A model generated the notes under the pieces. The model was not told the origin of the DNA. It saw nothing but the letters and a program-made list of their open reading frames with translations, and searched no databases. 64,000 bases of DNA from Arthrobacter silviterrae (GTDB lineage Bacteria > Actinomycetota > Actinomycetes > Actinomycetales > Micrococcaceae), in contig NZ_JAAKZI010000008.1 in NCBI RefSeq assembly GCF_011045165.1, positions 1 to 64,000 on the forward strand, given 5' to 3'. Each line of letters starts with the position of its first letter. Within the stretch, counting starts at the first letter, position 1. This document shows, piece by piece, positions 1 through 64,000 of this stretch. Position numbers and translations under genes: made by a program.

Positions 1-8
1 CCGCCCAC

Positions 9-47
9 AGGATCCGCCGCGCACCCGCCGGGAGCACGGCGGATCCT
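9..47 (+). terminator. Hairpin terminator of a gene upstream of the window
   Basis: A perfect 11-bp inverted repeat (AGGATCCGCCG / CGGCGGATCCT) with a 17-nt loop is followed by TTTG. It would end transcription of a plus-strand gene left of the window. In related actinobacteria that gene is usually lipA, but this is inference because the gene is not visible. Confidence 0.55.
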
Positions 48-90
48 TTGCGCACCCACCACGCCCAACACCCGCTAGAATTGAATCACT

Positions 91-861
91 ATGGCCAAAA
101 CCCCTGACTCCGCACACACCGCCGCTGACAAACCGAAGCGCTCCCTCTTCAGCCGCACGCCCAAGGACGGCGCCAAGAAGAAGGCCAAGAAGCCCGGCCG
201 GATCAAGCAAATGGTGGACATCTACAAGATGACCCGCCGCCACGACCCCATGGTCACGTGGCTCATGCTTGGCTCCTTCCTGGGCCTCATTCTGCTCTCG
301 CTGGTGGTCTCGCTGCTGATTCCCCCGCATTCGTGGATCAACGGCCTGCTGGTCGGACTGCCGCTGGGCCTGCTGGCTGCCCTGCTGATCATGTCCCGGC
401 GTGCGGAACGGGCGGCCTATGCACAAATTGAAGGCAAGCCCGGCGCCGCCGGTGCCGCCTTGAGCTCGCTGAAAAAGGGCTGGATCTTTGATGAGCAGCC
501 CGCCGCCGTCAACCCGCGCACCCAGGACGTGGTGTTCCGTGCCATCGGCAAGGCAGGGATTGTGCTGATCACCGAGGGTCCCTCCAGCCGGGTCAAGGGC
601 CTGGTTGACGCCGAACGACGCCGCCTGGGTCGGATCCTCCCCAATGTCACGGTGACCATCATCGAAACGGGCAAGGGTGAAGGCCAGGTCCCGATCGCCA
701 AGGTGACAAAGAAGATGAACAAGCTCAAGGGAGAGCTGACCAAGGTCGAGGTCAGCGCCGTCAACAAGCGCATTTCCTCCATGGGCAACAAGCTGCCGAT
801 CCCCAAGGGCATCGATCCCTACAAGGCGCGGCCCGACCGCAAGGCGTCACGAGGCCGCTAG
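91..861 (+). CDS. DUF4191 family membrane protein
   Basis: This 256-aa protein has a very basic N-terminus (Lys-rich, residues 14-45), two adjacent membrane segments (about 54-77 and 82-101) and a soluble C-terminal domain ending in a basic tail. The layout and the place before an RDD gene and glnA match the actinobacterial DUF4191 family (Rv2219-like), whose function is unknown. A TAGAAT hexamer lies 9 nt before the ATG and no Shine-Dalgarno is evident, so the mRNA may be leaderless or nearly so. A 12-bp terminator follows the gene. Family assignment rests on pattern and context, not on an alignment. Confidence 0.85.
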   Translation: MAKTPDSAHTAADKPKRSLFSRTPKDGAKKKAKKPGRIKQMVDIYKMTRRHDPMVTWLMLGSFLGLILLSLVVSLLIPPHSWINGLLVGLPLGLLAALLIMSRRAERAAYAQIEGKPGAAGAALSSLKKGWIFDEQPAAVNPRTQDVVFRAIGKAGIVLITEGPSSRVKGLVDAERRRLGRILPNVTVTIIETGKGEGQVPIAKVTKKMNKLKGELTKVEVSAVNKRISSMGNKLPIPKGIDPYKARPDRKASRGR

Positions 862-887
862 TCTCCTGCGGCAGGAACGCTTCGTGC

Positions 888-929
888 AGGCCCCGCTCCC
901 ACATCCATCCGGACGTTGGAGCGGGGCCT
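888..929. terminator. Bidirectional terminator between convergent genes
   Basis: A perfect 12-bp stem (AGGCCCCGCTCC / GGAGCGGGGCCT) with an 18-nt loop sits between the stop of the DUF4191 gene and the stop of the convergent RDD gene, so it can serve both. Confidence 0.75.
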
Positions 930-937
930 TCCTGCTT

Positions 938-1375
938 TTAGCGGCGGACCAGCATGGTTTTCATGGCGCGGTCGTGGAGGCCGCGGTGGTCGGCATCGGC
1001 AATCACGGCCGGGATGACCAGGCACACCAGGACGGCGCGGACCACGCCTGCGAGGAGGCCGGCAGGGCCGCCGTCGAGCCTTGTCACCTGAATGCCCATG
1101 ACCCGGTGGCCGATGCTGTAGCCCAGCGTGCCCACCAGCACCATCTGTTCCACCGCGAAAACGGCCAGAATGGCGAGGGAGTCGGAGTGGAAAAAGGCGG
1201 CTGCGATGAGGTAGCTCAGGGCCCAGTCAATGCAGATGGCCAGGATCCGCCGGCCTGCGCGCGCCATGGAACCGTGGCCGGTTTCGGGCAGTCCCAGCCG
1301 TTCGCCAGGGTATTTGGATATATTGGAGGTGTCCGGCCCGCTGAGCCAGGACCCGATGTCTTTACGATCTACCAC
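938..1375 (-). CDS. RDD family membrane protein
   Basis: The 145-aa protein has an N-terminal soluble stretch and then an RDD domain: an Ala-Arg-Ala-Gly-Arg-Arg segment leads into a helix with ICIDWAL, a second hydrophobic helix follows, then the conserved GYSIGHRVMGIQV segment and a third helix ending in D-x-x-H-R-G-L-H-D-R. RDD proteins are small integral membrane proteins, some implicated in ion exchange, but most are uncharacterised. The start is GTG, chosen because TAAGCT lies exactly 6 nt upstream, which is the leaderless pattern. It is divergent from glnA and convergent with the DUF4191 gene, as in mycobacteria. Confidence 0.85.
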   Translation of the reverse strand: MVDRKDIGSWLSGPDTSNISKYPGERLGLPETGHGSMARAGRRILAICIDWALSYLIAAAFFHSDSLAILAVFAVEQMVLVGTLGYSIGHRVMGIQVTRLDGGPAGLLAGVVRAVLVCLVIPAVIADADHRGLHDRAMKTMLVRR

Positions 1376-1387
1376 GCCCCCAGCTTA
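1376..1387 (-). promoter_or_regulatory. Leaderless promoter -10 of the RDD gene
   Basis: TAAGCT on the minus strand (1387-1382) is followed by six bases and then the GTG start at 1375. This spacing places the transcription start on or next to the start codon. No good -35 was seen. Confidence 0.5.
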
Positions 1388-1462
1388 CCGGCGGAGGGCG
1401 GAAGTTCAGCCATGCTGGTATTTGGCAGCGGCTGTAACGTGCCGGAAACATTTCTGACATTG

Positions 1463-1492
1463 TTGAGTAATGGCACCGCCATAGTCTGTATT
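1463..1492 (+). promoter_or_regulatory. Possible glnA promoter
   Basis: TTGAGT and TGTATT are separated by 18 nt, about 65 bases before the glnA start. The match to sigma-A consensus is only fair. No clear GlnR- or AmtR-type operator was recognised nearby. Confidence 0.3.
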
Positions 1493-1557
1493 CAGTTGCA
1501 GATGCACGAATGGCCGGAACCGAGCCGGCCGGAACCCCAATGCGCCAAGGAGCCTAG

Positions 1558-2982
1558 ATGTTCAAGAACGCGGACGAAGTCCTCAAGTTCATCAAAGACG
1601 AAGATGTGAAATTCGTCGATATCCGATTCACCGACCTGCCAGGCGTGCAGCAGCACTTCAATGTCCCGGCCAAGACGGTTGACGCCGAGTTCTTCGTCAA
1701 CGGCCAGCTCTTTGACGGCTCCTCCATCCGGGGCTTCCAGGGCATCGCTGAATCGGACATGCAGCTGATCCCGGACCCCACCACCGCCTTCATTGACACG
1801 TTCCGCCTGGAAAAGACCCTCGCGCTGAACTTTTCCATCGTGAACCCCCGCACCGGCGACCCCTACCACCGCGACCCGCGCGGCGTGGCCGAAAAGGCCG
1901 AGGCCTACCTGGCGTCGACGGGCATTGCCGACACGGCGTTCTTTGGCGCCGAAGCCGAATTCTTCGTTTTTGACAACGTGCAGTTTGAATCCTCCCCCAA
2001 GGGATCCTTCTACAAGGTGGACTCCGAAGAGGCCAACTGGAACACGGGCCGCAAGGAAGAGGGCGGCAACCTCGGCTACAAGACCCCCGTCAAGGGCGGC
2101 TACTTCCCCGTGGCCCCGGTTGACCACCAGGCCGACCTGCGCGACGCCATGTGCATCGAGCTGGACAGCGCCGGCCTCGCGGTCGAACGATCGCACCATG
2201 AGGTGGGCGCAGCCGGCCAGGCTGAAATCAACTACACCTTCAACACGCTGGTGCACGCGGCAGACGACCTGCAAAAATTCAAGTACGTCATCAAGAACAC
2301 CGCCTGGGCCTGGGGCAAGTCCGTCACGTTCATGCCCAAGCCTGTCTTTGGCGACAACGGCTCGGGCATGCACTGCCACCAGTCCCTGTGGAGCAACGGC
2401 GCGCCGCTGTTCTACGACGAAAAGGGATACGCCGGCCTGTCCGACGTGGCCCGCTGGTACATTGGCGGCCTGCTCAAGCACGCCGACGCCGTGCTGGCGT
2501 TCACCAACCCGACAGTGAATTCCTACCGCCGCCTGGTCAAGGGCTTCGAGGCGCCCGTGAACATGGTGTACTCGCAGGGCAACCGTTCCGCGGGCATCCG
2601 CATCCCGATCACCGGCTCCAACCCGAAGGCCAAGCGGCTCGAGTTCCGCGCACCGGACCCCTCCTCCAACCCCTACCTGGCGTTCTCCGCCCAGCTGATG
2701 GCGGGCCTGGACGGAATCAAGAACCGGATCGAACCCCCCACCCCGATCGACAAGGACCTCTACGAGCTCCCCCCGGAAGAGGCCAAGGACATCCCCAAGG
2801 CCCCCGAGTCGCTCGAGGCCGCCCTGACCGCCCTGGAGAACGACAACGAGTTCCTGCAGGCCGGCGGCGTTTTCACCCAGGACCTCATCGACACCTGGAT
2901 CGACTACAAGCGTGAAAACGAGATCAAGCCCCTGCAGCTCCGCCCGAACCCCTATGAGTTTGAGCTTTACTACGGCTGCTAA
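1558..2982 (+). CDS. glnA: Glutamine synthetase type I (GSI-beta)
   Basis: This enzyme makes glutamine from glutamate, ammonia and ATP as a cytoplasmic dodecamer. At 474 aa it has the normal GSI-beta length. Visible signatures are the N-terminal [11 protein letters not shown] segment with the flexible-loop [10 protein letters not shown] (about 51-60), the metal-site GAEAEFF (130-136), the ATP-binding [12 protein letters not shown] (261-272) and NRSAGIRIP (342-350). Tyr402 in DLYELPPEE is the residue adenylylated by GlnE in regulated enzymes, and glnE is in this window. The start is fixed by AAGGAG five bases before ATG. A long terminator follows, so the gene is probably monocistronic. Confidence 0.97.
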
Positions 2983-2995
2983 GCCGGTTTGACCA

Positions 2996-3047
2996 ACGAC
3001 GCCGGCGCCTGGGCGGGTTTTTCGACCCGCCCAGGTGCCGGCGTCGT
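2996..3047 (+). terminator. Strong glnA terminator
   Basis: A 23-bp inverted repeat with one G-U pair encloses a six-base loop (TTTTCG), starting 13 bases after the glnA stop. Confidence 0.85.
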
Positions 3048-3087
3048 CGTTCCTGCCAAAGGATGGCAATGGCAGCTGTCCGAGGGG

Positions 3088-3154
3088 TAACCTGAGCCTC
3101 ATGACTCCCCTGGCGGCCGGCGGGCCCATCAACAAGGTCCGGGCGCAAGGCTGA
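3088..3154 (+). other. 17-codon upstream ORF, possibly leaderless, overlapping the VOC start
   Basis: ATG at 3101 opens MTPLAAGGPINKVRAQG and ends with TGA at 3152-3154. The A of that stop is the first base of the next gene's ATG (TGATG). TAACCT lies 7 nt before the ATG, a leaderless-type promoter position. It may deliver ribosomes to the VOC gene, whose own Shine-Dalgarno is weak. Whether it is translated is unknown. Confidence 0.35.
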
Positions 3155-3597
3155 TGGCCATCAAAATCGACAACGTCGGCATCGCCGTCCGTGACATCGA
3201 AGCTGCCATCGCCTTCTTCACGGATCTCGGCCTCACGGTGCTCGGCCGCGACACCATCAGCGGCGGGTGGGCCGACACCGCCGTCGGCCTGGACGGGAAC
3301 CACGCCAAAATCGCGGTGCTCCAAACACCCGACGGCCTGGGCCGCCTGGAATTCTTTGAGTACATCCACCCGGACGCGATCGAGACGGACCCAACACTGC
3401 CGAACGAAATTGGCATGCACCGGGTGGCTTTCTCCGTCGACGACATCGACGACGCCCTGGAGATCGCCGCGAAACACGGGTACCACCCGCTCCGCGGGGT
3501 GGCCACCTACCAGGACATCTACAAGCTCACCTACCTGCACGGCCCCAGTGGAATCCTGTTGATGTTCGCCCAGGAACTCAAGCCCGCCGCGCCTTGA
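3154..3597 (+). CDS. VOC family protein (glyoxalase / methylmalonyl-CoA epimerase-like)
   Basis: The 147-aa protein has the paired beta-alpha-beta-beta-beta layout of the vicinal oxygen chelate fold: NVGIAVRDIEAAIAFF at the N-terminus, a hinge around residue 65-70, then GMHRVAFSVDDIDDAL. It most resembles the methylmalonyl-CoA epimerase branch, but the first metal-ligand position, usually His, is Asn here, and the last strand lacks an obvious Glu ligand. Metal binding, and so the reaction, is uncertain. The substrate cannot be named. It follows the glnA terminator and is convergent with glutaminase, with a 20-base gap. Confidence 0.75.
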   Translation: MAIKIDNVGIAVRDIEAAIAFFTDLGLTVLGRDTISGGWADTAVGLDGNHAKIAVLQTPDGLGRLEFFEYIHPDAIETDPTLPNEIGMHRVAFSVDDIDDALEIAAKHGYHPLRGVATYQDIYKLTYLHGPSGILLMFAQELKPAAP

Positions 3598-3617
3598 GCC
3601 GGGGCGGCCCTGGTCGG

Positions 3618-4529
3618 CTAGAAGATGGACCAGCCGGTACGTGTGGTGAACGCGTCCAAGGCAGCGATGCCCGCCACGGAGTTGCCGTTGGGTCCCAGGG
3701 ACGGCCCCCAGACGGCCACGGAGCAACGGCCCGGCACGATGGCCACGATGCCCCCGCCCACCCCGCTTTTGCCGGGCAGGCCCACACGGTAGGCAAACTC
3801 CCCGGCGGCGTCATAGGTTCCGCAGGTCAGCATCACGGCGTTGACCCTCTTGGCCTGGTTGGGCGTCAGGAACGGAGTGCCCCCGGCAGAGACGCCGTGG
3901 CGGGCCAAAAACCTCGAAGCCAGCGCGAGGTCCTCGCACGACATCCTCAGGGCGCACTGCTTGAAATAGTTTTCCAAGACCAGGTCCACGGGGTTCTCCA
4001 GGTTCCCATAGCTGGCCAGGAGATGGGCCATGGCTGAGTTCCTGTGCCCGTGCTCCGCTTCCGAGGCAGCAACGGCGGCGTCGAAGTCAAGTTCCTGGTT
4101 GCCGGACTCCGAGCGCAACAGCCCGCGGACCGCACCGGCGGCGTCGCCGGTCAGGGTCAGGAGCCTGTCCGTGACCACCAGGGCACCGGCGTTGATGAAC
4201 GGGTTTCGCGGGATGCCGTTGTCGGCTTCCAGCTGCACCATGGAATTGAACGGCGTGCCCGAGGGTTCCCGGAACACGCGCTTCCAAATGGAGTCGTAGT
4301 CGTAGGACATGACCAGGGCGAGCGAATACACCTTGGAGATGCTCTGGATGGAAAACGGCTGCTGCCACTGGCCTGCTCCGTAGACCGGCCCGTCTGACAT
4401 GGCCACGCACACGCCGAAATTCTCCGCCGGAACGTCCCCCAGGCTCGGAATGTACGACGCGACGGCGCCCAGTCCCAGCAGCGGCTGGACCTCGCTGACG
4501 ATGTCCTCCACGATCCCCTGCACGTCCAT
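3618..4529 (-). CDS. glsA: Glutaminase A
   Basis: Hydrolyses glutamine to glutamate and ammonia. The 303-aa product is close to the usual 305-310 aa of bacterial glutaminases and shows the beta-lactamase-like fold signatures: the catalytic Ser63-x-x-Lys66 in IQSISKVYSL, the N-P-F-I-N-A-G-A segment (109-116), and the C-terminal SGVGGGIVAIVPG. The ATG at 4529 was preferred to one 105 bases upstream because GAAGGG lies in front of it and the longer start would run into the terminator of the ABC operon. Its presence beside an amino-acid importer and glutamine synthetases suggests use of external glutamine. Confidence 0.92.
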   Translation of the reverse strand: MDVQGIVEDIVSEVQPLLGLGAVASYIPSLGDVPAENFGVCVAMSDGPVYGAGQWQQPFSIQSISKVYSLALVMSYDYDSIWKRVFREPSGTPFNSMVQLEADNGIPRNPFINAGALVVTDRLLTLTGDAAGAVRGLLRSESGNQELDFDAAVAASEAEHGHRNSAMAHLLASYGNLENPVDLVLENYFKQCALRMSCEDLALASRFLARHGVSAGGTPFLTPNQAKRVNAVMLTCGTYDAAGEFAYRVGLPGKSGVGGGIVAIVPGRCSVAVWGPSLGPNGNSVAGIAALDAFTTRTGWSIF

Positions 4530-4593
4530 GCCAAGCCCTTCAATGGTGGGTGCCGCCGTCGGTTCTTGAACCACGGCGCAACATAAAGAAACG

Positions 4594-4626
4594 GAACGGG
4601 TGGCCGTGGCGGCCGGCCACCCGTTC
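4594..4626 (-). terminator. Terminator of the ABC importer operon
   Basis: A perfect 13-bp stem (GAACGGGTGGCCG / CGGCCACCCGTTC) with a 7-nt loop lies just after the ATPase stop. On the minus strand it is followed by the T-rich run GTTTCTTTATG. Confidence 0.85.
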
Positions 4627-4630
4627 GGGG

Positions 4631-5383
4631 TCAAAGGACCTTGGCCAGAAAGTCCTGCAGGCGCGGCTGCTGGGCGTTGCCGAAGATGGCCTCCGGGGTG
4701 CCTTCCTCGCAGATCACGCCGGCGTCCATGAAGATGACCCTGTCGGCAACCTCGCGGGCAAAGCCCATCTCGTGCGTGACAACCACCATGGTCATGCCCT
4801 CGGCCGCGAGGTCGCGGATCACCTGGAGCACTTCACCCACCATTTCGGGGTCAAGGGCGCTGGTTGCCTCATCGAAGAGCATGATGCCGGGATTCATTGC
4901 CAGCGCCCGGGCAATGGCCACGCGCTGCTTCTGGCCGCCGGAGAGCGACGCCGGGCGGGCATCGGCCTTCTCAGACAGGCCTACACGCTTCAACAGTTCC
5001 ATGCCCTTGGCACGGGCGCCGGCCCTGTCGAGCTTCTTCAGTTCGACAGGGGCCAGCATGATGTTTTGGATGACGCTCATGTGCGGGAAAAGATTGAAGT
5101 GCTGGAAGACCATGCCGATGTGCTGGCGGACGGCGTTGAGGTCCACCTTGGGGTCCGTGAGGTCGTAGCCGTCCACCGTGACCGTGCCGCCCGTGATGTC
5201 CTCAAGCTTGTTCAGGCAACGCAGGAACGTGGACTTGCCGGAGCCCGAGGGGCCAATGACACAGACCACCTCGCCCTCGGCAATGTCAACCTCAAGGCCC
5301 TTGAGGACCTCATTGGAGCCAAAGGACTTCTTCAAGTTCCGGACGCTGATCTTGGCGCCCGCTGCTGCTGGGGTGGCTGTCAT
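4631..5383 (-). CDS. glnQ: Polar amino acid ABC transporter ATPase
   Basis: The 250-aa ATPase powers an uptake transporter of the glutamate/glutamine/polar amino acid class. Walker A is GPSGSGKST (44-52), the Q-loop is VFQHFNLFP (92-100), the signature is LSGGQ (147-151) and Walker B ends in FDEATSALD (170-178). Its ATG overlaps the stop of the upstream binding-protein/permease gene by four bases (ATGA), so the two are cotranslated. Substrate is inferred from the subfamily: GlnQ/ArtP-like sequences and the nitrogen genes around it. A terminator follows immediately. Confidence 0.93.
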
Positions 5384-6903
5384 TTGTTGAACTTCCTGTC
5401 CAGGGCGTTGGAAAGCTGGGTCAAGATGAAGATGACGATGAAATACAGGGCCGCCACGATCAGCAGCGTCTCACCGGTGCGGAAGTTGGATGCGTAAATC
5501 TGCTGGCCCTGGTAGGTCAGTTCCGCGAAGCCGATGACGGCGAGCAGGGACGTGTCCTTCAACGTGATCACGAACTGGTTGATGAACGACGGCGTCATGA
5601 TCTTGACAGCCTGCGGCACCACCACGCGGCGCATGGAGGTGACGTAGCCCAGCCCCAGGCTGCGGCTGGCCTCCAGCTGGCCAGGGTCCACGGACTGGAT
5701 GCCGCCGCGGACGATCTCGGTCATGTAGGCACCGGCGTTCAGGCTCAGTGTGATGACACCGGCCGTGAGCACGTCCAGCGGCCGGCCCGTGAGCTGGGGC
5801 AGGCCGAAGTAGAAGAAGAACGCCTGAACCAGCAGTGGGGTGCCGCGGAAGATTTCAACATAGATGCTGGCAATGATGCGAAGCACGCGGCTTTCGGAGA
5901 CCTTCAGGAAGCCAAACACAATGCCAAGCACCAGGGCAATGATCAGCGAAAGTGCCGTGGCCAGCAGCGTCATGCCGAGGCCCTTCATCAACGCCGGGAA
6001 GCTGTTCGCGAGCAGTTCGAAGAAGCTTGTCTGCTTGGCGGTCTCGGGTGCAGCCAGGTACTTGTCGAGAATTTTTTGGTACTGGCCGCTGGCTTTAAGG
6101 TTCGCCAGGCCGGCGTCGAAGGCCGCGAGGAGATCGGCATTCTGGCCCTTGTTCACGGCAAAGCCGTAGGAGCTGCCCTGTTCCTTGGGCGTGACAATCT
6201 TCAGGCCGTTGTTTTGGCTGACGCCGTAGGCCAGCACGGGGTAGTCGTCAAAAACCGCCACGGAGTTCCCGGCCTTGACGTCGTCGTACATGGTCGCGGA
6301 ATCAGCCAGTGCCTTGACAGTGAAGCCGTATTTGTCCTTGATGGAGTTGGCAAACGTTTCGCCTTCACTGCCGCGCTTGACGGCAACCGTTTTGCCTTTC
6401 AGGTCCGCATAGGTCTTGATGGCATCGTTGCTCTTGGCCACGGCCATCTGCACGCCGGAATCGAAGTACGGGTTGGAGAAATCAAAGATGAGCTTGCGCT
6501 TGTCCGTGATGGACATGCCGGCAATGACGCCCTGGACCTGGTTCGACTGCAGGGCCTGCAGGGCGGCGTCGAAGCCAAGGGACTTGATGTCGACCTTGAA
6601 GCCCTGATTGTCGGCGATGGCGCGCAACAGGTCCATGTCGATGCCGACCAGGTCGCCGCTGCCGTTGCGGAACTCAAAGGGGGCAAAGGTGGTGTCTGTG
6701 GCAATGGCAAAGGTCTTGCCCTTGGCATCACTGGCTGCTGCCGGCGCCACTGCCCCCACTGCCGCCGGCGCGAGGCCCTGGTGCAGGGCTGCGGGCATGA
6801 CGGCGGCCGAGGCCGAACCGGCACCGAGCAAGAGCGCCATGACGGTCAGGGTTGCGCCCAGCGCCGCCCGGCCCCGTCTGGTGGCCAATCGGTATATGTT
6901 CAA
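5380..6903 (-). CDS. Fused substrate-binding protein and permease of the amino acid ABC transporter
   Basis: One 507-aa polypeptide carries two transporter parts. Residues 1-35 form a signal sequence with an Ala-rich end. About 55-275 form a periplasmic-binding-type domain ([14 protein letters not shown] start, [24 protein letters not shown]). About 290-505 form the permease with several membrane helices and the EAA loop around [11 protein letters not shown], which contacts the ATPase. Fused binding protein/permeases occur in Gram-positive GlnP-type systems. The TTG start at 6903 is inferred from the position of the signal peptide. Longer upstream reading has no signal and poor codon context. 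It overlaps glnQ by ATGA. Confidence 0.9.
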
Positions 6904-7057
6904 GGTCTTCCAACCATCCTTAATTTTTTGTCTGCGGCTCCCGCGCCTGCGGCGACCGCACCCCTGACGGGTCCAGCTGCGCCCGGCTTTGGGCGCAGCA
7001 AAGGCCATCACCGGATGCGCCGGCCGGAAGGCAGCGCAGGTGACAAAGGTAGAGTCT

Positions 7058-7111
7058 ATGCGTATCTCGGGTTGCGGGGTGGATTGCAGCCATTGCGGCA
7101 CCCCTGAATGA
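7058..7111 (+). other. Possible 17-codon ORF with three-cysteine tail
   Basis: ATG at 7058 opens MRISGCGVDCSHCGTPE and ends at TGA. AAAGG lies 8 bases upstream. There is no plus-strand gene downstream, so it is not an obvious leader. The tail C-x3-C-x2-C-x2-P-E resembles the tail of the minus-strand ORF at 7157-7366. It may be chance. Confidence 0.2.
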
Positions 7112-7156
7112 GTCCCCAGGGCCGCGCACACGGCGACGGCACTGAGGCACCCGGAG

Positions 7157-7366
7157 TCAGTCGGTTTCAGGGCCCCAGCAGTAGGGGCACTGGTCATCGC
7201 ACAAGGCATCGGCGGGGAGTTGCTCCGCCGCCGGCTGGGCCATGAAGGTTTCCGGCTGTGGCGCCGGCTCCACGATGGCAGTCCCGGACTGGTCCCTGCC
7301 CTGGCGCAGGCCAGCGGATCCGTTCACGCCAACGCGGCTGGGGCGGGAAGCTAATGTATGTGACAC
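7157..7366 (-). CDS. Small hypothetical protein with C-terminal CxxxCxxC motif
   Basis: A 69-aa reading frame starts at GTG with AAAGGAGA eight bases upstream, a near-ideal ribosome site. Codon third positions are mostly G or C, as in its neighbours. The N-terminal 50 residues are polar and Pro/Ala/Gln-rich without a membrane segment. The end, ALCDDQCPYCWGPETD, packs three cysteines in a C-x3-C-x2-C spacing. I do not recognise the family. The motif could bind a metal or be modified. It lies alone between the ABC operon and a palindromic intergenic region. Confidence that it is a gene is moderate. Confidence 0.5.
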   Translation of the reverse strand: MSHTLASRPSRVGVNGSAGLRQGRDQSGTAIVEPAPQPETFMAQPAAEQLPADALCDDQCPYCWGPETD

Positions 7367-7714
7367 TGCGGGGTCTCCTTTGACTCCGGGCAGGGCGCCC
7401 AGCCCCTTCGGACCGTGGCGGACACCCTGTGGTGCGGGCAACTGCATGAACTTGTCATTGGATCGAGGCCCCCGGTGGATTACCACCAGGGCAGCCCCGT
7501 GGCCAATTTCCCGTGGAGTCGAGCGGCGATGGGACGGCTTATGAGGTCAAGTCAACTTTTCGGTGCCGTTGGTGTGCGGCGCCTGCTTCCCAGCTTAGTG
7601 TGATGTGCAGCGCAGGGGCTTAGGTCAATGGACAAGAATTAAGCTGCAAAATTGTGCTCAGTGACAATGGCCACCCAACGGGAAAGGCCCCGCCCCGGCT
7701 GACTTTGCACAGCG
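7367..7714. other. Intergenic stretch without recognised genes
   Basis: Apart from the ribosome-binding site of the small ORF at its left edge, I see no convincing gene, RNA or repeat here. Short frames on both strands lack ribosome sites. Confidence 0.5.
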
Positions 7715-7746
7715 AAATGGCCGGCCATGGATGTGGCCGGCCATTT
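7715..7746 (-). terminator. Terminator after the GLWIWP repeat gene
   Basis: A perfect 13-bp stem (AAATGGCCGGCCA / TGGCCGGCCATTT) with a 6-nt loop has A/T ends on both sides and can act in either direction. It lies 55 bases after the stop of the repeat gene. Confidence 0.8.
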
Positions 7747-7800
7747 GTATGGCACCGCAGTGGGGGAAGGCGGCCCCTTCGCCGTTCCGGGCTGTTGTCG

Positions 7801-8298
7801 CTACGCTTTTCCGATCGTCGTGGCACCGGTCGAGAAAGGCCAAATCCAGAGCCCGGCAGGAGTAGCCTGCGCGGAGTGAACCGCGTTCGGCCAAATCCAG
7901 AGCCCGGCCGGAGTAGCCTGCGCGGACTGGACAGCATTCGGCCAAATCCACAGCCCGGCCGGCGAGACCTGCGCGGAGCGAACAGCGTTCGGCCAAATCC
8001 ACAGCCCGGCCGGCGAGACCTGCGCGGACTGGACAGCGTTTGGCCAAATCCAGAGCCCTGCCGGCGAGACCTGCGCGGACTGGACAGCGTTTGGCCAAAT
8101 CCAGAGCCCTGCCGGCGAGACCTGCGCGGCCGGCGCCTGCGAGGCTTCCTGGGCATTGGGCCAAATCCACAAGCCTTGCGGTGCCGGTGCGGCAGCGGCG
8201 GCCCCCAGGCCGAGGAACATGGCAAAAGCGGTGAAGAGGGCGCCGAGCCCGGCAATCAGGCCCGTTCTACGGCGTCTTTGCGTGTGTTGGTTCTGCAT
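7801..8298 (-). CDS. Secreted tandem-repeat protein with seven GLWIWP units
   Basis: The 165-aa product begins with a textbook export signal: a basic RRRR stretch, a hydrophobic helix (13-32) and an Ala-rich cleavage region (33-38). The rest is repeats. GLWIWP occurs at residues 42, 64, 81, 98, 115, 132 and 149; from the second copy on, the spacing is exactly 17 aa (51 bp). Six copies continue with Asn-Ala; the last continues Phe-Ser. Linkers vary (VQSAQVSPA, VRSAQVSPA, VHSAQATPA), while the core never does, although Gly, Leu and Pro codons in it change synonymously. No enzyme domain is present. GGGGGGAA precedes the ATG and a strong terminator follows. The function is unknown; a repeated peptide precursor or a surface/structural protein are options. 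Confidence 0.85.
   Translation of the reverse strand: MQNQHTQRRRRTGLIAGLGALFTAFAMFLGLGAAAAAPAPQGLWIWPNAQEASQAPAAQVSPAGLWIWPNAVQSAQVSPAGLWIWPNAVQSAQVSPAGLWIWPNAVRSAQVSPAGLWIWPNAVQSAQATPAGLWIWPNAVHSAQATPAGLWIWPFSTGATTIGKA
7837..8175 (-). repeat. 51-bp tandem repeat array inside the GLWIWP gene
   Basis: Five exact-period 51-bp units (8109 down to 7855) plus a terminal partial unit code for the WIWP repeats. A diverged first unit (8110-8175) is 66 bp long. Units differ by point changes, many of them silent. Confidence 0.9.
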
Positions 8299-8487
8299 GA
8301 TGAAATTCCCCCCGGGAGGTCAGGACAGCAGCAGTTTCAGGTCCCAAAAACTGCAGTGAGACAGTGCGTGGATTCCATAACAAATCCCAGGACCTAGCAC
8401 CAGTTCTTCCAGTCTTGCCCCAGTGGGGTGCCAAAGTCCACTGTTTCACGCCACAAATGTTGCAAACATGCACGCGGCGGCTGCTGT

Positions 8488-11400
8488 TTACCCGTAGAAC
8501 AGCCGTTCAAACACTGCCCGTGCCTTGCGGGTCAGCCCCAGGTAATCCTCTTCGAACGCTGCGGCCTGCCCGGGTTCGTAGCCGCACCAGCGCGCCACCG
8601 CTTCCAGATCCCGCCGGGCCGAAGGAAGCAGGTCCGAGGGCTTCCCCGTCCAGATGACATTGGCGTTGCGGACCTTGCCCGCCAGCCGCCAGGCGGCCTC
8701 AAGCAGTTCAGCGTCGCCTTCCCCGACAAGGTCAAGGCCGCGCGCGGCGTGCAATGCCGCCAAGGTTGAGGTGGTGCGAAGCCCCGCGTGGAGGTGCGCG
8801 TGTTTGAGCTGCCACAACTGGACAAGCCATTCCACGTCGCTCAGCCCGCCGCGGCCCAACTTTACGTGCCGTGCCGGGTCGGCCCCGCGGGGCAGCCTCT
8901 CCGACTCCATGCGGGCCTTGATCCGCTTGATCTCGCGCTGGTCGGCTTCGGCCAGCACAGCCGGATACCGCACGGGATCGGCCATCGCCACAAACTCCGC
9001 GGCCAGTCCGTCGAATCCGGCCATGGGCAGTGCCCTCAGCAAGGCCTGCGCCTCCCATGCAGAGGACCACCGGGAATAGTATTCGCGGTACGCGTCGAGG
9101 GACCGGACCAGGGGGCCGTTTTTCCCCTCCGGCCGGAGATCGGCGTCAATGCTGAGCACACGTTCGGCCTGGATTGCCGGCTTGAGAGGCTGGGTCAGCA
9201 GGGACATCACCTTGGACACAATGGCTTTCGCCTGCTGCTGCGCAGGCCCTTCAACGGCGGCGCCGGCCGTTCCCGGCACAAGTTGCTGGACAAACAGGAC
9301 GTCGGCGTCGGAACCGTAGCCGATCTCTCGCCCGCCCTGGCGGCCCATGGCCACCACCAGCACATGGACCAGTGGCGGCTCCCCGGCATAGACGTCCGCC
9401 TCGGCCACCATCAACGCGCCCAGGACCGTGGCCCGGTCCACGTCGCTCAGGGCAGCCGACACCTGGTCCTGGGCAAGGAGCCCGGAACAGTCGGCTATGG
9501 CAATGCGCAGGATTTCCCGCTGGCGGTTGAGCCGGATCAGCCGGATCGCGCCAGCCGGCTCGGGGTGGCGGGACATCTTGGACTGGATTTCCGCCCACTG
9601 TGCCGCAAACGTCAAGGGAACCAGTTCCTTGTCGTTGCCAAACCAGGCGGTGGCCTCCGGCGAAACCTCCAGCAGGTCGGTCACCAGCCGGGAGCTGGAG
9701 AGAACGTGGCACAGCCGCTCGGCCGCGGCCTGGTGGTCGCGCAGCATGCCCAGGTACCAGTGGGAGGTGCCCAGGGCCTCACTGACTCGGCGGAAGGCGA
9801 GCAGCCCGGCGTCCGGGTCGACGCCGTCGGCCAGCCAGCCAAGGAGCACGGGCAGCAGCTGGCGCTGCAGGGCCGCCCTCCGGCTGACCCCGGCGGTCAG
9901 GGCTTCAATGTGGCGCTGGGCACCGGCCGTGTCCCGGTAGCCAAGCGCGGCCAGCCTGGCCCTGGCAGCATCCGTGGTCAGTGCCACGTCGTCGGCACTG
10001 AGATGGGCGGCAGTGACAAGTATGGGCCGGTAGAAAATTCGTTCGTGCAGGGCCCTGACCTCGCGCTTGACGCGGCCCCAGTCCTCCAGCAGCGTTTCGG
10101 CCGTGGGGCGCTTGAGGCTGAGGGGGCCCGCCGCCGCACGGGCCAGGGCCCGCAGCTGTTCCGGGGCCCGCGGCATGAGATGGGTGCGGCGCATGTGGAC
10201 AAGCTGGATCCGGTGTTCCAGGACGCGAAGGTAGCGGTAGGACTGGTCCAGGTGGGCGGCATCGGTGCGGCCAATGTAGCCGGCGCGCATGAGTGCGTCG
10301 ATGGCGGCAGTGGTGGCCTTGACCCTGATCGATTCGTCATTCTTGGCATGGACCAGCTGCAGGAGCTGCACCGTGAATTCCACGTCCCGCAGGCCGCCCT
10401 TGCCCAGCTTGAGCTGCCTCCCGGCCTCCGAGTCGCGGATGTTTGCCGTGACGCGCCGGCGCATGGCCTGAACGGAGGCTACAAAGCCCTCCCGTTCCGA
10501 CGACGTCCAGATCAGCGGCGACACGGCCTGCTCAAAGCGGAGCCCCAGCGCACGGTCGCCTGCAATGGCCCGCGCCTTCAAGAGCGCCTGGAACTCCCAG
10601 TCATGCGCCCAGCGCTGGTAATAGCTGAGGAAGGACTCCAGCGTGCGCACCAACGGCCCGTCCTTGCCCTCGGGGCGCAGGTTGGCATCGACCTCCCACA
10701 GCCCGGGCTCGCGTTCCGGGGCGTAAATGGCCTGGGCCGCCGCTGATGCCAAGGCATTGCCCACGGCGACGGCGCGGGACTCATCCAGCCCGCCGCCGTC
10801 GGCCTCCATGACGTACATGACGTCGACGTCGGAAATGTAGTTCAGCTCCCGGGCACCGCACTTGCCCATGCCGATGACGGCCAGCTTGACGGCAGCCACC
10901 TCATCGAAGGAAAACTGGCCCGCCACCTCGGCCCGGGCCACGGCAAGCGCCGCGTCCAGTGCCGCCGCCGCGAGGTCAGCGAGCTCGGCCCCCACCAGCG
11001 GCATGACGTCCTGGGGCGAGGCCGCGCACAGGTCCCTGATGGCCAGTTCCGCCAGGTGCCGCCGGTAGCGGGTGCGCAGGGCGATCCGCGCCGGTGTGCC
11101 TGTCAACGCCGCTACGGGAATGGCCGACGCCGGTTCCGCACCCACCGCTGCCAGCAGCGAGTCCCGCAGTGCTCCGGCATCGGCTGCCACGGGCTCCGGC
11201 GACGGGAAGGTGTCCAGGACGTCCACGTGTTCGGGATGCCGGATCAGGAACTCCACCAGGGCTTCGGAGGCGCCCAACAGCCGGAAAAGTGCCTCGTTGG
11301 GGACCTGGCGGCCCGTCTCCCGCTCGGGGACGGACAGCTTTCCATACACGGCAGGGACGGCGCTGAGCAGGCGCACCAGCGACTGCACGGCCAGGTCCGG

Positions 11401-11535
11401 ATCATTGGCCAACTTCAGGGACTGCAGCAACTCCCCCTGGTCAAGGTCCGCCAGCTCCCGGAAGCCGAGAAACCTTTCACTTTTCTCCAGGTCGGAAAAG
11501 CCCAGCGTGATCAGGGTGCGGGTCAGGGAGCTCAT
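8488..11535 (-). CDS. glnE: Bifunctional glutamine synthetase adenylyltransferase/deadenylase
   Basis: GlnE attaches AMP to, and removes it from, the regulatory tyrosine of GSI-beta, tuning glutamine synthesis to nitrogen supply. The 1015-aa protein has the two nucleotidyltransferase halves: the deadenylase-type core near residues 220-245 (VIGMGKCGARELNYISDVDV) and a second core with GYGSDADVLFVQ about three quarters along, each followed by a helical GlnD-PII-type domain (KLGKGGLRDVEFTVQ and KLGRGGLSDVEWLVQ). The ATG at 11535 lies 8 bases after the glnA2 stop, so both are cotranscribed. A longer start inside glnA2 is less likely. Its target Tyr402 is in the glnA of this window. Confidence 0.95.
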   Translation of the reverse strand: MSSLTRTLITLGFSDLEKSERFLGFRELADLDQGELLQSLKLANDPDLAVQSLVRLLSAVPAVYGKLSVPERETGRQVPNEALFRLLGASEALVEFLIRHPEHVDVLDTFPSPEPVAADAGALRDSLLAAVGAEPASAIPVAALTGTPARIALRTRYRRHLAELAIRDLCAASPQDVMPLVGAELADLAAAALDAALAVARAEVAGQFSFDEVAAVKLAVIGMGKCGARELNYISDVDVMYVMEADGGGLDESRAVAVGNALASAAAQAIYAPEREPGLWEVDANLRPEGKDGPLVRTLESFLSYYQRWAHDWEFQALLKARAIAGDRALGLRFEQAVSPLIWTSSEREGFVASVQAMRRRVTANIRDSEAGRQLKLGKGGLRDVEFTVQLLQLVHAKNDESIRVKATTAAIDALMRAGYIGRTDAAHLDQSYRYLRVLEHRIQLVHMRRTHLMPRAPEQLRALARAAAGPLSLKRPTAETLLEDWGRVKREVRALHERIFYRPILVTAAHLSADDVALTTDAARARLAALGYRDTAGAQRHIEALTAGVSRRAALQRQLLPVLLGWLADGVDPDAGLLAFRRVSEALGTSHWYLGMLRDHQAAAERLCHVLSSSRLVTDLLEVSPEATAWFGNDKELVPLTFAAQWAEIQSKMSRHPEPAGAIRLIRLNRQREILRIAIADCSGLLAQDQVSAALSDVDRATVLGALMVAEADVYAGEPPLVHVLVVAMGRQGGREIGYGSDADVLFVQQLVPGTAGAAVEGPAQQQAKAIVSKVMSLLTQPLKPAIQAERVLSIDADLRPEGKNGPLVRSLDAYREYYSRWSSAWEAQALLRALPMAGFDGLAAEFVAMADPVRYPAVLAEADQREIKRIKARMESERLPRGADPARHVKLGRGGLSDVEWLVQLWQLKHAHLHAGLRTTSTLAALHAARGLDLVGEGDAELLEAAWRLAGKVRNANVIWTGKPSDLLPSARRDLEAVARWCGYEPGQAAAFEEDYLGLTRKARAVFERLFYG

Positions 11536-11543
11536 GGCAGGCG

Positions 11544-12884
11544 TTAGAGCACCCCCAGGTAGCGGTTGATTTCGTAGGGCGTGACCTGGAGCCGGTATTC
11601 CTGCCATTCGTCGCGCTTGTTGCGCAGGAAGTGCTCAAACACCTGCTCGCCCAGGATTTCTGGCATGAGTTCGGATTCCTCCATTTGGCGCACGGCGTCG
11701 TGCAGGCTCGACGGCAGCGGCTCGTGTCCCAGCGCCCGGCGCTCGGCACTGCTGAGCGCGCCAATGTCCTCCACGGCGGCCGGGGGCAGCTCGTAGCCTT
11801 CCTCGATCCCTTTCAAGCCGGCACCGAGCAGCACGGCATAGGCCAGGTAAGGGTTCGCGGCGGAATCGATGCCCCGGTATTCCAGGCGGGCCGCCTGCCC
11901 CTTGCCGGGCTTGTAGAGAGGCACCCGCATGAGAGCAGAACGGTTGTTGTGGCCCCAGGACAGGTAGCTGGGCGCCTCTCCCCCGCCCCACAGCCGCTTG
12001 TAGGAATTCACAAACTGGTTGGTGACGGCCGTGAATTCCGGTGCGTGCTTGAGGATTCCGGCCATGAATTGGCGCGCGGTCCTGGACAGCTGGTACTCGG
12101 CACCGGGCTCGTGGAAGGCATTCGTGTCGCCCTCGAACAGGGAGAAATGCGTGTGCATCCCGGAGCCCGGGTGCTCGGAAAACGGCTTGGGCATGAAGGT
12201 GGCATATGTGCCCTGCTGGATCGCCACCTCGCGGATCACCGTCCGGAACGTCATGATGTTGTCTGCAGTCTGGAGAGCGTCGGCATAGCGCAGGTCAATT
12301 TCGTTTTGGCCCGGCCCGCCCTCATGGTGGCTGAACTCCACGGAAATGCCCACGTCCTCGAGCATGGTCACGGCCGTGCGGCGGAAGTCCTGCGCCACTC
12401 CCCCGGGCACGTGGTCAAAGTAGCCCGCCTGGTCCACCGGGATGGGGATGCCGTCAGGGCCGGGCTTGTCGCTTTTGAGCAGGTAGAACTCAATCTCCGG
12501 GTGCGTGTAGCACGTAAAACCCATGTCCGCCGCCTTGGCAAGGGTGCGCTTGAGGACATTGCGCGGGTCTGCCGCGGACGGTTCGCCGTCGGGCGTCAGG
12601 ACATCGCAAAACATGCGCGAGGTTTGTTCGGTCTTGCCGCGCCAGGGAAGGATCTGGAACGTGGACGGATCGGGCTGGGCCAGCATGTCGGACTCGAACA
12701 CCCGCGCCAGCCCCTCGATGGCGGAGCCGTCAAACCCCAGGCCCTCCTCAAAGGCGCCTTCCACCTCGGCCGGGGCCAGCGCCACCGACTTGAGGCTGCC
12801 CACCACGTCGGTGAACCAGAGGCGGACAAAGCGCACGTCGCGCTCCTCGATGGTGCGCAACACAAACTCCTGCTGACGGTCCAC
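11544..12884 (-). CDS. glnA2: Glutamine synthetase family protein GlnA2
   Basis: A second type I synthetase-like enzyme of 446 aa, cotranscribed with glnE. It keeps the fold signatures (LWFTDVVGSLKSV, FDGSAIEG, HPEIEFYL, FMPKPFSEHPGSGMH, NNRSALMRVP) but lacks the clear adenylylation loop of GlnA, having GYELPPAAVED at that place. Members of the GlnA2 branch range from weak glutamine synthetase to polyamine-glutamylating enzymes in other actinobacteria, so the substrate is open. The GTG at 12884 was chosen: AAAAGGGG precedes it, VDRQQEFVLRTIEERD matches the usual N-terminus, and the length equals the mycobacterial protein. Confidence 0.92.
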   Translation of the reverse strand: MDRQQEFVLRTIEERDVRFVRLWFTDVVGSLKSVALAPAEVEGAFEEGLGFDGSAIEGLARVFESDMLAQPDPSTFQILPWRGKTEQTSRMFCDVLTPDGEPSAADPRNVLKRTLAKAADMGFTCYTHPEIEFYLLKSDKPGPDGIPIPVDQAGYFDHVPGGVAQDFRRTAVTMLEDVGISVEFSHHEGGPGQNEIDLRYADALQTADNIMTFRTVIREVAIQQGTYATFMPKPFSEHPGSGMHTHFSLFEGDTNAFHEPGAEYQLSRTARQFMAGILKHAPEFTAVTNQFVNSYKRLWGGGEAPSYLSWGHNNRSALMRVPLYKPGKGQAARLEYRGIDSAANPYLAYAVLLGAGLKGIEEGYELPPAAVEDIGALSSAERRALGHEPLPSSLHDAVRQMEESELMPEILGEQVFEHFLRNKRDEWQEYRLQVTPYEINRYLGVL

Positions 12885-13036
12885 TGTGGGCCCCTTTTCC
12901 GTTGACGGTACGGCTCGCTCAAACATCGTTGCGGGCGCCCCAAATTAAAGACACTGGCTGCCACCTTCGTGCCCGCAAACACCACTCTACTAAGGACTTG
13001 AATCCCGGATTGACGATTTTCCGGCCCGGGACGTAA

Positions 13037-13048
13037 TAAGCTCTACGC
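13037..13048 (+). promoter_or_regulatory. Leaderless promoter -10 of panB
   Basis: TAAGCT (13037-13042) is followed by six bases and then ATG. There is no Shine-Dalgarno, so a leaderless mRNA is likely. Confidence 0.5.
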
Positions 13049-13951
13049 ATGGCAACCAACAGCATCCCTGACTCCGCCGCGCCCGGCAGCCCGGCGCCTG
13101 CACAAAGCGTTTCCGCAGAGGTAGCGGCCCCCTACGGTTCAGGCATTCCGTCCACCACGGCGCGGGTCCGCACCCACCACCTGCAGGCCGCCAAGCTCAA
13201 CGGCCAAAAGTTTGCCATGCTGACGGCCTACGACCAGTACACCGCCCAGATCTTTGACGAGGCGGGAATCGAAGTGCTCCTGGTGGGTGACTCCGCCTCC
13301 AACAATGTCCTGGGCAATGAAACGTCCCTGCCCATCACACTCGATGAGATGATCATCTTCTGCCGCGCCGTCACGGCCGGCGCCAAGCGTGCCCTGGTCG
13401 TGGCCGACCTGCCGTTTGGCAGTTACGAGCAGTCCCCCGAGCAGGCCATCGCTTCCTCGGTGCGCCTCATGAAGGAAGGGCTGGTACACGCGGTCAAGAT
13501 GGAAGGCGGAGCGTATTACGCCCCCACCGTCCGGGCACTGACCCAGGCCGGCATCCCAGTCATGGCGCACATCGGATTCACCCCGCAGAGCGAGCACGTG
13601 CTGGGCGGCTACCGGGTCCAGGGCCGCGGCGATGCGGCACAGGGCATGATGGACGACGCCGTCGCGCTGGCGGGTGCCGGAGCCTTCTGCGTGCTGATGG
13701 AAATGGTGCCCGCGGCCGCGGCCGCCGCCATCGACGCCGCCATCGACGTCCCCACCGTGGGCATCGGCGCCGGGAACTCCACCACGGGACAGGTGCTGGT
13801 GTGGCAGGACATGGCAGGGCTGCGGACCGGCAAAATGGCCAAGTTCGTCAAGCAGTACGCCCAGTTGCGCACGGTTCTCGCCGACGCCGCACGGGAATAC
13901 GGGGCCGAAGTCCGCTCCGGCGTGTTCCCGGGCCCCGAGCACACTTTCTAG
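13049..13951 (+). CDS. panB: Ketopantoate hydroxymethyltransferase
   Basis: PanB transfers a hydroxymethyl group from methylene-tetrahydrofolate to 2-oxoisovalerate, the first step of pantothenate and CoA synthesis. The 300-aa protein has an extra N-terminal 40 residues, then the TIM-barrel enzyme: KLNGQKFAMLTAYDQYTA, the metal-site Asp in LLVGDSASN, VVADLPFGSYE, VKMEGG and the C-terminal GIGAGNSTTGQVLVWQD. It is divergent from glnA2/glnE, as in mycobacteria. The start agrees with a -10 hexamer 6 nt upstream. Confidence 0.95.
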   Translation: MATNSIPDSAAPGSPAPAQSVSAEVAAPYGSGIPSTTARVRTHHLQAAKLNGQKFAMLTAYDQYTAQIFDEAGIEVLLVGDSASNNVLGNETSLPITLDEMIIFCRAVTAGAKRALVVADLPFGSYEQSPEQAIASSVRLMKEGLVHAVKMEGGAYYAPTVRALTQAGIPVMAHIGFTPQSEHVLGGYRVQGRGDAAQGMMDDAVALAGAGAFCVLMEMVPAAAAAAIDAAIDVPTVGIGAGNSTTGQVLVWQDMAGLRTGKMAKFVKQYAQLRTVLADAAREYGAEVRSGVFPGPEHTF

Positions 13952-13966
13952 GCCTGCCCGGACTAC

Positions 13967-14134
13967 TCAGTCCTGGTCGTCCTGGGCCTCCCAATTTTCA
14001 TTGCGCTCATGGACCCTTGCAAGGGCGGCTTCGGCTTCCTCGCGGGTGTTGTAGGGCCCGATCAGCTCCTTCCAGCCGGACTGGGCGTCCATTTCCACCT
14101 GGCGGGTGTTGACGTTGTACCAATATTGGGGCAT
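13967..14134 (-). CDS. Small SPOR-like protein (55 aa)
   Basis: A 55-codon gene starts at ATG with GGAGG four bases upstream and reads MPQYWYNVNTRQVE... through WKELIGPYNTREEAEAALARVHERN to a Gln/Asp-rich end. The aromatic strand, the G-P-Y-x-T-R-E-E-A-E-A-A turn-helix and the size match small SPOR-domain proteins found in many actinobacteria. Larger SPOR proteins bind denuded peptidoglycan at division sites, but this one has no signal peptide or membrane helix, so its role is unclear. It is convergent with panB, its stop 16 bases from that of panB. Confidence 0.8.
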   Translation of the reverse strand: MPQYWYNVNTRQVEMDAQSGWKELIGPYNTREEAEAALARVHERNENWEAQDDQD

Positions 14135-14207
14135 CTTTCCTCCGTGGGTCCGTGGCGGTTGTTGCCATCATAGGCCGCACCGCCACGGCCCCGCAGCAAA
14201 TAACTTA

Positions 14208-14219
14208 TAGGATGAAGGC
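14208..14219 (+). promoter_or_regulatory. Leaderless promoter -10 of map
   Basis: TAGGAT (14208-14213) is followed by six bases and the ATG at 14220. Confidence 0.5.
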
Positions 14220-15098
14220 ATGTCTTCCACTGTTTCCACAGCCCCCATCGGCACCCTGGTTCCCGGCACTGTAAGCGCCATGCTGGCCGTGCCGGCCGCC
14301 ATTCCCCGCCCCGAATATGTGGGCAAGGCCGGGCCGGCCCCCTTCAAGGGGTCCGAAGTGAAAAGCGCTGAAACACTCGAGAAGATCCGAATCTCCTCCA
14401 AGATCGCCGCGCAGGCCATTGTGGAGGTGGGCAAGCACATTGCTCCCGGCGTCACCACGGACCAGCTGGACCGGGTGGGGCACGAGTTCCTACTGGACCA
14501 CCAGGCCTATCCCTCCACGCTGGGGTACCGCGGCTTTCCGAAGTCGCTGTGCTCCTCGCTCAATGAAGTCATCTGCCACGGCATCCCCGATTCCACCGTG
14601 GTCCGGGACGGGGACATTATCAACATTGACATCACCGCCTACAAGAACGGTGTCCACGGCGACACCAACTGGACCTTCACGGTGGGCGACGTTGACGAGG
14701 AATCGCGCCTGCTGGTGGACCGCACGCAGGAGTCGCTGAACCGGGCCATCCGGGCAGTGGCGCCGGGCCGGGAAATCAATGTCATCGGCCGCACCATCTC
14801 CGCCTACGCCAAGCGCTTCGGCTACGGGGTGGTCCGGGACTTTACGGGGCACGGGGTGGGCGAGGCGTTCCACACCGGCTTGATTATTCCGCATTATGAC
14901 GCCGCACCGGCATACAACACTGTGATCCAGGAGGGCATGGTGTTTACGATCGAACCAATGCTCACGCTGGGCGGCATTGAGTGGGACATGTGGGACGACG
15001 ACTGGACAGTGGTAACCCGCGACCGCAAACGCACCGCACAATTTGAGCACACCCTGGTGGTCACGGCCACCGGGGCCGAGGTACTCACCCTCCTGTAG
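14220..15098 (+). CDS. map: Methionine aminopeptidase type I
   Basis: Removes the initiator methionine from new proteins in the cytoplasm. The five metal ligands of the pita-bread fold are all present: Asp137, Asp148, His211, Glu245 and Glu276, with His120 in the substrate pocket (EVICHGIP). At 292 aa it has a 40-residue N-terminal extension with Pro-rich [10 protein letters not shown], like the longer actinobacterial MapB form. The first ATG is supported by the leaderless -10. It precedes polyphosphate glucokinase in the same direction with a 59-base gap. Confidence 0.95.
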
Positions 15099-15157
15099 GG
15101 CCCGCGCCCACCTTTTTGACAGCCCCTGACAGACCGAAACTACCCCTGGAGCCACGC

Positions 15158-15952
15158 ATGTCCAAGAAGCACTCGCACTCGCAAACCGTCATCGGCCTCG
15201 ACATTGGCGGCACCGGCATCAAGGGCGGGATCGTCCACCTGGAGACGGGCGAACTGCTGGGCGAGCGCTACCGGATCGACACGCCCCAGCCTTCCACCCC
15301 GCAGGCCGTGGCCAAGGTAGTCAAGGCCATCGTGGATGAACTCATGACACGCGACCACGCGCCGGCCAAGGACGCCCCCGTGGGCATCACCTTCCCGGCC
15401 ATCATCAGCCACGGCGTGGCCCGCTCCGCCGCAAATGTGGACAAGTCCTGGATCGACGCGGACGTGGACAAGATCTTTTCCGAGGAGCTGGGCCGCGACG
15501 TCCAGGTCATGAACGACGCCGACGCGGCCGGCCTGGCCGAAGCCCGCTACGGCGCCGGCAAGGGCGTGAAGGGCACCGTCCTGGTCATCACCCTCGGCAC
15601 GGGCATCGGCTCGGCCTTCATCCATGACGGCAAGCTGATCCCCAACGCGGAATTGGGCCATCTGGAAATTGACGGAGTCGACGCCGAATCCAAGGCCTCA
15701 GCCAGCGCCCGCGAACGCGACAATCTCAGCTGGGACGAGTACGCCGTGCGGCTGCAGCGCTACTTCTCGCACGTGGAGTTCCTCTTCTCCCCCGAGCTGT
15801 TCATCATTGGCGGCGGCATTTCCAAGCGCAGCGAGGACTACCTGCCGCAGCTGAAGTTGCGCACCAAGATCATCCCCGCCGAATTGGCCAACAACGCCGG
15901 CATTGTGGGCGGCGCCCTTCAGGCAGCCGTCCACTTCAAGATTACGAAATAG
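15158..15952 (+). CDS. ppgK: Polyphosphate glucokinase
   Basis: Phosphorylates glucose with polyphosphate (and often ATP) as donor. The 264-aa protein is of the ROK/hexokinase fold: phosphate-1 loop [12 protein letters not shown] near the N-terminus, the catalytic region [16 protein letters not shown], phosphate-2 [11 protein letters not shown] and ELGHLEIDG in place of the zinc motif of other ROK kinases. This zinc-less HLEIDG form is typical of actinobacterial polyphosphate glucokinases, including the Arthrobacter glucomannokinase. The ATG at 15158 has GGAG six bases upstream and is preferred to an in-frame start 42 bases earlier. The 3' end overlaps nrdR by 11 bases on the other strand. 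Confidence 0.93.
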
Positions 15953-16400
15953 CCTTCCGGGCGCGGCGCAGTTCCTTGATCGACTTCTCAAAGTCCTCGA
16001 GCGACTCAAAAGCCTGGTAAACGCTGGCGAAGCGCAGGTACGCGACCAGGTCCAGGCGCCGGAGGGGTTCCAAAATGGCCAGGCCGACGTCATTCGCGTC
16101 AATTTCGGCGGCGCCGCTGGCCCGGATGGACTCCTCGACCTCCTGCGCGAGCTTCGCCAGGTCATCGTCGGTCACGGGGCGCCCCTGGCACGCCTTCCGC
16201 ACGCCGCTGATCACCTTGCTGCGGCTGAAGGGCTCCACCACGCCTGAGCGTTTGCTGACGGAAAGGCTGGCCGTTTCCACCGTACTGAACCGGCGCCCGC
16301 ATTCGGTGCACTGGCGCCGGCGGCGGATGGAGGAGCCGTCGTCGGACAGGCGCGAGTCCACCACGCGCGAGTCGGGATTACGGCAAAACGGGCAGTACAT
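15942..16400 (-). CDS. nrdR: Transcriptional repressor NrdR
   Basis: NrdR senses ATP/dATP and represses ribonucleotide reductase genes. The 152-aa protein has the N-terminal zinc ribbon with Cys3, Cys6, Cys31 and Cys34, an intervening Arg-rich RRRRQ, and then the ATP-cone domain (about 48-136). This is the standard length. GAAGGG lies in front of the ATG. No ribonucleotide reductase gene is in the window, so its targets lie elsewhere. It overlaps the end of ppgK tail to tail. Confidence 0.96.
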
Positions 16401-16502
16401 CCAGGTCCCTTCGAGCAGCGGTTTTCACCAGTCTATGGGTTCATTTTCCCAAACGACAATCATGTAGGTACCACCGGGATGCACACCCGTCAAGGGGTGG
16501 TG

Positions 16503-17909
16503 TCAGCGGAAACGAATGGCCACGGCGTCACCGTGGGCCGGCAGCCCTTCCGCCGCCGACAGTGTCACCACGTGGCCGGCCACCGTGGACAAGGCCGCTT
16601 TGTCGTAGTTGATCAGCTGCACGGCGCGCAGGAACGTGGTCACGTTCAGCCCGGAGGAGAATGCGGCCGTGCCGCTGGTGGGAAGCACGTGGTTGGACCC
16701 CGCACAGTAGTCACCGAGGCTCACGGGACTGTAGTCGCCCACAAAGATGGCCCCTGCGTTGGTGATTTGCGCGGCGACGGCGGCAGCGTCCTCCGTGACC
16801 ACCTCCAAATGTTCGGCGGCGTAGGCGTTGCACACGGCAATTCCTTGCGCCACGTCGCTCACCAGCACCGTGCCGGACTGCGGGCCCGCCAGCGCCGCCT
16901 CGACGCGTTCGCGGTGCGCTGTCGCGGCAACCTGGACGGCCAGTTCACGTTCGACGGCGGCGGCCAGCTCCGGCGATGTCGTCACCAGCACCGACGCGGC
17001 GTTGGGATCGTGTTCGGCCTGGCTGATGAGGTCCGCCGCGACGAATACCGGGTTGGCGGTGTGGTCCGCCAGCACCGCGATCTCCGTGGCTCCGGCCTCG
17101 GCGTCAATGCCCACCACACCCTTGACCAGGCGCTTGGCGGTGGCCACGAAAATGTTCCCGGGGCCCGTGACCACGTCAACCGGCTCAAGGGACCCGGCGT
17201 TGTCCGTCGCGGAGGTTTCTGCCGGTATGCCGTAGGCAAAGGCTGCAATCGCCTGCGCGCCGCCCATCGCGTACACCTCGTCAATGCCCAGCAGGGCCGC
17301 GGCGGCCAGCACCGTCAGGTCCGGCAGTCCGCCGTTTTCCTTTTGCGGTGGCGAAGCCAGTGCCACTTGGCCCACCCCGGCGGCGAGTGCGGGCACCACG
17401 TTCATGATGACCGACGACGGGTACGCCGCCAGCCCGCCGGGAACGTACAGGCCCACCCTGCGCACGGGAATCCAGTGTTGGGACACCACGGCGCCGTCTG
17501 CAATCGGCAGGTCCACATTGGCCGGGCGCTGCGCGGCGGCAAACGCCTTGGCGCGGCGGATTGATTCCTCCAGCGCGGCACGCACGGCGGGGTCAAGCTG
17601 TGCCAGCGCCTGCTCAAGCGCCGGGGCCGGGACCCGGGGGTGGTCCTGGGCCACGCCGTCGAACTTTTGGGCCAGTTCTGAAAGTGCGGCAAAGCCACGC
17701 GCCTGGACGTCGGCAATGATGCCCCGCACCGCGTCCTCGGCCGTGGTGAGCGTTTCGGCAGCGGTGCGGGGAACTGCCCGCTTGAGTTCGGCCAGCGAAA
17801 GGTTCAGCCCGCGGAGGTCGGTGCGCCCGAAGGTGAAGTGCGCAGGCCCGGCCGGGGCCGGAGTGGGAATGGCGGAAGTGGTGGACACGGCAGAATCAGG
17901 GTTGCTCAC
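16503..17909 (-). CDS. hisD: Histidinol dehydrogenase
   Basis: Oxidises L-histidinol to histidine in two NAD-dependent steps, the end of histidine synthesis. The 468-aa zinc enzyme shows the family signature: PGG near [13 protein letters not shown], the metal-site SQAEHDPNA, and the catalytic EHLEVV segment. The N-terminus carries about 35 extra Pro/Ala-rich residues before the conserved DLRGLNLS. The start is GTG and overlaps the stop of the upstream membrane-protein gene by four bases (GTGA), so the two are coupled. No other his genes follow; nrdR is next on the same strand. Confidence 0.95.
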
Positions 17910-18406
17910 AGCTCAAGTTTACCGGCTGTGGCGCGGGCCTCCTGCGGGCTCGGGACGATGGCGTAGTTCACCGTTGTCCACACGAACACGGTGGCCGCGC
18001 AGGCCAGTGGCCACAGCAGCAGGATGGAAGGCACCCGCAGGGAGAACACCATGCTGGGGCTGGCCATGTTGGCCGGCGGAACGTGGAACAAGTCACCGGC
18101 AAACACGCCCGTGCGCCATGCCAGCACCGAGCCAAGGAGGGCGCCGAGAATGACGGCGGCAAAGTGTGCCGTGGACACGGCACCGCGGCGCCGCCCCGCC
18201 CCGACCAGGAGGCAGGCGGAGGCCAGCCCGCCGGCAACGGCCAGCACGCCCAGCACCAGGTCCCGGCCCAGCCACGTGTTGTAGTCCCGTACGTCGCCGT
18301 AGACGGCGCCGCCCGGGGCGGCCAGCCACCACAGGGCACCCAGGCCGATACCCGCCAGCGCGGAGAGGGCGAACCAGCGCAGCCAGGCACCACCGATGAA
18401 CGTCAC
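17906..18406 (-). CDS. Four-helix membrane protein of unknown function
   Basis: The 166-aa protein has four hydrophobic helices (about 8-29, 48-68, 78-98 and 123-148), a Pro-rich loop after the third, and a short cytoplasmic-type tail. No motif identifies an activity. It lies in one operon between dnaE (3-base gap) and hisD (GTGA overlap), which suggests shared transcription rather than shared function. It might belong to the DUF2567-type family found near dnaE in actinobacteria, but I cannot confirm this from sequence reading. Confidence 0.75.
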
Positions 18407-18409
18407 GGC

Positions 18410-21400
18410 TCAGGACTCCAGGCAGGTGGGGCCGAGCAACACCTTGAGGTCGCCGAAAAGTGCCGGAGTCGGATTGACCCGGTGATGCAGCGGCAGCTTC
18501 ATGACCTTCATGGTGCGGCGGCCGCTCAGGTGCATTTTCACCTCGGTGTTGCCGCGGTGGTTGCCGAGGACGTCCTTGAGGGCCAGCAGCACGGGTTCGG
18601 TGGCCTTGTGCTCGGGCATGGAGATGACCAGGGGGCCGGCCATGCCCTCGCTCAGATCCGGGACGGAAAGTTCCATGGCATTGAGTGTGATGGCGCCGTC
18701 GTCGCGCTTTTGCAGCCGGCCCTTGATGACCACGATCAGGTCCTCGGCCAGGATTGTTGCGATGGGCCCATATACCTGGCCGAAGAACATGACCTCCACG
18801 GAGCCGCCCAGGTCCTCCACCTCGCAGCGGGCATAAGGATTGCCGCTGCTCTTGGCAATGCGGCGCTGCAGGCTGGTGATCATGCCTGAAATGGTGATGA
18901 TGTGGCCGTCCGCCGGGCCGTCGTCGGCCAGCACCTGGGTGATGGACATGTCCGCATTTTGGCTCAGGATTCCCTCCAGGCCCTGCAGGGGGTGGTCCGA
19001 AACGTACAGCCCCAGCATGTCCCGTTCAAAGGCGAGCTTGTCCTTTTTCTCCCACTCGGGCAGGTCCGGGATGTCCGTGACCAGGGCGGACTCGGGCTCA
19101 TCGTCGCCGCCGAGCCCGGCAAAGAGGTCAAACTGGCCCACGGCCTCATTGCGCTTGAGCGTGATGACCGAGTCGATGGCCTCTTCATGGATCATGGCCA
19201 GGGCGCGGCGGGGGTGGCCCAGGGAGTCGAAGGCACCGGACTTGATGAGGGACTCAATGGTGCGCTTGTTGCAGACGACGGCGGGCACCTTCATCAGGAA
19301 GTCTGAGAAGCTTTCAAAGCTGCCCTTTTCCGCCCGGGCCTCCACCAGTGCGTTGACCACATTGGCGCCCACGTTGCGGACGGCGCCCATGCCGAATCTG
19401 ATGTCCCTGCCGACAGGGGTGAAGTTCAGCGAGGATTCGTTGACGTCCGGGGCCAGCACGGTGATGCCCATGTGCCGGCATTCGTTGAGGTAGAGGGCGG
19501 ACTTGTCCTTGTCGTCGCCGACACTTGTCAGCAGGGCGGCCATGTATTCGGCCGGATAGTGGGCCTTGAGGTATGCCGTCCAGTAGCTGACCACGCCGTA
19601 GGCGGCTGAATGCGCCTTGTTGAACGCATAGTCGGAGAACGGGAGCAGGATGTCCCAGAGCGTGGTGACGGCTGCATCGGAGTAGCCGTTGTCGAGCATG
19701 CCCTGGTGGAAGCCGGCATACTGCTTGTCCAGCTCGGACTTTTTCTTCTTGCCCATGGCGCGGCGCAGGATGTCGGCTCGGCCCAGCGAATAGCCCGCCA
19801 GCTTCTGGGCAATGGACATCACCTGCTCTTGGTACACGATCAGCCCGTAGGTGCCGCCCAGGATCTCGGCAAGCGGCTCCTCCAGCTCCGGGTGGATCGG
19901 CGTGATGGGTTGCAGGCCGTTTTTTCGCAATGCATAGTTCGTGTGGGAATCAGCACCCATGGGCCCGGGCCGGTACAGGGCCAGGACTGCGGAAATGTCC
20001 TCAAAGTTGTCCGGGCGCATGAGCTTGAGCAGCCCGCGCATGGGGCCGCCGTCGAGCTGGAAAACGCCCAGGGTGTCCCCGCGCGCCATCAGCTCATAGG
20101 ATTCGTGGTCGTCAAGGGCCAGGTGTTCGAGGTCCAGCTCAAAGTCCTGGTTGGCCTTGATGTTCTCCAGGGCGTCGGTGATGATGGTGAGGTTTCGCAA
20201 CCCCAGAAAGTCCATTTTGATCAGGCCCAGGCCCTCGGCCGTCGGGTAGTCAAACTGTGTGATGACCTGCCCGTCCTGGAAGCGCCGCATGATGGGCACC
20301 ACGTCGATGATCGGGTCCGAGCTCATGATCACGCCGGCTGCGTGGACGCCCCATTGGCGCTTGAGCCCTTCCAGGCCCTTGGCGGTTTCAAAGACCTTGG
20401 CAGCTTCCGGGTCGGTTTGCAGGAGTTGGCGGAAGTCCCCGGCCTCACCGTAGCGCTTGGACTGGGGGTCCTCGATGTCGTGCAGCGGGATGTCCTTGGC
20501 CATGACGGCGGGCGGCAGGGCCTTGGTGAGCTGTTCGCCCATGCTGAACGGGTAGCCCAGGACCCTGGAGGAGTCCTTCAGGGCCTGCTTGGACTTGATG
20601 CTGCCGTAGGTGACAATCATGGCCACACGCTCGTCACCGTACTTTTCGGTCACGTACTTGATGACCTCGTGCCGGCGCCTATCATCAAAGTCCACGTCAA
20701 AGTCAGGCATGGACACGCGCTCGGGGTTGAGGAACCGCTCAAAGATCAGCCCGTGCTGCAGCGGGTCCAGGTCGGTGATGCGCATGGCATAGGCCACCAT
20801 GGAGCCGGCACCGGAGCCACGGCCGGGGCCAACGCGGATGCCGTGGTCCTTGGACCAGTTGATGAAGTCGGCCACCACCAGGAAATAGCCGGGGAAGCCC
20901 ATCTTGATGATGACTTCCAGCTCGTAGTCCGCCCGCGCCCGCACATCGTCTGGAATGCCCTTCGGATAGCGGTATTTCAGCCCGGCATCCACTTCCTTCA
21001 CCAACCACGACGTCTCGTCGTCGCCAGGCGGGCAGGGGAACTTCGGCATGTAATTGGCGTCGGTGTTGAAGGAAACTTCGCACCGCTCGGCGATCAGCAG
21101 CGTGTTGTCGCAGGCTTCGGGAAGCTCGGAAAACAGGGCTCGCATTTCCGCTGGCGACTTCAGGTAGTAGCCGCTGCCATTGAAGGCGAAGCGGGAACCG
21201 CCCTGGTCGTAGGTGGGTTCGAGCAGGGTGGAGCCGGACTGCAGGGCAAGCAGGGCCTCATGGGCCTTGGCGTCGTGTTCATGCGTGTAATGGAGGTCGT
21301 TTGTGGCGACAAGAGGAATGTTCAGTTCATCGGCCAGTCGCAGGAGGTCCTTCGTTACCCGCCGCTCAATGTCCAGGCCGTGGTCCATGAGCTCACAGAA

Positions 21401-21976
21401 GTAATTTTCCGCGCCGAAGATGTCCTGGAACTCGGCAGCAGCGGCCTTGGCCTCGTTGTACTGCCCCAGGCGCAGCTTGGTCTGGACTTCGCCGGAGGGG
21501 CAGCCGGTGGTGGCAATGAGGCCATGGTGGTATTCGTTGAGCAGTTCACGGTCCAAGCGGGGATACTTGCCGAACACCGAGTCAAGGGACGCCAGCGAGG
21601 AGGCCCGGAACAAGTTGCGCATGCCCTGGTTGTTGTAGCTGAGCAGCGTCATGTGCGTGTAGGCACCGCCGCCGGAAACGTCGTCGCCCCTTTGGCTCTC
21701 ATCTGTGCGCCATTTCACGCGGGTCTTGTCCGTGCGTGCGGTGCCCGGCGTGACGTACGCTTCGACGCCGATAATGGGCTTCACCCCGGCATCGGTGGCC
21801 TTTTTCCAGAAGTCAAAGGCACCGAACAAATAGCCGTGGTCTGTGGTGGCCAGCGCCGGCATGCCCAGCCGGTTGGTCTCATCGAAGAGTTCCGTCAGGC
21901 GTGCGGCGCCGTCAAGCATGGAGTACTCGGTGTGAGTGTGAAGATGGACAAAACTGTCATTTGATGAGGAAGCCAC
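18410..21976 (-). CDS. dnaE: DNA polymerase III alpha subunit
   Basis: The replicative DNA polymerase catalytic subunit, 1188 aa. Domains in order: PHP domain from residue 10 (FVHLHTHTEYSMLDG), palm with the catalytic acidic motif PDFDVDFDD (about 423-431), fingers and beta-binding region, helix-hairpin-helix, then an OB domain (about 1000-1080) and a short C-terminal domain. The PHP histidines are kept, so proofreading exonuclease activity is possible as in mycobacterial DnaE1. The start is GTG, chosen because TAGGAT lies exactly 6 nt upstream; it gives VASSSNDSFVHL. The gene heads an operon with a membrane protein and hisD. Confidence 0.96.
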   Translation of the reverse strand: MASSSNDSFVHLHTHTEYSMLDGAARLTELFDETNRLGMPALATTDHGYLFGAFDFWKKATDAGVKPIIGVEAYVTPGTARTDKTRVKWRTDESQRGDDVSGGGAYTHMTLLSYNNQGMRNLFRASSLASLDSVFGKYPRLDRELLNEYHHGLIATTGCPSGEVQTKLRLGQYNEAKAAAAEFQDIFGAENYFCELMDHGLDIERRVTKDLLRLADELNIPLVATNDLHYTHEHDAKAHEALLALQSGSTLLEPTYDQGGSRFAFNGSGYYLKSPAEMRALFSELPEACDNTLLIAERCEVSFNTDANYMPKFPCPPGDDETSWLVKEVDAGLKYRYPKGIPDDVRARADYELEVIIKMGFPGYFLVVADFINWSKDHGIRVGPGRGSGAGSMVAYAMRITDLDPLQHGLIFERFLNPERVSMPDFDVDFDDRRRHEVIKYVTEKYGDERVAMIVTYGSIKSKQALKDSSRVLGYPFSMGEQLTKALPPAVMAKDIPLHDIEDPQSKRYGEAGDFRQLLQTDPEAAKVFETAKGLEGLKRQWGVHAAGVIMSSDPIIDVVPIMRRFQDGQVITQFDYPTAEGLGLIKMDFLGLRNLTIITDALENIKANQDFELDLEHLALDDHESYELMARGDTLGVFQLDGGPMRGLLKLMRPDNFEDISAVLALYRPGPMGADSHTNYALRKNGLQPITPIHPELEEPLAEILGGTYGLIVYQEQVMSIAQKLAGYSLGRADILRRAMGKKKKSELDKQYAGFHQGMLDNGYSDAAVTTLWDILLPFSDYAFNKAHSAAYGVVSYWTAYLKAHYPAEYMAALLTSVGDDKDKSALYLNECRHMGITVLAPDVNESSLNFTPVGRDIRFGMGAVRNVGANVVNALVEARAEKGSFESFSDFLMKVPAVVCNKRTIESLIKSGAFDSLGHPRRALAMIHEEAIDSVITLKRNEAVGQFDLFAGLGGDDEPESALVTDIPDLPEWEKKDKLAFERDMLGLYVSDHPLQGLEGILSQNADMSITQVLADDGPADGHIITISGMITSLQRRIAKSSGNPYARCEVEDLGGSVEVMFFGQVYGPIATILAEDLIVVIKGRLQKRDDGAITLNAMELSVPDLSEGMAGPLVISMPEHKATEPVLLALKDVLGNHRGNTEVKMHLSGRRTMKVMKLPLHHRVNPTPALFGDLKVLLGPTCLES

Positions 21977-21988
21977 CCCACCATCCTA
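21977..21988 (-). promoter_or_regulatory. Leaderless promoter -10 of dnaE
   Basis: TAGGAT on the minus strand (21988-21983) is followed by six bases and the GTG start at 21976. Confidence 0.5.
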
Positions 21989-22132
21989 CGTGCCAAAGGC
22001 CCGGCTTTGCCCGAGCAAACGGCAGTGGCGCCGGGCCCGCAGCACCTCCGCGAAACGCTCGCTCGTTCCGGACACCTCCACGAAAACGCCCCGTCGCAGC
22101 GAGACACACATGTCCGCATCCCTCGGCAGCTA

Positions 22133-22228
22133 CGCCCCACTTCTGACAGCATCATCCCCGACGCCGCACCACTTCTTGCGTATATTTCCGGGACGCGGCA
22201 CCACTTTCTACAATGCGGTTCTCGACGC
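22133..22228 (+). repeat. Three degenerate 32-bp tandem repeats
   Basis: Three consecutive units of exactly 32 bp (22133-22164, 22165-22196, 22197-22228) share CGCxCCACTTCT at the left and CGxGACGC/CGACGC at the right, with a variable middle. Read on this strand they resemble the reverse complement of the units at 22523-22604, so the two arrays belong to one family in opposite orientation. Confidence 0.6.
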
Positions 22229-22390
22229 CCGGTTCCAACCGAGGCGTCTTTTGCCTCCGGTCCTGCAGCACGGAGAGTTCGGAGTGAACACCCGGGGAGG
22301 TGCGGGCCCAACATTCGCCGGTGCCCTTGGCCCCTCATCCGGCCGCCGGGGTGTCCGGGCCTCCCACTTGCGCTCAGCGGCACTTCCCGC

Positions 22391-22460
22391 TGGGGCAAAA
22401 CTCAAGCCGGGTTCTGCCCCCGGTGCACCCGGGGCGGAACTCGGATTGGGTTTTGCCCCA
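22391..22460. repeat. 70-bp near-perfect palindrome
   Basis: Two 35-base arms match at 30 of 35 positions and meet without a loop. The ends are TGGGGCAAAAC / GTTTTGCCCCA and the centre is GGTGCACC. It can form a long hairpin or cruciform. It lies midway between two oppositely oriented repeat arrays. It could be a dispersed palindromic (REP-like) element or a terminator; no gene ends beside it. Confidence 0.7.
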
Positions 22461-22522
22461 CAGCAAAGTCCGCAACCGATAAACCCGATCCCCACATAAA
22501 TCACTCCGGCCGGAAATCCCCG

Positions 22523-22604
22523 GAAAGTGATGGAGCGTCAGCCCGGAGGCCGCGAAAGGTGATGGAGCGTCAACCGGGAGGCCACGAAAGGTGATGGAGC
22601 GTCA
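22523..22604 (-). repeat. Three 32-bp tandem repeats, inverted relative to the array at 22133
   Basis: GTGATGGAGCGTCA recurs at 22527, 22559 and 22591, an exact 32-bp period. The last two units share the 19-base GAAAGGTGATGGAGCGTCA; between cores lies a semi-conserved CGGGAGGCCAC-like spacer. The array ends 15 bases before the stop of the RluD-family gene. Confidence 0.75.
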
Positions 22605-22619
22605 GTGGGGTCGGGAGGG

Positions 22620-23537
22620 TTAGCCTCGCAGGGCCTTCAGGGCATATTCCAGGTCCTGCGGATACGGGCTGGTCACGTCCACCCGCTCCCCCGTTGAAGG
22701 GTGGGTGAAGCCAAGCTTGTGGGCATGCAGCCACTGGCGCGTCAAGCCCAGTTCAGCAGCCAGCTTTGGGTCCGCACCGTAGGTCAGGTCCCCTGCACAC
22801 GGGTGCCGCAAGGCGGAAAAGTGCACGCGGATCTGGTGGGTGCGCCCTGTTTCAAGGTGGATTTCCAGCAGCGAGGCCTTCCCGAACGCCTCGAGCACCT
22901 CATAGTGCGTGACGGACGGGCGCCCGTCCTCGATGACGGCGAAACGCCAGTCGTAGCCGGGGTGGCGGCCGATGGGTGCGTCAATGGTGCCCTGCAGCGG
23001 ATCGGGAAGTCCCTGAACCACGGCATGGTAAATCTTCTCCACGGTGCGGTCCCGGAATGCCTGCTTGAGGACCGTGTACGCATGTTCCGTCTTGGCAACC
23101 ACCATGGCACCCGAGGTGCCGACGTCGAGCCGGTGGACAATGCCCACGCGTTCCTGCGCGCCGGAGGTGGAAATCCGGAAACCCGCCGCGGCAAGTCCGC
23201 CCACCACTGTGGGTCCCACCCAGCCCGGCGAGGGGTGCGCAGCCACGCCAACAGGCTTGTCGACGACCACAAAGTCGTCGTCGTCCAACAGGATGTTCAA
23301 TCCATCCACCGGCTCCACCACTACGGCCAACGGGTCCGGCCGTTCCGGAATGGTCACCTGGACACTGGCGCCTGCACGGAACTTCTCCGACTTGCCAACG
23401 ACCGCGCCGTCCTGGCGCACATTTCCTTCCGAGCACAGCAGGGCGGCCGCCGACCGGGAGATGCCCAACAGCTGTGCCAGCGCCGCGTCAATGCGCATTC
23501 CGGCAGCTTCCTCGGGCACGGTAAACGTCTCAGTCAT
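22620..23537 (-). CDS. rluD: RluD-type 23S rRNA pseudouridine synthase
   Basis: Converts uridines to pseudouridine in large-subunit rRNA. The 305-aa protein has an N-terminal S4 RNA-binding domain (about 12-65) and the RluA/C/D catalytic domain with Asp138 in [21 protein letters not shown] and the Tyr-bearing DLTYG segment. The exact target uridines cannot be told from sequence. The ATG at 23537 was chosen because the family N-terminus begins here; it overlaps the end of lspA by eight bases. The rluD-lspA pair is conserved in many bacteria. Confidence 0.93.
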
Positions 23538-24189
23538 CAGAAGACTCCCCCCGTTCCATCTCGGGGCCGGCCTCCTCGGCTTTGGCGGCATCCGCGGCAT
23601 CCGCTGCGGCCTTGGCCTTGGCCGCTGCCACAGCCGCACGTCCGCCCAGCGGCACACCGATCAAGGTCAGCAGGCAAATGGTGATGACTCCCCCCACCAC
23701 ACCCATGTCCGCCATGTTGAAAATGGCAAAGTGCGGGAAGGAAATGAAGTCGACCACGTGGCCCATGCCAAACGACGGCGGACGGAACAGTCGGTCTGTC
23801 AGGTTGCCCAAGGCCCCGCCAAGCAACAGACCCAGGCCGATGGCCCACCACGCCGAACCGATGCGACGGGCCAGAACCACGATGAACACGGCGACTGCGG
23901 CCATGATGAGGGTGAAGAACCAGGTGAAGCCCTCGCCGATGGAAAAGGCGGCCCCTGAGTTCTTGATGAAATACCACTGCAGCACGCCGGGGATGACAGG
24001 GGTGGTTTGGCCCTCCACCATGGTCGAGGTGACCCACAGCTTGGTCAGCTGGTCGCAAACATAGGCCAGGGCGGCAAAGCCCAGCCAGGTCCACAGGAAG
24101 CCCCAGCGGAGAGGTGGCCGCCCCGCCGCGACCTGGTCGGTTGCGTCTTCAGGGCCGCTGGAAGGGTGCTGCTGGGAGTTCTCGCTCAT
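23530..24189 (-). CDS. lspA: Signal peptidase II (lipoprotein signal peptidase)
   Basis: Cleaves the signal peptide of prolipoproteins after lipid attachment. The 219-aa membrane protein has four helices and both catalytic aspartates: Asp132 in GNLTDRLFR and Asp161 in FNMAD. N- and C-terminal cytosolic extensions are longer than in Escherichia coli; the C-terminus is an Ala-rich stretch of about 35 residues. A likely substrate in this window is the lipoprotein at 47086. It is cotranscribed with rluD. A terminator separates it from wag31. Confidence 0.95.
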
Positions 24190-24248
24190 GGTTCTTTCAT
24201 TACGTCGGGCCTGCAGGACATATCAATAGTAGGGCGTTAACGGGCAAA

Positions 24249-24282
24249 GGGCGGCGGTGCGGGTATCCCCACACCGCCGCCC
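24249..24282 (-). terminator. Terminator of the wag31 transcript
   Basis: An 11-bp perfect stem (GGGCGGCGGTG / CACCGCCGCCC) continues inward as GGG/CCC after one mismatch, enclosing a short loop. It lies 30 bases after the wag31 stop and before lspA. Confidence 0.75.
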
Positions 24283-24312
24283 CGAATCCTGGGAGCCAGG
24301 ACTGGATGCGTC

Positions 24313-24996
24313 CTAGGACTCGGATCCGCCGTCGGCGAAGTCCGGCGCAGCCACGGAGCCGCGGGCATCGAGGTCGCGGAGCTGGCCTTCGATGTACGTC
24401 TTCAGGCGCGAACGGTAGTCGCGCTCAAAGCCGCGCAGCTGCTCAACCTTGCGCTCGAGCACCGAACGCTGCTGCTCCAGGGCACCGAGAGTCTTGCGGC
24501 TCTTCTCCTGGGCGTCGTTGACCAAGGAGCTGGCCTCGATCTGGGCCTCGGCAATGATCTTGTCGCGCTGTTCCACACCGGCATTGACGTATTCGTCGTG
24601 CAGCTTCTGCGCCATGGCCAGGACGCCGGCAGCGGATTCCACGCCAGTCGCGGCAGCAGCAGCAGGTGCAGCAGCGGCAGCCGGGGCAGCCTCGACCACG
24701 GGAGCAACCGGGGCAGCAGGCTTGGCCGGGGCGGCCTCGACTACAGCTTCCTTGACGGGCTCAGCAGCCGTTTCCGGTACCTTCTCAAGCAGCGGTGCGG
24801 GAGCTGCGGGGGCAGCCTGGACATTGGATGTGTTGTCGGCAAGTTTCTTGCGCAGCTCGTCATTTTCCTGGTGCAACCGGCGCAGTTCAACGACGATCTC
24901 GTCAAGAAAGTCGTCCACTTCGTCCTGGTCGTAGCCTTCACGGAACTTGGTCGGCTGGAACCGCTTGTTGACAACATCTTCTGGCGTAAGCGCCAT
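24313..24996 (-). CDS. wag31: DivIVA/Wag31 polar growth protein
   Basis: A cytoplasmic coiled-coil scaffold that marks curved membrane at poles and septum and organises cell-wall growth. The 227-aa protein starts with the DivIVA domain (LTPEDVVNKRF, GYDQDEVDDFLDEI, first 60 residues), then an Ala/Pro/Val-rich linker (about 75-125), and a second coiled coil (about 130-210). GAGGTGA precedes the ATG. It is the last member of the division block and seems to have its own promoter region, since 144 bases separate it from yggT. In mycobacteria the homologue is essential and phosphorylated by PknA/PknB. Confidence 0.94.
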   Translation of the reverse strand: MALTPEDVVNKRFQPTKFREGYDQDEVDDFLDEIVVELRRLHQENDELRKKLADNTSNVQAAPAAPAPLLEKVPETAAEPVKEAVVEAAPAKPAAPVAPVVEAAPAAAAAPAAAAATGVESAAGVLAMAQKLHDEYVNAGVEQRDKIIAEAQIEASSLVNDAQEKSRKTLGALEQQRSVLERKVEQLRGFERDYRSRLKTYIEGQLRDLDARGSVAAPDFADGGSES

Positions 24997-25140
24997 CTAG
25001 TCACCTCATTGGTCTTAGTGAGTTGGGAGCGGGCCGGAGCCATCCCAACTACGGTACCGAATACAAATCAAGCGATCTGCACTTGGGTTCTATCGCTTTT
25101 ACAATATAACTTTTCAGCGGCGAAAACTAACGACGCGGCA

Positions 25141-25431
25141 CTATATTGCCAAATTCCTTGTGACACTCATCCCAATGCCCACAACCACCAACAGCAGCAG
25201 GAAGCCAATGTCCAGGGCCACGTTGCCGATCCGCAGGGGCGGAATCATGGCGCGCAGCCTGCGCAGGGGCGGATCCGTGAGCCGGTAGATCACTGAGGCG
25301 CCCACCAGTGCGGCGCCGCGCGGACGCCAGTCCCGGGCGAATACCTGAATCCAGTCAAAGACCATTCGCAGCAATAACGCCAGAAAGTAGAGCAGAAGCA
25401 GGATGTAGAGAAGAGCGAAAACAATTGGCAC
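25141..25431 (-). CDS. YggT family membrane protein
   Basis: The 96-aa protein has two hydrophobic helices with a basic amphipathic middle (FARDWRPRG, DPPLRRLRAMIPPLRIG), the YggT pattern. The family is linked to division and osmotic tolerance but its biochemistry is unknown. In actinobacteria it always lies between sepF and wag31, as here. The start is uncertain: GTG at 25431 (VPIVFALLY, the usual family N-terminus) or GTG 12 bases upstream, where AGGGA would be only two bases away. Confidence 0.88.
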   Translation of the reverse strand: MPIVFALLYILLLLYFLALLLRMVFDWIQVFARDWRPRGAALVGASVIYRLTDPPLRRLRAMIPPLRIGNVALDIGFLLLLVVVGIGMSVTRNLAI

Positions 25432-25530
25432 GCGCGCGGACACATTCCCTAGTCGAAGGATGAAACAAAAACAACCGGCCCAATGAATATTCGGTTCCAC
25501 CGAGCTTTAACTGACACCCTATATAACGGA

Positions 25531-25557
25531 TTGCCCGGGCACAAAGTGCCCGGGCAA
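25531..25557 (-). terminator. Hairpin after sepF
   Basis: A perfect 12-bp stem (TTGCCCGGGCAC / GTGCCCGGGCAA) with a 3-nt loop lies 26 bases after the sepF stop. The lack of a T tract on the minus side suggests a pause or partial terminator. Confidence 0.7.
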
Positions 25558-25583
25558 TGACAACTCGTTCCGGCGGACCGCAG

Positions 25584-26111
25584 CTAGCTCTGGTTGAAGA
25601 AGCTGGCCTGGGTGTCCGAGAGCTTCTTGTCGTCGCCCAGCACTTCAATATAGGACGGCGAGAGCAGAAAAACCTTGTTGGTGACGCGTTCGATGGAACC
25701 GCGCAGGCCGAAGACAAGCCCGGCGGAGAAGTCCACCAGCCTCTTGGCGTCTGCCTCGCCCATGTCCGTGACATTCATGATGACCGGAATGCCGTCACGG
25801 AAGCTCTCGCCAATGATTTTCGCGTCATTGTAGGAGCGTGGGTGAACAGTGGTGATCTGACGCAAACTTGCAGCCTCTTCCCGATTCGATGCGGCCCGCT
25901 TGATGGGGGTTACCGGGGCCCGGTATTCTTCGTCGCCGGCCTTGGGCGCGGCAGCTTCGGCCACGGCGGCCGGCGCGGGAACGGCCTCCCGTTCAAACTC
26001 CACGGCAGCGTTGGCCGCCTTGTGGACCGGCGGTGCCTGCTCAGCGTCGTAGTGCTCGTCACCGTCGGCGAGCCCAAGGTAGATCATTGTCTTGCGCAGA
26101 GCGCCAGCCAT
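25584..26111 (-). CDS. sepF: Cell division protein SepF
   Basis: SepF anchors FtsZ to the membrane, replacing FtsA, which actinobacteria lack. The 175-aa protein has an N-terminal amphipathic helix ([14 protein letters not shown]), an Ala/Glu-rich linker and the C-terminal SepF domain (about 87-170: [38 protein letters not shown]). The ATG at 26111 is preceded by GAGGAG; an upstream in-frame ATG would spoil the membrane-binding N-terminus. Confidence 0.95.
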
Positions 26112-26185
26112 GGTTAGCTCCTCATCAGTCTGCTTGCTGCGGGTGGGATTTACGGGCATGCACGTTGTTGCCAACACCCAAAACG

Positions 26186-26944
26186 CTACAGCACGCGGGG
26201 ACGGGCACCGAGTATATCGGAACCGACACGCAGGTGTGTCGCCCCTGCGGCCACGGCCTGCTCCAGGTCCCCGCTCATCCCGGCGGAAATGGCGCCCGCG
26301 CCGGGATGGGCGGCCACCACCCTGGCTGAAATTTCAGCTAGCAGTCCAAAGGCCGGTGCCGGGTCGGCACCCAGGGGTGCCACCGCCATGACGCCGGCCA
26401 GCCTGAGCCCGTCCGTGGCAGCCACCAGCTCGGCCAGCCGGTCAACGTCCGACGGCGCCGCCCCACCCCGCGCGCCCGGCCCGCCTTCCGCTGTGGTCCC
26501 GGAGGTGCCGCCCGCACTTTGGGAGAGGTCCACCTGGATGAAGCATTCCAGGGCGGCCCGGCCGTTCAGGTCCTGCTGCGCATCCATGGCACGGCCCAGG
26601 GCCTTGACCAGCTGCGCCCTGTCGATGGAGTGGACGGAATGGGCGTAGCGGGCCACTGACTTGGCCTTGTTGCTTTGGAGCTGTCCAATGAAGTGCCAGC
26701 GCACGCCCGGTTCGGCCACGAGGTCCGCCTTGGCTGCGGCTTCCTGGTCCCGGTTCTCCCCCACGTCCGCCACGCCGAGCCCCACCAGCCTGCGGACGTC
26801 CGCCGCCGGGTGGAACTTCGTCACCACGATCAAGGCCGGCGGGGCTTCCGGACGCCCGGCGGCTTCGGAGGCCAGCCGGATCCGTTCACCGACCGCGGCC
26901 AACCTTTCCTGGAGTTGGCGGGTGCGGGCATCCAAGGTGGTCAT
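26186..26944 (-). CDS. yggS: YggS-type pyridoxal phosphate homeostasis protein
   Basis: A single-domain PLP-binding TIM-barrel protein (252 aa) that keeps vitamin B6 and amino-acid balance; no enzyme activity is established. Lys43 in VTKFHP binds PLP. Other family segments are [26 protein letters not shown] and the phosphate-binding [12 protein letters not shown] near the end. AGAAGGAA precedes the ATG. It lies between pgeF and sepF, the standard actinobacterial order. Confidence 0.93.
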
Positions 26945-26994
26945 GGCTGGGGTTCCTTCTGGTGGATCGGTGGTGCGGGAGCCGGACGGCAGCT

Positions 26995-27810
26995 TCAGGG
27001 CTGTGGTGCTGTGCCGGTTGTAGAAGCGGGTGCGGCCATGGCGGCAAAGCCGATGAAGCGGCCCTCGGCCTCCCCGTCACGGACGGCCCGTCGGTGGGAG
27101 TAGAACTGGTGGTGCTCAAGGGTGCATGCGCCCACGTTGCGGGCAGCCACTCCGGCAGCCGCCAGCTGGGCCGCTACGGCGGCGGGGAGGTCCAGTGCAG
27201 GCGTCCCCCACGACGTGGTGGCGTGCGCGGCCGGCTCAACCAGCGAGACTGCGGCACGCATGTCCTCAGGCACCTCGTAGCATCGGCCGCATACGCTGGG
27301 GCCGATCCAGGCCCGCAGGTCCAATGCCCCGGCGCCACGGAGGGCGGACACGGTAGCGGCGATGATGCCCTTTTCCACACCGGGGCGGCCGGCGTGGGCG
27401 ACTCCCACCACGGGCTTCCCGCCGGAGGTGGTCCCAACAAGCACCACAGGAACACAGTCGGCGACCATGACGGCAAGGCTGGCCGACAGCGAAACCAGGC
27501 CGTCCGCCGTCGGGCCGCGGGGCGGGAACGCCGGCAGTGGCGCGGGGCCGCCTATGACGGCGACGGCGGCGCCGTGGACCTGGTCCATGTACTGCAGGTG
27601 CAGCGGCACGGGCGAGCCCACCAGCGCAGTCAGCCCGGCGTCAACGGCGGCGCGGTGCACTGCCACGCGCCGGGGATCGTCCCCGACGTGAAAGGCCAGG
27701 TTGCCCGCGGTGGTGTCGCTGAAGCCCACCCACACCCCGGGGATGGCTTCTTCGGCAAACCACGCAAGGGACTGCGGGGGCTGCACGGGCGGCATCGACT
27801 GCACGGACAA
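26995..27810 (-). CDS. pgeF: YfiH/PgeF family protein (purine nucleoside phosphorylase or peptidoglycan editing factor)
   Basis: The 271-aa protein belongs to the YfiH (formerly laccase-domain) family with the zinc triad His79 (QVHG), Cys119 (VADCVPV) and His139 (AHAG). Members have purine nucleoside phosphorylase/adenosine deaminase activity and, in E. coli, stop misincorporation in peptidoglycan precursors, which fits its place after ftsZ. The start is TTG, preceded by GAAAGG at five bases; no ATG alternative at a sensible distance exists. It follows ftsZ with a 30-base gap. Confidence 0.9.
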   Translation of the reverse strand: MSVQSMPPVQPPQSLAWFAEEAIPGVWVGFSDTTAGNLAFHVGDDPRRVAVHRAAVDAGLTALVGSPVPLHLQYMDQVHGAAVAVIGGPAPLPAFPPRGPTADGLVSLSASLAVMVADCVPVVLVGTTSGGKPVVGVAHAGRPGVEKGIIAATVSALRGAGALDLRAWIGPSVCGRCYEVPEDMRAAVSLVEPAAHATTSWGTPALDLPAAVAAQLAAAGVAARNVGACTLEHHQFYSHRRAVRDGEAEGRFIGFAAMAAPASTTGTAPQP

Positions 27811-27840
27811 TCTGGCCTTTCACGGCTGGACGGGCGGGAA

Positions 27841-29016
27841 CTACTTCAGGAAGTCCGGCACGTCGAGCTCATCGGCGTGGTGGCCGCTCAGGTCGGGCTC
27901 GACGATGGCGGGCAGTTCCACGTCAAAGCCGCCGTCGGCGGGAACGTGGCTGGCAGGCTGCTGGCCCCACTGGTTCAGGTTCGTCACCGTGGCGCTGGAG
28001 GACGGCACGGCGGCCGGGACGGGAGGTGCGGCAGGGGCCGCCGCCTGCTCCGGTGCCGAGAGCTGGTTGTCCGGGGTGTCGAAGCCGGCGGCAATGACGG
28101 TGACGCGGGCCTCGTCGCCCAGGGCGTCGTCGATGACGGCGCCGAAGATGATGTTGGCTTCCGGGTGGGCCACTTCCTGCACCAGGCGGGCAGCTTCGTT
28201 GATCTCGAACAGGCCCAGGTCGGAGCCGCCCTGGATGGACAGCAGCACGCCATGGGCGCCGTCAATGGAAGCCTCCAGCAGCGGGGAGGCGATGGCGAGC
28301 TCGGCTGCCTTGACGGCACGGTCCTCGCCGCGGGCGGAGCCGATGCCCATGAGGGCTGAGCCCGCACCCTGCATGACGGACTTGACGTCGGCGAAGTCAA
28401 GGTTGATCAGGCCCGGGGTGGTGATGAGGTCGGTGATGCCCTGGACGCCGGAGAGCAGCACCTGGTCGGCGGAACGGAATGCGTCAAGGACCGAGACGTT
28501 GCGGTCGCTGATGGAGAGGAGGCGGTCGTTCGGGATGACGATGAGCGTGTCAACCTCGTCGCGCAGGGCCTCGATGCCGTTGTCGGCGCTCGTGGCGCGC
28601 CGGCGGCCTTCAAAGGTGAAGGGGCGCGTGACCACACCGATCGTCAGCGCGCCAAGGGTGCGCGCAATGCGGGCCACGACGGGCGCGCCGCCGGTGCCGG
28701 TGCCGCCGCCCTCGCCGGCCGTTACGAAGACCATGTCGGCCCCGCGCAGGACCTCCTCGATCTCCTCCTGGTGGTCTTCCGCAGCCTGGCGGCCGACGTC
28801 GGGGTTGGCGCCTGCCCCCAGGCCGCGGGTCAGCTCGCGGCCGACGTCGAGCTTGACGTCCGCGTCGCTCATCAGCAGCGCCTGGGCGTCCGTGTTGATG
28901 GCAATGAATTCAACGCCGCGCAGGCCCACGTCAATCATCCGGTTCACTGCATTTACGCCGCCGCCGCCGATGCCGACGACCTTGATGACGGCCAGGTAAT
29001 TCTGGGGTGCTGCCAC
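27841..29016 (-). CDS. ftsZ: Cell division GTPase FtsZ
   Basis: The tubulin-like protein that forms the division ring. The 391-aa product shows the G-box [14 protein letters not shown]-type start ([12 protein letters not shown]), the tubulin signature [12 protein letters not shown], the T7 loop region [11 protein letters not shown], a Pro/Ala-rich linker (about 315-365) and the conserved C-terminal peptide DVPDFLK that binds SepF and FtsW. GTG at 29016 was chosen because AAGGGAC precedes it and [13 protein letters not shown] is the usual N-terminus. A long leader with palindromes separates it from ftsQ, so it has its own promoter. Confidence 0.97.
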
Positions 29017-29076
29017 GTTACGTGTCCCTTGTTCGTTTCTTGCTGTAAGTTCCATGGGTGCTGCTGGGGCCACCGC

Positions 29077-29139
29077 GGTTCAAGCTGCACTTGAACCTTG
29101 GTAGCTTAACCTTCAACTTGAAGGTTATAGTTATGTCAA
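29077..29139 (-). promoter_or_regulatory. ftsZ promoter/leader with two palindromes
   Basis: Reading toward ftsZ, a TTGACA hexamer (29139-29134) is followed by a 19-base palindrome of 9-bp arms (AACCTTCAA / TTGAAGGTT, 29108-29126), then by a second of 8-bp arms (GGTTCAAG / CTTGAACC, 29077-29097, 5-nt loop). The TTGACA is a good -35, but no matching -10 stands at 17 bases, and the first palindrome falls just there. A regulator site overlapping the promoter, or RNA hairpins in the leader, are both possible. Confidence 0.55.
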
Positions 29140-29251
29140 CCAACTCTTGTCAGTGACGCTATGGTGCATCGGTGCCGCATGCAATAACCGCCCCCGCGTG
29201 TCGTGCGAATCCGGCCAAAAAACCTTGGGGTGGCACCGGTTCGCACCCCCT

Positions 29252-30436
29252 CTAGCGTGTCACAGGATAGCGCGGCGTGCTGACGTCGTACACCTGGACG
29301 GGTGGCGGGGCCGGCTTTCCCGGATCCACGGTGGGTGCCGGGGCGTCGATGAGGGCTTGCAGGACCTGCGCCTTCAGCTCCATGTCCGCTGCATTCCCCC
29401 ACACCACGGTCTTTCCGTCCACCATCTGAAGTTCGACGGCGTCGGGAGACTTTGCGGTGGCGCTGGCCAGCCGGCCCAGCACCGATTTCGGCAGGGTTGC
29501 CAGGACTGCGGTCATGGCACTGAAGGTGTCCTTCGAGACGGCGGCCAGGCCCCCGTCAATGAGCGGAAGGCCTGCCGAGGCGGCATCCTTGGCGGTGCCA
29601 AGTTCCACGCCGTCCTGGTCCACCATGACGAAGCCGCTGCCGTTCTTCAGCAGGGCCACGGGGACCCTTTCCACCACCTGGACCAGCAGGGCCGAAGGGG
29701 GCTGTGCCTCAATGCGCGAACTCTTGACCTGCGGCACCTTCGCCAGCAGCCTGTCCACGTCCTGCTGCGTCACCTGGGGCAGGGGCGTACCAACCAGCGG
29801 GGCAAGTGCTGTTTGCAGCGTCTTCTCCGCCACCAGCTTGCGCCCGTCAATGTGGATGGTCCGAACGGCCAGGACCGGCGAAAACAACGCCACCACCATG
29901 ACGATGGCCAGGACGGCCGCAACGGCAGAAAAGGCAATCCAGGCACGCCGACGGCGCTTCTTGTGGGCGGGCGTGGGAAAGGCCAGGACTGTCGCGCCGG
30001 CGCCGCGGCCAGTCGATGTGCCGGATTTCTTCTTCCCGCCTTTTCCAGGCTGGACGTCGGGGACCGGGCCGGCGTCCTTGGCGGGGCGTTTCGCGCGCGC
30101 AGTCAAATCCACCACGGGGCGTCCGGGCGCCTTCGCCGGCGCGGTTTTGGCCGTCGCGGTTTTGGCAGGTGCGGTTTTGGCCGTCGCGGATTTGGGAGAT
30201 GCCGTTTTGACAGGTGCATCAGGCTCCAGCGGCGTGACAGTCACCTTGCTGCTGGTAGGCCTGGCCGCCTGCGTGTTGCCGCCCGCCGTGGCGGCGGAAC
30301 GCGTAGCCGCGGCAGCGTCGCCGCCGTTGGGCCCGGGACCTGAATCCGGCCCCGGACCGGCACCCGTGGGAGCGCCGCCGTCGGGCCCTGTGGCGGGCCG
30401 GGTGCGGATGATGCGGGGGCGGCGCGGCTCAGCCAT
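29252..30436 (-). CDS. ftsQ: Cell division protein FtsQ
   Basis: A bitopic divisome protein linking FtsL/FtsB with other components. The 394-aa protein has a very long cytoplasmic N-terminus (about 170 residues, Pro/Gly/Ala-rich, then Lys-Thr-Ala repeats), one membrane helix near 185-205, and the extracellular POTRA domain (VRTIHIDGRKLV) followed by the beta domain. The ATG at 30436 gives the [10 protein letters not shown] start; it overlaps murC by eight bases. The low-complexity repeats make the N-terminus about 80 residues longer than common. Confidence 0.92.
   Translation of the reverse strand: MAEPRRPRIIRTRPATGPDGGAPTGAGPGPDSGPGPNGGDAAAATRSAATAGGNTQAARPTSSKVTVTPLEPDAPVKTASPKSATAKTAPAKTATAKTAPAKAPGRPVVDLTARAKRPAKDAGPVPDVQPGKGGKKKSGTSTGRGAGATVLAFPTPAHKKRRRRAWIAFSAVAAVLAIVMVVALFSPVLAVRTIHIDGRKLVAEKTLQTALAPLVGTPLPQVTQQDVDRLLAKVPQVKSSRIEAQPPSALLVQVVERVPVALLKNGSGFVMVDQDGVELGTAKDAASAGLPLIDGGLAAVSKDTFSAMTAVLATLPKSVLGRLASATAKSPDAVELQMVDGKTVVWGNAADMELKAQVLQALIDAPAPTVDPGKPAPPPVQVYDVSTPRYPVTR
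30118..30210 (-). repeat. Lys/Thr/Ala low-complexity repeats in ftsQ
   Basis: Near-identical 12-24 bp units of GCGGTTTTGGC-type sequence (plus strand) encode alternating AKTAPAKTATAKT blocks in the cytoplasmic tail of FtsQ. Confidence 0.6.
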
Positions 30437-31901
30437 GCTGCCCGCCGTTAGCGGGTGAGGTCCCGGGAGCCGAAGCGGGGCCGGCCTGCAGGGCCGCCAC
30501 CAGTGCCGGGCCATAGGCCGTGACGTCGCCCGCGCCCACCGTCAGGATCAGGTCCCCGGGGGCAGCGGCAGCAGCCAGCGCCGCCACGGCTGCCGCAGGG
30601 TCCGGCCAGTAGCTGCGGGGCGCGGCAAGGCGGCGGGTGATCAGCGTGCTGTCCACCCCGGGAATGGGGTCTTCGCGGGCGGGGTAGATGTCCAGCACGG
30701 CCACGGTGTCCGCCAGGTCCAGGGCCTGGGCAAACTCGGCGGCGAATTCCCGGGTCCGGGAAAACAGGTGCGGCTGGAACAGCACGTGGACCTTGTGTCC
30801 GGCAGCCACGGTGCGGGCGGCCTTGAGGGCCGCGGTGACCTCCGTGGGGTGGTGTGCGTAGTCGTCAAACACCCGCACCCCGCGCCCCTCCCCCTTTGAT
30901 TCGAATCGGCGGGCGGCACCGCTGAACGTGGCCAGGGCGGCCAGCGCAGCATCAACGTCAACACCCAACTCCAGCGCCACGGCCACGGCGGCAGCGGCAT
31001 TGCGGATGTTGTGGTCCCCCGGCACCTGCAGGTGAAGGGGCACGCTGCGGGAGGCGGTGCCGGCGGGCGGCAGGAGCAGCGTGGTGTCCGTGGCCAGCCC
31101 CTCCCCCGAGCCAGCCACTATGCGCAGCTCCGCCGCATCGCTGAAACCGTAGCTCAGGGTGCGCTTTCCGGCAGCCGCGGCCCGGGCAGCCAGAGCGGCC
31201 GAACCGGCGTCGTCGGCGCAGGCAACCAGCAGCCCGTCCGCCGGCAGCAGGGCCACAAAGGAATCAAAGGCGGCGAACACGGCCTCGGGGGTGCCGTAGT
31301 GGTCGAGGTGGTCGGCTTCCATGTTGGTGACCACGGCAATCCGCGGCCGGTAATTCAGGAAGGAGGCATCCGATTCGTCCGCTTCGGCCACGAACACCGG
31401 GGCGCTGCCGTGCGCCGCGTTGACGCCCAGGCCCTGCACCGTCCCGCCCACGGCGAAGGAGGCGTCCACCCCGGCGCCGCGGAGCATCACGGTGATCATG
31501 GAGGTGGTGGTGGTTTTGCCGTGGGTGCCGGCAACAGCCACCACGGTGTCCTGGGCCATGGCAGCCGCCAGCGCCTGGGACCGGTGGAGCACGCGCAGGC
31601 CGGCTGCCCTGGCCGCGGCCAGTTCAGGGTTGGCCTCGCGGATGGCGGTGGAGACCACCACGGTGTCCGCGCCGGCCACAGTGGCGGCATGGTGCCCCAC
31701 ATGGACGGAGGCGCCGAGCGCGGCCAGCGCGGCGAGCCCGGCCGAATCCTTGGCGTCCGAACCGCTGACGGGCACGCCCCTGCCCAGCATGATGCGGGCA
31801 ATGGCGGACATTCCGGCCCCGCCCATGCCGATGAAGTGCACCCTGCCCAGTTCAGCCAGGGTGGGGGCCTCATAAGGTGTTGCTGCCGATGTTTGTGTCA
31901 C
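30429..31901 (-). CDS. murC: UDP-N-acetylmuramate--L-alanine ligase
   Basis: Adds L-alanine to UDP-MurNAc, the first amino acid of the peptidoglycan stem. The 490-aa Mur ligase shows the Rossmann start [12 protein letters not shown], the ATP loop [18 protein letters not shown] and DDYAHHPTE. The GTG at 31901 overlaps the murG stop by four bases (GTGA), like other junctions in the cluster; a GTG 12 bases upstream is the alternative. Confidence 0.95.
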
Positions 31902-33037
31902 TGTTGCTGCCACTTTCCGCTTGCCGCCAAAACCATGTCCGCCATGCGCTCCGCGGCGTCCCGGATGCCCAGCGCCGACGCCCGTGCGGACATGCCGGCC
32001 AGCCGCTGCGGGTCCAGGCACAGCGGGATCACGTTCGCCTCAATCCAGGCCGCGTTGAGCTGCGCATCGGGCACCAGCAGCGCTGCGTCCGCGGCCACCA
32101 GTCCTGCCGCGTTGCGGGCCTGCTCGCCGTTGCCCACGGGAAGGGGAACAAACACGGCCGGAAGCCCGACGGCGGCCACCTCGGACACTGTCCCCGCGCC
32201 GGAGCGGCACAACAGCAGGTCTGCCGCGGCATAGGCGTCCTCCATGGCGTCCACATACTCCAGCTGGCGGTAGCGGGGTGCGGTGAGGGGGCCGCCGTCG
32301 TCCGCCATGACAGCCTTGCCGCGGCCGGTGATGTGCAGGGTCTGGATGCCGGCGCCGGCCAGCGCCTCCAAGGCCCCGGCCAGGGCCGTGTTCAGGCGCA
32401 GGGCCCCGAGTGAGCCGCCCGTGACAATCAGCGTGGGGGCTTCGGCGTCCAGGCCCAGCCGTTCGCGGGCACCGGCGCGCGCCGCGGCGCGGTCAAGCCC
32501 GGACACGGCCGCACGCATGGGCATGCCCACCAGCTGCCCGCCGCGGATCTTGGTGGCGGCAAAGGCTGTACCCACGTGCGCGGCATAGCGGGCGCCGACC
32601 TTGTTCGCCAGCCCGGCCTTGGTATTGGCTTCGTGCACCACGATGGGCACGCCTAGGTGCCTGGCGGCCAGGTACATGGGCGTGCACACGTAGCCGCCCA
32701 CCCCCACCAGCACGTCCGCCCCGGCCTCGGTCAGGATGCGCCTGCCGTCGGCAATGGCCCCGCGCATGCGCCCGGGCAGTTTCAGCAACTCCGGCGACGG
32801 CCTGCGCGGCAGCGGTATCCGGGCGATGGTGGCCAGTTCATGGCCCGCGGCCGGCACCAGGCGTGTTTCCAGGCCGTCTGCCGTTCCCACGGCCAGAATG
32901 GCGGTTTCCGGAACGGCCCGGCGGACGGCCGCGGCGATGGCCAGCAGCGGGCTGACGTGGCCGGCGGATCCGCCGCCGGCCAGCACCACGGAAAGGGGGC
33001 CGCCCGGGCGGGAGACGGCGTTTGCTGTATTCGTCAT
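31898..33037 (-). CDS. murG: UDP-N-acetylglucosamine transferase (lipid II synthesis)
   Basis: Transfers GlcNAc to lipid I on the inner membrane face, giving lipid II. The 379-aa GT-B enzyme has the N-terminal G-loop [10 protein letters not shown], the HEAN region ([10 protein letters not shown]) and the C-terminal donor site [10 protein letters not shown] plus [13 protein letters not shown]. Its ATG overlaps the ftsW stop (ATGA). Confidence 0.96.
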
Positions 33038-34284
33038 GAAGAAATCGATGCGCTTTCTGCTTCAGCGTCGCTTGCGGGGTCGGTGCGGGCAAAGGACAGC
33101 ACCACGCCGATTCCCGCCAGCACCATCACCAGGGCACTGCCGCCGTAGGAAATCAATGGCAGTGGAACACCGATCACTGGCAGGAGTCCGGCAACCATGG
33201 CTATGTTCACGAAGGCCTGGCCGATGATCCAGGCCAGGATGGACCCGCACACCACCCGGGCGAACGTGTCGTTGCGCTTCATGATGACGCGGAAGAAGGC
33301 GAAGGCCAGCACGCCGTAGAGGGCAATGATGACCAGCGTGCCCAGCAGGCCCAGCTCCTCGCCGAGAATGGCAAAGATGAAGTCGTTGTGGGCTTCGGGG
33401 ATCCAGCTCCATTTTTGCCGGCTCTGCCCCAGCCCCACGCCGAACCACCGGCCCGACGCCAGCGCGTACAGCCCGTTTTGCGCCTGGTCGCACAGGCCCT
33501 GGCCGTCGCTGCAATTGCCCAGCCAGCCGGAGAGCCGTGCAGTCCTGTTGCCGCTGAAGGCGGCCATGGCCGCGGCGGCAGCCACCCCGACCCCCACCGC
33601 GCCAATCAGCACGCGCTTGCTGCCGCCGCCAAAATACAGCCCGGCGCCGATGACGGCCATGACAATGACGGAGGTGCCGAGGTCGTGCCCCAGCAAGATC
33701 AGGAGCACCAGGATGCCACCAATGGGCACCACGGGCAGCAGGGTGTGCCGCCAGTCCGCCATGAGCCGGCCCTTGCGGGACAGCACCAGGCCCATCCACA
33801 GCGCCAGCGCCAGCTTGGCGGCCTCTGAGGGCTGGAACTGGATGGAGTTGCCGAAGTTGATCCAGTTCCTGTTGCCGCCGATGTTCACACCGAGCGGGGT
33901 GAAAACGACCAGCATCAGCAGGAGCGCCGACAGGCCCAGGGTGGGCCAGGCCATCCTCTTCAGGCCCGACGGCGGCACGAAGGACAGGACCATCATGAGC
34001 ACCAGCCCGAAGCCGGCAAACATGGACTCCTTGATGAACAGGGAGTAGGGGTCGATGCCGGCCGAAATCGATTCGGCGGCCGATGCGGAGAGCACTGTCA
34101 TGAGCCCAACCGCGGTCAGTGCCACAGTGGTGGCGATGATCCAGTAGTAGGAGGCGCTGGGCCGTCCGGACAGGGCATTGACCCTGTTGCGGACGCGCTT
34201 CCAGCGGCTGGTGGCGGTGCGGGCGGGCCCGGACGGGGGCGCCACCTTGGGGGCGGTGCCCCTGGTTGCCGGCGTAGTGGCCAC
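33034..34284 (-). CDS. ftsW: Peptidoglycan polymerase FtsW (SEDS)
   Basis: The SEDS glycosyltransferase that polymerises lipid II at the septum together with FtsI. The 416-aa protein has a basic cytoplasmic N-terminus (about 50 residues) and about ten membrane helices. Family segments visible are [21 protein letters not shown] (shortened here: GNRNW, FQPSE), GHDLGTSV, the large outer loop with [13 protein letters not shown], and the last-helix [13 protein letters not shown]. The GTG start shares one base with the murD stop (TAGTG). Confidence 0.95.
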
Positions 34285-35855
34285 TATGACTCCTTGTTGG
34301 CGCTCGCCCGTCGTTCCAACAGCTCCCGCACGGCGTTGATGAACGACTGGCCTCGGTGGGCGTAGGACGAAAACTGGTCCATCGACGCTGATGCCGGCGC
34401 CATGAGCACCGTGTCGCCGTCTTCCGCCAGCTGGGCGGCGGCGGCAACGGCCTGCGCCATGACGGCATCCCCGAAGATGGGCGTTTCGGCCACGCCTTCC
34501 CTGCCAGTGTGCCCCTTGTCCGTCTCAATGACGGGCACATCGGGTGCGTGTCGCGAAAGGGCGCCGGCCAGGGCCGAGGAGTCCTCCCCGATCAGGACCA
34601 CGGCCTTGAGCCGGCCTGCATGCGCGCTGACCAGTTCGTCATATTCGACACCCTTGGACAGCCCCCCGGCAATCCAGATGACGGGCTTGAAGGCGGAGAG
34701 GGAGGCCGCGGCTGCGTGCGGGTTGGTGGCCTTGGAATCGTTAACCCACAGGACCCCTCCGGAGGTGGCCACGGGCTGGATCCGGTGGTCCCCGCTCTCG
34801 TAGGCGATGAGGCCGTCGCGCACATTTTCCGGCGTGAGCCCGTACGCCCGCACCAGCGCCGCCGCGGCGGCCGCGTTGGCCACGAGGTGCCGGGGCACCA
34901 GCTCGGAAATGTCGCTGACATGGGCCAGTTCGACGGCGGAGTCCTTGCGTTCGGCGATGAAGGCCCGGTCCACGATGAGCCCCTCCACCACGCCCACCAT
35001 GCTGATGGCAGGCATGCCGGTGGTGAAGCCCACGGCACGGCAGCCTTCGCGGACGTCGGCCTCTTCCACCATGTGTTCGGTCTCGATTTGTTCGGCGTTG
35101 TAGACGCAGGCCGCCTTGGTGTTGGCGTAGACCTTGGCCTTGTCAGCTGCATAGGCGTCAAAGCTGCCGTGCCAGTCCACATGGTCCTCGGCCAGGTTCA
35201 GGCACGCGCTGGCCACCGGTTCCAGGGACTGGATCCAGTGCAGCTGGAAGGAGGAGAGTTCCACGGCCAGGGCGTCGTAGCCTTCCGGATCGCGCACTGC
35301 ATCCAGGATGGGCGTGCCGATGTTCCCGGCGGCGATGGCGCGCAGCCCGGCGGCCTGGAGCATCAGTTCCACCATGGTGGTGGTGGTGGTTTTTCCGTTG
35401 GTGCCGGTGATGGTGATCCACTCCGCGGTTTTGCGGCCCTCGCGGGTGCGCACGCGCCAGGCCAGTTCCACGTCGCCCCAGATGGGGATGCCGGCGTCGG
35501 CTGCGGCAGCCAACAGCGGGTGGCTGGGCCGGTAGCCGGGGCTCGTGACCACCAGTTCGGCCGGTTCACCGCCCACCAGCGGCAGCACGGTGGAGGATTC
35601 CCGGCCCAGGATGACGTCCTCAACCCCCACGATGCGAAGGGTGTCGGCGGCGCGCCGGGACTCGTCGTCGTGCGAGGAGGCCACCACCACAACGCGGGCG
35701 CCCAGCTCGGCGAGGGTGTCGGCCACGGAGAAGCCTGTCTTCGTGATGCCGGTGACCACCACGCGGAGCCCGGCCCAGTCGGCGCCCCAGCTGGTGAGAC
35801 CGGCCAGGCGGCCTGCCCCGGCAGCGGCGGTGGATGCGGGTGCAGTGTGTGTCAC
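34284..35855 (-). CDS. murD: UDP-N-acetylmuramoyl-L-alanine--D-glutamate ligase
   Basis: Adds D-glutamate to the stem peptide. The 523-aa Mur ligase shows [18 protein letters not shown] at the N-terminus, the ATP loop [24 protein letters not shown] and [12 protein letters not shown]. Start at GTG 35855 chosen because it overlaps the mraY stop as GTGA; an in-frame ATG 15 bases upstream inside mraY is the alternative. At the other end it shares one base with ftsW. Confidence 0.94.
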
Positions 35856-36964
35856 AGTCGGACAATCCATTCAGCGTAAAAGGCGCCCAGCCCCACGGCC
35901 ACCATGAGCCCGGCCAGGATCCAGAACCTGACCACCACGGTGACCTCGGCCCAGCCCTTGAGTTCAAAGTGGTGTTGCAGGGGTGCCATCAGGAACACCC
36001 GGCGGCCCTTGGACAGCTTGAAGAAGCCCACCTGGATGATGACGGAGAGGGTGATGAGGACAAAGAGCCCGCCGATGATGAACAGCAGGATTTCCGTCCG
36101 GGAAAGGATGGCAAAGCCGGCCATGGCCCCGCCGATGGCCAGCGATCCCGTGTCCCCCATGAAAATCTTGGCCGGTGACGTGTTCCACCACAGGAACCCG
36201 ATCAGCGCGGCAAACATGATGACGGCGACAAGGGAAAGGTCCAGCGGGTCGCGGACTTCGTAGCACACGGTTTCAGCGGGCACCTTCCGGCCGCCGCAGC
36301 CCTGGCTGGTCTGCCACAGGCCCATGAGGGTGTAGGCGCCGAAGACCAGGATGGCGGCTCCCGTGGCGAGCCCGTCCAGGCCGTCGGTGAGGTTCACGCC
36401 GTTGGTGGTGCCGGCAATGATCAGGTTTGACCACAGGACAAACAACACCACGCCCAGCCCGGCACCGGCAAAGGCCAGGTTGAGGGAGGGGATGTCGCGG
36501 GCAAAGGAAATGAAGGTGCTGGCGGGCGTCTTGCCGGAACTGTCGGGGAAGCCGAGTGCCATGACGGCAAAGGCAATGCCCACCACGGCCTGCCCGGCCA
36601 GCTTGCCCTTGGCGTCCAGGCCAAGGCTGCGCTGGTTGGAAATCTTCAAAAAGTCGTCCAGGAATCCCACCAGGCCCTGGCCCAGCATGAGGAAGATCAT
36701 GAGCAGCCCGGATGCGGTGGGCCCCTGCGAATTGGGGTTCAGGAGCCAAATGATCAGGTGGGTGATGAAGTAGGAAAGGACCACCGCGCCGACCACCACG
36801 GTGCCGCCCATCGTGGGCGTGCCGCGCTTGATCTGGTGGGTGGTGGGGCCGTCATCGCGGATGATCTGCCCGTACCCCTTTTTGACCAGGAGCCGGATGA
36901 ACAGGGGCGTGCCGACCATCGAGAGGGCCAGTGCCAGTCCGGTGCCAATAAGCAATGCAATCAC
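35852..36964 (-). CDS. mraY: Phospho-MurNAc-pentapeptide transferase
   Basis: Moves phospho-MurNAc-pentapeptide onto undecaprenyl phosphate, forming lipid I. The 370-aa protein has ten membrane helices with the family segments [20 protein letters not shown] (catalytic Asp pair), [22 protein letters not shown] and APLQHHFE. The GTG start overlaps the murF stop (GTGA). Confidence 0.97.
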
Positions 36965-38532
36965 GGCTGAGGGGTCCTTTCGCCGGGGTTTTTTTGAACA
37001 TTACTCTGGACTGTGCCCTGAACCGTGCTTTGGTCGATTTCTGTGACTGCGCCGCCCGCAGTTTCCGCCTTCCCCGAAGGCAATGCTATCCGATCCGCTG
37101 CCAGCAGGTCCCCGAGGAACCGCAGGCCGGCACCGTTGGAGGACTTGACCAGCACGATGTCCCCTGGGGCCAGCTCGCGCAGCAAAAGCTGGTGCGCGGC
37201 GTCGGCGTCAGGGACAAACATCGACTCGTCCCCCCATGAGCCCTCCATGACGGCGCCCACGTGCATGGAACGCGCGGGAGTGCCGACCACAATGAGCCGG
37301 GAAATGTTCAGCCGCACGGCCACCCGGCCCACGGCGTCGTGCTCCAGCACGGAATCGCTGCCCAGCTCCAGCATTTCGCCCAGCACGGCCCAGGTGCGGC
37401 GGGTTCCGCCGGCACCCAGCTCCGCCAGGGTGCGCAGGGCGGCCCGCATGGATTCCGGATTGGCGTTGTAGGCATCGTTGATGATGGTGACGCCGTCCGG
37501 GCGGTCGGTGCGTTCCATCCGGTAGCGGCTGGCAGGCCCCTGGGCGCTGAGGGCTGAGGCAATGTCCGCGGGTGCGGCGCCTGCCGCGTGGGCGGCCGCG
37601 GCGGCGGCCAGCAGGTTCGCCACATGGTGCAGGCCCAGGAGCTTGCTGCTCACAGGGTGGCTTTCCCCGCTGCCGGGGAACACCAGGTCAAATTCCGGGT
37701 GGCCGCCGGTGGTGCGGACGTTGAGGGCATTAACGACGCCGGCCCCTCCGGTGTGCGCGGCACCGCCGGTTTCGGCGCTGCTGAAGAAGGTGACGGGCGC
37801 ACCGGCCCGGCTTGCCATGGCGCGGACCCGTGAATCATCGAAGTTCAAGATGGCAGTGCCGCCTGCGGGCAGTGCCTCCACGAGCTCGCCCTTGGCCGTG
37901 GCGATGTTGTCAATGGAGCCGAATTCACCGGCGTGGGCGCTCCCAACGCACAGCACCACGCCGATGTCGGGCTTGACAATCCCCGCCAGGTAACTGATCT
38001 GGCCCATTTTCGTGGCCCCCATCTCAATGATGAGGTGCCGGGTGGTCTCCACGGCGCGGAACACCGTCAGCGGCACGCCCACTTCCCCGTTGTAGGAGCC
38101 GACCGGTGCCACGGTGTCGCCCAGCTGTGACAACACACCGGCGAGCAGGTCCTTGGTGGTTGTTTTTCCAGCCGAGCCGGTGATGCCGATGACTGTCAGG
38201 GGCGAATGGGCCCGGATGCGGCGCACCACCTCGGCAGCCAACAGGCCCATGGAGGCAACGGCGTCGGCCACGATGACCGCTGGAAAGGATCCTCCGGCGC
38301 GGGGCACCTCACGCTCCGACAGGGCAAGCACTGCCCCCGCAGTGAAGGCTGCGGCAATAAAGTCGTGCCCGTCGGCGTGCTCGCCGGCCTTGGCCACATA
38401 CATGCTCCCGGGCGAGGCCTCGCGGGAGTCGGTGGTGATGAGGGCCACGTCAATGCGGCAGTTGGGGTCGGTTCCGGCTGACAGCCGTCCGTTGGTGTAA
38501 TCGGCAATCTCGGCCGCTGAAAATTCAATCAT
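36961..38532 (-). CDS. murF: UDP-MurNAc-tripeptide--D-alanyl-D-alanine ligase
   Basis: Adds D-Ala-D-Ala to complete the UDP-MurNAc-pentapeptide. The 523-aa ligase shows the ATP loop [36 protein letters not shown] (read as [11 protein letters not shown]) and a C-terminal domain with [10 protein letters not shown], where the final segment differs from common KGSR. It starts 6 bases after the murE stop and overlaps mraY by GTGA. Confidence 0.95.
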
Positions 38533-38538
38533 CTCGGT

Positions 38539-40227
38539 TTATGACTCTATCCTGCCGGCTCCGGCGACGGGGAATCCATAGCGGGCCAGGGCCTGCTTCA
38601 GCTCCACCCTGTCGTCCAGGGCCACGTTGACGCCCTTGACTTCCTGGTGCACCTCGTGGCCGCGCCCGGCCACCAGGATGGTGTCGCCGGGCCTGGCCAG
38701 CTCCACTGCGCGGCGGATGGCCGCCGCACGCTCCCCGTGCTCCTCGATGGTCCGGCCCAGCCCGAGGCGCGTGTTGGCCTCCACGGCACCGGCCAGGACC
38801 CCGGCCCGGATGCCTGCCGGCTCCTCGTCATGGGGGTCGTCGTCGGTGATGATGACAACGTCGGCGTTTTCGGCCGCAATGGCGCCCATGATGGGCCGCT
38901 TCGTCACATCGCGCTCCCCCGTGGCGCCGAAGACCACGATGACCCTGGAGCCGGGCTCGCCGGAGCGGATGGCCGCCAGCGCCAGCCGGAGCGCGTCGGG
39001 GTTGTGGGCAAAGTCCACCACGGCCACGGGCGCGGTGCCGACCAGCTGCATGCGACCCGGCACGTCGAGGGTGAAGGGGTCGCTTGCGTCGAGGGCCGCC
39101 TGCAGCACGCGGACGACGGCGGCGCGCCGGGTGCCGCCGCTGTCCCGCGTGCCGCCGTCGTCCTTCTCGGTGAGGAGGTGCTCGGCCACCATGGCCAGGG
39201 CCAGGGCGGCGTTGGAGACATTGAAGCCGCCGGGCAGGCCGGTTTTTACGCGCAGCACCACCCCGCCGGGCCCGTGGAGCTCAAAGCGCGAGCCCACGCC
39301 GATCCGTTCAATGCCGGCCACCCGCCAGTCGGCAGTGCCTCCCGGCAGCGTGGACAGCGTGGCGGCCGGCACGGTGGCTGTCTCGGCGAGCTTGCGCCCC
39401 CACGGCCCGTCCACCGTCACCACGGCACGCCGGGCATGCTCCGGGGTAAACAGCTGCGCCTTTGCGGCAAAGTAGCCGTCCATGCCGCCGTGCAGGTCCA
39501 GGTGGTCCTGGGTCAGGTTGGTAAATCCGGCCACGTCAAAAACCACCGAATCAACCCGGCCAAAGGCCAGTGCATGGGAGGAAACCTCCATCGAGGCAGC
39601 GTCGAGTCCGCGTTCCGACATGACGGCCAGCAGGGCGTGGACGTCGGTGGACTCGGGGGTGGTGAGCTTGCTGGGGATGGGCTGGTCCCCGGCCAGGATC
39701 TCAATGGTGCCAATGAGCCCCGTGGCCTTTCCCAGGGCACGGAGCAGGGAGTTCAGGAAATAGGTGGTGGTGGTTTTGCCATTGGTGCCCGTGATGCCAA
39801 ACATCGCCATGCCCGTCCCGCCGCCGGCCGGGTCCGTGCCATAGACGAGGGCAGCCACCGCACCGGTCACGGCCCGGGGGTCCGCACAGACAAGCACGGG
39901 AACACCGCAACCGTCCCCGACAAGGCGGGCGCCGGCGTCGTCCGTCAGCACGGCAACGGCACCGGCCGCGACAGCCTGGCGGGCAAAGGCTGCACCGTGC
40001 ACATGGGCGCCTGGCAGGGCCAGGTAGAGGTCGCCCGGCAGGATGCTGCGCGAATCCAGGCTTGCGCCCGTCACCCACGTGGAGGAACCGCCCGCGGGCA
40101 GGCTGGCCCCGGCCGCGGAGGCAATGCGCTCCAGCGCCACGGGCACCTGGCGGGCGGGCCTCAGGGGCGGGGTGCGGTTCGGATTTTGGCCGGGGCCGGG
40201 CTGTTCCACTGGGTGAATTTCTTTCAT
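38539..40227 (-). CDS. murE: UDP-MurNAc-dipeptide ligase MurE, non-DAP selectivity loop
   Basis: Adds the third amino acid, which decides peptidoglycan type. The 562-aa ligase has DSRSILPGDLYLAL, the ATP loop GTNGKTTT (147-154), TTPESTDVH, HLDLHG and the C-terminal selectivity loop. DAP-adding enzymes carry D-N-P-R there; this one has Asp463-Asp464-Pro465-His466 followed by DEEP, so the Arg that grips DAP is missing. L-lysine, typical of Arthrobacter, is the likely substrate; that is inference. The ATG at 40227 (MKEIHPVEQ) lies 22 bases after the ftsI stop, with no clear Shine-Dalgarno. Confidence 0.93.
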   Translation of the reverse strand: MKEIHPVEQPGPGQNPNRTPPLRPARQVPVALERIASAAGASLPAGGSSTWVTGASLDSRSILPGDLYLALPGAHVHGAAFARQAVAAGAVAVLTDDAGARLVGDGCGVPVLVCADPRAVTGAVAALVYGTDPAGGGTGMAMFGITGTNGKTTTTYFLNSLLRALGKATGLIGTIEILAGDQPIPSKLTTPESTDVHALLAVMSERGLDAASMEVSSHALAFGRVDSVVFDVAGFTNLTQDHLDLHGGMDGYFAAKAQLFTPEHARRAVVTVDGPWGRKLAETATVPAATLSTLPGGTADWRVAGIERIGVGSRFELHGPGGVVLRVKTGLPGGFNVSNAALALAMVAEHLLTEKDDGGTRDSGGTRRAAVVRVLQAALDASDPFTLDVPGRMQLVGTAPVAVVDFAHNPDALRLALAAIRSGEPGSRVIVVFGATGERDVTKRPIMGAIAAENADVVIITDDDPHDEEPAGIRAGVLAGAVEANTRLGLGRTIEEHGERAAAIRRAVELARPGDTILVAGRGHEVHQEVKGVNVALDDRVELKQALARYGFPVAGAGRIES

Positions 40228-40249
40228 GTTGTGTCGTGCTCTGCGCGGG

Positions 40250-42055
40250 TTACTTGTAGAACTGGGGAAGCTTGACGGACGGGGTGCTGGACGGCGGAAC
40301 ATCGTAGGTGCGCAGGACCTGGCCCATGACGTCGTTGAAGGTGTAGCCCTGGGTGACGCCGTAAATGAGTCCCTGCGGCTGCTGGACGGTCACGGCAACA
40401 ACGTACTCGGGATTGTCCATGGGCGCCATGCCGATGAAGGAGGAGGTGTACCCGCTCAACCCGCCGTTGCTGGCCGGAGCCTCTGCCGTGCCGGTTTTCC
40501 CGCCCACCCGGTAGCCCGGGATCTTCACATCCGGGGCGTCACCCATGGTGGCGACGCTTTCCAGCATGTCCCGATCCTGCTGGGCCGTCTGGGGGCTGAT
40601 GACCTTGATGCCCGGTGCCTGCGGAACCGTGGACACGGTGCCGTCCGCTGCGGTAAAGGAATCGATCAGCTGAGGCTTGAGCCGGACGCCGTTGTTGGCG
40701 ATTGTCTGGTACACCATTGCTGTCTGCAGCGGTGTTTGGGCAACGCCCTGGCCGAACAGGATGGTGTATTGCTGGCGCACGTCCCATTTGTCCGGGGTGG
40801 CGAAAATGCCGGGGCTCTCGCCGGGCAGCGGGATGCCGGTGAGCTGGCCGATCCCGAACTTGCGCATGTTGTCATAACGTTCCTGCGGGGTCATCTTCTC
40901 CCCCGCCATGACCGTTCCCGTGTTGAGGGACTGGCCGATGATGCCGGCCAGGGTGCGCTGCTCAGTGCCGTGCGGGAATGCGTCGGTGAATGTTTCCCCG
41001 TCCACGGTGTAGGTGGGCGGCACCACGATGTGCGTCAGGGGGTTCATCAGGCCCTTGTCCATCACCCCGGACACCGTCATGATCTTGTCAGTTGAGCCGG
41101 GCTCGACGACGGCGCTTACGGAGCGTGCGCCGCGGTTGGCGGCGGCCGTCTTGCCCGGGTCGTTCGGGTCCACGGTGTCGGTGTCGGCCATCGCCACCAC
41201 CTTGCCGGTCTTGACCTCAATGACCAGGATGGTGGCCCACTGGGCGCTGTATTTTTGCTTTTGTTCCTGGGCGGCCTGCTGGGCGTAATACTGGATGTCC
41301 TGGTTCATGGTCAGCTTGACCGTCTGGCCGTCCACGGCCGGGACGGTCCTGACGGGCGCGGTGGGGATGATGATCCCGTTCTTGCCGGCCTGGTAGGTGC
41401 GTGAGCCGTCCTTGCCGGTGAGCTTGTCATTCATGGTCAGCTCAATTCCGGCCAGCGGTGTGCCGTCCGAGCCCAGGAAGCCGACAATGTTGCCGCCCAC
41501 TGAGCCGGCGGGGTAGACGCGCTTGGTTTGGGCCTGGGAATAGATGCCGGGCACGCCCAGGGCCGCCACCTGGCTCTCCACGGCAGGGCTGACGTCCTTG
41601 ACGATGTAATTGAACGTCTTGTCGCCCGTGGCGGCCTTGGTGACCTGGTCAACGGGCAGCTTCAGCACGTCCGCCAGCTGCTGCAGCCCTTCGGCCCGGG
41701 TGTACGTCACCGTTTTTTGGCTGGCGGTGTCAACGTGCTTGTATTCCGGATACAGGGAGCTGTTGACCTGCGAAACCGTGATGTCATAGCGCAGGATGCT
41801 TTCGGCCAGCACCTTGCCGTTGGCATCCAGGATCTTTCCCCGCACGGCGGGCAGCTTTTGCACCACCGTCCGCTGGGTCTCGGCCGCTTCAGCCAGGTGG
41901 CCCACATCCAGCCCCTGGATCATGACAAGCTTGCCCGCGATGACCAGGAGAAAGGCCAGCATGACGACGAAGCCAACACGCATCCGGCCCCGGCCCACCT
42001 TGTTCAAGCGGTGTGCAAGTGCACCGTTCGTTGGGTTTGGGGAGTCTTTTGCCAC
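40250..42055 (-). CDS. ftsI: Septal peptidoglycan transpeptidase FtsI (class B PBP)
   Basis: Cross-links septal peptidoglycan as the partner of FtsW. The 601-aa protein has a short cytoplasmic N-terminus, one membrane helix (about 27-47), a pedestal domain and the transpeptidase domain with all three motifs: Ser-x-x-Lys in EPGSTDK, Ser-x-Asn in GQSLNTG and Lys-Thr-Gly in GGKTGTAE. No PASTA domain is present. The GTG at 42055 has AAGGAA in front at five bases; upstream codons have no such site. It follows ftsL by a 90-base gap. Confidence 0.95.
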   Translation of the reverse strand: MAKDSPNPTNGALAHRLNKVGRGRMRVGFVVMLAFLLVIAGKLVMIQGLDVGHLAEAAETQRTVVQKLPAVRGKILDANGKVLAESILRYDITVSQVNSSLYPEYKHVDTASQKTVTYTRAEGLQQLADVLKLPVDQVTKAATGDKTFNYIVKDVSPAVESQVAALGVPGIYSQAQTKRVYPAGSVGGNIVGFLGSDGTPLAGIELTMNDKLTGKDGSRTYQAGKNGIIIPTAPVRTVPAVDGQTVKLTMNQDIQYYAQQAAQEQKQKYSAQWATILVIEVKTGKVVAMADTDTVDPNDPGKTAAANRGARSVSAVVEPGSTDKIMTVSGVMDKGLMNPLTHIVVPPTYTVDGETFTDAFPHGTEQRTLAGIIGQSLNTGTVMAGEKMTPQERYDNMRKFGIGQLTGIPLPGESPGIFATPDKWDVRQQYTILFGQGVAQTPLQTAMVYQTIANNGVRLKPQLIDSFTAADGTVSTVPQAPGIKVISPQTAQQDRDMLESVATMGDAPDVKIPGYRVGGKTGTAEAPASNGGLSGYTSSFIGMAPMDNPEYVVAVTVQQPQGLIYGVTQGYTFNDVMGQVLRTYDVPPSSTPSVKLPQFYK

Positions 42056-42145
42056 TGCGTTTCCTTGCTGCCTGTATGTATTGCCTGCTGGACGGTCCCC
42101 CCGCCTGCCGGGCGGCTGGTGCGGTCCGCCCGTGTCCCTCACACC

Positions 42146-42841
42146 TTAGCTGTGCTTTTGCCCCGGAGCGGGGATGGTGCCGCCATTGAGATCCGGTGCC
42201 GCGGCCGCCGGGGCAGCCGGGGCAGCCCCCAAAACAGCCTTGGGGGCATCCGTGCGGGAGGCCGCGGCGTCCTTGGCTGCTGCATCCTGGAGGGACGTGC
42301 CCGGGGCGGCGGCAGCGGCCGCGGCGGGCTGGGGTGCGTTCATGTTGGCCGGTGGAATGACCACCAGGCCCTTGGTGTCCGCCGACGCGGGCTGGGGGTT
42401 GCCTGTCACCTTCTTGGTGCGCACGTCAATCTGGCCGGTTGTGGCAGCCGGCACCATGCCCATGGCCGCAGCCTTGGCCACGAGGCTCTGTGGGGCAACA
42501 CGTGCGGTCAGGTCAAGTTCCAGCGCCTGGTTGGACTTCTCCAGGTTGCTTTGCTGCGTCTTCAGGGCCACCAGCTCGTACTGTCCCTGGGACACCGAAA
42601 CACTCATGACCAATACGGCCGACAGCGCCGCCACCACCAGCAGAAACAAGGAAACCACCAGCGGGGTCCGGTTCCGCCGCGGCACCGAGACCACCAGGGA
42701 AAGCGGGGTCCGGGGCCTTGCTGCCTTGGGAGCCGTTCCGCGGAGCGGGTTGCCCCCCTCGCGGTGGGGGTCCCCTCCTTGCAGCACTCGGGCATTGTTG
42801 CCGCTCGTGGCTGAAACCGTGCGGAATGCAAGCTGGCTCAT
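42146..42841 (-). CDS. ftsL: FtsL-like divisome protein
   Basis: A 231-aa bitopic protein: about 60 cytoplasmic residues, one membrane helix (about 61-82), a short coiled coil (about 84-115, [20 protein letters not shown]) with a conserved [18 protein letters not shown] segment, then an Ala/Pro-rich tail. Position between rsmH and ftsI, topology and coiled coil identify it as FtsL, whose sequence is poorly conserved. The 100-residue low-complexity tail is unusual in length. Its ATG overlaps the rsmH stop (ATGA). Confidence 0.82.
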
Positions 42842-43836
42842 GTGCGGTTCCTAACTTTCACTTTTTCCACTGCGCGAAGCCGCGCGGACGCGGCCCTGGG
42901 GTTTTCTGCAATTTCTTCGTCCGTGGGAATTTCGGTTCCCTTGGTCAGGCGCTTGAGGGTGGCCTTGTGCTCTTCAAGTTCCACGGGGAAGCCCGCCGGT
43001 GCCGAAGAACGTGACCCGGCGGCAAAAACAGCCTTGACGATCTTGTCCTCCAGCGAGTGGTAGGACATGACGACGGCGCGACCGTGCAGGCCCAGCGCAT
43101 CGACCGCGGCGGGGACGGCACGCTCAAGCACGCTCAGTTCCTCATTGACTTCAATCCGCAGCGCCTGGAATGTTCGTTTGGCCGGGTGGCCGCCGGTGCG
43201 TGCGGCCCCGGCGGGGACCACGTTGCGGATGATGTCGACCAGTTCGCCGGTGTGCGTGAGGGGCTTCCTGTCACGGGCAGCAACGATGTGGTTGGCAATG
43301 CGGCCGGCAAACTTTTCCTCGCCCCACTTGCGGATGATCCGCACCAGGTCTTCTTCTGAATAAGTGTTGACGACGTCGGCCGCCGTGGGTCCGCGGCTGG
43401 TGTCCATGCGCATGTCCAGGGGTGCGTCAAAGGAGTAGGCGAATCCGCGTTCGCGCTCATCCAGCTGCAGGGAGGACACGCCAAGGTCCATGAGGATTCC
43501 GTCCACCTGCTGCACGCCGAGGTTGCCCAGCACTTCGGGGATCTCGTCGTACACGGCATGCACCAGGTCGGTGCGGGCGGAGAAGGGTGCCAGGCGGGCC
43601 CCGGCCAGGCCAAGTGCCTCGGTGTCCCTGTCGATGCCTATCAGGTGCAGCTCGGGGAACCGCTGGAGCATGGCCTCGCTGTGCCCCCCCATGCCGAGCG
43701 TGGCGTCAATAACGAAGGGGGTGCGCCCCTCCTGGAGGGCGGTGTCGAAGGCGGGAGCCAGGAGGTTGATGCAGCGGTCCTTGAGAACGGGTGTGTGGCG
43801 GGCTGAGGTGGGTGGCGTGGGAACTTCCGACGTCAT
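42838..43836 (-). CDS. rsmH: 16S rRNA (cytosine1402-N4)-methyltransferase
   Basis: Methylates N4 of C1402 in 16S rRNA at the P site. The 332-aa SAM-dependent enzyme shows [22 protein letters not shown] (SAM loop), [20 protein letters not shown] and [17 protein letters not shown] at 43836 has GGAGG at four bases; the GTG codon just before it is too close to that site. It overlaps ftsL by ATGA and follows mraZ after a 257-base gap that may contain an internal promoter. Confidence 0.96.
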
Positions 43837-44093
43837 CACGCCTCCATTTCCGATAAGTACCTTGATGTCCGGATTGCCTGGTCTGCGGTCAGTGCTCGAT
43901 CAGTGGGTGGCCGCCGTTCTTAAACCAGCTCCCCCTCCGCGCCGGGCCTGTCCCGCCTGGCTCCGGGGAAGGTGAGCCAGGATTGACACTGCCGGGCGGC
44001 TGGAGACCTCATTCAAGAAAGTCCGTGCCGCGCCATGGTTCAAACCCATGTCGTGTGGTGCTGGTGGTGCATGGAGCTGATGTTGCGTGCTGC

Positions 44094-44531
44094 CTATTGC
44101 GCTTTTGTGCCGGGGACGGCGTCTTCATCCATTTCCGCAAACGCCTTTTCCTGTTCCGCCAAGTACTCGGTCCAGGCCTTGGCATCCCAAATCTCCGCAC
44201 GGTTGCCGGCCCCAATGACCACCAACTCCCGGTCGAGACCTGCGTAGGCGCGAAGTGTGGCCGGAATGGTCACACGCCCTTGTTTGTCGGGAACTTCATC
44301 AGATGCCCCGGAGAGAAGGATGCGGCCATAGTCGCGTGCCTGCCGATTTTGCATCGGTGCACCCACCATGTCCGCATGGACCTTTTCAAATTCCCTGGCA
44401 CTGAAGACGTAAATGCAGTGTTCCTGCCCCTTGGTCAGGACAAGTCCACCGGCCAATTCCTCCCGGAATTTGGCGGGAAGGATGAGCCGGCCCTTTTCGT
44501 CGAGGCGCGGTGAGTGTGTTCCCAGAAACAT
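44094..44531 (-). CDS. mraZ: Transcriptional regulator MraZ
   Basis: MraZ is an AbrB-like DNA-binding protein that forms rings and represses its own dcw operon. The 145-aa protein has two SpoVT-AbrB repeats: [20 protein letters not shown] and [13 protein letters not shown], each with the D-x-K/Q-G-R core. It is the first gene of the division cluster. GGTGGGGG precedes the ATG. Its predicted operator lies 62-87 bases upstream of the start. Confidence 0.97.
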
Positions 44532-44592
44532 CCCCCACCGCCCTCTCCCCCAAGGTCTTTCGAGCTACCCTTCACCATTTCCCTCTTACGCG

Positions 44593-44618
44593 CTCCACAT
44601 TACTCCACAATCCTCCAC
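44593..44618 (-). promoter_or_regulatory. MraZ operator: three GTGGAG boxes at 10-bp period
   Basis: On the minus strand GTGGAG occurs three times, each separated by four bases (GATT, TAAT). The 10-bp period places all boxes on one face of the helix, as known for MraZ binding sites in other bacteria. The rest of 44532-45026 holds the mraZ leader, hairpins, and no gene I can support. Confidence 0.8.
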
Positions 44619-44887
44619 CGTCAACGACATGGCGCGCCAATTGGCCCGCGTGTCGGCAGCCGGATCCTTGCCATAGCAGGGAAGCAGACGCCTTTGCCGG
44701 GGTGGAGGGAAATTTTCGCGGCCGGCCGCATTTCCCCCCGGGCTCGCCGCACTGCCGCGCCCCGCCCGGCCGCGGGGCCCGTTTGGGGCGCAATATTGGG
44801 TCCGGACGGCCGCCGGTGGTGGAAAGTGGAGGGCCGGCGCACGGAAGGCCAGGGGCGCCCCGGGCGGCAACAGGTCCTGTTAAACGC

Positions 44888-44912
44888 AAAAAGGCCCTCG
44901 AAGGGACCTTTT
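44888..44912 (-). terminator. Probable terminator of the DUF3040 gene
   Basis: On the minus strand an AAGGTCCC / GGGCCTT stem with a bulged base and a UUCG-type loop is followed by TTTTTGCG. It lies about 115 bases after the DUF3040 stop. A second hairpin without T tract (8-bp arms GGCAGCCC / GGGCTGCC, 44977-44999) lies nearer to the gene. Confidence 0.5.
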
Positions 44913-45026
44913 GGGGATATCGATGTCGCCTCGAGGGGCCGTCACACGGCGCCGCGCGACAAGAATCACGTCATCCGGCAGCCCACAGCCGGGGCTGCCC
45001 GGTGCTGATCAGGATGCCAGGCTCAG

Positions 45027-45392
45027 CTACTGCTCGCGGCGGCGTTCTTCCCAACGCTCCTCGAGGTTGCTCATGAAGCCGCTCTTCTGCTTTGACCCGG
45101 ATTTTGCGGGGGCCGTCGGGTCACCGCTGAACTTGGGCCTTGACACCGCGAAGTACACACCTGCGCCCATGATCAGGAACCCGAGGATTCCCACCACGAT
45201 CTGCGACAGCGCAACGCCACCAAGCAGAACCATGATGCCGACGATCAGGACGAGAACGCCGATCACAATGTGCCGGGTGGACAGCGAGTGGGCCGGGTCC
45301 GATGCCAGTGCATTGGCAAATTTCGGGTCCTCGGCATGCAGTTGCTGCTCCAGCTGGTCAAGCAGTCTTTGCTCGTGCTCAGAGAGGGGCAT
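45027..45392 (-). CDS. DUF3040 membrane protein
   Basis: The 121-aa protein opens with MPLSEHEQRLLDQLEQQL, the hallmark of DUF3040, followed by an amphipathic helix, two adjacent membrane helices (about 41-61 and 64-84), and a basic/Glu-rich tail. Function is unknown. The gene lies upstream of mraZ in many actinobacteria (Rv2169c-like). GAAGGAGG six bases before the ATG is a near-perfect ribosome site. An imperfect palindrome (45419-45442) upstream could be an operator. Confidence 0.9.
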   Translation of the reverse strand: MPLSEHEQRLLDQLEQQLHAEDPKFANALASDPAHSLSTRHIVIGVLVLIVGIMVLLGGVALSQIVVGILGFLIMGAGVYFAVSRPKFSGDPTAPAKSGSKQKSGFMSNLEERWEERRREQ

Positions 45393-45676
45393 GACGACCT
45401 CCTTCAGGTCAGGGCCATGGGCGTCTTAACTCGTTAACGCCCTTGGTGTCCCATTTAGTTCCCCACGGTGGAAACCGGACAAAAAATGCCCCGGTCTCCG
45501 CAGGGTGCCAACGGGGTCTAGGACCGTTGCCGAGCGAACTCCCACTACTAACAATAGGCTTGATTTTGTGGAACTGAAACCCGGCGGTGTGCATGGAGTT
45601 CCGTACTGTCAAAAAGTAATTTGGCTAACACCGGATGGGCCGCATTTTCGGTGATTTTCGCGGTTTCTGCAAGCCA

Positions 45677-46972
45677 TTATCGCGGGCCCGGCCCCTGCTT
45701 TTTTTGCCGGCTTGCCAGCAGCCGAGCCGGCACCACCTTGGCGGTGCCGAATTTCGCGGCGATGGCGTCACCGGCCACTTCGGCATTGCGTCCGTTGTCG
45801 TCCCGCCGGTCCAGGCTGAACTGCAGCGGTGCGGTCTCGATGGATTCCAGGGATTCCACCCTCACCCCGATCAGGCGCACGCTTTGGGGGCGGGTCCCCA
45901 GGGCGCGCAGGAGCGCCACGGCACCGGCGTAAATCTGGCCAGCACTGTCCAGGCCGGCCCCCATGGACTTGGAGCGGCTGATGGTGGAAAAGTCGGAGTA
46001 CTTGATTTTCAGGGCCAGGGTCCGCCCGGCAAGGTGCGATTCGCGCAGCCGCGCCGCCACACGGTGTGAAAGCCGGAGCAGTTCCCGGGTGAGGACGTCG
46101 TCGTCGAACGTGTCAACGGCGAAGGTCTCCTCCGCGCCTATGCTTTTCTCCGTCCGCACCGGTGTGACCGGCCGGGGATCGATCCCCCACGACAGCTGGT
46201 GGAGGGCCCGGCCGCCGGCTCCGAGCGTCTTTTGCAACACGCCAACAGGGGTGGCCGCCACATCCGCCACCGTGAAGATGCCCAGCCGCTGCAGTGTTTC
46301 CAGCGTCCTGGCCCCCACCCCCCACAGCGCCTGGACGGGAAGGGTGTGCAGGTATTCCACCGTGCGGTCCCTTTCAATGAGCAGCATGCCGTCCGGCTTG
46401 CACCGCGTGGAGGCGATCTTGGCCACGAACTTGGAGGATGCAATGCCCACTGAGGCAGTGATGCCGAGGTCGGCGGCCACGCGGCGGCGCACCAGCGCAC
46501 CAATTTCCAGTGGCGTGCCGAGCCGCCGGAGGGCGCCTGCCACGTCCAGGAAGGCCTCGTCTACGCTAAGAGGTTCCACGGTGTCGGTGATGGAGTTGAA
46601 GAGTTCCATGACCTGCGCCGACACCTCCTGGTACAGGCCGTGCCGCGGGTTGATGACGACGGCGGTGGGCGCCATCCGCATGGCCGTCGCCATGGGCATG
46701 GCGGACCTCACACCGAACTTGCGGGCTTCGTAGGACGCGGACAGGACCACTGAACGGCCCTCCGGGAAGCCGACAATCACGGGCCGGCCCTTCAGCTCCG
46801 GCCGCTGGCGCAGCTCGACTGAGACAAAAAATGCGTCCATGTCCACGTGCATGATGGTGCACCCGGACTGGTCCAGCACCCTGCCGGCCTGGTCCCGGCG
46901 CAGCGCCGATTCACCCGCCCCGGGCTCTGCCCGGGCGGGGCGCATGGCCATACGGCGAGGTTGCTGCTCCAC
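45677..46972 (-). CDS. dinB: DNA polymerase IV (Y family)
   Basis: A translesion polymerase of 431 aa. Visible are the palm motif MHVDMDAFFVSVE (about 41-53), YEARKFGVRSAMP, the catalytic SVDEAFLDVAG, the thumb helix-hairpin-helix with LWGVGARTLE, and the little-finger domain. The C-terminus lacks the usual beta-clamp motif in plain form. The GTG start at 46972 is supported by TACACT exactly 6 nt upstream (leaderless); an ATG seven codons later is the alternative. No SOS box was seen upstream. Confidence 0.94.
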   Translation of the reverse strand: MEQQPRRMAMRPARAEPGAGESALRRDQAGRVLDQSGCTIMHVDMDAFFVSVELRQRPELKGRPVIVGFPEGRSVVLSASYEARKFGVRSAMPMATAMRMAPTAVVINPRHGLYQEVSAQVMELFNSITDTVEPLSVDEAFLDVAGALRRLGTPLEIGALVRRRVAADLGITASVGIASSKFVAKIASTRCKPDGMLLIERDRTVEYLHTLPVQALWGVGARTLETLQRLGIFTVADVAATPVGVLQKTLGAGGRALHQLSWGIDPRPVTPVRTEKSIGAEETFAVDTFDDDVLTRELLRLSHRVAARLRESHLAGRTLALKIKYSDFSTISRSKSMGAGLDSAGQIYAGAVALLRALGTRPQSVRLIGVRVESLESIETAPLQFSLDRRDDNGRNAEVAGDAIAAKFGTAKVVPARLLASRQKKQGPGPR

Positions 46973-46984
46973 ACTTCAAGTGTA
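46973..46984 (-). promoter_or_regulatory. Leaderless promoter -10 of dinB
   Basis: TACACT on the minus strand (46984-46979) is followed by six bases and the GTG at 46972. Confidence 0.45.
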
Positions 46985-47085
46985 GTGAAGGGCCCTGACA
47001 CAGTGGCCCCGGCAATTCCACCCACCGCCCGCAGGTAAACTGGTCTGGATCCATTGCACCGACCCCGGCAGCTAAGGAAATCGCC

Positions 47086-47652
47086 ATGATCACCGCCAGC
47101 ACCCAATGCGCGTCCGCCTTGGCCCCGCGGCTGTCGCACCTTTCGGCCGTCGCGGCCGTGGCCGCCGTCGTGCTTCTTTCCGGCTGCTCCGGGGCCCCGG
47201 TTTCGCCGTCGTCGTCCGCACCGGGTTCCACCACTGCCACCAGTGCGGCCTCCAGTCCAGCCACCACCGCGGCCGCCAGCACCGATGCCAGCGCACAGCC
47301 CACGGTGGAATCCGCCGTCAATGAACTGGTGGCCGGCTTCCCGTCCACGCTCATTCCCCTCATGAAGGGTGCACAGGTCCAGGCATCAAGCCTGCAACGG
47401 AGCACCCCTTTGTCCGTCGCGTCCCTGACCGCCACGATCACGGCCAAGCCCGCCGACGTCCTGGCGTATTACACCAAGGTCTACACGGGCCAAAAGTTTA
47501 CGGCCCTCCCCGGGGATGCGGTGGATGGCACGCCCTCGAAGACATTTGTGCGCGGCGCGGGGCAGGAGAATGTGGTGGTCAGCGTTGTCCAGACCGGTTC
47601 CACGTCCACGGTTACCGTTGGCGCCAACGTATTGCCGGCGTCCCTGAAGTAA
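47086..47652 (+). CDS. Putative lipoprotein
   Basis: The 188-aa protein has a signal peptide ending in the lipobox LLSGC (Cys about residue 34), so it should be lipidated by Lgt and cut by LspA. A Ser/Thr/Ala-rich linker (about 36-72) leads to a compact domain of about 110 residues without a motif I recognise. AAGGAA precedes the ATG. It is divergent from dinB and 57 bases before the prenyl synthase gene on the same strand; the two may be cotranscribed. Function unknown. Confidence 0.85.
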   Translation: MITASTQCASALAPRLSHLSAVAAVAAVVLLSGCSGAPVSPSSSAPGSTTATSAASSPATTAAASTDASAQPTVESAVNELVAGFPSTLIPLMKGAQVQASSLQRSTPLSVASLTATITAKPADVLAYYTKVYTGQKFTALPGDAVDGTPSKTFVRGAGQENVVVSVVQTGSTSTVTVGANVLPASLK

Positions 47653-47709
47653 CCCCGAACACTTTTCCCGATTCCACCCATGGCGAGACACAGCAAGGAT
47701 TCCCACAGC

Positions 47710-48813
47710 ATGAGCGCATTTGCCGCGACCACGGAGGACCCGACCACGGTTGAGCAGGAAGCCTTTGTCGCAGAAGTGGCGGATGAACTGACATCCTTCC
47801 TGGACGAAAAGCACACGCTGCTTGGCCGGATTTCCCCGGACACCCTGGTCCTGGTGGATGCCATCAGGTCGCTGGTGACCGGTGGCAAGCGCATGCGGGC
47901 CCTGCTGGCCTATTGGGGTTGGCGCGGGGCGGGGGGCAGAGCCGGTGCCCGCGAAATCATCCTGGCCGGGGCTGCGTTGGAACTGTTTCAGGCTGCCGCC
48001 CTGATCCATGACGACATCATTGACAGGTCCGACACCCGCAGGGGCGGCCCCAGCGTCCACCGCCAGTTCAGCACCCTGCATGCGGAACGCAACTGGGCGT
48101 TGAACGAGGAACGATTCGGCCATGCGGCGGCCATCTTGACCGGCGACCTGTGCCTGTCATTTAGCGAAGAGGTTTTTGCCTCCATCGGCGCCGGCGCCGC
48201 CAGCCCGGCCCGCTCCGTGTTCAACCTGATGCGGGCAGAGGTCATGGCCGGGCAGTACCTGGACATTCTCGAGGAGGTGTCCGGGCCGTCCAAACCCCAC
48301 GGGACAGCCGTGGCCCGCGCCTCCGCCATCATCCGGTTCAAGAGTGCCAAGTACTCGTCCGAGCACCCGCTGGTGCTGGGCGGGGCGCTGGCAGGCGGCA
48401 GCACCGAACTCCTGGCAGGGTACAGTGCGTTCGCCCTACCCCTGGGCGAAGCCTTCCAATTGCGCGACGACGTCCTGGGCGTGTTTGGCGACCCTGCCCA
48501 GACCGGGAAACCGGCGGGCGACGACCTCCGGGAAGGCAAGCGCACCGTGCTGGTGGGGTTGACCATCGACGGCGCCAATGAGGCCGACAGGCGGTTTGTC
48601 GATTCGCACCTGGGCCGGCAGGACCTGGGCGAGGATCAAATTGCCAAGCTGTGCGCCATCATGGTCGATTCCCAGGCGCTGGCGCGGACGGAAGAGATGA
48701 TTTCCGGGCTGAGCAGCACGGCCTTTGCAGCCCTCGCAGCCCTTCCCGTTGCAGCTGATGTCCGGAAAGCGCTCTCAGCACTGGGCCGAAGCGCCGTCTC
48801 CCGCACGTCCTAG
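47710..48813 (+). CDS. Polyprenyl diphosphate synthase
   Basis: Condenses isopentenyl diphosphate with an allylic primer to make C15-C20+ isoprenoid diphosphates. The 367-aa all-helical enzyme has the GGKRMR substrate site (58-63), the first Asp-rich motif DDIID (101-105) and the second DDVLGVFGD (about 240-250), where the fifth residue is Gly instead of Asp, as is common in actinobacterial IdsA-type enzymes. Chain length cannot be fixed from sequence. ATG at 47710 has AAGGA upstream; an earlier in-frame ATG has none. It holds the place of mycobacterial Rv2173 (idsA2). Confidence 0.93.
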   Translation: MSAFAATTEDPTTVEQEAFVAEVADELTSFLDEKHTLLGRISPDTLVLVDAIRSLVTGGKRMRALLAYWGWRGAGGRAGAREIILAGAALELFQAAALIHDDIIDRSDTRRGGPSVHRQFSTLHAERNWALNEERFGHAAAILTGDLCLSFSEEVFASIGAGAASPARSVFNLMRAEVMAGQYLDILEEVSGPSKPHGTAVARASAIIRFKSAKYSSEHPLVLGGALAGGSTELLAGYSAFALPLGEAFQLRDDVLGVFGDPAQTGKPAGDDLREGKRTVLVGLTIDGANEADRRFVDSHLGRQDLGEDQIAKLCAIMVDSQALARTEEMISGLSSTAFAALAALPVAADVRKALSALGRSAVSRTS

Positions 48814-48830
48814 AACGTCACCGGCGGCTG

Positions 48831-49184
48831 TTACCACCCGAGGGCGGCTGCGCGGCGGCGGATTTCGGTTTTGCGCCCTTCGTGCAGGGCGTCTATGGGA
48901 CGGCCCGGCAGAGAATCATCGGGGGTGAAAAGCCACACAATGGCTTCCTCGTCGTCAAAGCCGGCGTCGTGAAGGACGGTAATGGTCCCCCGCAGGCTTT
49001 CAACGATGTGGCCGTCACTAAAGAATTCGGCGGGCACTGCGCGAATGTTGCGCTCCCCCACCCGGGCGGCCAACAGGGAACCGTCCTTGACAAGGGCATG
49101 GACTCTCGTGACAGAGATGTCAAGCCGCGCTGCCACGTCCGGCAGGGGCAACCATTCACTGACTACATTTTCTACATTGCTCAC
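48831..49184 (-). CDS. Rv2175c-like small DNA-binding protein
   Basis: The 117-aa protein has an N-terminal helix-turn-helix (WLPLPDVAARLDISVTRVHALVKDG) and a C-terminal helical domain rich in acidic residues (HDAGFDDEEAIVWLFTPDD, RPIDALHEGRKTEIRRRAAALGW). It matches Rv2175c, a winged-helix DNA-binding protein that is a substrate of kinase PknL; the kinase gene lies 1.7 kb away here too. The N-terminal Thr phosphorylated in mycobacteria is not evident in this protein. It is convergent with the prenyl synthase. Target genes are unknown. Confidence 0.85.
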   Translation of the reverse strand: MSNVENVVSEWLPLPDVAARLDISVTRVHALVKDGSLLAARVGERNIRAVPAEFFSDGHIVESLRGTITVLHDAGFDDEEAIVWLFTPDDSLPGRPIDALHEGRKTEIRRRAAALGW

Positions 49185-49448
49185 GCGTTAAAGGTTCCCA
49201 CAGATGTTGGCGAGCCGCACACCAATTCCGGTCCGGCCCGCCCGCAATCGTGCGATATTGACAACAATTGGGGCGGGCACGCAATTGCAGGCCATTCCCT
49301 GCCGAACAAATTCCATCCATGTACTTTGCAGCAGGCGTCTTCCCATTAGGGCGCGCATTGCCTAGATTTGGTGTAAATTCACATTAGTCACATATGTAAC
49401 ACCAATACCACTAGCACCATCCGCACCGGAACCTAGAGGACTGCACCC

Positions 49449-50807
49449 ATGACTTCCCCCCGCCCCTCACGGCCCGCACCTGCCGGCGGCAAGCAACTGG
49501 CGGCCGTCGCGACCGCCGCCATTCCCGTCGTTATGCTCTCCTCACTGGCCTTGGCACAGCCCGCGGCAGCGGCCCCCCTCCCTGCGGGGCCACGGACCCT
49601 GCCGACGGCCGTCACGCACGGCGGAATGGCCACCGTCGCCAAGAGTGTCCGCTCAGCCAGCATCCCCGCTGCAGTCGTTGCCGGCACCCTCCCGTCGCGC
49701 CTGGCCTCCCAGGCACCTTCGGCCCCAGCCACCCACAAGGTGGTGCCGGGGGACACGGTTTCCGCCATCGCCGCCCGCTACGGCCTCTCCACCAATTCCG
49801 TGCTGGCCCTTAACAAGCTCAGCGCCACCAGCATCATCTATCCCAACCAGGTCCTGAAGCTTCGCGCCACCGCTGCCGCGGCCCCCGCACCCGCTGCGGC
49901 CGCACCAAAGGCGGCTCCCTCCACGGGAGCCAGCTACGTCGTCGTCGCCGGTGACACGATGGGCGCCATTGCAGCCCGGCACGGCATGGGCACCGCGGCA
50001 CTCCTGGCAGCGAACGGCATGACCGCCTCCACCATCATTTACCCCGGCCAGGTGATCAAGGTGGGCGCCCCGGCGCACGCCGCCCCCGCAGCCCAGGTGT
50101 CGGCAGCCCCCAAACCGGCGGCAGCCGGCACCAAATACGTCATCAAGTCCGGCGACACGCTGTCCGCAATCGCGGCCAAGCACAGGGTTGGCCTGTCGGC
50201 CCTGGCCAAGGCGAACGGGATGTCGAGCGTCAACGCCACCATCTTCGCCGGCAAGACCCTGACCATACCCGGGGTCTCCGCGGCTTCCTCCACGGTCTCC
50301 CCGATTCAGCCGGCCGCCCCCACGGTGCCCAACACCTTCCTGCACTACACCTACCCGGATGCCGTCGTCGCCGACGCCAACAAGAACCTGCGGGCCCTGC
50401 TGGCAGCCCCGGCACCCACCAAGTCCCAGATGAAGGAAATGGTGGCACGGACGGCGGCGAGCATGGGCGTGGACCCGTCGCTGGCAATGGCCTTCGCGCA
50501 GCAGGAATCCGGGTTCAACCACCAGGTGGTCTCCCCCGCCAACGCGATCGGAACCATGCAGGTCATTCCCGACGCCGGCGACTGGGCCTCCGGGCTGGTG
50601 GGACGCAAGCTCAACCTGCTGAACCCGCAGGACAATGTCACGGCCGGCGTGGCCATCATCCGCGCCCTGCTGCAGACGTCCAAGACGGAGGACCTGGCCA
50701 TCGCGGGCTACTACCAGGGCCAGTATTCGGTCAGCGTGCACGGCATGTTCTCCGACACGAAGAACTACGTTGCCGCCATCAAGGCCAACCGGAAGTTGTT
50801 CCGCTAA
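49449..50807 (+). CDS. Secreted lytic transglycosylase with three LysM domains
   Basis: A peptidoglycan-cleaving enzyme. The 452-aa protein has a signal peptide (1-42), three LysM domains at about 95-139, 162-205 and 229-273 joined by Ala/Pro linkers, and a C-terminal SLT goose-lysozyme-like domain (about 325-445). Glu353 in AFAQQESGFN is the catalytic acid, followed by GTMQVIP. AGAGGA precedes the ATG. The leader is AT-rich and contains an interrupted GGTGTAAAT...TAACACC symmetry, a possible regulator site. It precedes the PASTA kinase in the same direction, separated by a terminator. Confidence 0.93.
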   Translation: MTSPRPSRPAPAGGKQLAAVATAAIPVVMLSSLALAQPAAAAPLPAGPRTLPTAVTHGGMATVAKSVRSASIPAAVVAGTLPSRLASQAPSAPATHKVVPGDTVSAIAARYGLSTNSVLALNKLSATSIIYPNQVLKLRATAAAAPAPAAAAPKAAPSTGASYVVVAGDTMGAIAARHGMGTAALLAANGMTASTIIYPGQVIKVGAPAHAAPAAQVSAAPKPAAAGTKYVIKSGDTLSAIAAKHRVGLSALAKANGMSSVNATIFAGKTLTIPGVSAASSTVSPIQPAAPTVPNTFLHYTYPDAVVADANKNLRALLAAPAPTKSQMKEMVARTAASMGVDPSLAMAFAQQESGFNHQVVSPANAIGTMQVIPDAGDWASGLVGRKLNLLNPQDNVTAGVAIIRALLQTSKTEDLAIAGYYQGQYSVSVHGMFSDTKNYVAAIKANRKLFR

Positions 50808-50840
50808 ACAGTTTGGAGGGCCGGCCAGTTCCGGTAAATG

Positions 50841-50871
50841 AAGGGTCCCGGCGGGTGTCGCCGGGACCCTT
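50841..50871 (+). terminator. Terminator after the LysM transglycosylase
   Basis: A perfect 13-bp stem (AAGGGTCCCGGCG / CGCCGGGACCCTT) with a 5-nt loop. Confidence 0.85.
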
Positions 50872-50885
50872 CCCGTTTCACCCCC

Positions 50886-50897
50886 TAAGATCGAAGG
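50886..50897 (+). promoter_or_regulatory. Leaderless promoter -10 of the PASTA kinase
   Basis: TAAGAT (50886-50891) is followed by six bases and GTG at 50898. It lies directly after the upstream terminator. Confidence 0.5.
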
Positions 50898-52952
50898 GTG
50901 CAAGAAGTGGCTAAGGACCCCCTGATCGGGTCAACCGTTGACGGGCGCTACCTGGTGTTGTCCAAGGTGGCGCGCGGCGGCATGTCAACCGTCTACCTGG
51001 CCAAGGACATTCGCCTCAACCGCAACATTGCGCTGAAGATCCTGCACCCCCACCTGGCCGTGGACAACGCCTTCATTGAGCGTCTGCAGCGGGAGGCCTG
51101 GAGCGCCGCCAGCCTCTCCCACCCGCACGTGGTTCAAATCCACGACCACGGCGCCGGCACCGGGCACGCCTACCTGGTCCTGGAATACATTGACGGATAT
51201 ACGCTCCGCGACGTCATCGACACCAATGGCGCCCTGACCCCGCGCCAGGCGCTGGACCTCATGGATCCCATCGTGGAGGGGCTTGCGGCCGCCCATTCGG
51301 CAGGGCTGGTCCACCGGGACGTCAAGCCGGAGAATGTGCTTATTTCGCATTCCGGCTGGGTCAAGATTGGCGATTTCGGCCTGTCCCGGGCCGTCACCAC
51401 CAACACCAATACAGCAACGCTCCTGGGCACGGTTGCCTACATCGCCCCGGAGCTGGTCAATGGGCAGGGCGGTGACGCCCGCAGCGACATCTACTCCGCC
51501 GGCATCATGCTGTACGAACTGCTGACGGGCGCCCAGCCCTTCCGCGGCACCGTCCCCATCGCCGTGGCCATGCAGCACGTCCGCGACGACGTTCCCCCGC
51601 CTTCCGCCGCCGTCCCCGGCCTGCCGGCCGAGATGGACGAGCTGGTGCGCTACATGAGTGAAAAGGATCCCGACAACCGGCCCGCCAACGGCGCCTCGCT
51701 GCTGGAGGACCTGCGCCACATCCGCGCCACGCTGACCCCCGCCGAGCTCGACGCCGGAGGCTCCAGCACGCGCGCCGATGCCCCTGCGTGGGCGGACGGA
51801 GGTGTCACGGAAGCCATCCCCGCAGGGTCCGGAGGCGAGGCTGGGAAACTGGCTGCCGACAGTGGCGACACCACGGTCCTGGCCGCGGCCGTCCACCCCA
51901 CCAGCGTCCTTCCGGCCGGCCGTCGGCTGTATGTCGATGAAGCCGTTCCCGACGGCGGCACGGAATCCCTTCCACGGCTGTCCAAGCGGGAGCAGCGTGC
52001 CGGGGCAAGGGCGCGCGCCAAGGCTGCCGCCCGGCCTGTCACGACGCTGGGGCCGCGCCACCCGCGGCGCCGCGCCCTCCTCTGGGTGCTGGTGGTGCTG
52101 ATTTTGGGGGTGCTGGGCGCCCTGGCCGGCTGGTATCTGGCGCTGGGGCCCGGGGCCCTGGCCACCGTGCCGAATGTGCACAACAAGACGGTGGCCCAGG
52201 CCCAGGCCATGCTGCATGCAGAGGGTTTCGACCTGGTCTCCACCACGGACGTCTTCTCCGAACAGGTGGCCACCGGAATGGTGGTGGACACGGACCCGGT
52301 CCATGGCACCTCGCAGCGCCGGTTTCAGGGCGTGACCCTGCAGGTGTCGAAGGGGCCGGTGCTGTATCCCGTTCCGGCCCTGGGGGGCATGACCCTCGAG
52401 GACGCCAAGGCGGCCCTCACTGCCGGGCACCTGGCCGTGGGGTCGGTGGGCGGAATCTACGATGAGAAGGCACCGGCCGGCACCGTGCTGAGCCAGGATC
52501 CTGCGGCCGGAGGCGGCTTCCGCGCCAACTCAAAGGTCAATGTCGTGGTGTCCAAGGGCCCCAAGCCCATTCCCGTTCCAACAGTCGTGGGCAAAACCTC
52601 GGATGACGCCCGGGCCGCCCTGACGTCGCTGGGACTGGTGCCGGAGATTGCTCCCGGGCAGGTGAACAGTGCCACAATTCCCGCCGGTTCCGTGGCGTCC
52701 CAGAGTCCGCAGTCAGGTGAGCTGACCGCCGGCGGCAAGGTCACGCTGACGCTTTCCAAGGGGCCCAGGATGGTCATGGTGCCGGACCTGGTCGGAAAGC
52801 AGGTGGGTGCCGCCACAGCGGAACTGCAGGCCCTCGGCTTCAAGGTGCAGGTTGAAAACCTGCTGGGCGGATTCTTTGGCACGGTCCGCTTCCAGGACCC
52901 CCAAGGCGTGGAGGCCCCAGAAGGCAGCACCGTTACGCTCAAGGTCATCTAA
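50898..52952 (+). CDS. Transmembrane Ser/Thr protein kinase with four PASTA domains
   Basis: A 684-aa receptor-type kinase. The kinase domain (about 18-275) has the glycine loop VARGGMSTVY, Lys in ALKILHPH, catalytic HRDVKPEN, DFGLS and APE. A cytosolic linker of about 115 residues follows, then one membrane helix (about 396-418) and four extracellular PASTA repeats that should bind muropeptides or lipid II. Position next to an Rv2175c-like gene and class II DAHP synthase corresponds to pknL, but mycobacterial PknL has no PASTA domains; the architecture is that of PknB. GTG at 50898 fits a leaderless mRNA; a GTG nine bases on with GAAGG upstream is the alternative. Confidence 0.95.
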   Translation: MQEVAKDPLIGSTVDGRYLVLSKVARGGMSTVYLAKDIRLNRNIALKILHPHLAVDNAFIERLQREAWSAASLSHPHVVQIHDHGAGTGHAYLVLEYIDGYTLRDVIDTNGALTPRQALDLMDPIVEGLAAAHSAGLVHRDVKPENVLISHSGWVKIGDFGLSRAVTTNTNTATLLGTVAYIAPELVNGQGGDARSDIYSAGIMLYELLTGAQPFRGTVPIAVAMQHVRDDVPPPSAAVPGLPAEMDELVRYMSEKDPDNRPANGASLLEDLRHIRATLTPAELDAGGSSTRADAPAWADGGVTEAIPAGSGGEAGKLAADSGDTTVLAAAVHPTSVLPAGRRLYVDEAVPDGGTESLPRLSKREQRAGARARAKAAARPVTTLGPRHPRRRALLWVLVVLILGVLGALAGWYLALGPGALATVPNVHNKTVAQAQAMLHAEGFDLVSTTDVFSEQVATGMVVDTDPVHGTSQRRFQGVTLQVSKGPVLYPVPALGGMTLEDAKAALTAGHLAVGSVGGIYDEKAPAGTVLSQDPAAGGGFRANSKVNVVVSKGPKPIPVPTVVGKTSDDARAALTSLGLVPEIAPGQVNSATIPAGSVASQSPQSGELTAGGKVTLTLSKGPRMVMVPDLVGKQVGAATAELQALGFKVQVENLLGGFFGTVRFQDPQGVEAPEGSTVTLKVI

Positions 52953-52955
52953 TGG

Positions 52956-52987
52956 GCGGCGGCGGCCGCTGCAGCGCCCCGCCGCCT
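52956..52987. terminator. Possible shared terminator between kinase and DAHP synthase genes
   Basis: GGCGGCGG and CCGCCGCC arms of 8 bp enclose a 16-nt GC-rich loop in the 40-base gap between the two converging stops. Confidence 0.4.
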
Positions 52988-52992
52988 GCCCC

Positions 52993-54390
52993 CTACTTTG
53001 TCTGGCTGAGGGCCCCGGCGACGAGGAACGCCATTTCGAGGGACTGCTTGTGGTTCAGGCGGGGGTCGCAGACGGACTCGTACCCCGTCAGGAAGGCTTC
53101 CTGGTCGATGGGGTCGGCGCCGCCAAGGCATTCGGCAACGTCGTCGCCGGTCATTTCCACATGCAGCCCGCCGGGGAATGTGCCCAGTGCCTGGTGGACC
53201 TCGAAGAAGCCCCTGACCTCATCGATGACGTCGTCGAAATTGCGCGTCTTGTAGCCGTTGGGAGAGGTGACGGTGTTCCCGTGCATGGGGTCGGTCACCC
53301 ACAGCACTTGGGCGCCGGAAGCGGTGACCTTTTCCACGAGGTTGGGGAGCTTTTCGCGGATGTTCCCGGCACCCATGCGGGTGATGAATGTCAGGCGGCC
53401 CGGCTCGCGGTTGGGGTCCAGCTTCTCGATCAGGCGCAGGGCGTCGTCGGGGGACGTGGTGGGCCCGAGCTTGACGCCGATGGGGTTGCGGACGCGGGAG
53501 AGGAAGTCGACATGTGCCTGGTCCAGGTCACGGGTGCGCTCGCCAATCCACAGGAAGTGGGCGGAGGTGTCGTAGGGCAGGCCCGTGCGGGAATCGATGC
53601 GTGTCAGTGCCCGTTCGTAGTCGAGCAGGAGCGCCTCGTGGCTGGCGAAGAATTCCACCGTCTTCAGGGCCTCGAAGTCGGCGCCGCAGGACGCCATGAA
53701 CTTGATGGCCCGGTCAATGTCCTTGGCCAGTTTTTCGTAGCGGCTGTGGGCCGGGTTGGAGGTGAAGCCGCGGTTCCATTCGTGCACGCTGCGCAGGTCG
53801 GCAAAGCCGCCCTGCGTGAACGCACGGATGAGGTTCAGGGTCGACGCGGAGGTGTGGTAGGCCTTGACCATCCGGGAGGCGTCGTGCTTGCGGGACTCGG
53901 GGGTGAAGTCATATCCGTTGACAATGTCGCCCCGGTAGGCGGGGAGGGTGACGCCGTCGCGCGTTTCATCATTGGAGGAGCGCGGCTTCGCGAACTGCCC
54001 GGCCATGCGGCCCATCTTGATGACGGGCAGCTGGGCGCCGTACGTGAGCACCACGGCCATCTGCAGGATGGTCTTGACGCGTGCGCTGATCCTGTCCGCA
54101 GTGGCGGCGGCAAAGGTTTCGGCGCAGTCGCCGCCCTGCAGCAGGAACGCCTTGCCCTGGGCGGCCTTGGCCAGGCGGGAGCGCAGCACATCCACTTCGC
54201 CGGCAAACACGAGGGGCGGCAGCGAGGAAAGCTCCTTCACGCTGGCATCAAAGACGTTGGTGTCGGACCAGGTGGGCTGCTGGGCGATGGTGAGGTCGCG
54301 CCAGTCGTCGAGGCCGGGGTAAACGGCAGCGCCGGGGATCGAAATGCCGGCGGCGGGTGCGCCCGGTACGGGGGAAGTTAGCTCAGTCAC
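52993..54390 (-). CDS. aroG: Class II 3-deoxy-7-phosphoheptulonate synthase
   Basis: Joins phosphoenolpyruvate and erythrose 4-phosphate, the first step of the shikimate pathway to aromatic amino acids. The 465-aa TIM-barrel protein has the class II signatures: QGGDCAETF with its metal/feedback Cys, PVIKMGRMAGQFAKPRS, SAHFLWIGERTR, NPIGVKLGP, TDPMHGNT and GGLHVEMTGDDVAECLGG. The length and N-terminal extension are those of the mycobacterial AroG (Rv2178c), which associates with chorismate mutase. The GTG start is supported by TAGGCT exactly 6 nt upstream. Confidence 0.96.
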   Translation of the reverse strand: MTELTSPVPGAPAAGISIPGAAVYPGLDDWRDLTIAQQPTWSDTNVFDASVKELSSLPPLVFAGEVDVLRSRLAKAAQGKAFLLQGGDCAETFAAATADRISARVKTILQMAVVLTYGAQLPVIKMGRMAGQFAKPRSSNDETRDGVTLPAYRGDIVNGYDFTPESRKHDASRMVKAYHTSASTLNLIRAFTQGGFADLRSVHEWNRGFTSNPAHSRYEKLAKDIDRAIKFMASCGADFEALKTVEFFASHEALLLDYERALTRIDSRTGLPYDTSAHFLWIGERTRDLDQAHVDFLSRVRNPIGVKLGPTTSPDDALRLIEKLDPNREPGRLTFITRMGAGNIREKLPNLVEKVTASGAQVLWVTDPMHGNTVTSPNGYKTRNFDDVIDEVRGFFEVHQALGTFPGGLHVEMTGDDVAECLGGADPIDQEAFLTGYESVCDPRLNHKQSLEMAFLVAGALSQTK

Positions 54391-54402
54391 CCCCCAAGCC
54401 TA
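54391..54402 (-). promoter_or_regulatory. Leaderless promoter -10 of the DAHP synthase gene
   Basis: TAGGCT on the minus strand (54402-54397) is followed by six bases and the GTG start at 54390. Confidence 0.5.
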
Positions 54403-54477
54403 TCCCCCCTGGGCGCGGCCCTTCCACCCGGTCCAGCCCCTGAGATGATGCGGGCCACGGACCGTTTCGACTGGCGG

Positions 54478-55419
54478 TCAGGCTTCCGGGGGCACGCCGC
54501 CGTCGGCCTCCACGGGGCCGGGCTCGACGCCGGCGGGCCCGTTCCCAGCGGGCTTGTCCGCAGCCGGCCCGTTCCCAACAGGCTCGACGGCGGCGGCCGG
54601 CTTGGTGCCGATGACGGTCACGGTGCCGGGGGCCACGGTGGAGGCGGGGTCGGCGCGGACCGCGTCCGCGGCCTTGGCATCCTGTCCGGCAGCCCTGGCA
54701 CTGCCTGGCGCCTTGGGGCCGGCGGGCTTGCCGGACTTTTGTGCGGCAATCTTTTCCTTCACGGTGCTCGCGTAGGAATCAACGTATTCCTGGCCGGAGA
54801 GGCGCATGAGCTCATACATGATTTCATCCGTGACGGAGCGCTGGACAAACCTGTCATCCTGCATGCCCTGATATCGGCTGAAGTCCATCGGTTCACCGAA
54901 TATGATGCCCAGGCGGCGGATGTTGGGGATGCGGCGGCCAATGGGTTGGACCTTGTCAGTGCCGATCATGGCCACGGGAATCACGGGCACATTGGCCGTG
55001 AGCACCAGCTTGGCCACGCCCACCTTGCCCCGGTAGAGCCGCCCGTCAGGGCTGCGCGTGCCTTCCGGATAGATGCCCAGCAGTCCGCCGCCAGTGAGAA
55101 CGTCCACGCCGGTCTGCAGGGAGTTCGCGGACGCCGCTCCCCCGGACCGGTCCATCGGCAGCTGGTTGGTCAGCTTGAAAAACGCCGCCGTCAGCCGGCC
55201 CTTGATGCCGCGGCCGGTGAAGTAGTCGCTCTTGGCCAGGAAGACGACGGGCCGGGGCACCATGAGGGGCATGAAAATGGAATCGGAGAAGGAAAGGTGG
55301 TTGCTGGCCAGCACGGCCGGGCCGTCAACGGGCAGGTTGTCCAGGCCCTTGGTCCAGGGGCGGAAAAGCACCTTCAGCACAGGCCCCAGGAAGATCTTTT
55401 TGAGCACCCAATAAATCAC
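54478..55419 (-). CDS. plsC: 1-acyl-sn-glycerol-3-phosphate acyltransferase (PlsC family)
   Basis: Acylates lysophosphatidate or a related lysolipid at the membrane. The 313-aa protein has the catalytic H-x4-D motif (His41 to Asp46 in NHLSFSD), the substrate motif PEGTRSPDG (about 116-124) and VIPVAMIGT. Beyond residue 220 it carries an unusual low-complexity tail rich in Ala, Pro and Gly with PAGNGPAG-like units. GTG at 55419 was chosen because GGAGAGGAA precedes it and VIYWVLKK is the usual N-terminus. Rv2182c holds the same place in mycobacteria. Confidence 0.92.
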   Translation of the reverse strand: MIYWVLKKIFLGPVLKVLFRPWTKGLDNLPVDGPAVLASNHLSFSDSIFMPLMVPRPVVFLAKSDYFTGRGIKGRLTAAFFKLTNQLPMDRSGGAASANSLQTGVDVLTGGGLLGIYPEGTRSPDGRLYRGKVGVAKLVLTANVPVIPVAMIGTDKVQPIGRRIPNIRRLGIIFGEPMDFSRYQGMQDDRFVQRSVTDEIMYELMRLSGQEYVDSYASTVKEKIAAQKSGKPAGPKAPGSARAAGQDAKAADAVRADPASTVAPGTVTVIGTKPAAAVEPVGNGPAADKPAGNGPAGVEPGPVEADGGVPPEA

Positions 55420-55600
55420 AGTATGGTTCCTCTCCGGCGCCACCGATTGCAGCCATGCCAGCCCACCGCGTCAGCCCGCCATGAACGTATCAACAGTAGT
55501 CTAGTGAGAGAGGCATGAATGGGCGTCCAAGCAGGCTGCGACACCGGGCATTTGTACGGACGGCCCATGTACGCTTGTCTCACACGGACGGAAGGCCCCC

Positions 55601-56350
55601 ATGAGCACGGTGCAACAGTTCCGCTCTGACGGACATGGAAGTTTGGCGCGCGTGGGTGTGGCCGTGTGCCACGGGTTCACAGGCTCACCGGTTTCCATGC
55701 GCGGCTGGTCCGAGTACCTGGCCGGGCAGGGCTACGCCGTCAGCCTGCCCCTGCTGGCCGGCCACGGCACCACCTGGCAGGACCTCTCACGCACCCCCTG
55801 GACACACTGGTACCGCGATTTTGAGGCCGCCTACCTCGAGCTGGCCGCCCGCTGCGACACCGTCTTTGTGGCCGGCCTTTCCATGGGCGGGGCCCTGGCC
55901 CTGCGGGTGGCGGCGCTGCACCCCGTGGCGGGGATCGCCGTGGTCAATCCCGGCCTGACATTCAGTGACAAGCGGGCCGGGTACTCGGGACTGTTAAAAC
56001 ACGTCCTGAAAAGCGTGCCGGCCATTGGCGACGACATCAAAAAGCCGGGCGTCACCGAGGGCGCCTATGACCGCACGCCCGTGGCTGCCGTGCATGAACT
56101 GTCCAAGCTTTTCACCGACACCATCTCCCTGCTGCCGCGTGTCACGGCGCCGGCCCTGGTGTTCCGCTCCACCGAGGACCATGTGGTGCCTGAATCCAGC
56201 ATGGACGCCCTGCGCGCCGGCCTGGGCTCCCCGGAACTGGAAGTGGTGCCGCTGGCCAACAGCTACCATGTGGCCACCATGGACCACGACTCCCCACAAA
56301 TATTTGCCCAATCCAACGAGTTCTTCCGGAGGCACTGCGGTGCAATCTGA
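55601..56350 (+). CDS. Alpha/beta hydrolase, carboxylesterase type
   Basis: The 249-aa hydrolase has the complete catalytic triad: Ser94 in GLSMGG, Asp193 in STEDHVVP and His223 in SYHVATMD, and the oxyanion-hole HGFTGSP (24-30). The size and the motif pattern resemble Est30-type carboxylesterases and monoacylglycerol lipases. Substrate unknown, possibly acylglycerols given the divergent acyltransferase gene next to it. GGAAGG precedes the ATG. Its end overlaps the next gene by 11 bases. Confidence 0.93.
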   Translation: MSTVQQFRSDGHGSLARVGVAVCHGFTGSPVSMRGWSEYLAGQGYAVSLPLLAGHGTTWQDLSRTPWTHWYRDFEAAYLELAARCDTVFVAGLSMGGALALRVAALHPVAGIAVVNPGLTFSDKRAGYSGLLKHVLKSVPAIGDDIKKPGVTEGAYDRTPVAAVHELSKLFTDTISLLPRVTAPALVFRSTEDHVVPESSMDALRAGLGSPELEVVPLANSYHVATMDHDSPQIFAQSNEFFRRHCGAI

Positions 56351-56954
56351 CCACGGACACGAAGTCCCCAACGCCGGCGGGAACGACGGCGACGAAGCGG
56401 CATGGCTGGACCTGGTGGCCCGGCTCCAGGAACCCGCTGATGCGTTCATGGAGAGCGCCCTGGACACCGGGGACGACGGCGGCGAAGGTGGCGGTCCCGC
56501 CGCTGCCGGGCCGGACGACGGCGGCGCGGGCGGCAGTCCCGCCGGCGGACCGGATGCCGGCCCCCAGAAGGGAGTGGTTGACTTTGATCCGCTGGGCGTC
56601 TGGCAGCGCAGCACCGATCCGGCCCCGGCCGAACCGGGCTACGGAGAAGGCTTCAGCGAGGGTGGCGGCGCCCGGAATGGCGGCCCGCGCGACTATGAGG
56701 CAGACGGGCTGCCGGATGAATTTGTCCCCGAGGAGCTCCCCAGCCTGGCCGGCGCCGACCCTGCCATCATGCTGTCCTGGATCGGTGCGGCCGGCGGGCC
56801 GATCTTCCTGGTGCTGGCTGCGATCTTCTGGCGGGGCATCCCGCTGCTGGCGGTCATCGGCGTCATTGTTGCGTTCCTGGCGGGCACAGGCTACCTGCTG
56901 TACCGCCTGCCCAACCACAGGGACCATGACGACGGCGACGGCGCCGTCGTCTGA
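56340..56954 (+). CDS. Membrane protein with acidic N-terminal domain
   Basis: A 204-aa protein starts at GTG with GGAGG seven bases upstream, inside the end of the esterase gene. The first 130 residues are polar, rich in Gly, Asp and Pro with little complexity, and contain DFDPLGVW. Two adjacent membrane helices follow (about 144-166 and 170-190) and a His/Asp-rich end. No family is recognised with certainty; short two-helix proteins of this kind occur at this locus in relatives (Rv2183c region). Translational coupling to the esterase suggests a shared task. Confidence 0.8.
   Translation: MQSDHGHEVPNAGGNDGDEAAWLDLVARLQEPADAFMESALDTGDDGGEGGGPAAAGPDDGGAGGSPAGGPDAGPQKGVVDFDPLGVWQRSTDPAPAEPGYGEGFSEGGGARNGGPRDYEADGLPDEFVPEELPSLAGADPAIMLSWIGAAGGPIFLVLAAIFWRGIPLLAVIGVIVAFLAGTGYLLYRLPNHRDHDDGDGAVV
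56928..56951. terminator. Possible terminator overlapping the end of the membrane-protein gene
   Basis: GACGACGGCG and CGCCGTCGTC form a 10-bp stem with a 4-nt loop ending just before the stop codon, between two convergent genes. Confidence 0.4.
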
Positions 56955-56973
56955 CAACGGACTCGGGAAGGGT

Positions 56974-58038
56974 CTAGTTGGGTACCCGGCTGCCGTGCGC
57001 GCGGCCCCGGCGGACACCGAGGCGGTCCGATTGGCGCACGCGGGACAGGTCTGCAGCGCCGATAAGCCCGGCTGCCGGGCCCAGCTCGGCGGCCACAATG
57101 CTCGCCTCCCGGCGAAACCCCCTGCCCGTCAGGTTCTTGGCGTAGGCGCGCCGGGCAGGTTCCAGGAGCAGCTCCCCGGCCGCGGAAAGTCCGCCGCCGA
57201 TGACAAATAACGCCGGGTCGAGGGCGGCGGCCAGGTTGGCAATGCCCAGCCCCAGCCAGTCACCCACTTCCTCCACGAGTTCCCGCGAGGTGGCTTCCCC
57301 GGCCAGCGCCAGTTCCGTGACCACATTGCCGGTGATGTCCCGGGCACGGCCATGGACTGCGGCCAGCAGCTCGGCTGCCATGGGCGACTTGGCCCGGGCC
57401 AGTTCGCGGGCCTCGCGCCCCAGCGCGTTGCCGGATGCATATTGCTCCCAGCAGCCCCTGTTGCCGCATTCGCAACGGTGGCCGCCGGGCATGATGATCT
57501 GGTGGCCGAATTCCCCGGCCATGCCGTAGCTGCCCCGTTCCACGCGCCCGTCCATGACAATGGCCCCGCCAATGCCTGTGCCCAGGGTCAGGCAGACCAG
57601 GCGGTTGTGTCCGCGCCCGGCTCCGAAACGCCATTCCGCCCAACCGGCCGCGTCGGCGTCATTCGCCAGCGTGACCGGCCGGTTCAGCAGGCCTTCCAGG
57701 TTGTCGCGCAGCGGCTCATTGCGCCACGCCAGGTGCGGGCTGAACATGACTGTCCCGCCGTCGAGGTCCATCCAGCCGGCCGCGCCGATGCCCACGCTGC
57801 GGATGTCGTGGCGGGAGCCCAGCTCGCGCACCAGTTCCACAATGACGTCCTCCACGGCCCGCGCATCCCGGCCGGGGGTGTCCCGCCGCAGCTCCTCGCC
57901 GATGATTCCGGCACCGTCCACCACGCCGGCGGCGACCTTGGTGCCGCCGATGTCGATTCCCAGGGCCAGGCTTGCACCGACAGGCGCCCTGCCCGGAAAG
58001 CGGAAGGGTGGCCTGAAGACGGGTCGCGGCTGCTGCAT
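56974..58038 (-). CDS. ROK family glucokinase
   Basis: An ATP-dependent sugar kinase, probably for glucose, of 354 aa. It has the phosphate loop GIDIGGTKVAAG (about 27-38), the catalytic NDADAAGWAEW, TLGTGIGGAIV, and the ROK zinc-binding motif CECGNRGCWE preceded by GHQIIMPGGH. It lacks an N-terminal DNA-binding domain, so it is an enzyme rather than a repressor. About 25 extra N-terminal residues precede the conserved start; the ATG is supported by TAGAAT exactly 6 nt upstream. It is the second glucose kinase in the window besides ppgK. Confidence 0.92.
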   Translation of the reverse strand: MQQPRPVFRPPFRFPGRAPVGASLALGIDIGGTKVAAGVVDGAGIIGEELRRDTPGRDARAVEDVIVELVRELGSRHDIRSVGIGAAGWMDLDGGTVMFSPHLAWRNEPLRDNLEGLLNRPVTLANDADAAGWAEWRFGAGRGHNRLVCLTLGTGIGGAIVMDGRVERGSYGMAGEFGHQIIMPGGHRCECGNRGCWEQYASGNALGREARELARAKSPMAAELLAAVHGRARDITGNVVTELALAGEATSRELVEEVGDWLGLGIANLAAALDPALFVIGGGLSAAGELLLEPARRAYAKNLTGRGFRREASIVAAELGPAAGLIGAADLSRVRQSDRLGVRRGRAHGSRVPN

Positions 58039-58050
58039 GACTTGATTCTA
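58039..58050 (-). promoter_or_regulatory. Leaderless promoter -10 of the ROK glucokinase
   Basis: TAGAAT on the minus strand (58050-58045) is followed by six bases and the ATG at 58038. Confidence 0.5.
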
Positions 58051-58216
58051 GCGAGCGCGCCCGTCCGCGATTGACGCACACGCACCCGCCACTTTGAAAG
58101 TGTGACTCAAACAACATAAAGTTACTCGCGAGTAACATCACCGGTGGGATCCACCCGCGGCGGGCCGGATAGAGTAAGGCCAAGCCCTCATGGACCCACA
58201 TACTGAAGGAGCCAAC

Positions 58217-60031
58217 GTGCGCGAGATATCCGTTCCGGCCAAGGTGGTCAGTCCACGGACCATGAACACCACCGACTTTGTGCTGCGCCAGGCACGGCTT
58301 GCCAGTAATCCCGCGCTATTTTCACGCCGCAACGAGGACAACGTGTGGGTGGACATTACAGCCAAGGAATTTCACGCCGACGTGTGCGCCCTGGCGAAGG
58401 GCCTGATCGCCTCCGGCATCGAGGTGGGCGACCGGGTCGGGATCATGGCCCGGACCCGCTACGAGTGGACGCTGGTGGACTTTGCCATCTGGTTTGCCGG
58501 CGCCGTGTCCGTGCCGATCTACGAGACCTCCTCGCCGTCGCAGGTCGCCTGGAACCTGGGAGATTCGCAGGCCGCAGCCATCATTGTGGAGACGCCGAAC
58601 CATGAGAACGTGGTGCGCCAGGCGGCCCATGCCGAGGGGCTGGACCACCTGGCGAACGTCTGGCAGATGGAGGGCGACGGGCTTGACGCCCTGCGCGAGG
58701 CCGGCCTGGACGTGGCCGACGACGTCCTGGAGGTGCGCCGCACGTCCAACGGACTCGACGACGTCGCCACCATCATCTACACCTCCGGCACCACAGGGCG
58801 GCCGAAGGGCTGCATGCTGACCCACCACAACTTTGTGGAGCTGAGCGAAAATGCGCTGGCAGTCCTGGGCACGGACGTTGTGCCCCCGGGATCCCAGACC
58901 ATCATGTTCCTGCCGCTGGCCCACGTTTTCGCCAGGTATATTTCGGTCCTGGCCATTGCCGGCGGCGCCAAGGTGGGGCACACCCCCGACATCAAGCACC
59001 TGCTCGAGGACCTGCAAAGCTTCCAGCCGACATTCATCCTCGCCGTGCCGCGCGTCTTTGAAAAGGTGTACAACTCCGCCGCACTGAAGGCCGAGGGGGA
59101 CGGCAAGGGCAAGATCTTTGCCGCCGCCGCACAGACCGCCATCGACTTCTCCCGGGCCGGCCAGGACGGCAGGGTGCCGCTGGTGCTGAAGGCCAGGCAT
59201 GCCCTGTTCAACAAGCTGGTCTATGGCAAGCTCCGGGCTGCCATGGGCGGAAACGTCAGGCACGCCGTCTCCGGCGGCGGACCCCTGGGCGAGCGCCTGG
59301 GCCACTTCTTCCAGGGCATCGGCCTGCAAATCCTCGAGGGCTACGGACTGACTGAAACCACCGCCCCCATCACCGTCAACCGTCCCGAACGCATCAAGAT
59401 CGGCACCGTTGGCGCCCCGCTGCCGGGCAATGCCGTGAAAATCGCGGACGACGGCGAGATCCTCACCCAGGGCGTGTGCGTCATGAAGGGCTACTTTGGC
59501 CGCGACGACCTCACCGCCGAGAGCTTCACCGACGGCTGGTTCCGCACCGGCGACATCGGGGAATTGGATGACCAGGGCTTCCTGAAGATCACGGGCCGCA
59601 AGAAGGAAATCATTGTCACGGCCGGGGGCAAAAACGTGGTTCCGGCGCTCCTCGAGGACCAAATCCGAGCCGACGCAATCGTTTCCCAGTGCCTGGTGAT
59701 CGGCGACAACCGCCCGTTCATTGCCGCCCTGGTGACCCTTGATGAAGACGCGCTCCCCCAGTGGGGCCGGCACCACAAGCTGCCGGAGGGAATCATGGTT
59801 GCCGAGGCCGCCAAGCACCCCACCGTCGTCGCGGCCGTGCAGGCTGCCATCGACAAGGCGAACTCCTCGGTTTCCCACGCCGAAGCCATCAAGTCGTTCC
59901 GGATTGTCGCCACCGACTTCACGGAGGGGTCCGGCCACCTGACGCCATCCATGAAGGTCAAGCGCGCCCAGGTCCTGAAGGACTTCGACGCCGTGGTGGA
60001 AGAAATCTACTCCGCGAAAAAGCCCGCCTGA
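58217..60031 (+). CDS. Long-chain fatty acid--CoA ligase (FadD15-like)
   Basis: Activates fatty acids to acyl-CoA through an acyl-adenylate. The 604-aa ANL enzyme shows the P-loop IIYTSGTTGRPKG, FLPLAHVFAR, the A5 motif EGYGLTETTAP, the A7 DGWFRTGDIG and the A8 hinge GRKKEIIVTAGGKNV. The closest pattern is the eukaryotic-like FadD15 group, whose gene lies at the same locus in mycobacteria. GTG at 58217 has GAAGGAG five bases upstream and is preferred to the ATG 27 bases before it. Convergent with the ParA-like gene. Confidence 0.95.
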   Translation: MREISVPAKVVSPRTMNTTDFVLRQARLASNPALFSRRNEDNVWVDITAKEFHADVCALAKGLIASGIEVGDRVGIMARTRYEWTLVDFAIWFAGAVSVPIYETSSPSQVAWNLGDSQAAAIIVETPNHENVVRQAAHAEGLDHLANVWQMEGDGLDALREAGLDVADDVLEVRRTSNGLDDVATIIYTSGTTGRPKGCMLTHHNFVELSENALAVLGTDVVPPGSQTIMFLPLAHVFARYISVLAIAGGAKVGHTPDIKHLLEDLQSFQPTFILAVPRVFEKVYNSAALKAEGDGKGKIFAAAAQTAIDFSRAGQDGRVPLVLKARHALFNKLVYGKLRAAMGGNVRHAVSGGGPLGERLGHFFQGIGLQILEGYGLTETTAPITVNRPERIKIGTVGAPLPGNAVKIADDGEILTQGVCVMKGYFGRDDLTAESFTDGWFRTGDIGELDDQGFLKITGRKKEIIVTAGGKNVVPALLEDQIRADAIVSQCLVIGDNRPFIAALVTLDEDALPQWGRHHKLPEGIMVAEAAKHPTVVAAVQAAIDKANSSVSHAEAIKSFRIVATDFTEGSGHLTPSMKVKRAQVLKDFDAVVEEIYSAKKPA

Positions 60032-60057
60032 GGCCGCGGGTCTCCCCGAGGCGGCGC

Positions 60058-61548
60058 TCAGCTGCGCTGCAGCTCCGAAACCACCAGTGCCGCCAGCGCC
60101 TTGACCGCAGCCCTGGTGGCCGGGCGCAGCTTGGCCAGTTCCACCCGGGACCCCTCCGCAAGGTGCTTGTCGTAGGGAATCCGGAGCACGTTGCGCACGC
60201 GGGACTTGAAGTGGTCCTCGATCTGGTCGATGTCCACCTGGGTCTCGCCGCCTGACATGTTGATGACCACGGTGGCCGTGGACACCAGGTCGGTGCGCCC
60301 GTGGGCCTCCAGCCACGACAACGTCTCAGACGCAAGCCGCGCCTCGTCGACGCTGCCCCCGGAAACCAGCACCACGGCGTCGGCCTTCTCCAGTGTGCCT
60401 TTCATGACGGAGTGGACCATGCCCGTGCCGGAGTCGGTCAGCACTATTGAGTAGTACTTGCCCAGGATGTCCGTGACGGCGCGGTAGTCGGAATCGTCAA
60501 AGGCCTGGGCAATAGCCGGATCCGTGTCCGAGGCCAGCACGTCCAGCCGTGATCCGTCCCGGGCCACGTAGTCGGAAAGCTGGGAAAACGTTGTGACGCT
60601 GAACCGGTCCTTGACCAGGTTGCGCGCCGTGAAATCCGCACTGCCCGGCGATCGGTCGGAGAGCGTGCCGCGGTCCGGATTCGCGTCCAGGGCGATGACG
60701 CGGTCCTCGCGGGTGTCGGCCAGGACCATTCCCAGCAGCGTGGTCACGGTGGTCTTGCCCACGCCGCCCTTGCGGGAGAGCACCGGCACATAACGCGTGT
60801 GGCCGCCGAGCCGGGCCGCAATGATGTTGTCCTGCGCGCGCTCAAGCCGGACCTTGTCCGAATCCCCCACATTGACCGCACCAAAGGTCACCTCATAGAG
60901 CCAGCGGCGCCAGCCGCCCACGGGAGGTGCGGCGACCTTGGACAACAGGCGGTCGCTGGTGAGGGCCGCGGCGGGTTCGGGTCCTTCCACGCGCTGGCGG
61001 CGCGGGCTGGACTGTCCGGCCGGGGCCGGCTCCCAGGCTGGGGCTTCTTCCGGCCCAGGGGGTGCCACCACCGTGGACGTCACCGGCCCGGCCGGCGGCG
61101 CGGCGGACGTCGCGGCCGGCGTTGCGGTCGACGGCGGCGCTGACGGTGCGGGCGGCGCAAGAGTGGACATGGCGCCGGTAAAGGCGGGGTCGATGGCGGC
61201 CGGCAGGTCCAGCACGTCGGGGTTTTCGGCGACCGTTCCAGAGGTGACAAGCAGAACAGGCACAGGGATGTCCGCCGTCAGGGGCCCGGATGCCGCCTCG
61301 CCCGGCGCGTCCGGCACGACCGGCGCGTCTGGCACGACGGGCGCGACCGGCGCGTCTGGCACGACGGGCGCGTCGCCGGCGTCGGCCACGTCAGCATCGG
61401 CCACGTCAGCATCGGCGGCACCGTCCATGGGCTTGCCTTCCGCCGCGGCGTGCTCTTCGGAGTCCCCGGGATCCACCGCCGCACCGGCGTCGTCGGCCTC
61501 CTCCGGGGTTGCCCCGACAGCGACCGGCTGGTTTTTCCTCTGTGCCAT
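60058..61548 (-). CDS. ParA/MinD-like ATPase with low-complexity N-terminus
   Basis: The 496-aa protein has a disordered N-terminal half (about 1-210) rich in Ala, Pro, Val and Asp with VPDAPV-type repeats, and a C-terminal deviant-Walker ATPase (about 255-490): SRKGGVGKTTV, VIALDANPDRGTLSDR, the switch segment VLTDSGTGMVH and a late NMSGGETQVDIDQ. This domain order resembles the EspI/chromosome-partitioning-like ATPases of actinobacteria, some tied to type VII secretion, but no secretion genes are here. The partner is unknown. GGGGAAA precedes the ATG. Confidence 0.88.
   Translation of the reverse strand: MAQRKNQPVAVGATPEEADDAGAAVDPGDSEEHAAAEGKPMDGAADADVADADVADAGDAPVVPDAPVAPVVPDAPVVPDAPGEAASGPLTADIPVPVLLVTSGTVAENPDVLDLPAAIDPAFTGAMSTLAPPAPSAPPSTATPAATSAAPPAGPVTSTVVAPPGPEEAPAWEPAPAGQSSPRRQRVEGPEPAAALTSDRLLSKVAAPPVGGWRRWLYEVTFGAVNVGDSDKVRLERAQDNIIAARLGGHTRYVPVLSRKGGVGKTTVTTLLGMVLADTREDRVIALDANPDRGTLSDRSPGSADFTARNLVKDRFSVTTFSQLSDYVARDGSRLDVLASDTDPAIAQAFDDSDYRAVTDILGKYYSIVLTDSGTGMVHSVMKGTLEKADAVVLVSGGSVDEARLASETLSWLEAHGRTDLVSTATVVINMSGGETQVDIDQIEDHFKSRVRNVLRIPYDKHLAEGSRVELAKLRPATRAAVKALAALVVSELQRS
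61303..61412 (-). repeat. Short tandem repeats in the ParA-like gene
   Basis: Interspersed 15-18 bp units (GGCGCGTCTGGCACGAC-like and CATCGGCCACGTCAG-like on the plus strand) code for repeated PDAPVVPDAP and ADVADADVADA segments. Such arrays can change copy number. Confidence 0.65.
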
Positions 61549-61594
61549 GTTTCCCCTACCTCTATGGTCGAAACCACGTGCGCGCCAAATGCCG

Positions 61595-61624
61595 CCGCGG
61601 CCGGAAAGTGTTTTCCGGCCGCGG
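61595..61624 (-). terminator. Terminator after pyruvate carboxylase
   Basis: A perfect 13-bp stem (CCGCGGCCGGAAA / TTTCCGGCCGCGG) with a 4-nt loop lies 75 bases after the pyc stop. Confidence 0.75.
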
Positions 61625-61698
61625 GGGCGTCATTGATTTTCAGTGTAGCGCAGGGCAGTGCGCCGGGCAGTCGGCGAGGCCCGCCCGCCCGGCGTGAT

Positions 61699-64000
61699 TT
61701 AGCCCTCGATGACCACCAGCAGGTCCCCGCCCTGAACCTGGGCCACCCCGGCCACGGCGAGCCGGGCCACGGTGCCGCCCACCGGCGTGGTGATGGACGC
61801 TTCCATCTTCATGGCCTCGATCGTGGCCACGGTGGCCCCGGCCTCGACAACGTCGCCCACGGCCACCTTGACGCTGACGGCACCGGCAAACGGCGCCGCC
61901 ACCTGCCCGGGCGCGTTCTCGTCGGCCTTCTCGGCAGCCTTGACGGTGCTTTCGATGCTGCGGTCACGGACCGTGACGGGCCGGCTCTGGCCGTTGAGCT
62001 TGGCAACGACGGTGCGCATGCCCTTCTCGTCGGGCTCGGAGATGGTTTCCAGCTCGGCGATCAGGCGCACGCCCTTGCCCAGCGGCATGACATGTTCCAC
62101 GCCGCGGCGCAGGCCGTAGAGGTAGTCGCGGGTGTCCAGGACGGAGACGTCGCCGTAGGTCTTGCGGATCTCCTCGAAGTCCTTCGTGGGGCCGGCGAAC
62201 AGCAGGCGGTTCAGCGCGGCGCGGCGGGTTTCACTGTCCGCTGCCAGCTGTTCGCTGTCCTCGCGGGTCAACGTGCCCATGCGTTCGACAACGGTGCGCC
62301 CCTGCAACGCCTTCGTGCGGAAGGGCTCCGGCCAGCCGCCGGGCGGGGTGCCCAGTTCGCCGCCGAGGAAGCCCACCACCGAGTCGGGGATGTCGTAGTT
62401 CTGCGGGTTTTCCTCGAAGTCGGCCGGGTCCGCCTTGATGCCGACCAGGTGCAGGGCCAGGTCGCCCACCACCTTGGACGACGGCGTGACCTTGACCAGG
62501 TGCCCCAGGATCCGGTCCGCGGCGGTGTACATGTCCTCGATTTCCTCGAAGCGTTCCCCCAGCCCCAGTGCGATGGCCTGCTGGCGCAGGTTGGAGAGCT
62601 GCCCGCCGGGAATTTCGTGCTGGTAGACGCGGCCGGTGGGTGAGGCCAGGCCGGACTCGAACGGTGCGTACAGCCGGCGCACGGCCTCCCAGTACGGCTC
62701 GAGTGAGCTGATGGCGGCCAGATCAATGCCGGTGTCGCGCTCCGTGTGTGCCAGTGCCGCCACCAGGGCCGAGGCCGAGGGCTGGCTGGTGGTGCCGGAC
62801 AGGGCGGCCGAGGCGACGTCAACGGCGTCGACCCCTGCGTTGATGGCCGCCATCAGGGTGGCGAGCTGGCCGCCGGCGGTGTCGTGCGTATGCAGGTGCA
62901 CGGGCAGTTCGAAGCGCTCCCGCAGTGCGGTGACCAGCTTGGCCGCGGCGGCGGGGCGGAGCACGCCCGCCATGTCCTTGATGGCCAGGATGTGGGCACC
63001 GGCGTCGACGATGCGCTGGGCCAGTTCAAGGTAGTAGTCGAGGGTATAGATGGTCTCGGCGGGGTCCAGCAGGTCGCCCGTGTAGCAAAGGGCCACCTCG
63101 GCCACGGCCGTGCCGGTGGCGCGCACGGCCTTGATTGCCGGTTCCATCTGGTCCACGTCGTTGAGTGCGTCAAAGATCCGGAAGATGTCGATGCCGCTGG
63201 CGGCGGCCTCCTGCACGAACGCGTCGGTGACCTCGGCCGGGTACGGCGTGTAGCCCACCGTGTTGCGCCCGCGCAGCAGCATCTGCAGGCAGGTATTGGG
63301 CAGGGCCTCGCGCAGCTGGGCCAGGCGCTGCCACGGGTCCTCGCCGAGGAAGCGCAGGGCCACGTCGTAGGTGGCTCCGCCCCAGGCCTCAACAGAAAAC
63401 AGCTGCGGGGTCAGCACGGACACTGCCGGGCCCGCGGCCAGCAGGTCGCGGGTGCGCACGCGGGTCGCCAGGAGCGACTGGTGGGCGTCACGGAAGGTGG
63501 TGTCGGTGACGGCCACGGCGGTCTGGGCGCGCAGCGCGGCGGCAAAGCGTTCCGGGCCGAGCTCGGCCAGCAGCTGGCGGGAGCCGGCGGGCGCGTCCGC
63601 GAGGTCCACGTCGGGCAGCTTGCGGGCGGGGTCTTCCAGTGCCGTCAGTTCCCCGTACGGCTTGTTGACGGTGGCATCCGCCAGCCAGGTCAGCAGCCGG
63701 GTTCCGCGGTCAGATGAGATGTGGGAATTGAGCAGCTCCGGGCGTTCGTCGATGAAGGACGTGGCCACGTCGCCGGCGTTGAATGCGGGGTCTGCCAGGA
63801 CGGCCTGCAGGAAGGAAATGTTGGTGGAAACGCCGCGGATGCGGAATTCGGCCAGGGCGCGGCGGGCGCGGGAGACGGCCGTCTTGTAGTCCCGGCCGCG
63901 GCAGGTGAGCTTGACCAGCATGGAGTCAAAATGCGGGCTGATCTCGGCACCGGTGTAAATGGTGCCGCCGTCGAGCCTCACACCGGCACCGCCGGCGGAA
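61699..64000 (-). CDS. pyc: Pyruvate carboxylase, C-terminal part (gene runs off the window)
   Basis: Carboxylates pyruvate to oxaloacetate with biotin, refilling the TCA cycle. The visible part is about 766 codons, entering in frame from the window edge at SAGGAGVRLDGG, the end of the biotin carboxylase domain. Next comes the carboxyltransferase domain with DTTFRDAHQSLLATRVRT and its metal-site region HTHDTAGGQLA, the PC-type allosteric linker domain, and the C-terminal biotinyl domain with the modified Lys in EAMKMEASI. A full enzyme is about 1130 aa, so roughly one third is missing. A terminator follows. Confidence 0.96.
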   Translation of the reverse strand, partial: SAGGAGVRLDGGTIYTGAEISPHFDSMLVKLTCRGRDYKTAVSRARRALAEFRIRGVSTNISFLQAVLADPAFNAGDVATSFIDERPELLNSHISSDRGTRLLTWLADATVNKPYGELTALEDPARKLPDVDLADAPAGSRQLLAELGPERFAAALRAQTAVAVTDTTFRDAHQSLLATRVRTRDLLAAGPAVSVLTPQLFSVEAWGGATYDVALRFLGEDPWQRLAQLREALPNTCLQMLLRGRNTVGYTPYPAEVTDAFVQEAAASGIDIFRIFDALNDVDQMEPAIKAVRATGTAVAEVALCYTGDLLDPAETIYTLDYYLELAQRIVDAGAHILAIKDMAGVLRPAAAAKLVTALRERFELPVHLHTHDTAGGQLATLMAAINAGVDAVDVASAALSGTTSQPSASALVAALAHTERDTGIDLAAISSLEPYWEAVRRLYAPFESGLASPTGRVYQHEIPGGQLSNLRQQAIALGLGERFEEIEDMYTAADRILGHLVKVTPSSKVVGDLALHLVGIKADPADFEENPQNYDIPDSVVGFLGGELGTPPGGWPEPFRTKALQGRTVVERMGTLTREDSEQLAADSETRRAALNRLLFAGPTKDFEEIRKTYGDVSVLDTRDYLYGLRRGVEHVMPLGKGVRLIAELETISEPDEKGMRTVVAKLNGQSRPVTVRDRSIESTVKAAEKADENAPGQVAAPFAGAVSVKVAVGDVVEAGATVATIEAMKMEASITTPVGGTVARLAVAGVAQVQGGDLLVVIEG

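Follow-up and report, generated by a model that had tools for sequence, protein, structure and literature searches.

A lineage-restricted secreted protein with tandem WIWP motifs and its probable origin beside a glutamine transporter gene

What is encoded by a gene whose product, past its export signal, consists of tandem copies of a short tryptophan-rich motif, and how could such a gene have arisen? The case considered here lies on the reverse strand at positions 7801..8298 of a 64,000-nucleotide stretch of DNA from Arthrobacter silviterrae (the window, below). An earlier note, made from the letters of the window, described a secreted protein with seven invariant GLWIWP repeats and likened it to multicopy peptide precursors. 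Comparison with related genomes establishes that the gene belongs to a real family, found at one locus in six species.

The window gene and its signals

The frame encodes 165 amino acids from an ATG start and has orthologues at the same locus in five other species. As the earlier note held, it reads as a signal peptide followed by seven GLWIWP copies. The signal peptide, of about 37 residues (8188..8298, reverse strand, like all features of this gene), was recognized and its end placed by eye; it is Arg rich and hydrophobic, with Ala at its end. The array (7801..8169) comprises seven WIWP cores with their linkers and closes in a 15-residue tail as its last unit. Core 1 (TGGATTTGGCC) lies at 8159..8169, and cores 2 to 7 follow at 8093..8103, 8042..8052, 7991..8001, 7940..7950, 7889..7899, and 7838..7848. 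Each matches TGGATHTGGCC, a pattern that occurs seven times in the window, always inside this gene, against 0.16 expected from shuffles; Tandem Repeats Finder gives the array a score of 440. Successive cores are spaced by 66, 51, 51, 51, 51, and 51 nucleotides, the first unit being 22 residues long, so that the 17-residue period previously assigned to the array holds for five of the six intervals and fails for the first. The silent codon variation reported for the cores is borne out: Pro is written CCC once, CCA twice, CCG three times, and also CCT once; Leu as TTG, CTC, or CTG; and Gly, which with Leu precedes every WIWP, as GGC or GGG. Ile is ATT in all seven. Past the signal peptide, Trp accounts for 14 of 128 residues, among which are two Lys/Arg and one Asp/Glu. 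Other long frames across the array (e.g., one of 211 amino acids at 7620-8255) arise from reading these repeats in another frame.

A G-rich stretch resembling a ribosome-binding site (8308..8313) stands nine bases before the ATG, and an inverted repeat about 55 nucleotides past the stop codon (7715..7746) could form a hairpin with a perfect 13-bp stem, a possible terminator or transcript-end structure. All six orthologues have the G-rich stretch, and all six have a long hairpin no more than 130 nucleotides past the stop, of differing sequence and counted without a shuffle control. Consensus scans of positions 7500-8600 returned neither a sigma-70-like promoter nor a terminator, and Rfam has no match anywhere in the window.

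The absence of a named family for this unit, as the earlier note had it, is upheld by the libraries searched. NCBIfam returns no family at an E value of ≤10, the best sequence match in the PDB has an E value of 0.12, and the best Pfam hit, to the eukaryotic family Pcf11_C (PF21936), was rejected, as it reaches 22.8 bits against a cutoff of 26.7 and covers 12 repeat residues. No other domain was found in the WIWP proteins and, by eye, neither a cell wall sorting motif nor a second hydrophobic stretch. Among the papers listed for WIWP, none concerns a protein motif, judging by titles and the beginnings of abstracts, and no paper joins SDTb3-6, the strain of a further match described below, with Arthrobacter; nor did the papers listed for tandem repeats rich in Trp, for precursors with several core peptides, or for the birth of genes in bacteria include a protein of this kind.

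WIWP arrays across species

The homologues differ in copy number, as had been anticipated: there are 7 copies in the window, 8 in G011, 7 in G006, 5 in G022, 4 in G013, and 19 in G005 (labels for genomes and loci are our own), making 50 cores, of which 49 are in the frame of the signal peptide. The common units are WIWPNAVQSAQVSPAGL and its variants in the window, WIWPNAVKADQGTQLVP in G011, WIWPYSAPTTTLAGQ in G006, WIWPYSAQDSTTLAGQ in G022, WIWPYSAKGSTALAGQ in G013, and WIWPYSAPTQAKSQLVP in G005. What is kept across species is WIWP, followed by Asn or Tyr (individual units have His or Phe instead) and then by Ala or Ser. The proposed GLWIWP core thus contracts to its last four residues, since GL gives way to GQ, GP, or VP in other species; the accompanying claim, that the core is kept as linkers diverge, extends with this shorter core to all six arrays. 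The linkers are species specific and rich in Ala, Ser, Thr, Gln, and Pro, the period is 15, 16, or 17 residues depending on the species, the first units are irregular in length, and each unit carries a charge of roughly −1 to +1. Sequence comparison strongly supports the architecture of a putative signal peptide followed by 4 to 19 units, each a WIWP core with a species-specific linker.

One possibility is that the repeats stack into a rigid, beta-solenoid-like fold, in which WIWP strands would present a flat aromatic face to a glycan, ice, or another surface. AlphaFold2, run without an alignment, does draw regular short strands at the array period (16 residues in L057, the further match), with pLDDT values of about 70 to 76 over much of the arrays. 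Averaged over the whole protein, however, pLDDT is only 61.3 (window) and 60.9 (L057), Foldseek finds no match in the PDB at an E value of ≤0.001, and the irregular first units and species-dependent period sit poorly with a regular stack. Further, AlphaFold2 has been reported to produce, for perfect repeats, beta-solenoids that look confident but are unreal (PMC11795689), and we therefore give the strands little weight. The models give no indication of a stable fold, and we consider the rigid arrangement improbable.

Alternatively, the exported chain might be cut outside the cell into WIWP peptides of 15 to 17 residues that act as cell-to-cell signals. The export signal, the repeated near-identical units, and the varying copy number are all consistent with such a precursor, as is the near-invariance within several arrays of the whole unit, beyond the core. 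Moreover, all six chains end in Ala within a shortened last unit, near a unit boundary (G006 being read in its last-unit frame). Yet, judged by eye, the six species share no processing site: GL, GP/VP, or GQ precedes the core, and the mature part of the G022 protein contains no Lys or Arg. In addition, the would-be peptide changes between species at most positions except WIWP, and no protease, receptor, or peptide exporter is encoded among the nine neighbors scanned. With no shared processing site and with whole units, not cores alone, often near-identical, the precursor reading of the earlier note is not supported; we regard it as unlikely, if still a serious candidate.

The core bears signs of constraint. 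When each codon column within the arrays is counted by the fewest changes that explain it, the cores show 5 silent and no replacing changes and the linkers 11 silent and 21 replacing ones (Fisher P = 0.010), with the qualifications that the units were defined by a pattern requiring WIWP, which makes the core counts conditional, that the linker comparison uses only units of the commonest length, that units within one array are not independent, and that G011 contributes 16 of the 21 linker replacements. Of 32 non-stop changes to the WIWP codons, 5 are silent, which gives five silent changes out of five a chance probability of 9e-5, provided that changes are unselected and equally likely. Near-cores retaining three of the four residues are absent from the six ORFs.

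Homogenization is also evident. In G005, 17 of the 19 units (51 nucleotides each) are identical at the DNA level, which points to arrays homogenized or recently expanded within species, and the near-identity of entire units within species indicates that this process has acted recently. The earlier note argued for selection on the peptide over recent duplication alone; intact cores have indeed changed only silently within arrays, but recent homogenization acts as well. A leader segment between the signal peptide and the array, which aligns with the first unit of G011, has no WIWP in G006, G022, G013, and G005; it may be either a unit whose core has decayed or an older state that preceded the core-bearing unit. 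The claim of conservation is therefore limited to cores inside arrays and does not cover every unit ever made. On the two signs that the earlier note named as adverse, a lost core and a broken frame, the evidence is divided: WIWP is present in all six arrays, but the leader lacks it in four of the six species, and in G006 (L039) the sixth unit measures 50 rather than 45 nucleotides, the frame changes, and the seventh core falls out of the signal-peptide frame.

Distribution, locus, and the probable birth of the gene

Of the 23 genus genomes searched, 16 gave some match at an E value of ≤0.01, and the true carriers number six: the window genome (G000), G011, G006, G022, G013, and G005. In eight of the 17 non-carriers (G001, G010, G014, G015, G016, G017, G020, and G021), the signal-peptide part matches glnHP and nothing else. 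Matches in G004 and G019 and second matches in G015, G020, and G021 aligned through the array part without WIWP cores and were set aside. Of five such weak array-part matches, four (L013, L015, L016, and L018) align without cores and were rejected as chance; the fifth, L011 (G019:C1:3432332-3432514), holds an AGPSGVWAHP-type repeat in a frame that contains a stop.

Beyond the genus, we searched overlapping, non-exhaustive samples of the family, order, and class. Among 395 family genomes, 10 matched, namely the six carriers and four genomes with signal-peptide-only matches (G001, G014, G132, and G076), all on glnHP; G132 and G076, the sole ones outside the genus, belong to another genus (g28). 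In the 396 order genomes, the only matches were the window genome and G901, whose frame is broken by four internal stops and which was not counted as a member, and in the 394 class genomes a two-copy pattern matched only the window genome and, once, G582. The G582 match aside, no further member was identified in these three samples. A three-copy W-x-W-P pattern met at least 119 stretches in genome contigs, and those listed were rejected except L057; among the matches listed, 135 loci from the contig and viral scans, only L057 (Arthrobacter sp. SDTb3-6), apparently the G013 contig, reads as a member of the family. Plasmid and phage searches with tblastn gave no match.

In each of the six carriers, glnE and glnHP flank the gene, and glnQ and a glutaminase gene lie beyond. 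The order in the window is glnA, a glyoxalase-like gene, glutaminase, glnQ, glnHP, the WIWP gene, glnE, a second glutamine synthetase gene, and panB. Among the nine neighboring proteins scanned, Pfam identifies glutamine synthetases, glutaminase, ABC transporter components, GlnE, PanB, and the glyoxalase-like protein, and thus, in agreement with the earlier note, no modifying enzyme is encoded alongside. The setting among glutamine-metabolism genes makes nitrogen-dependent expression a conceivable candidate, for which no evidence was found. Two further ORFs occur in this region. A small one (7157-7486, reverse strand), between the WIWP gene and glnHP, has no Pfam match at an E value of ≤1e-5 and ends in CPYCWGPETD or a close variant; ORFs with this type of end are found in six genomes of the genus (the window genome, G006, G022, G013, G011, and G012), although the stretch read in G012 contains neither the WIWP gene nor glnHP. 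A sulfatase-like ORF (named by eye) lies on the opposite strand between glnE and glnHP or glutaminase in relatives (L038, L044, L045, L046, and L240), with none at that position in the window.

The signal peptide offers a clue to how the gene arose. The glnHP gene (5380..7209, reverse strand; true start uncertain) encodes a family-3 solute-binding protein fused to a permease (PF00497 and PF00528). In 13 of the 14 non-carriers whose glnHP region was fetched, GlnHP has a signal peptide of the type MLRxxP..RRRRGG..FAALAAFFTV..MFxGIGGASAL (in the other, G007, only the second half is clear). In the six carriers, this type heads the WIWP protein, and GlnHP starts with a different signal peptide or close variants of it. 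The mean local alignment scores of five of the WIWP signal peptides are 78.4, 86.5, 79.8, 78.4, and 80.9 against non-carrier GlnHP and 59.8, 59.2, 62.2, 52.5, and 59.7 against carrier GlnHP; G005 is the exception, with 50.9 and 54.7, respectively. The two GlnHP types score 52.6 on average against each other. Shuffles are beaten in nearly all cases, even against carrier GlnHP, which indicates that signal peptides resemble one another generally, and the argument accordingly rests on the ranking and the whole-genome matches rather than on the shuffles. The GlnHP of genus g28 (G132 and G076) has the same type as the WIWP protein, which marks that type as the older state. This outgroup likeness, the likeness to non-carrier GlnHP, and the different signal peptide of carrier GlnHP together suggest that the WIWP gene was probably born from the 5′ end of glnHP, the probable donor of its signal peptide. 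The reverse history, in which an ancestral WIWP gene was lost and its signal fused again to glnHP, is disfavored by the g28 state. Duplication of the glnHP 5′ end, with both copies diverging, would leave a pattern indistinguishable from capture. Upstream, the DNA can be aligned near the ribosome-binding site and across the part encoding the signal peptide but not clearly beyond, so that the evidence stops short of promoter capture. A stretch like CTGTAACGTC..GGGGTACTTCATTCG, a possible regulatory site, recurs upstream of non-carrier glnHP (L218-L227 and others) and was not seen upstream of WIWP genes.

In the glnHP tree, five of the six carriers group together (97/91), and G011 pairs with the non-carrier G009 (91/98). 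In the glnE tree, 13 non-carriers form a clade (100/99), and the carriers are unresolved, with G012 lying among them. These trees do not force a single origin; one gain followed by loss in G012, where the glnE, sulfatase, and glutaminase genes remain, would fit. A gene present in only 6 of 23 genomes and missing from the stretch read in such a relative might have little or no function yet: slippage or recombination could have enlarged an array that stood behind a stray signal peptide, and the gene could now be disappearing again; the identical G005 units, the G006 frame change, and the coreless leader in four species agree with this. Against it, the arrays of all six species retain WIWP, with only silent changes inside the cores, as the linkers change, and the ribosome-binding stretch and trailing hairpin accompany every orthologue. 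We therefore hold it to be unlikely.

A multivalent chain at the envelope, and known systems compared

Taking these findings together, we tentatively favor, at somewhat less than even likelihood, a lineage-restricted secreted protein in which a glnHP-derived signal exports a flexible chain that presents Trp motifs multivalently at the envelope. On this view, capture or duplication of the 5′ end of glnHP would have supplied the signal peptide and ribosome-binding site, amplification of a WIWP-coding unit behind them would have built the array, and glnHP would have come to start from another signal peptide. The chain would be exported by Sec and its signal peptide removed, leaving a largely flexible mature part whose many weak, identical indole-rich docking sites might bind an envelope surface, whether wall glycan, a surface protein, or the head-group zone of the lipids. 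Avidity would be set by copy number, and the linkers would be free to drift and be homogenized. Trp favors membrane interfaces and stacking on sugars; this preference, the Trp content, the changeable linkers, and the varying copy number are what lead us to multivalent sites. The regular strands, rather than disorder, that AlphaFold2 draws in the arrays count against a flexible chain.

Among known systems, the atropopeptides share a short Trp-rich core with the WIWP protein and use closely spaced Trp (PMC11450843). By analogy, the arrays could be precursors of ribosomally synthesized and posttranslationally modified peptides (RiPPs), with Trp side chains cross-linked by an enzyme encoded elsewhere. 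However, as described in the same paper, atropopeptides have one core per precursor, a KSLK leader motif, and an adjacent P450, and most show WxxW spacing, unlike the WxW here; the WIWP protein has many cores, a Sec-type signal peptide in place of a leader, and neither a P450 nor a radical-SAM gene among its nine neighbors, and the 165-residue window protein has no KSLK-type motif. We judge cross-linking very improbable.

Short motifs rich in Trp and Pro also recall antimicrobial peptides such as indolicidin, but these are strongly cationic, a charge that neither the near-neutral units nor the mature part of the window protein possesses. The choline- and glucan-binding Trp repeats are likewise secreted tandem repeats of 15 to 20 residues with aromatic cores, but the WIWP protein has no such Pfam match at an E value of ≤10. 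Yeast precursors of the alpha-factor type come close in plan, with an export signal followed by identical cores and variable spacers, but the bacterial protein has no dibasic or otherwise constant processing site. The fuller proposal, that a Sec-exported precursor born by capture of the glutamine transporter's signal peptide releases a lineage-specific WIWP cell-to-cell signal, is rather unlikely in our estimation; if true, it would give Actinobacteria a counterpart of the repeated fungal pheromone precursors.

The nearest relation is GlnHP at the same locus, whose signal peptide in non-carrier relatives and in g28 resembles that of the WIWP protein; past it nothing is shared, and the WIWP protein has neither a solute-binding nor a permease domain. 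What emerges is a family of exported repeat proteins, built on a core of four residues and nameless in the libraries and papers searched. A single locus records its probable birth: some species carry the gene and others lack it, an outgroup genus gives the direction of change, and the transporter gene has changed its signal peptide. In these harmless soil bacteria, it can thus be tested directly how a new bacterial secreted protein arose and whether it serves as a peptide precursor or as a multivalent binder.
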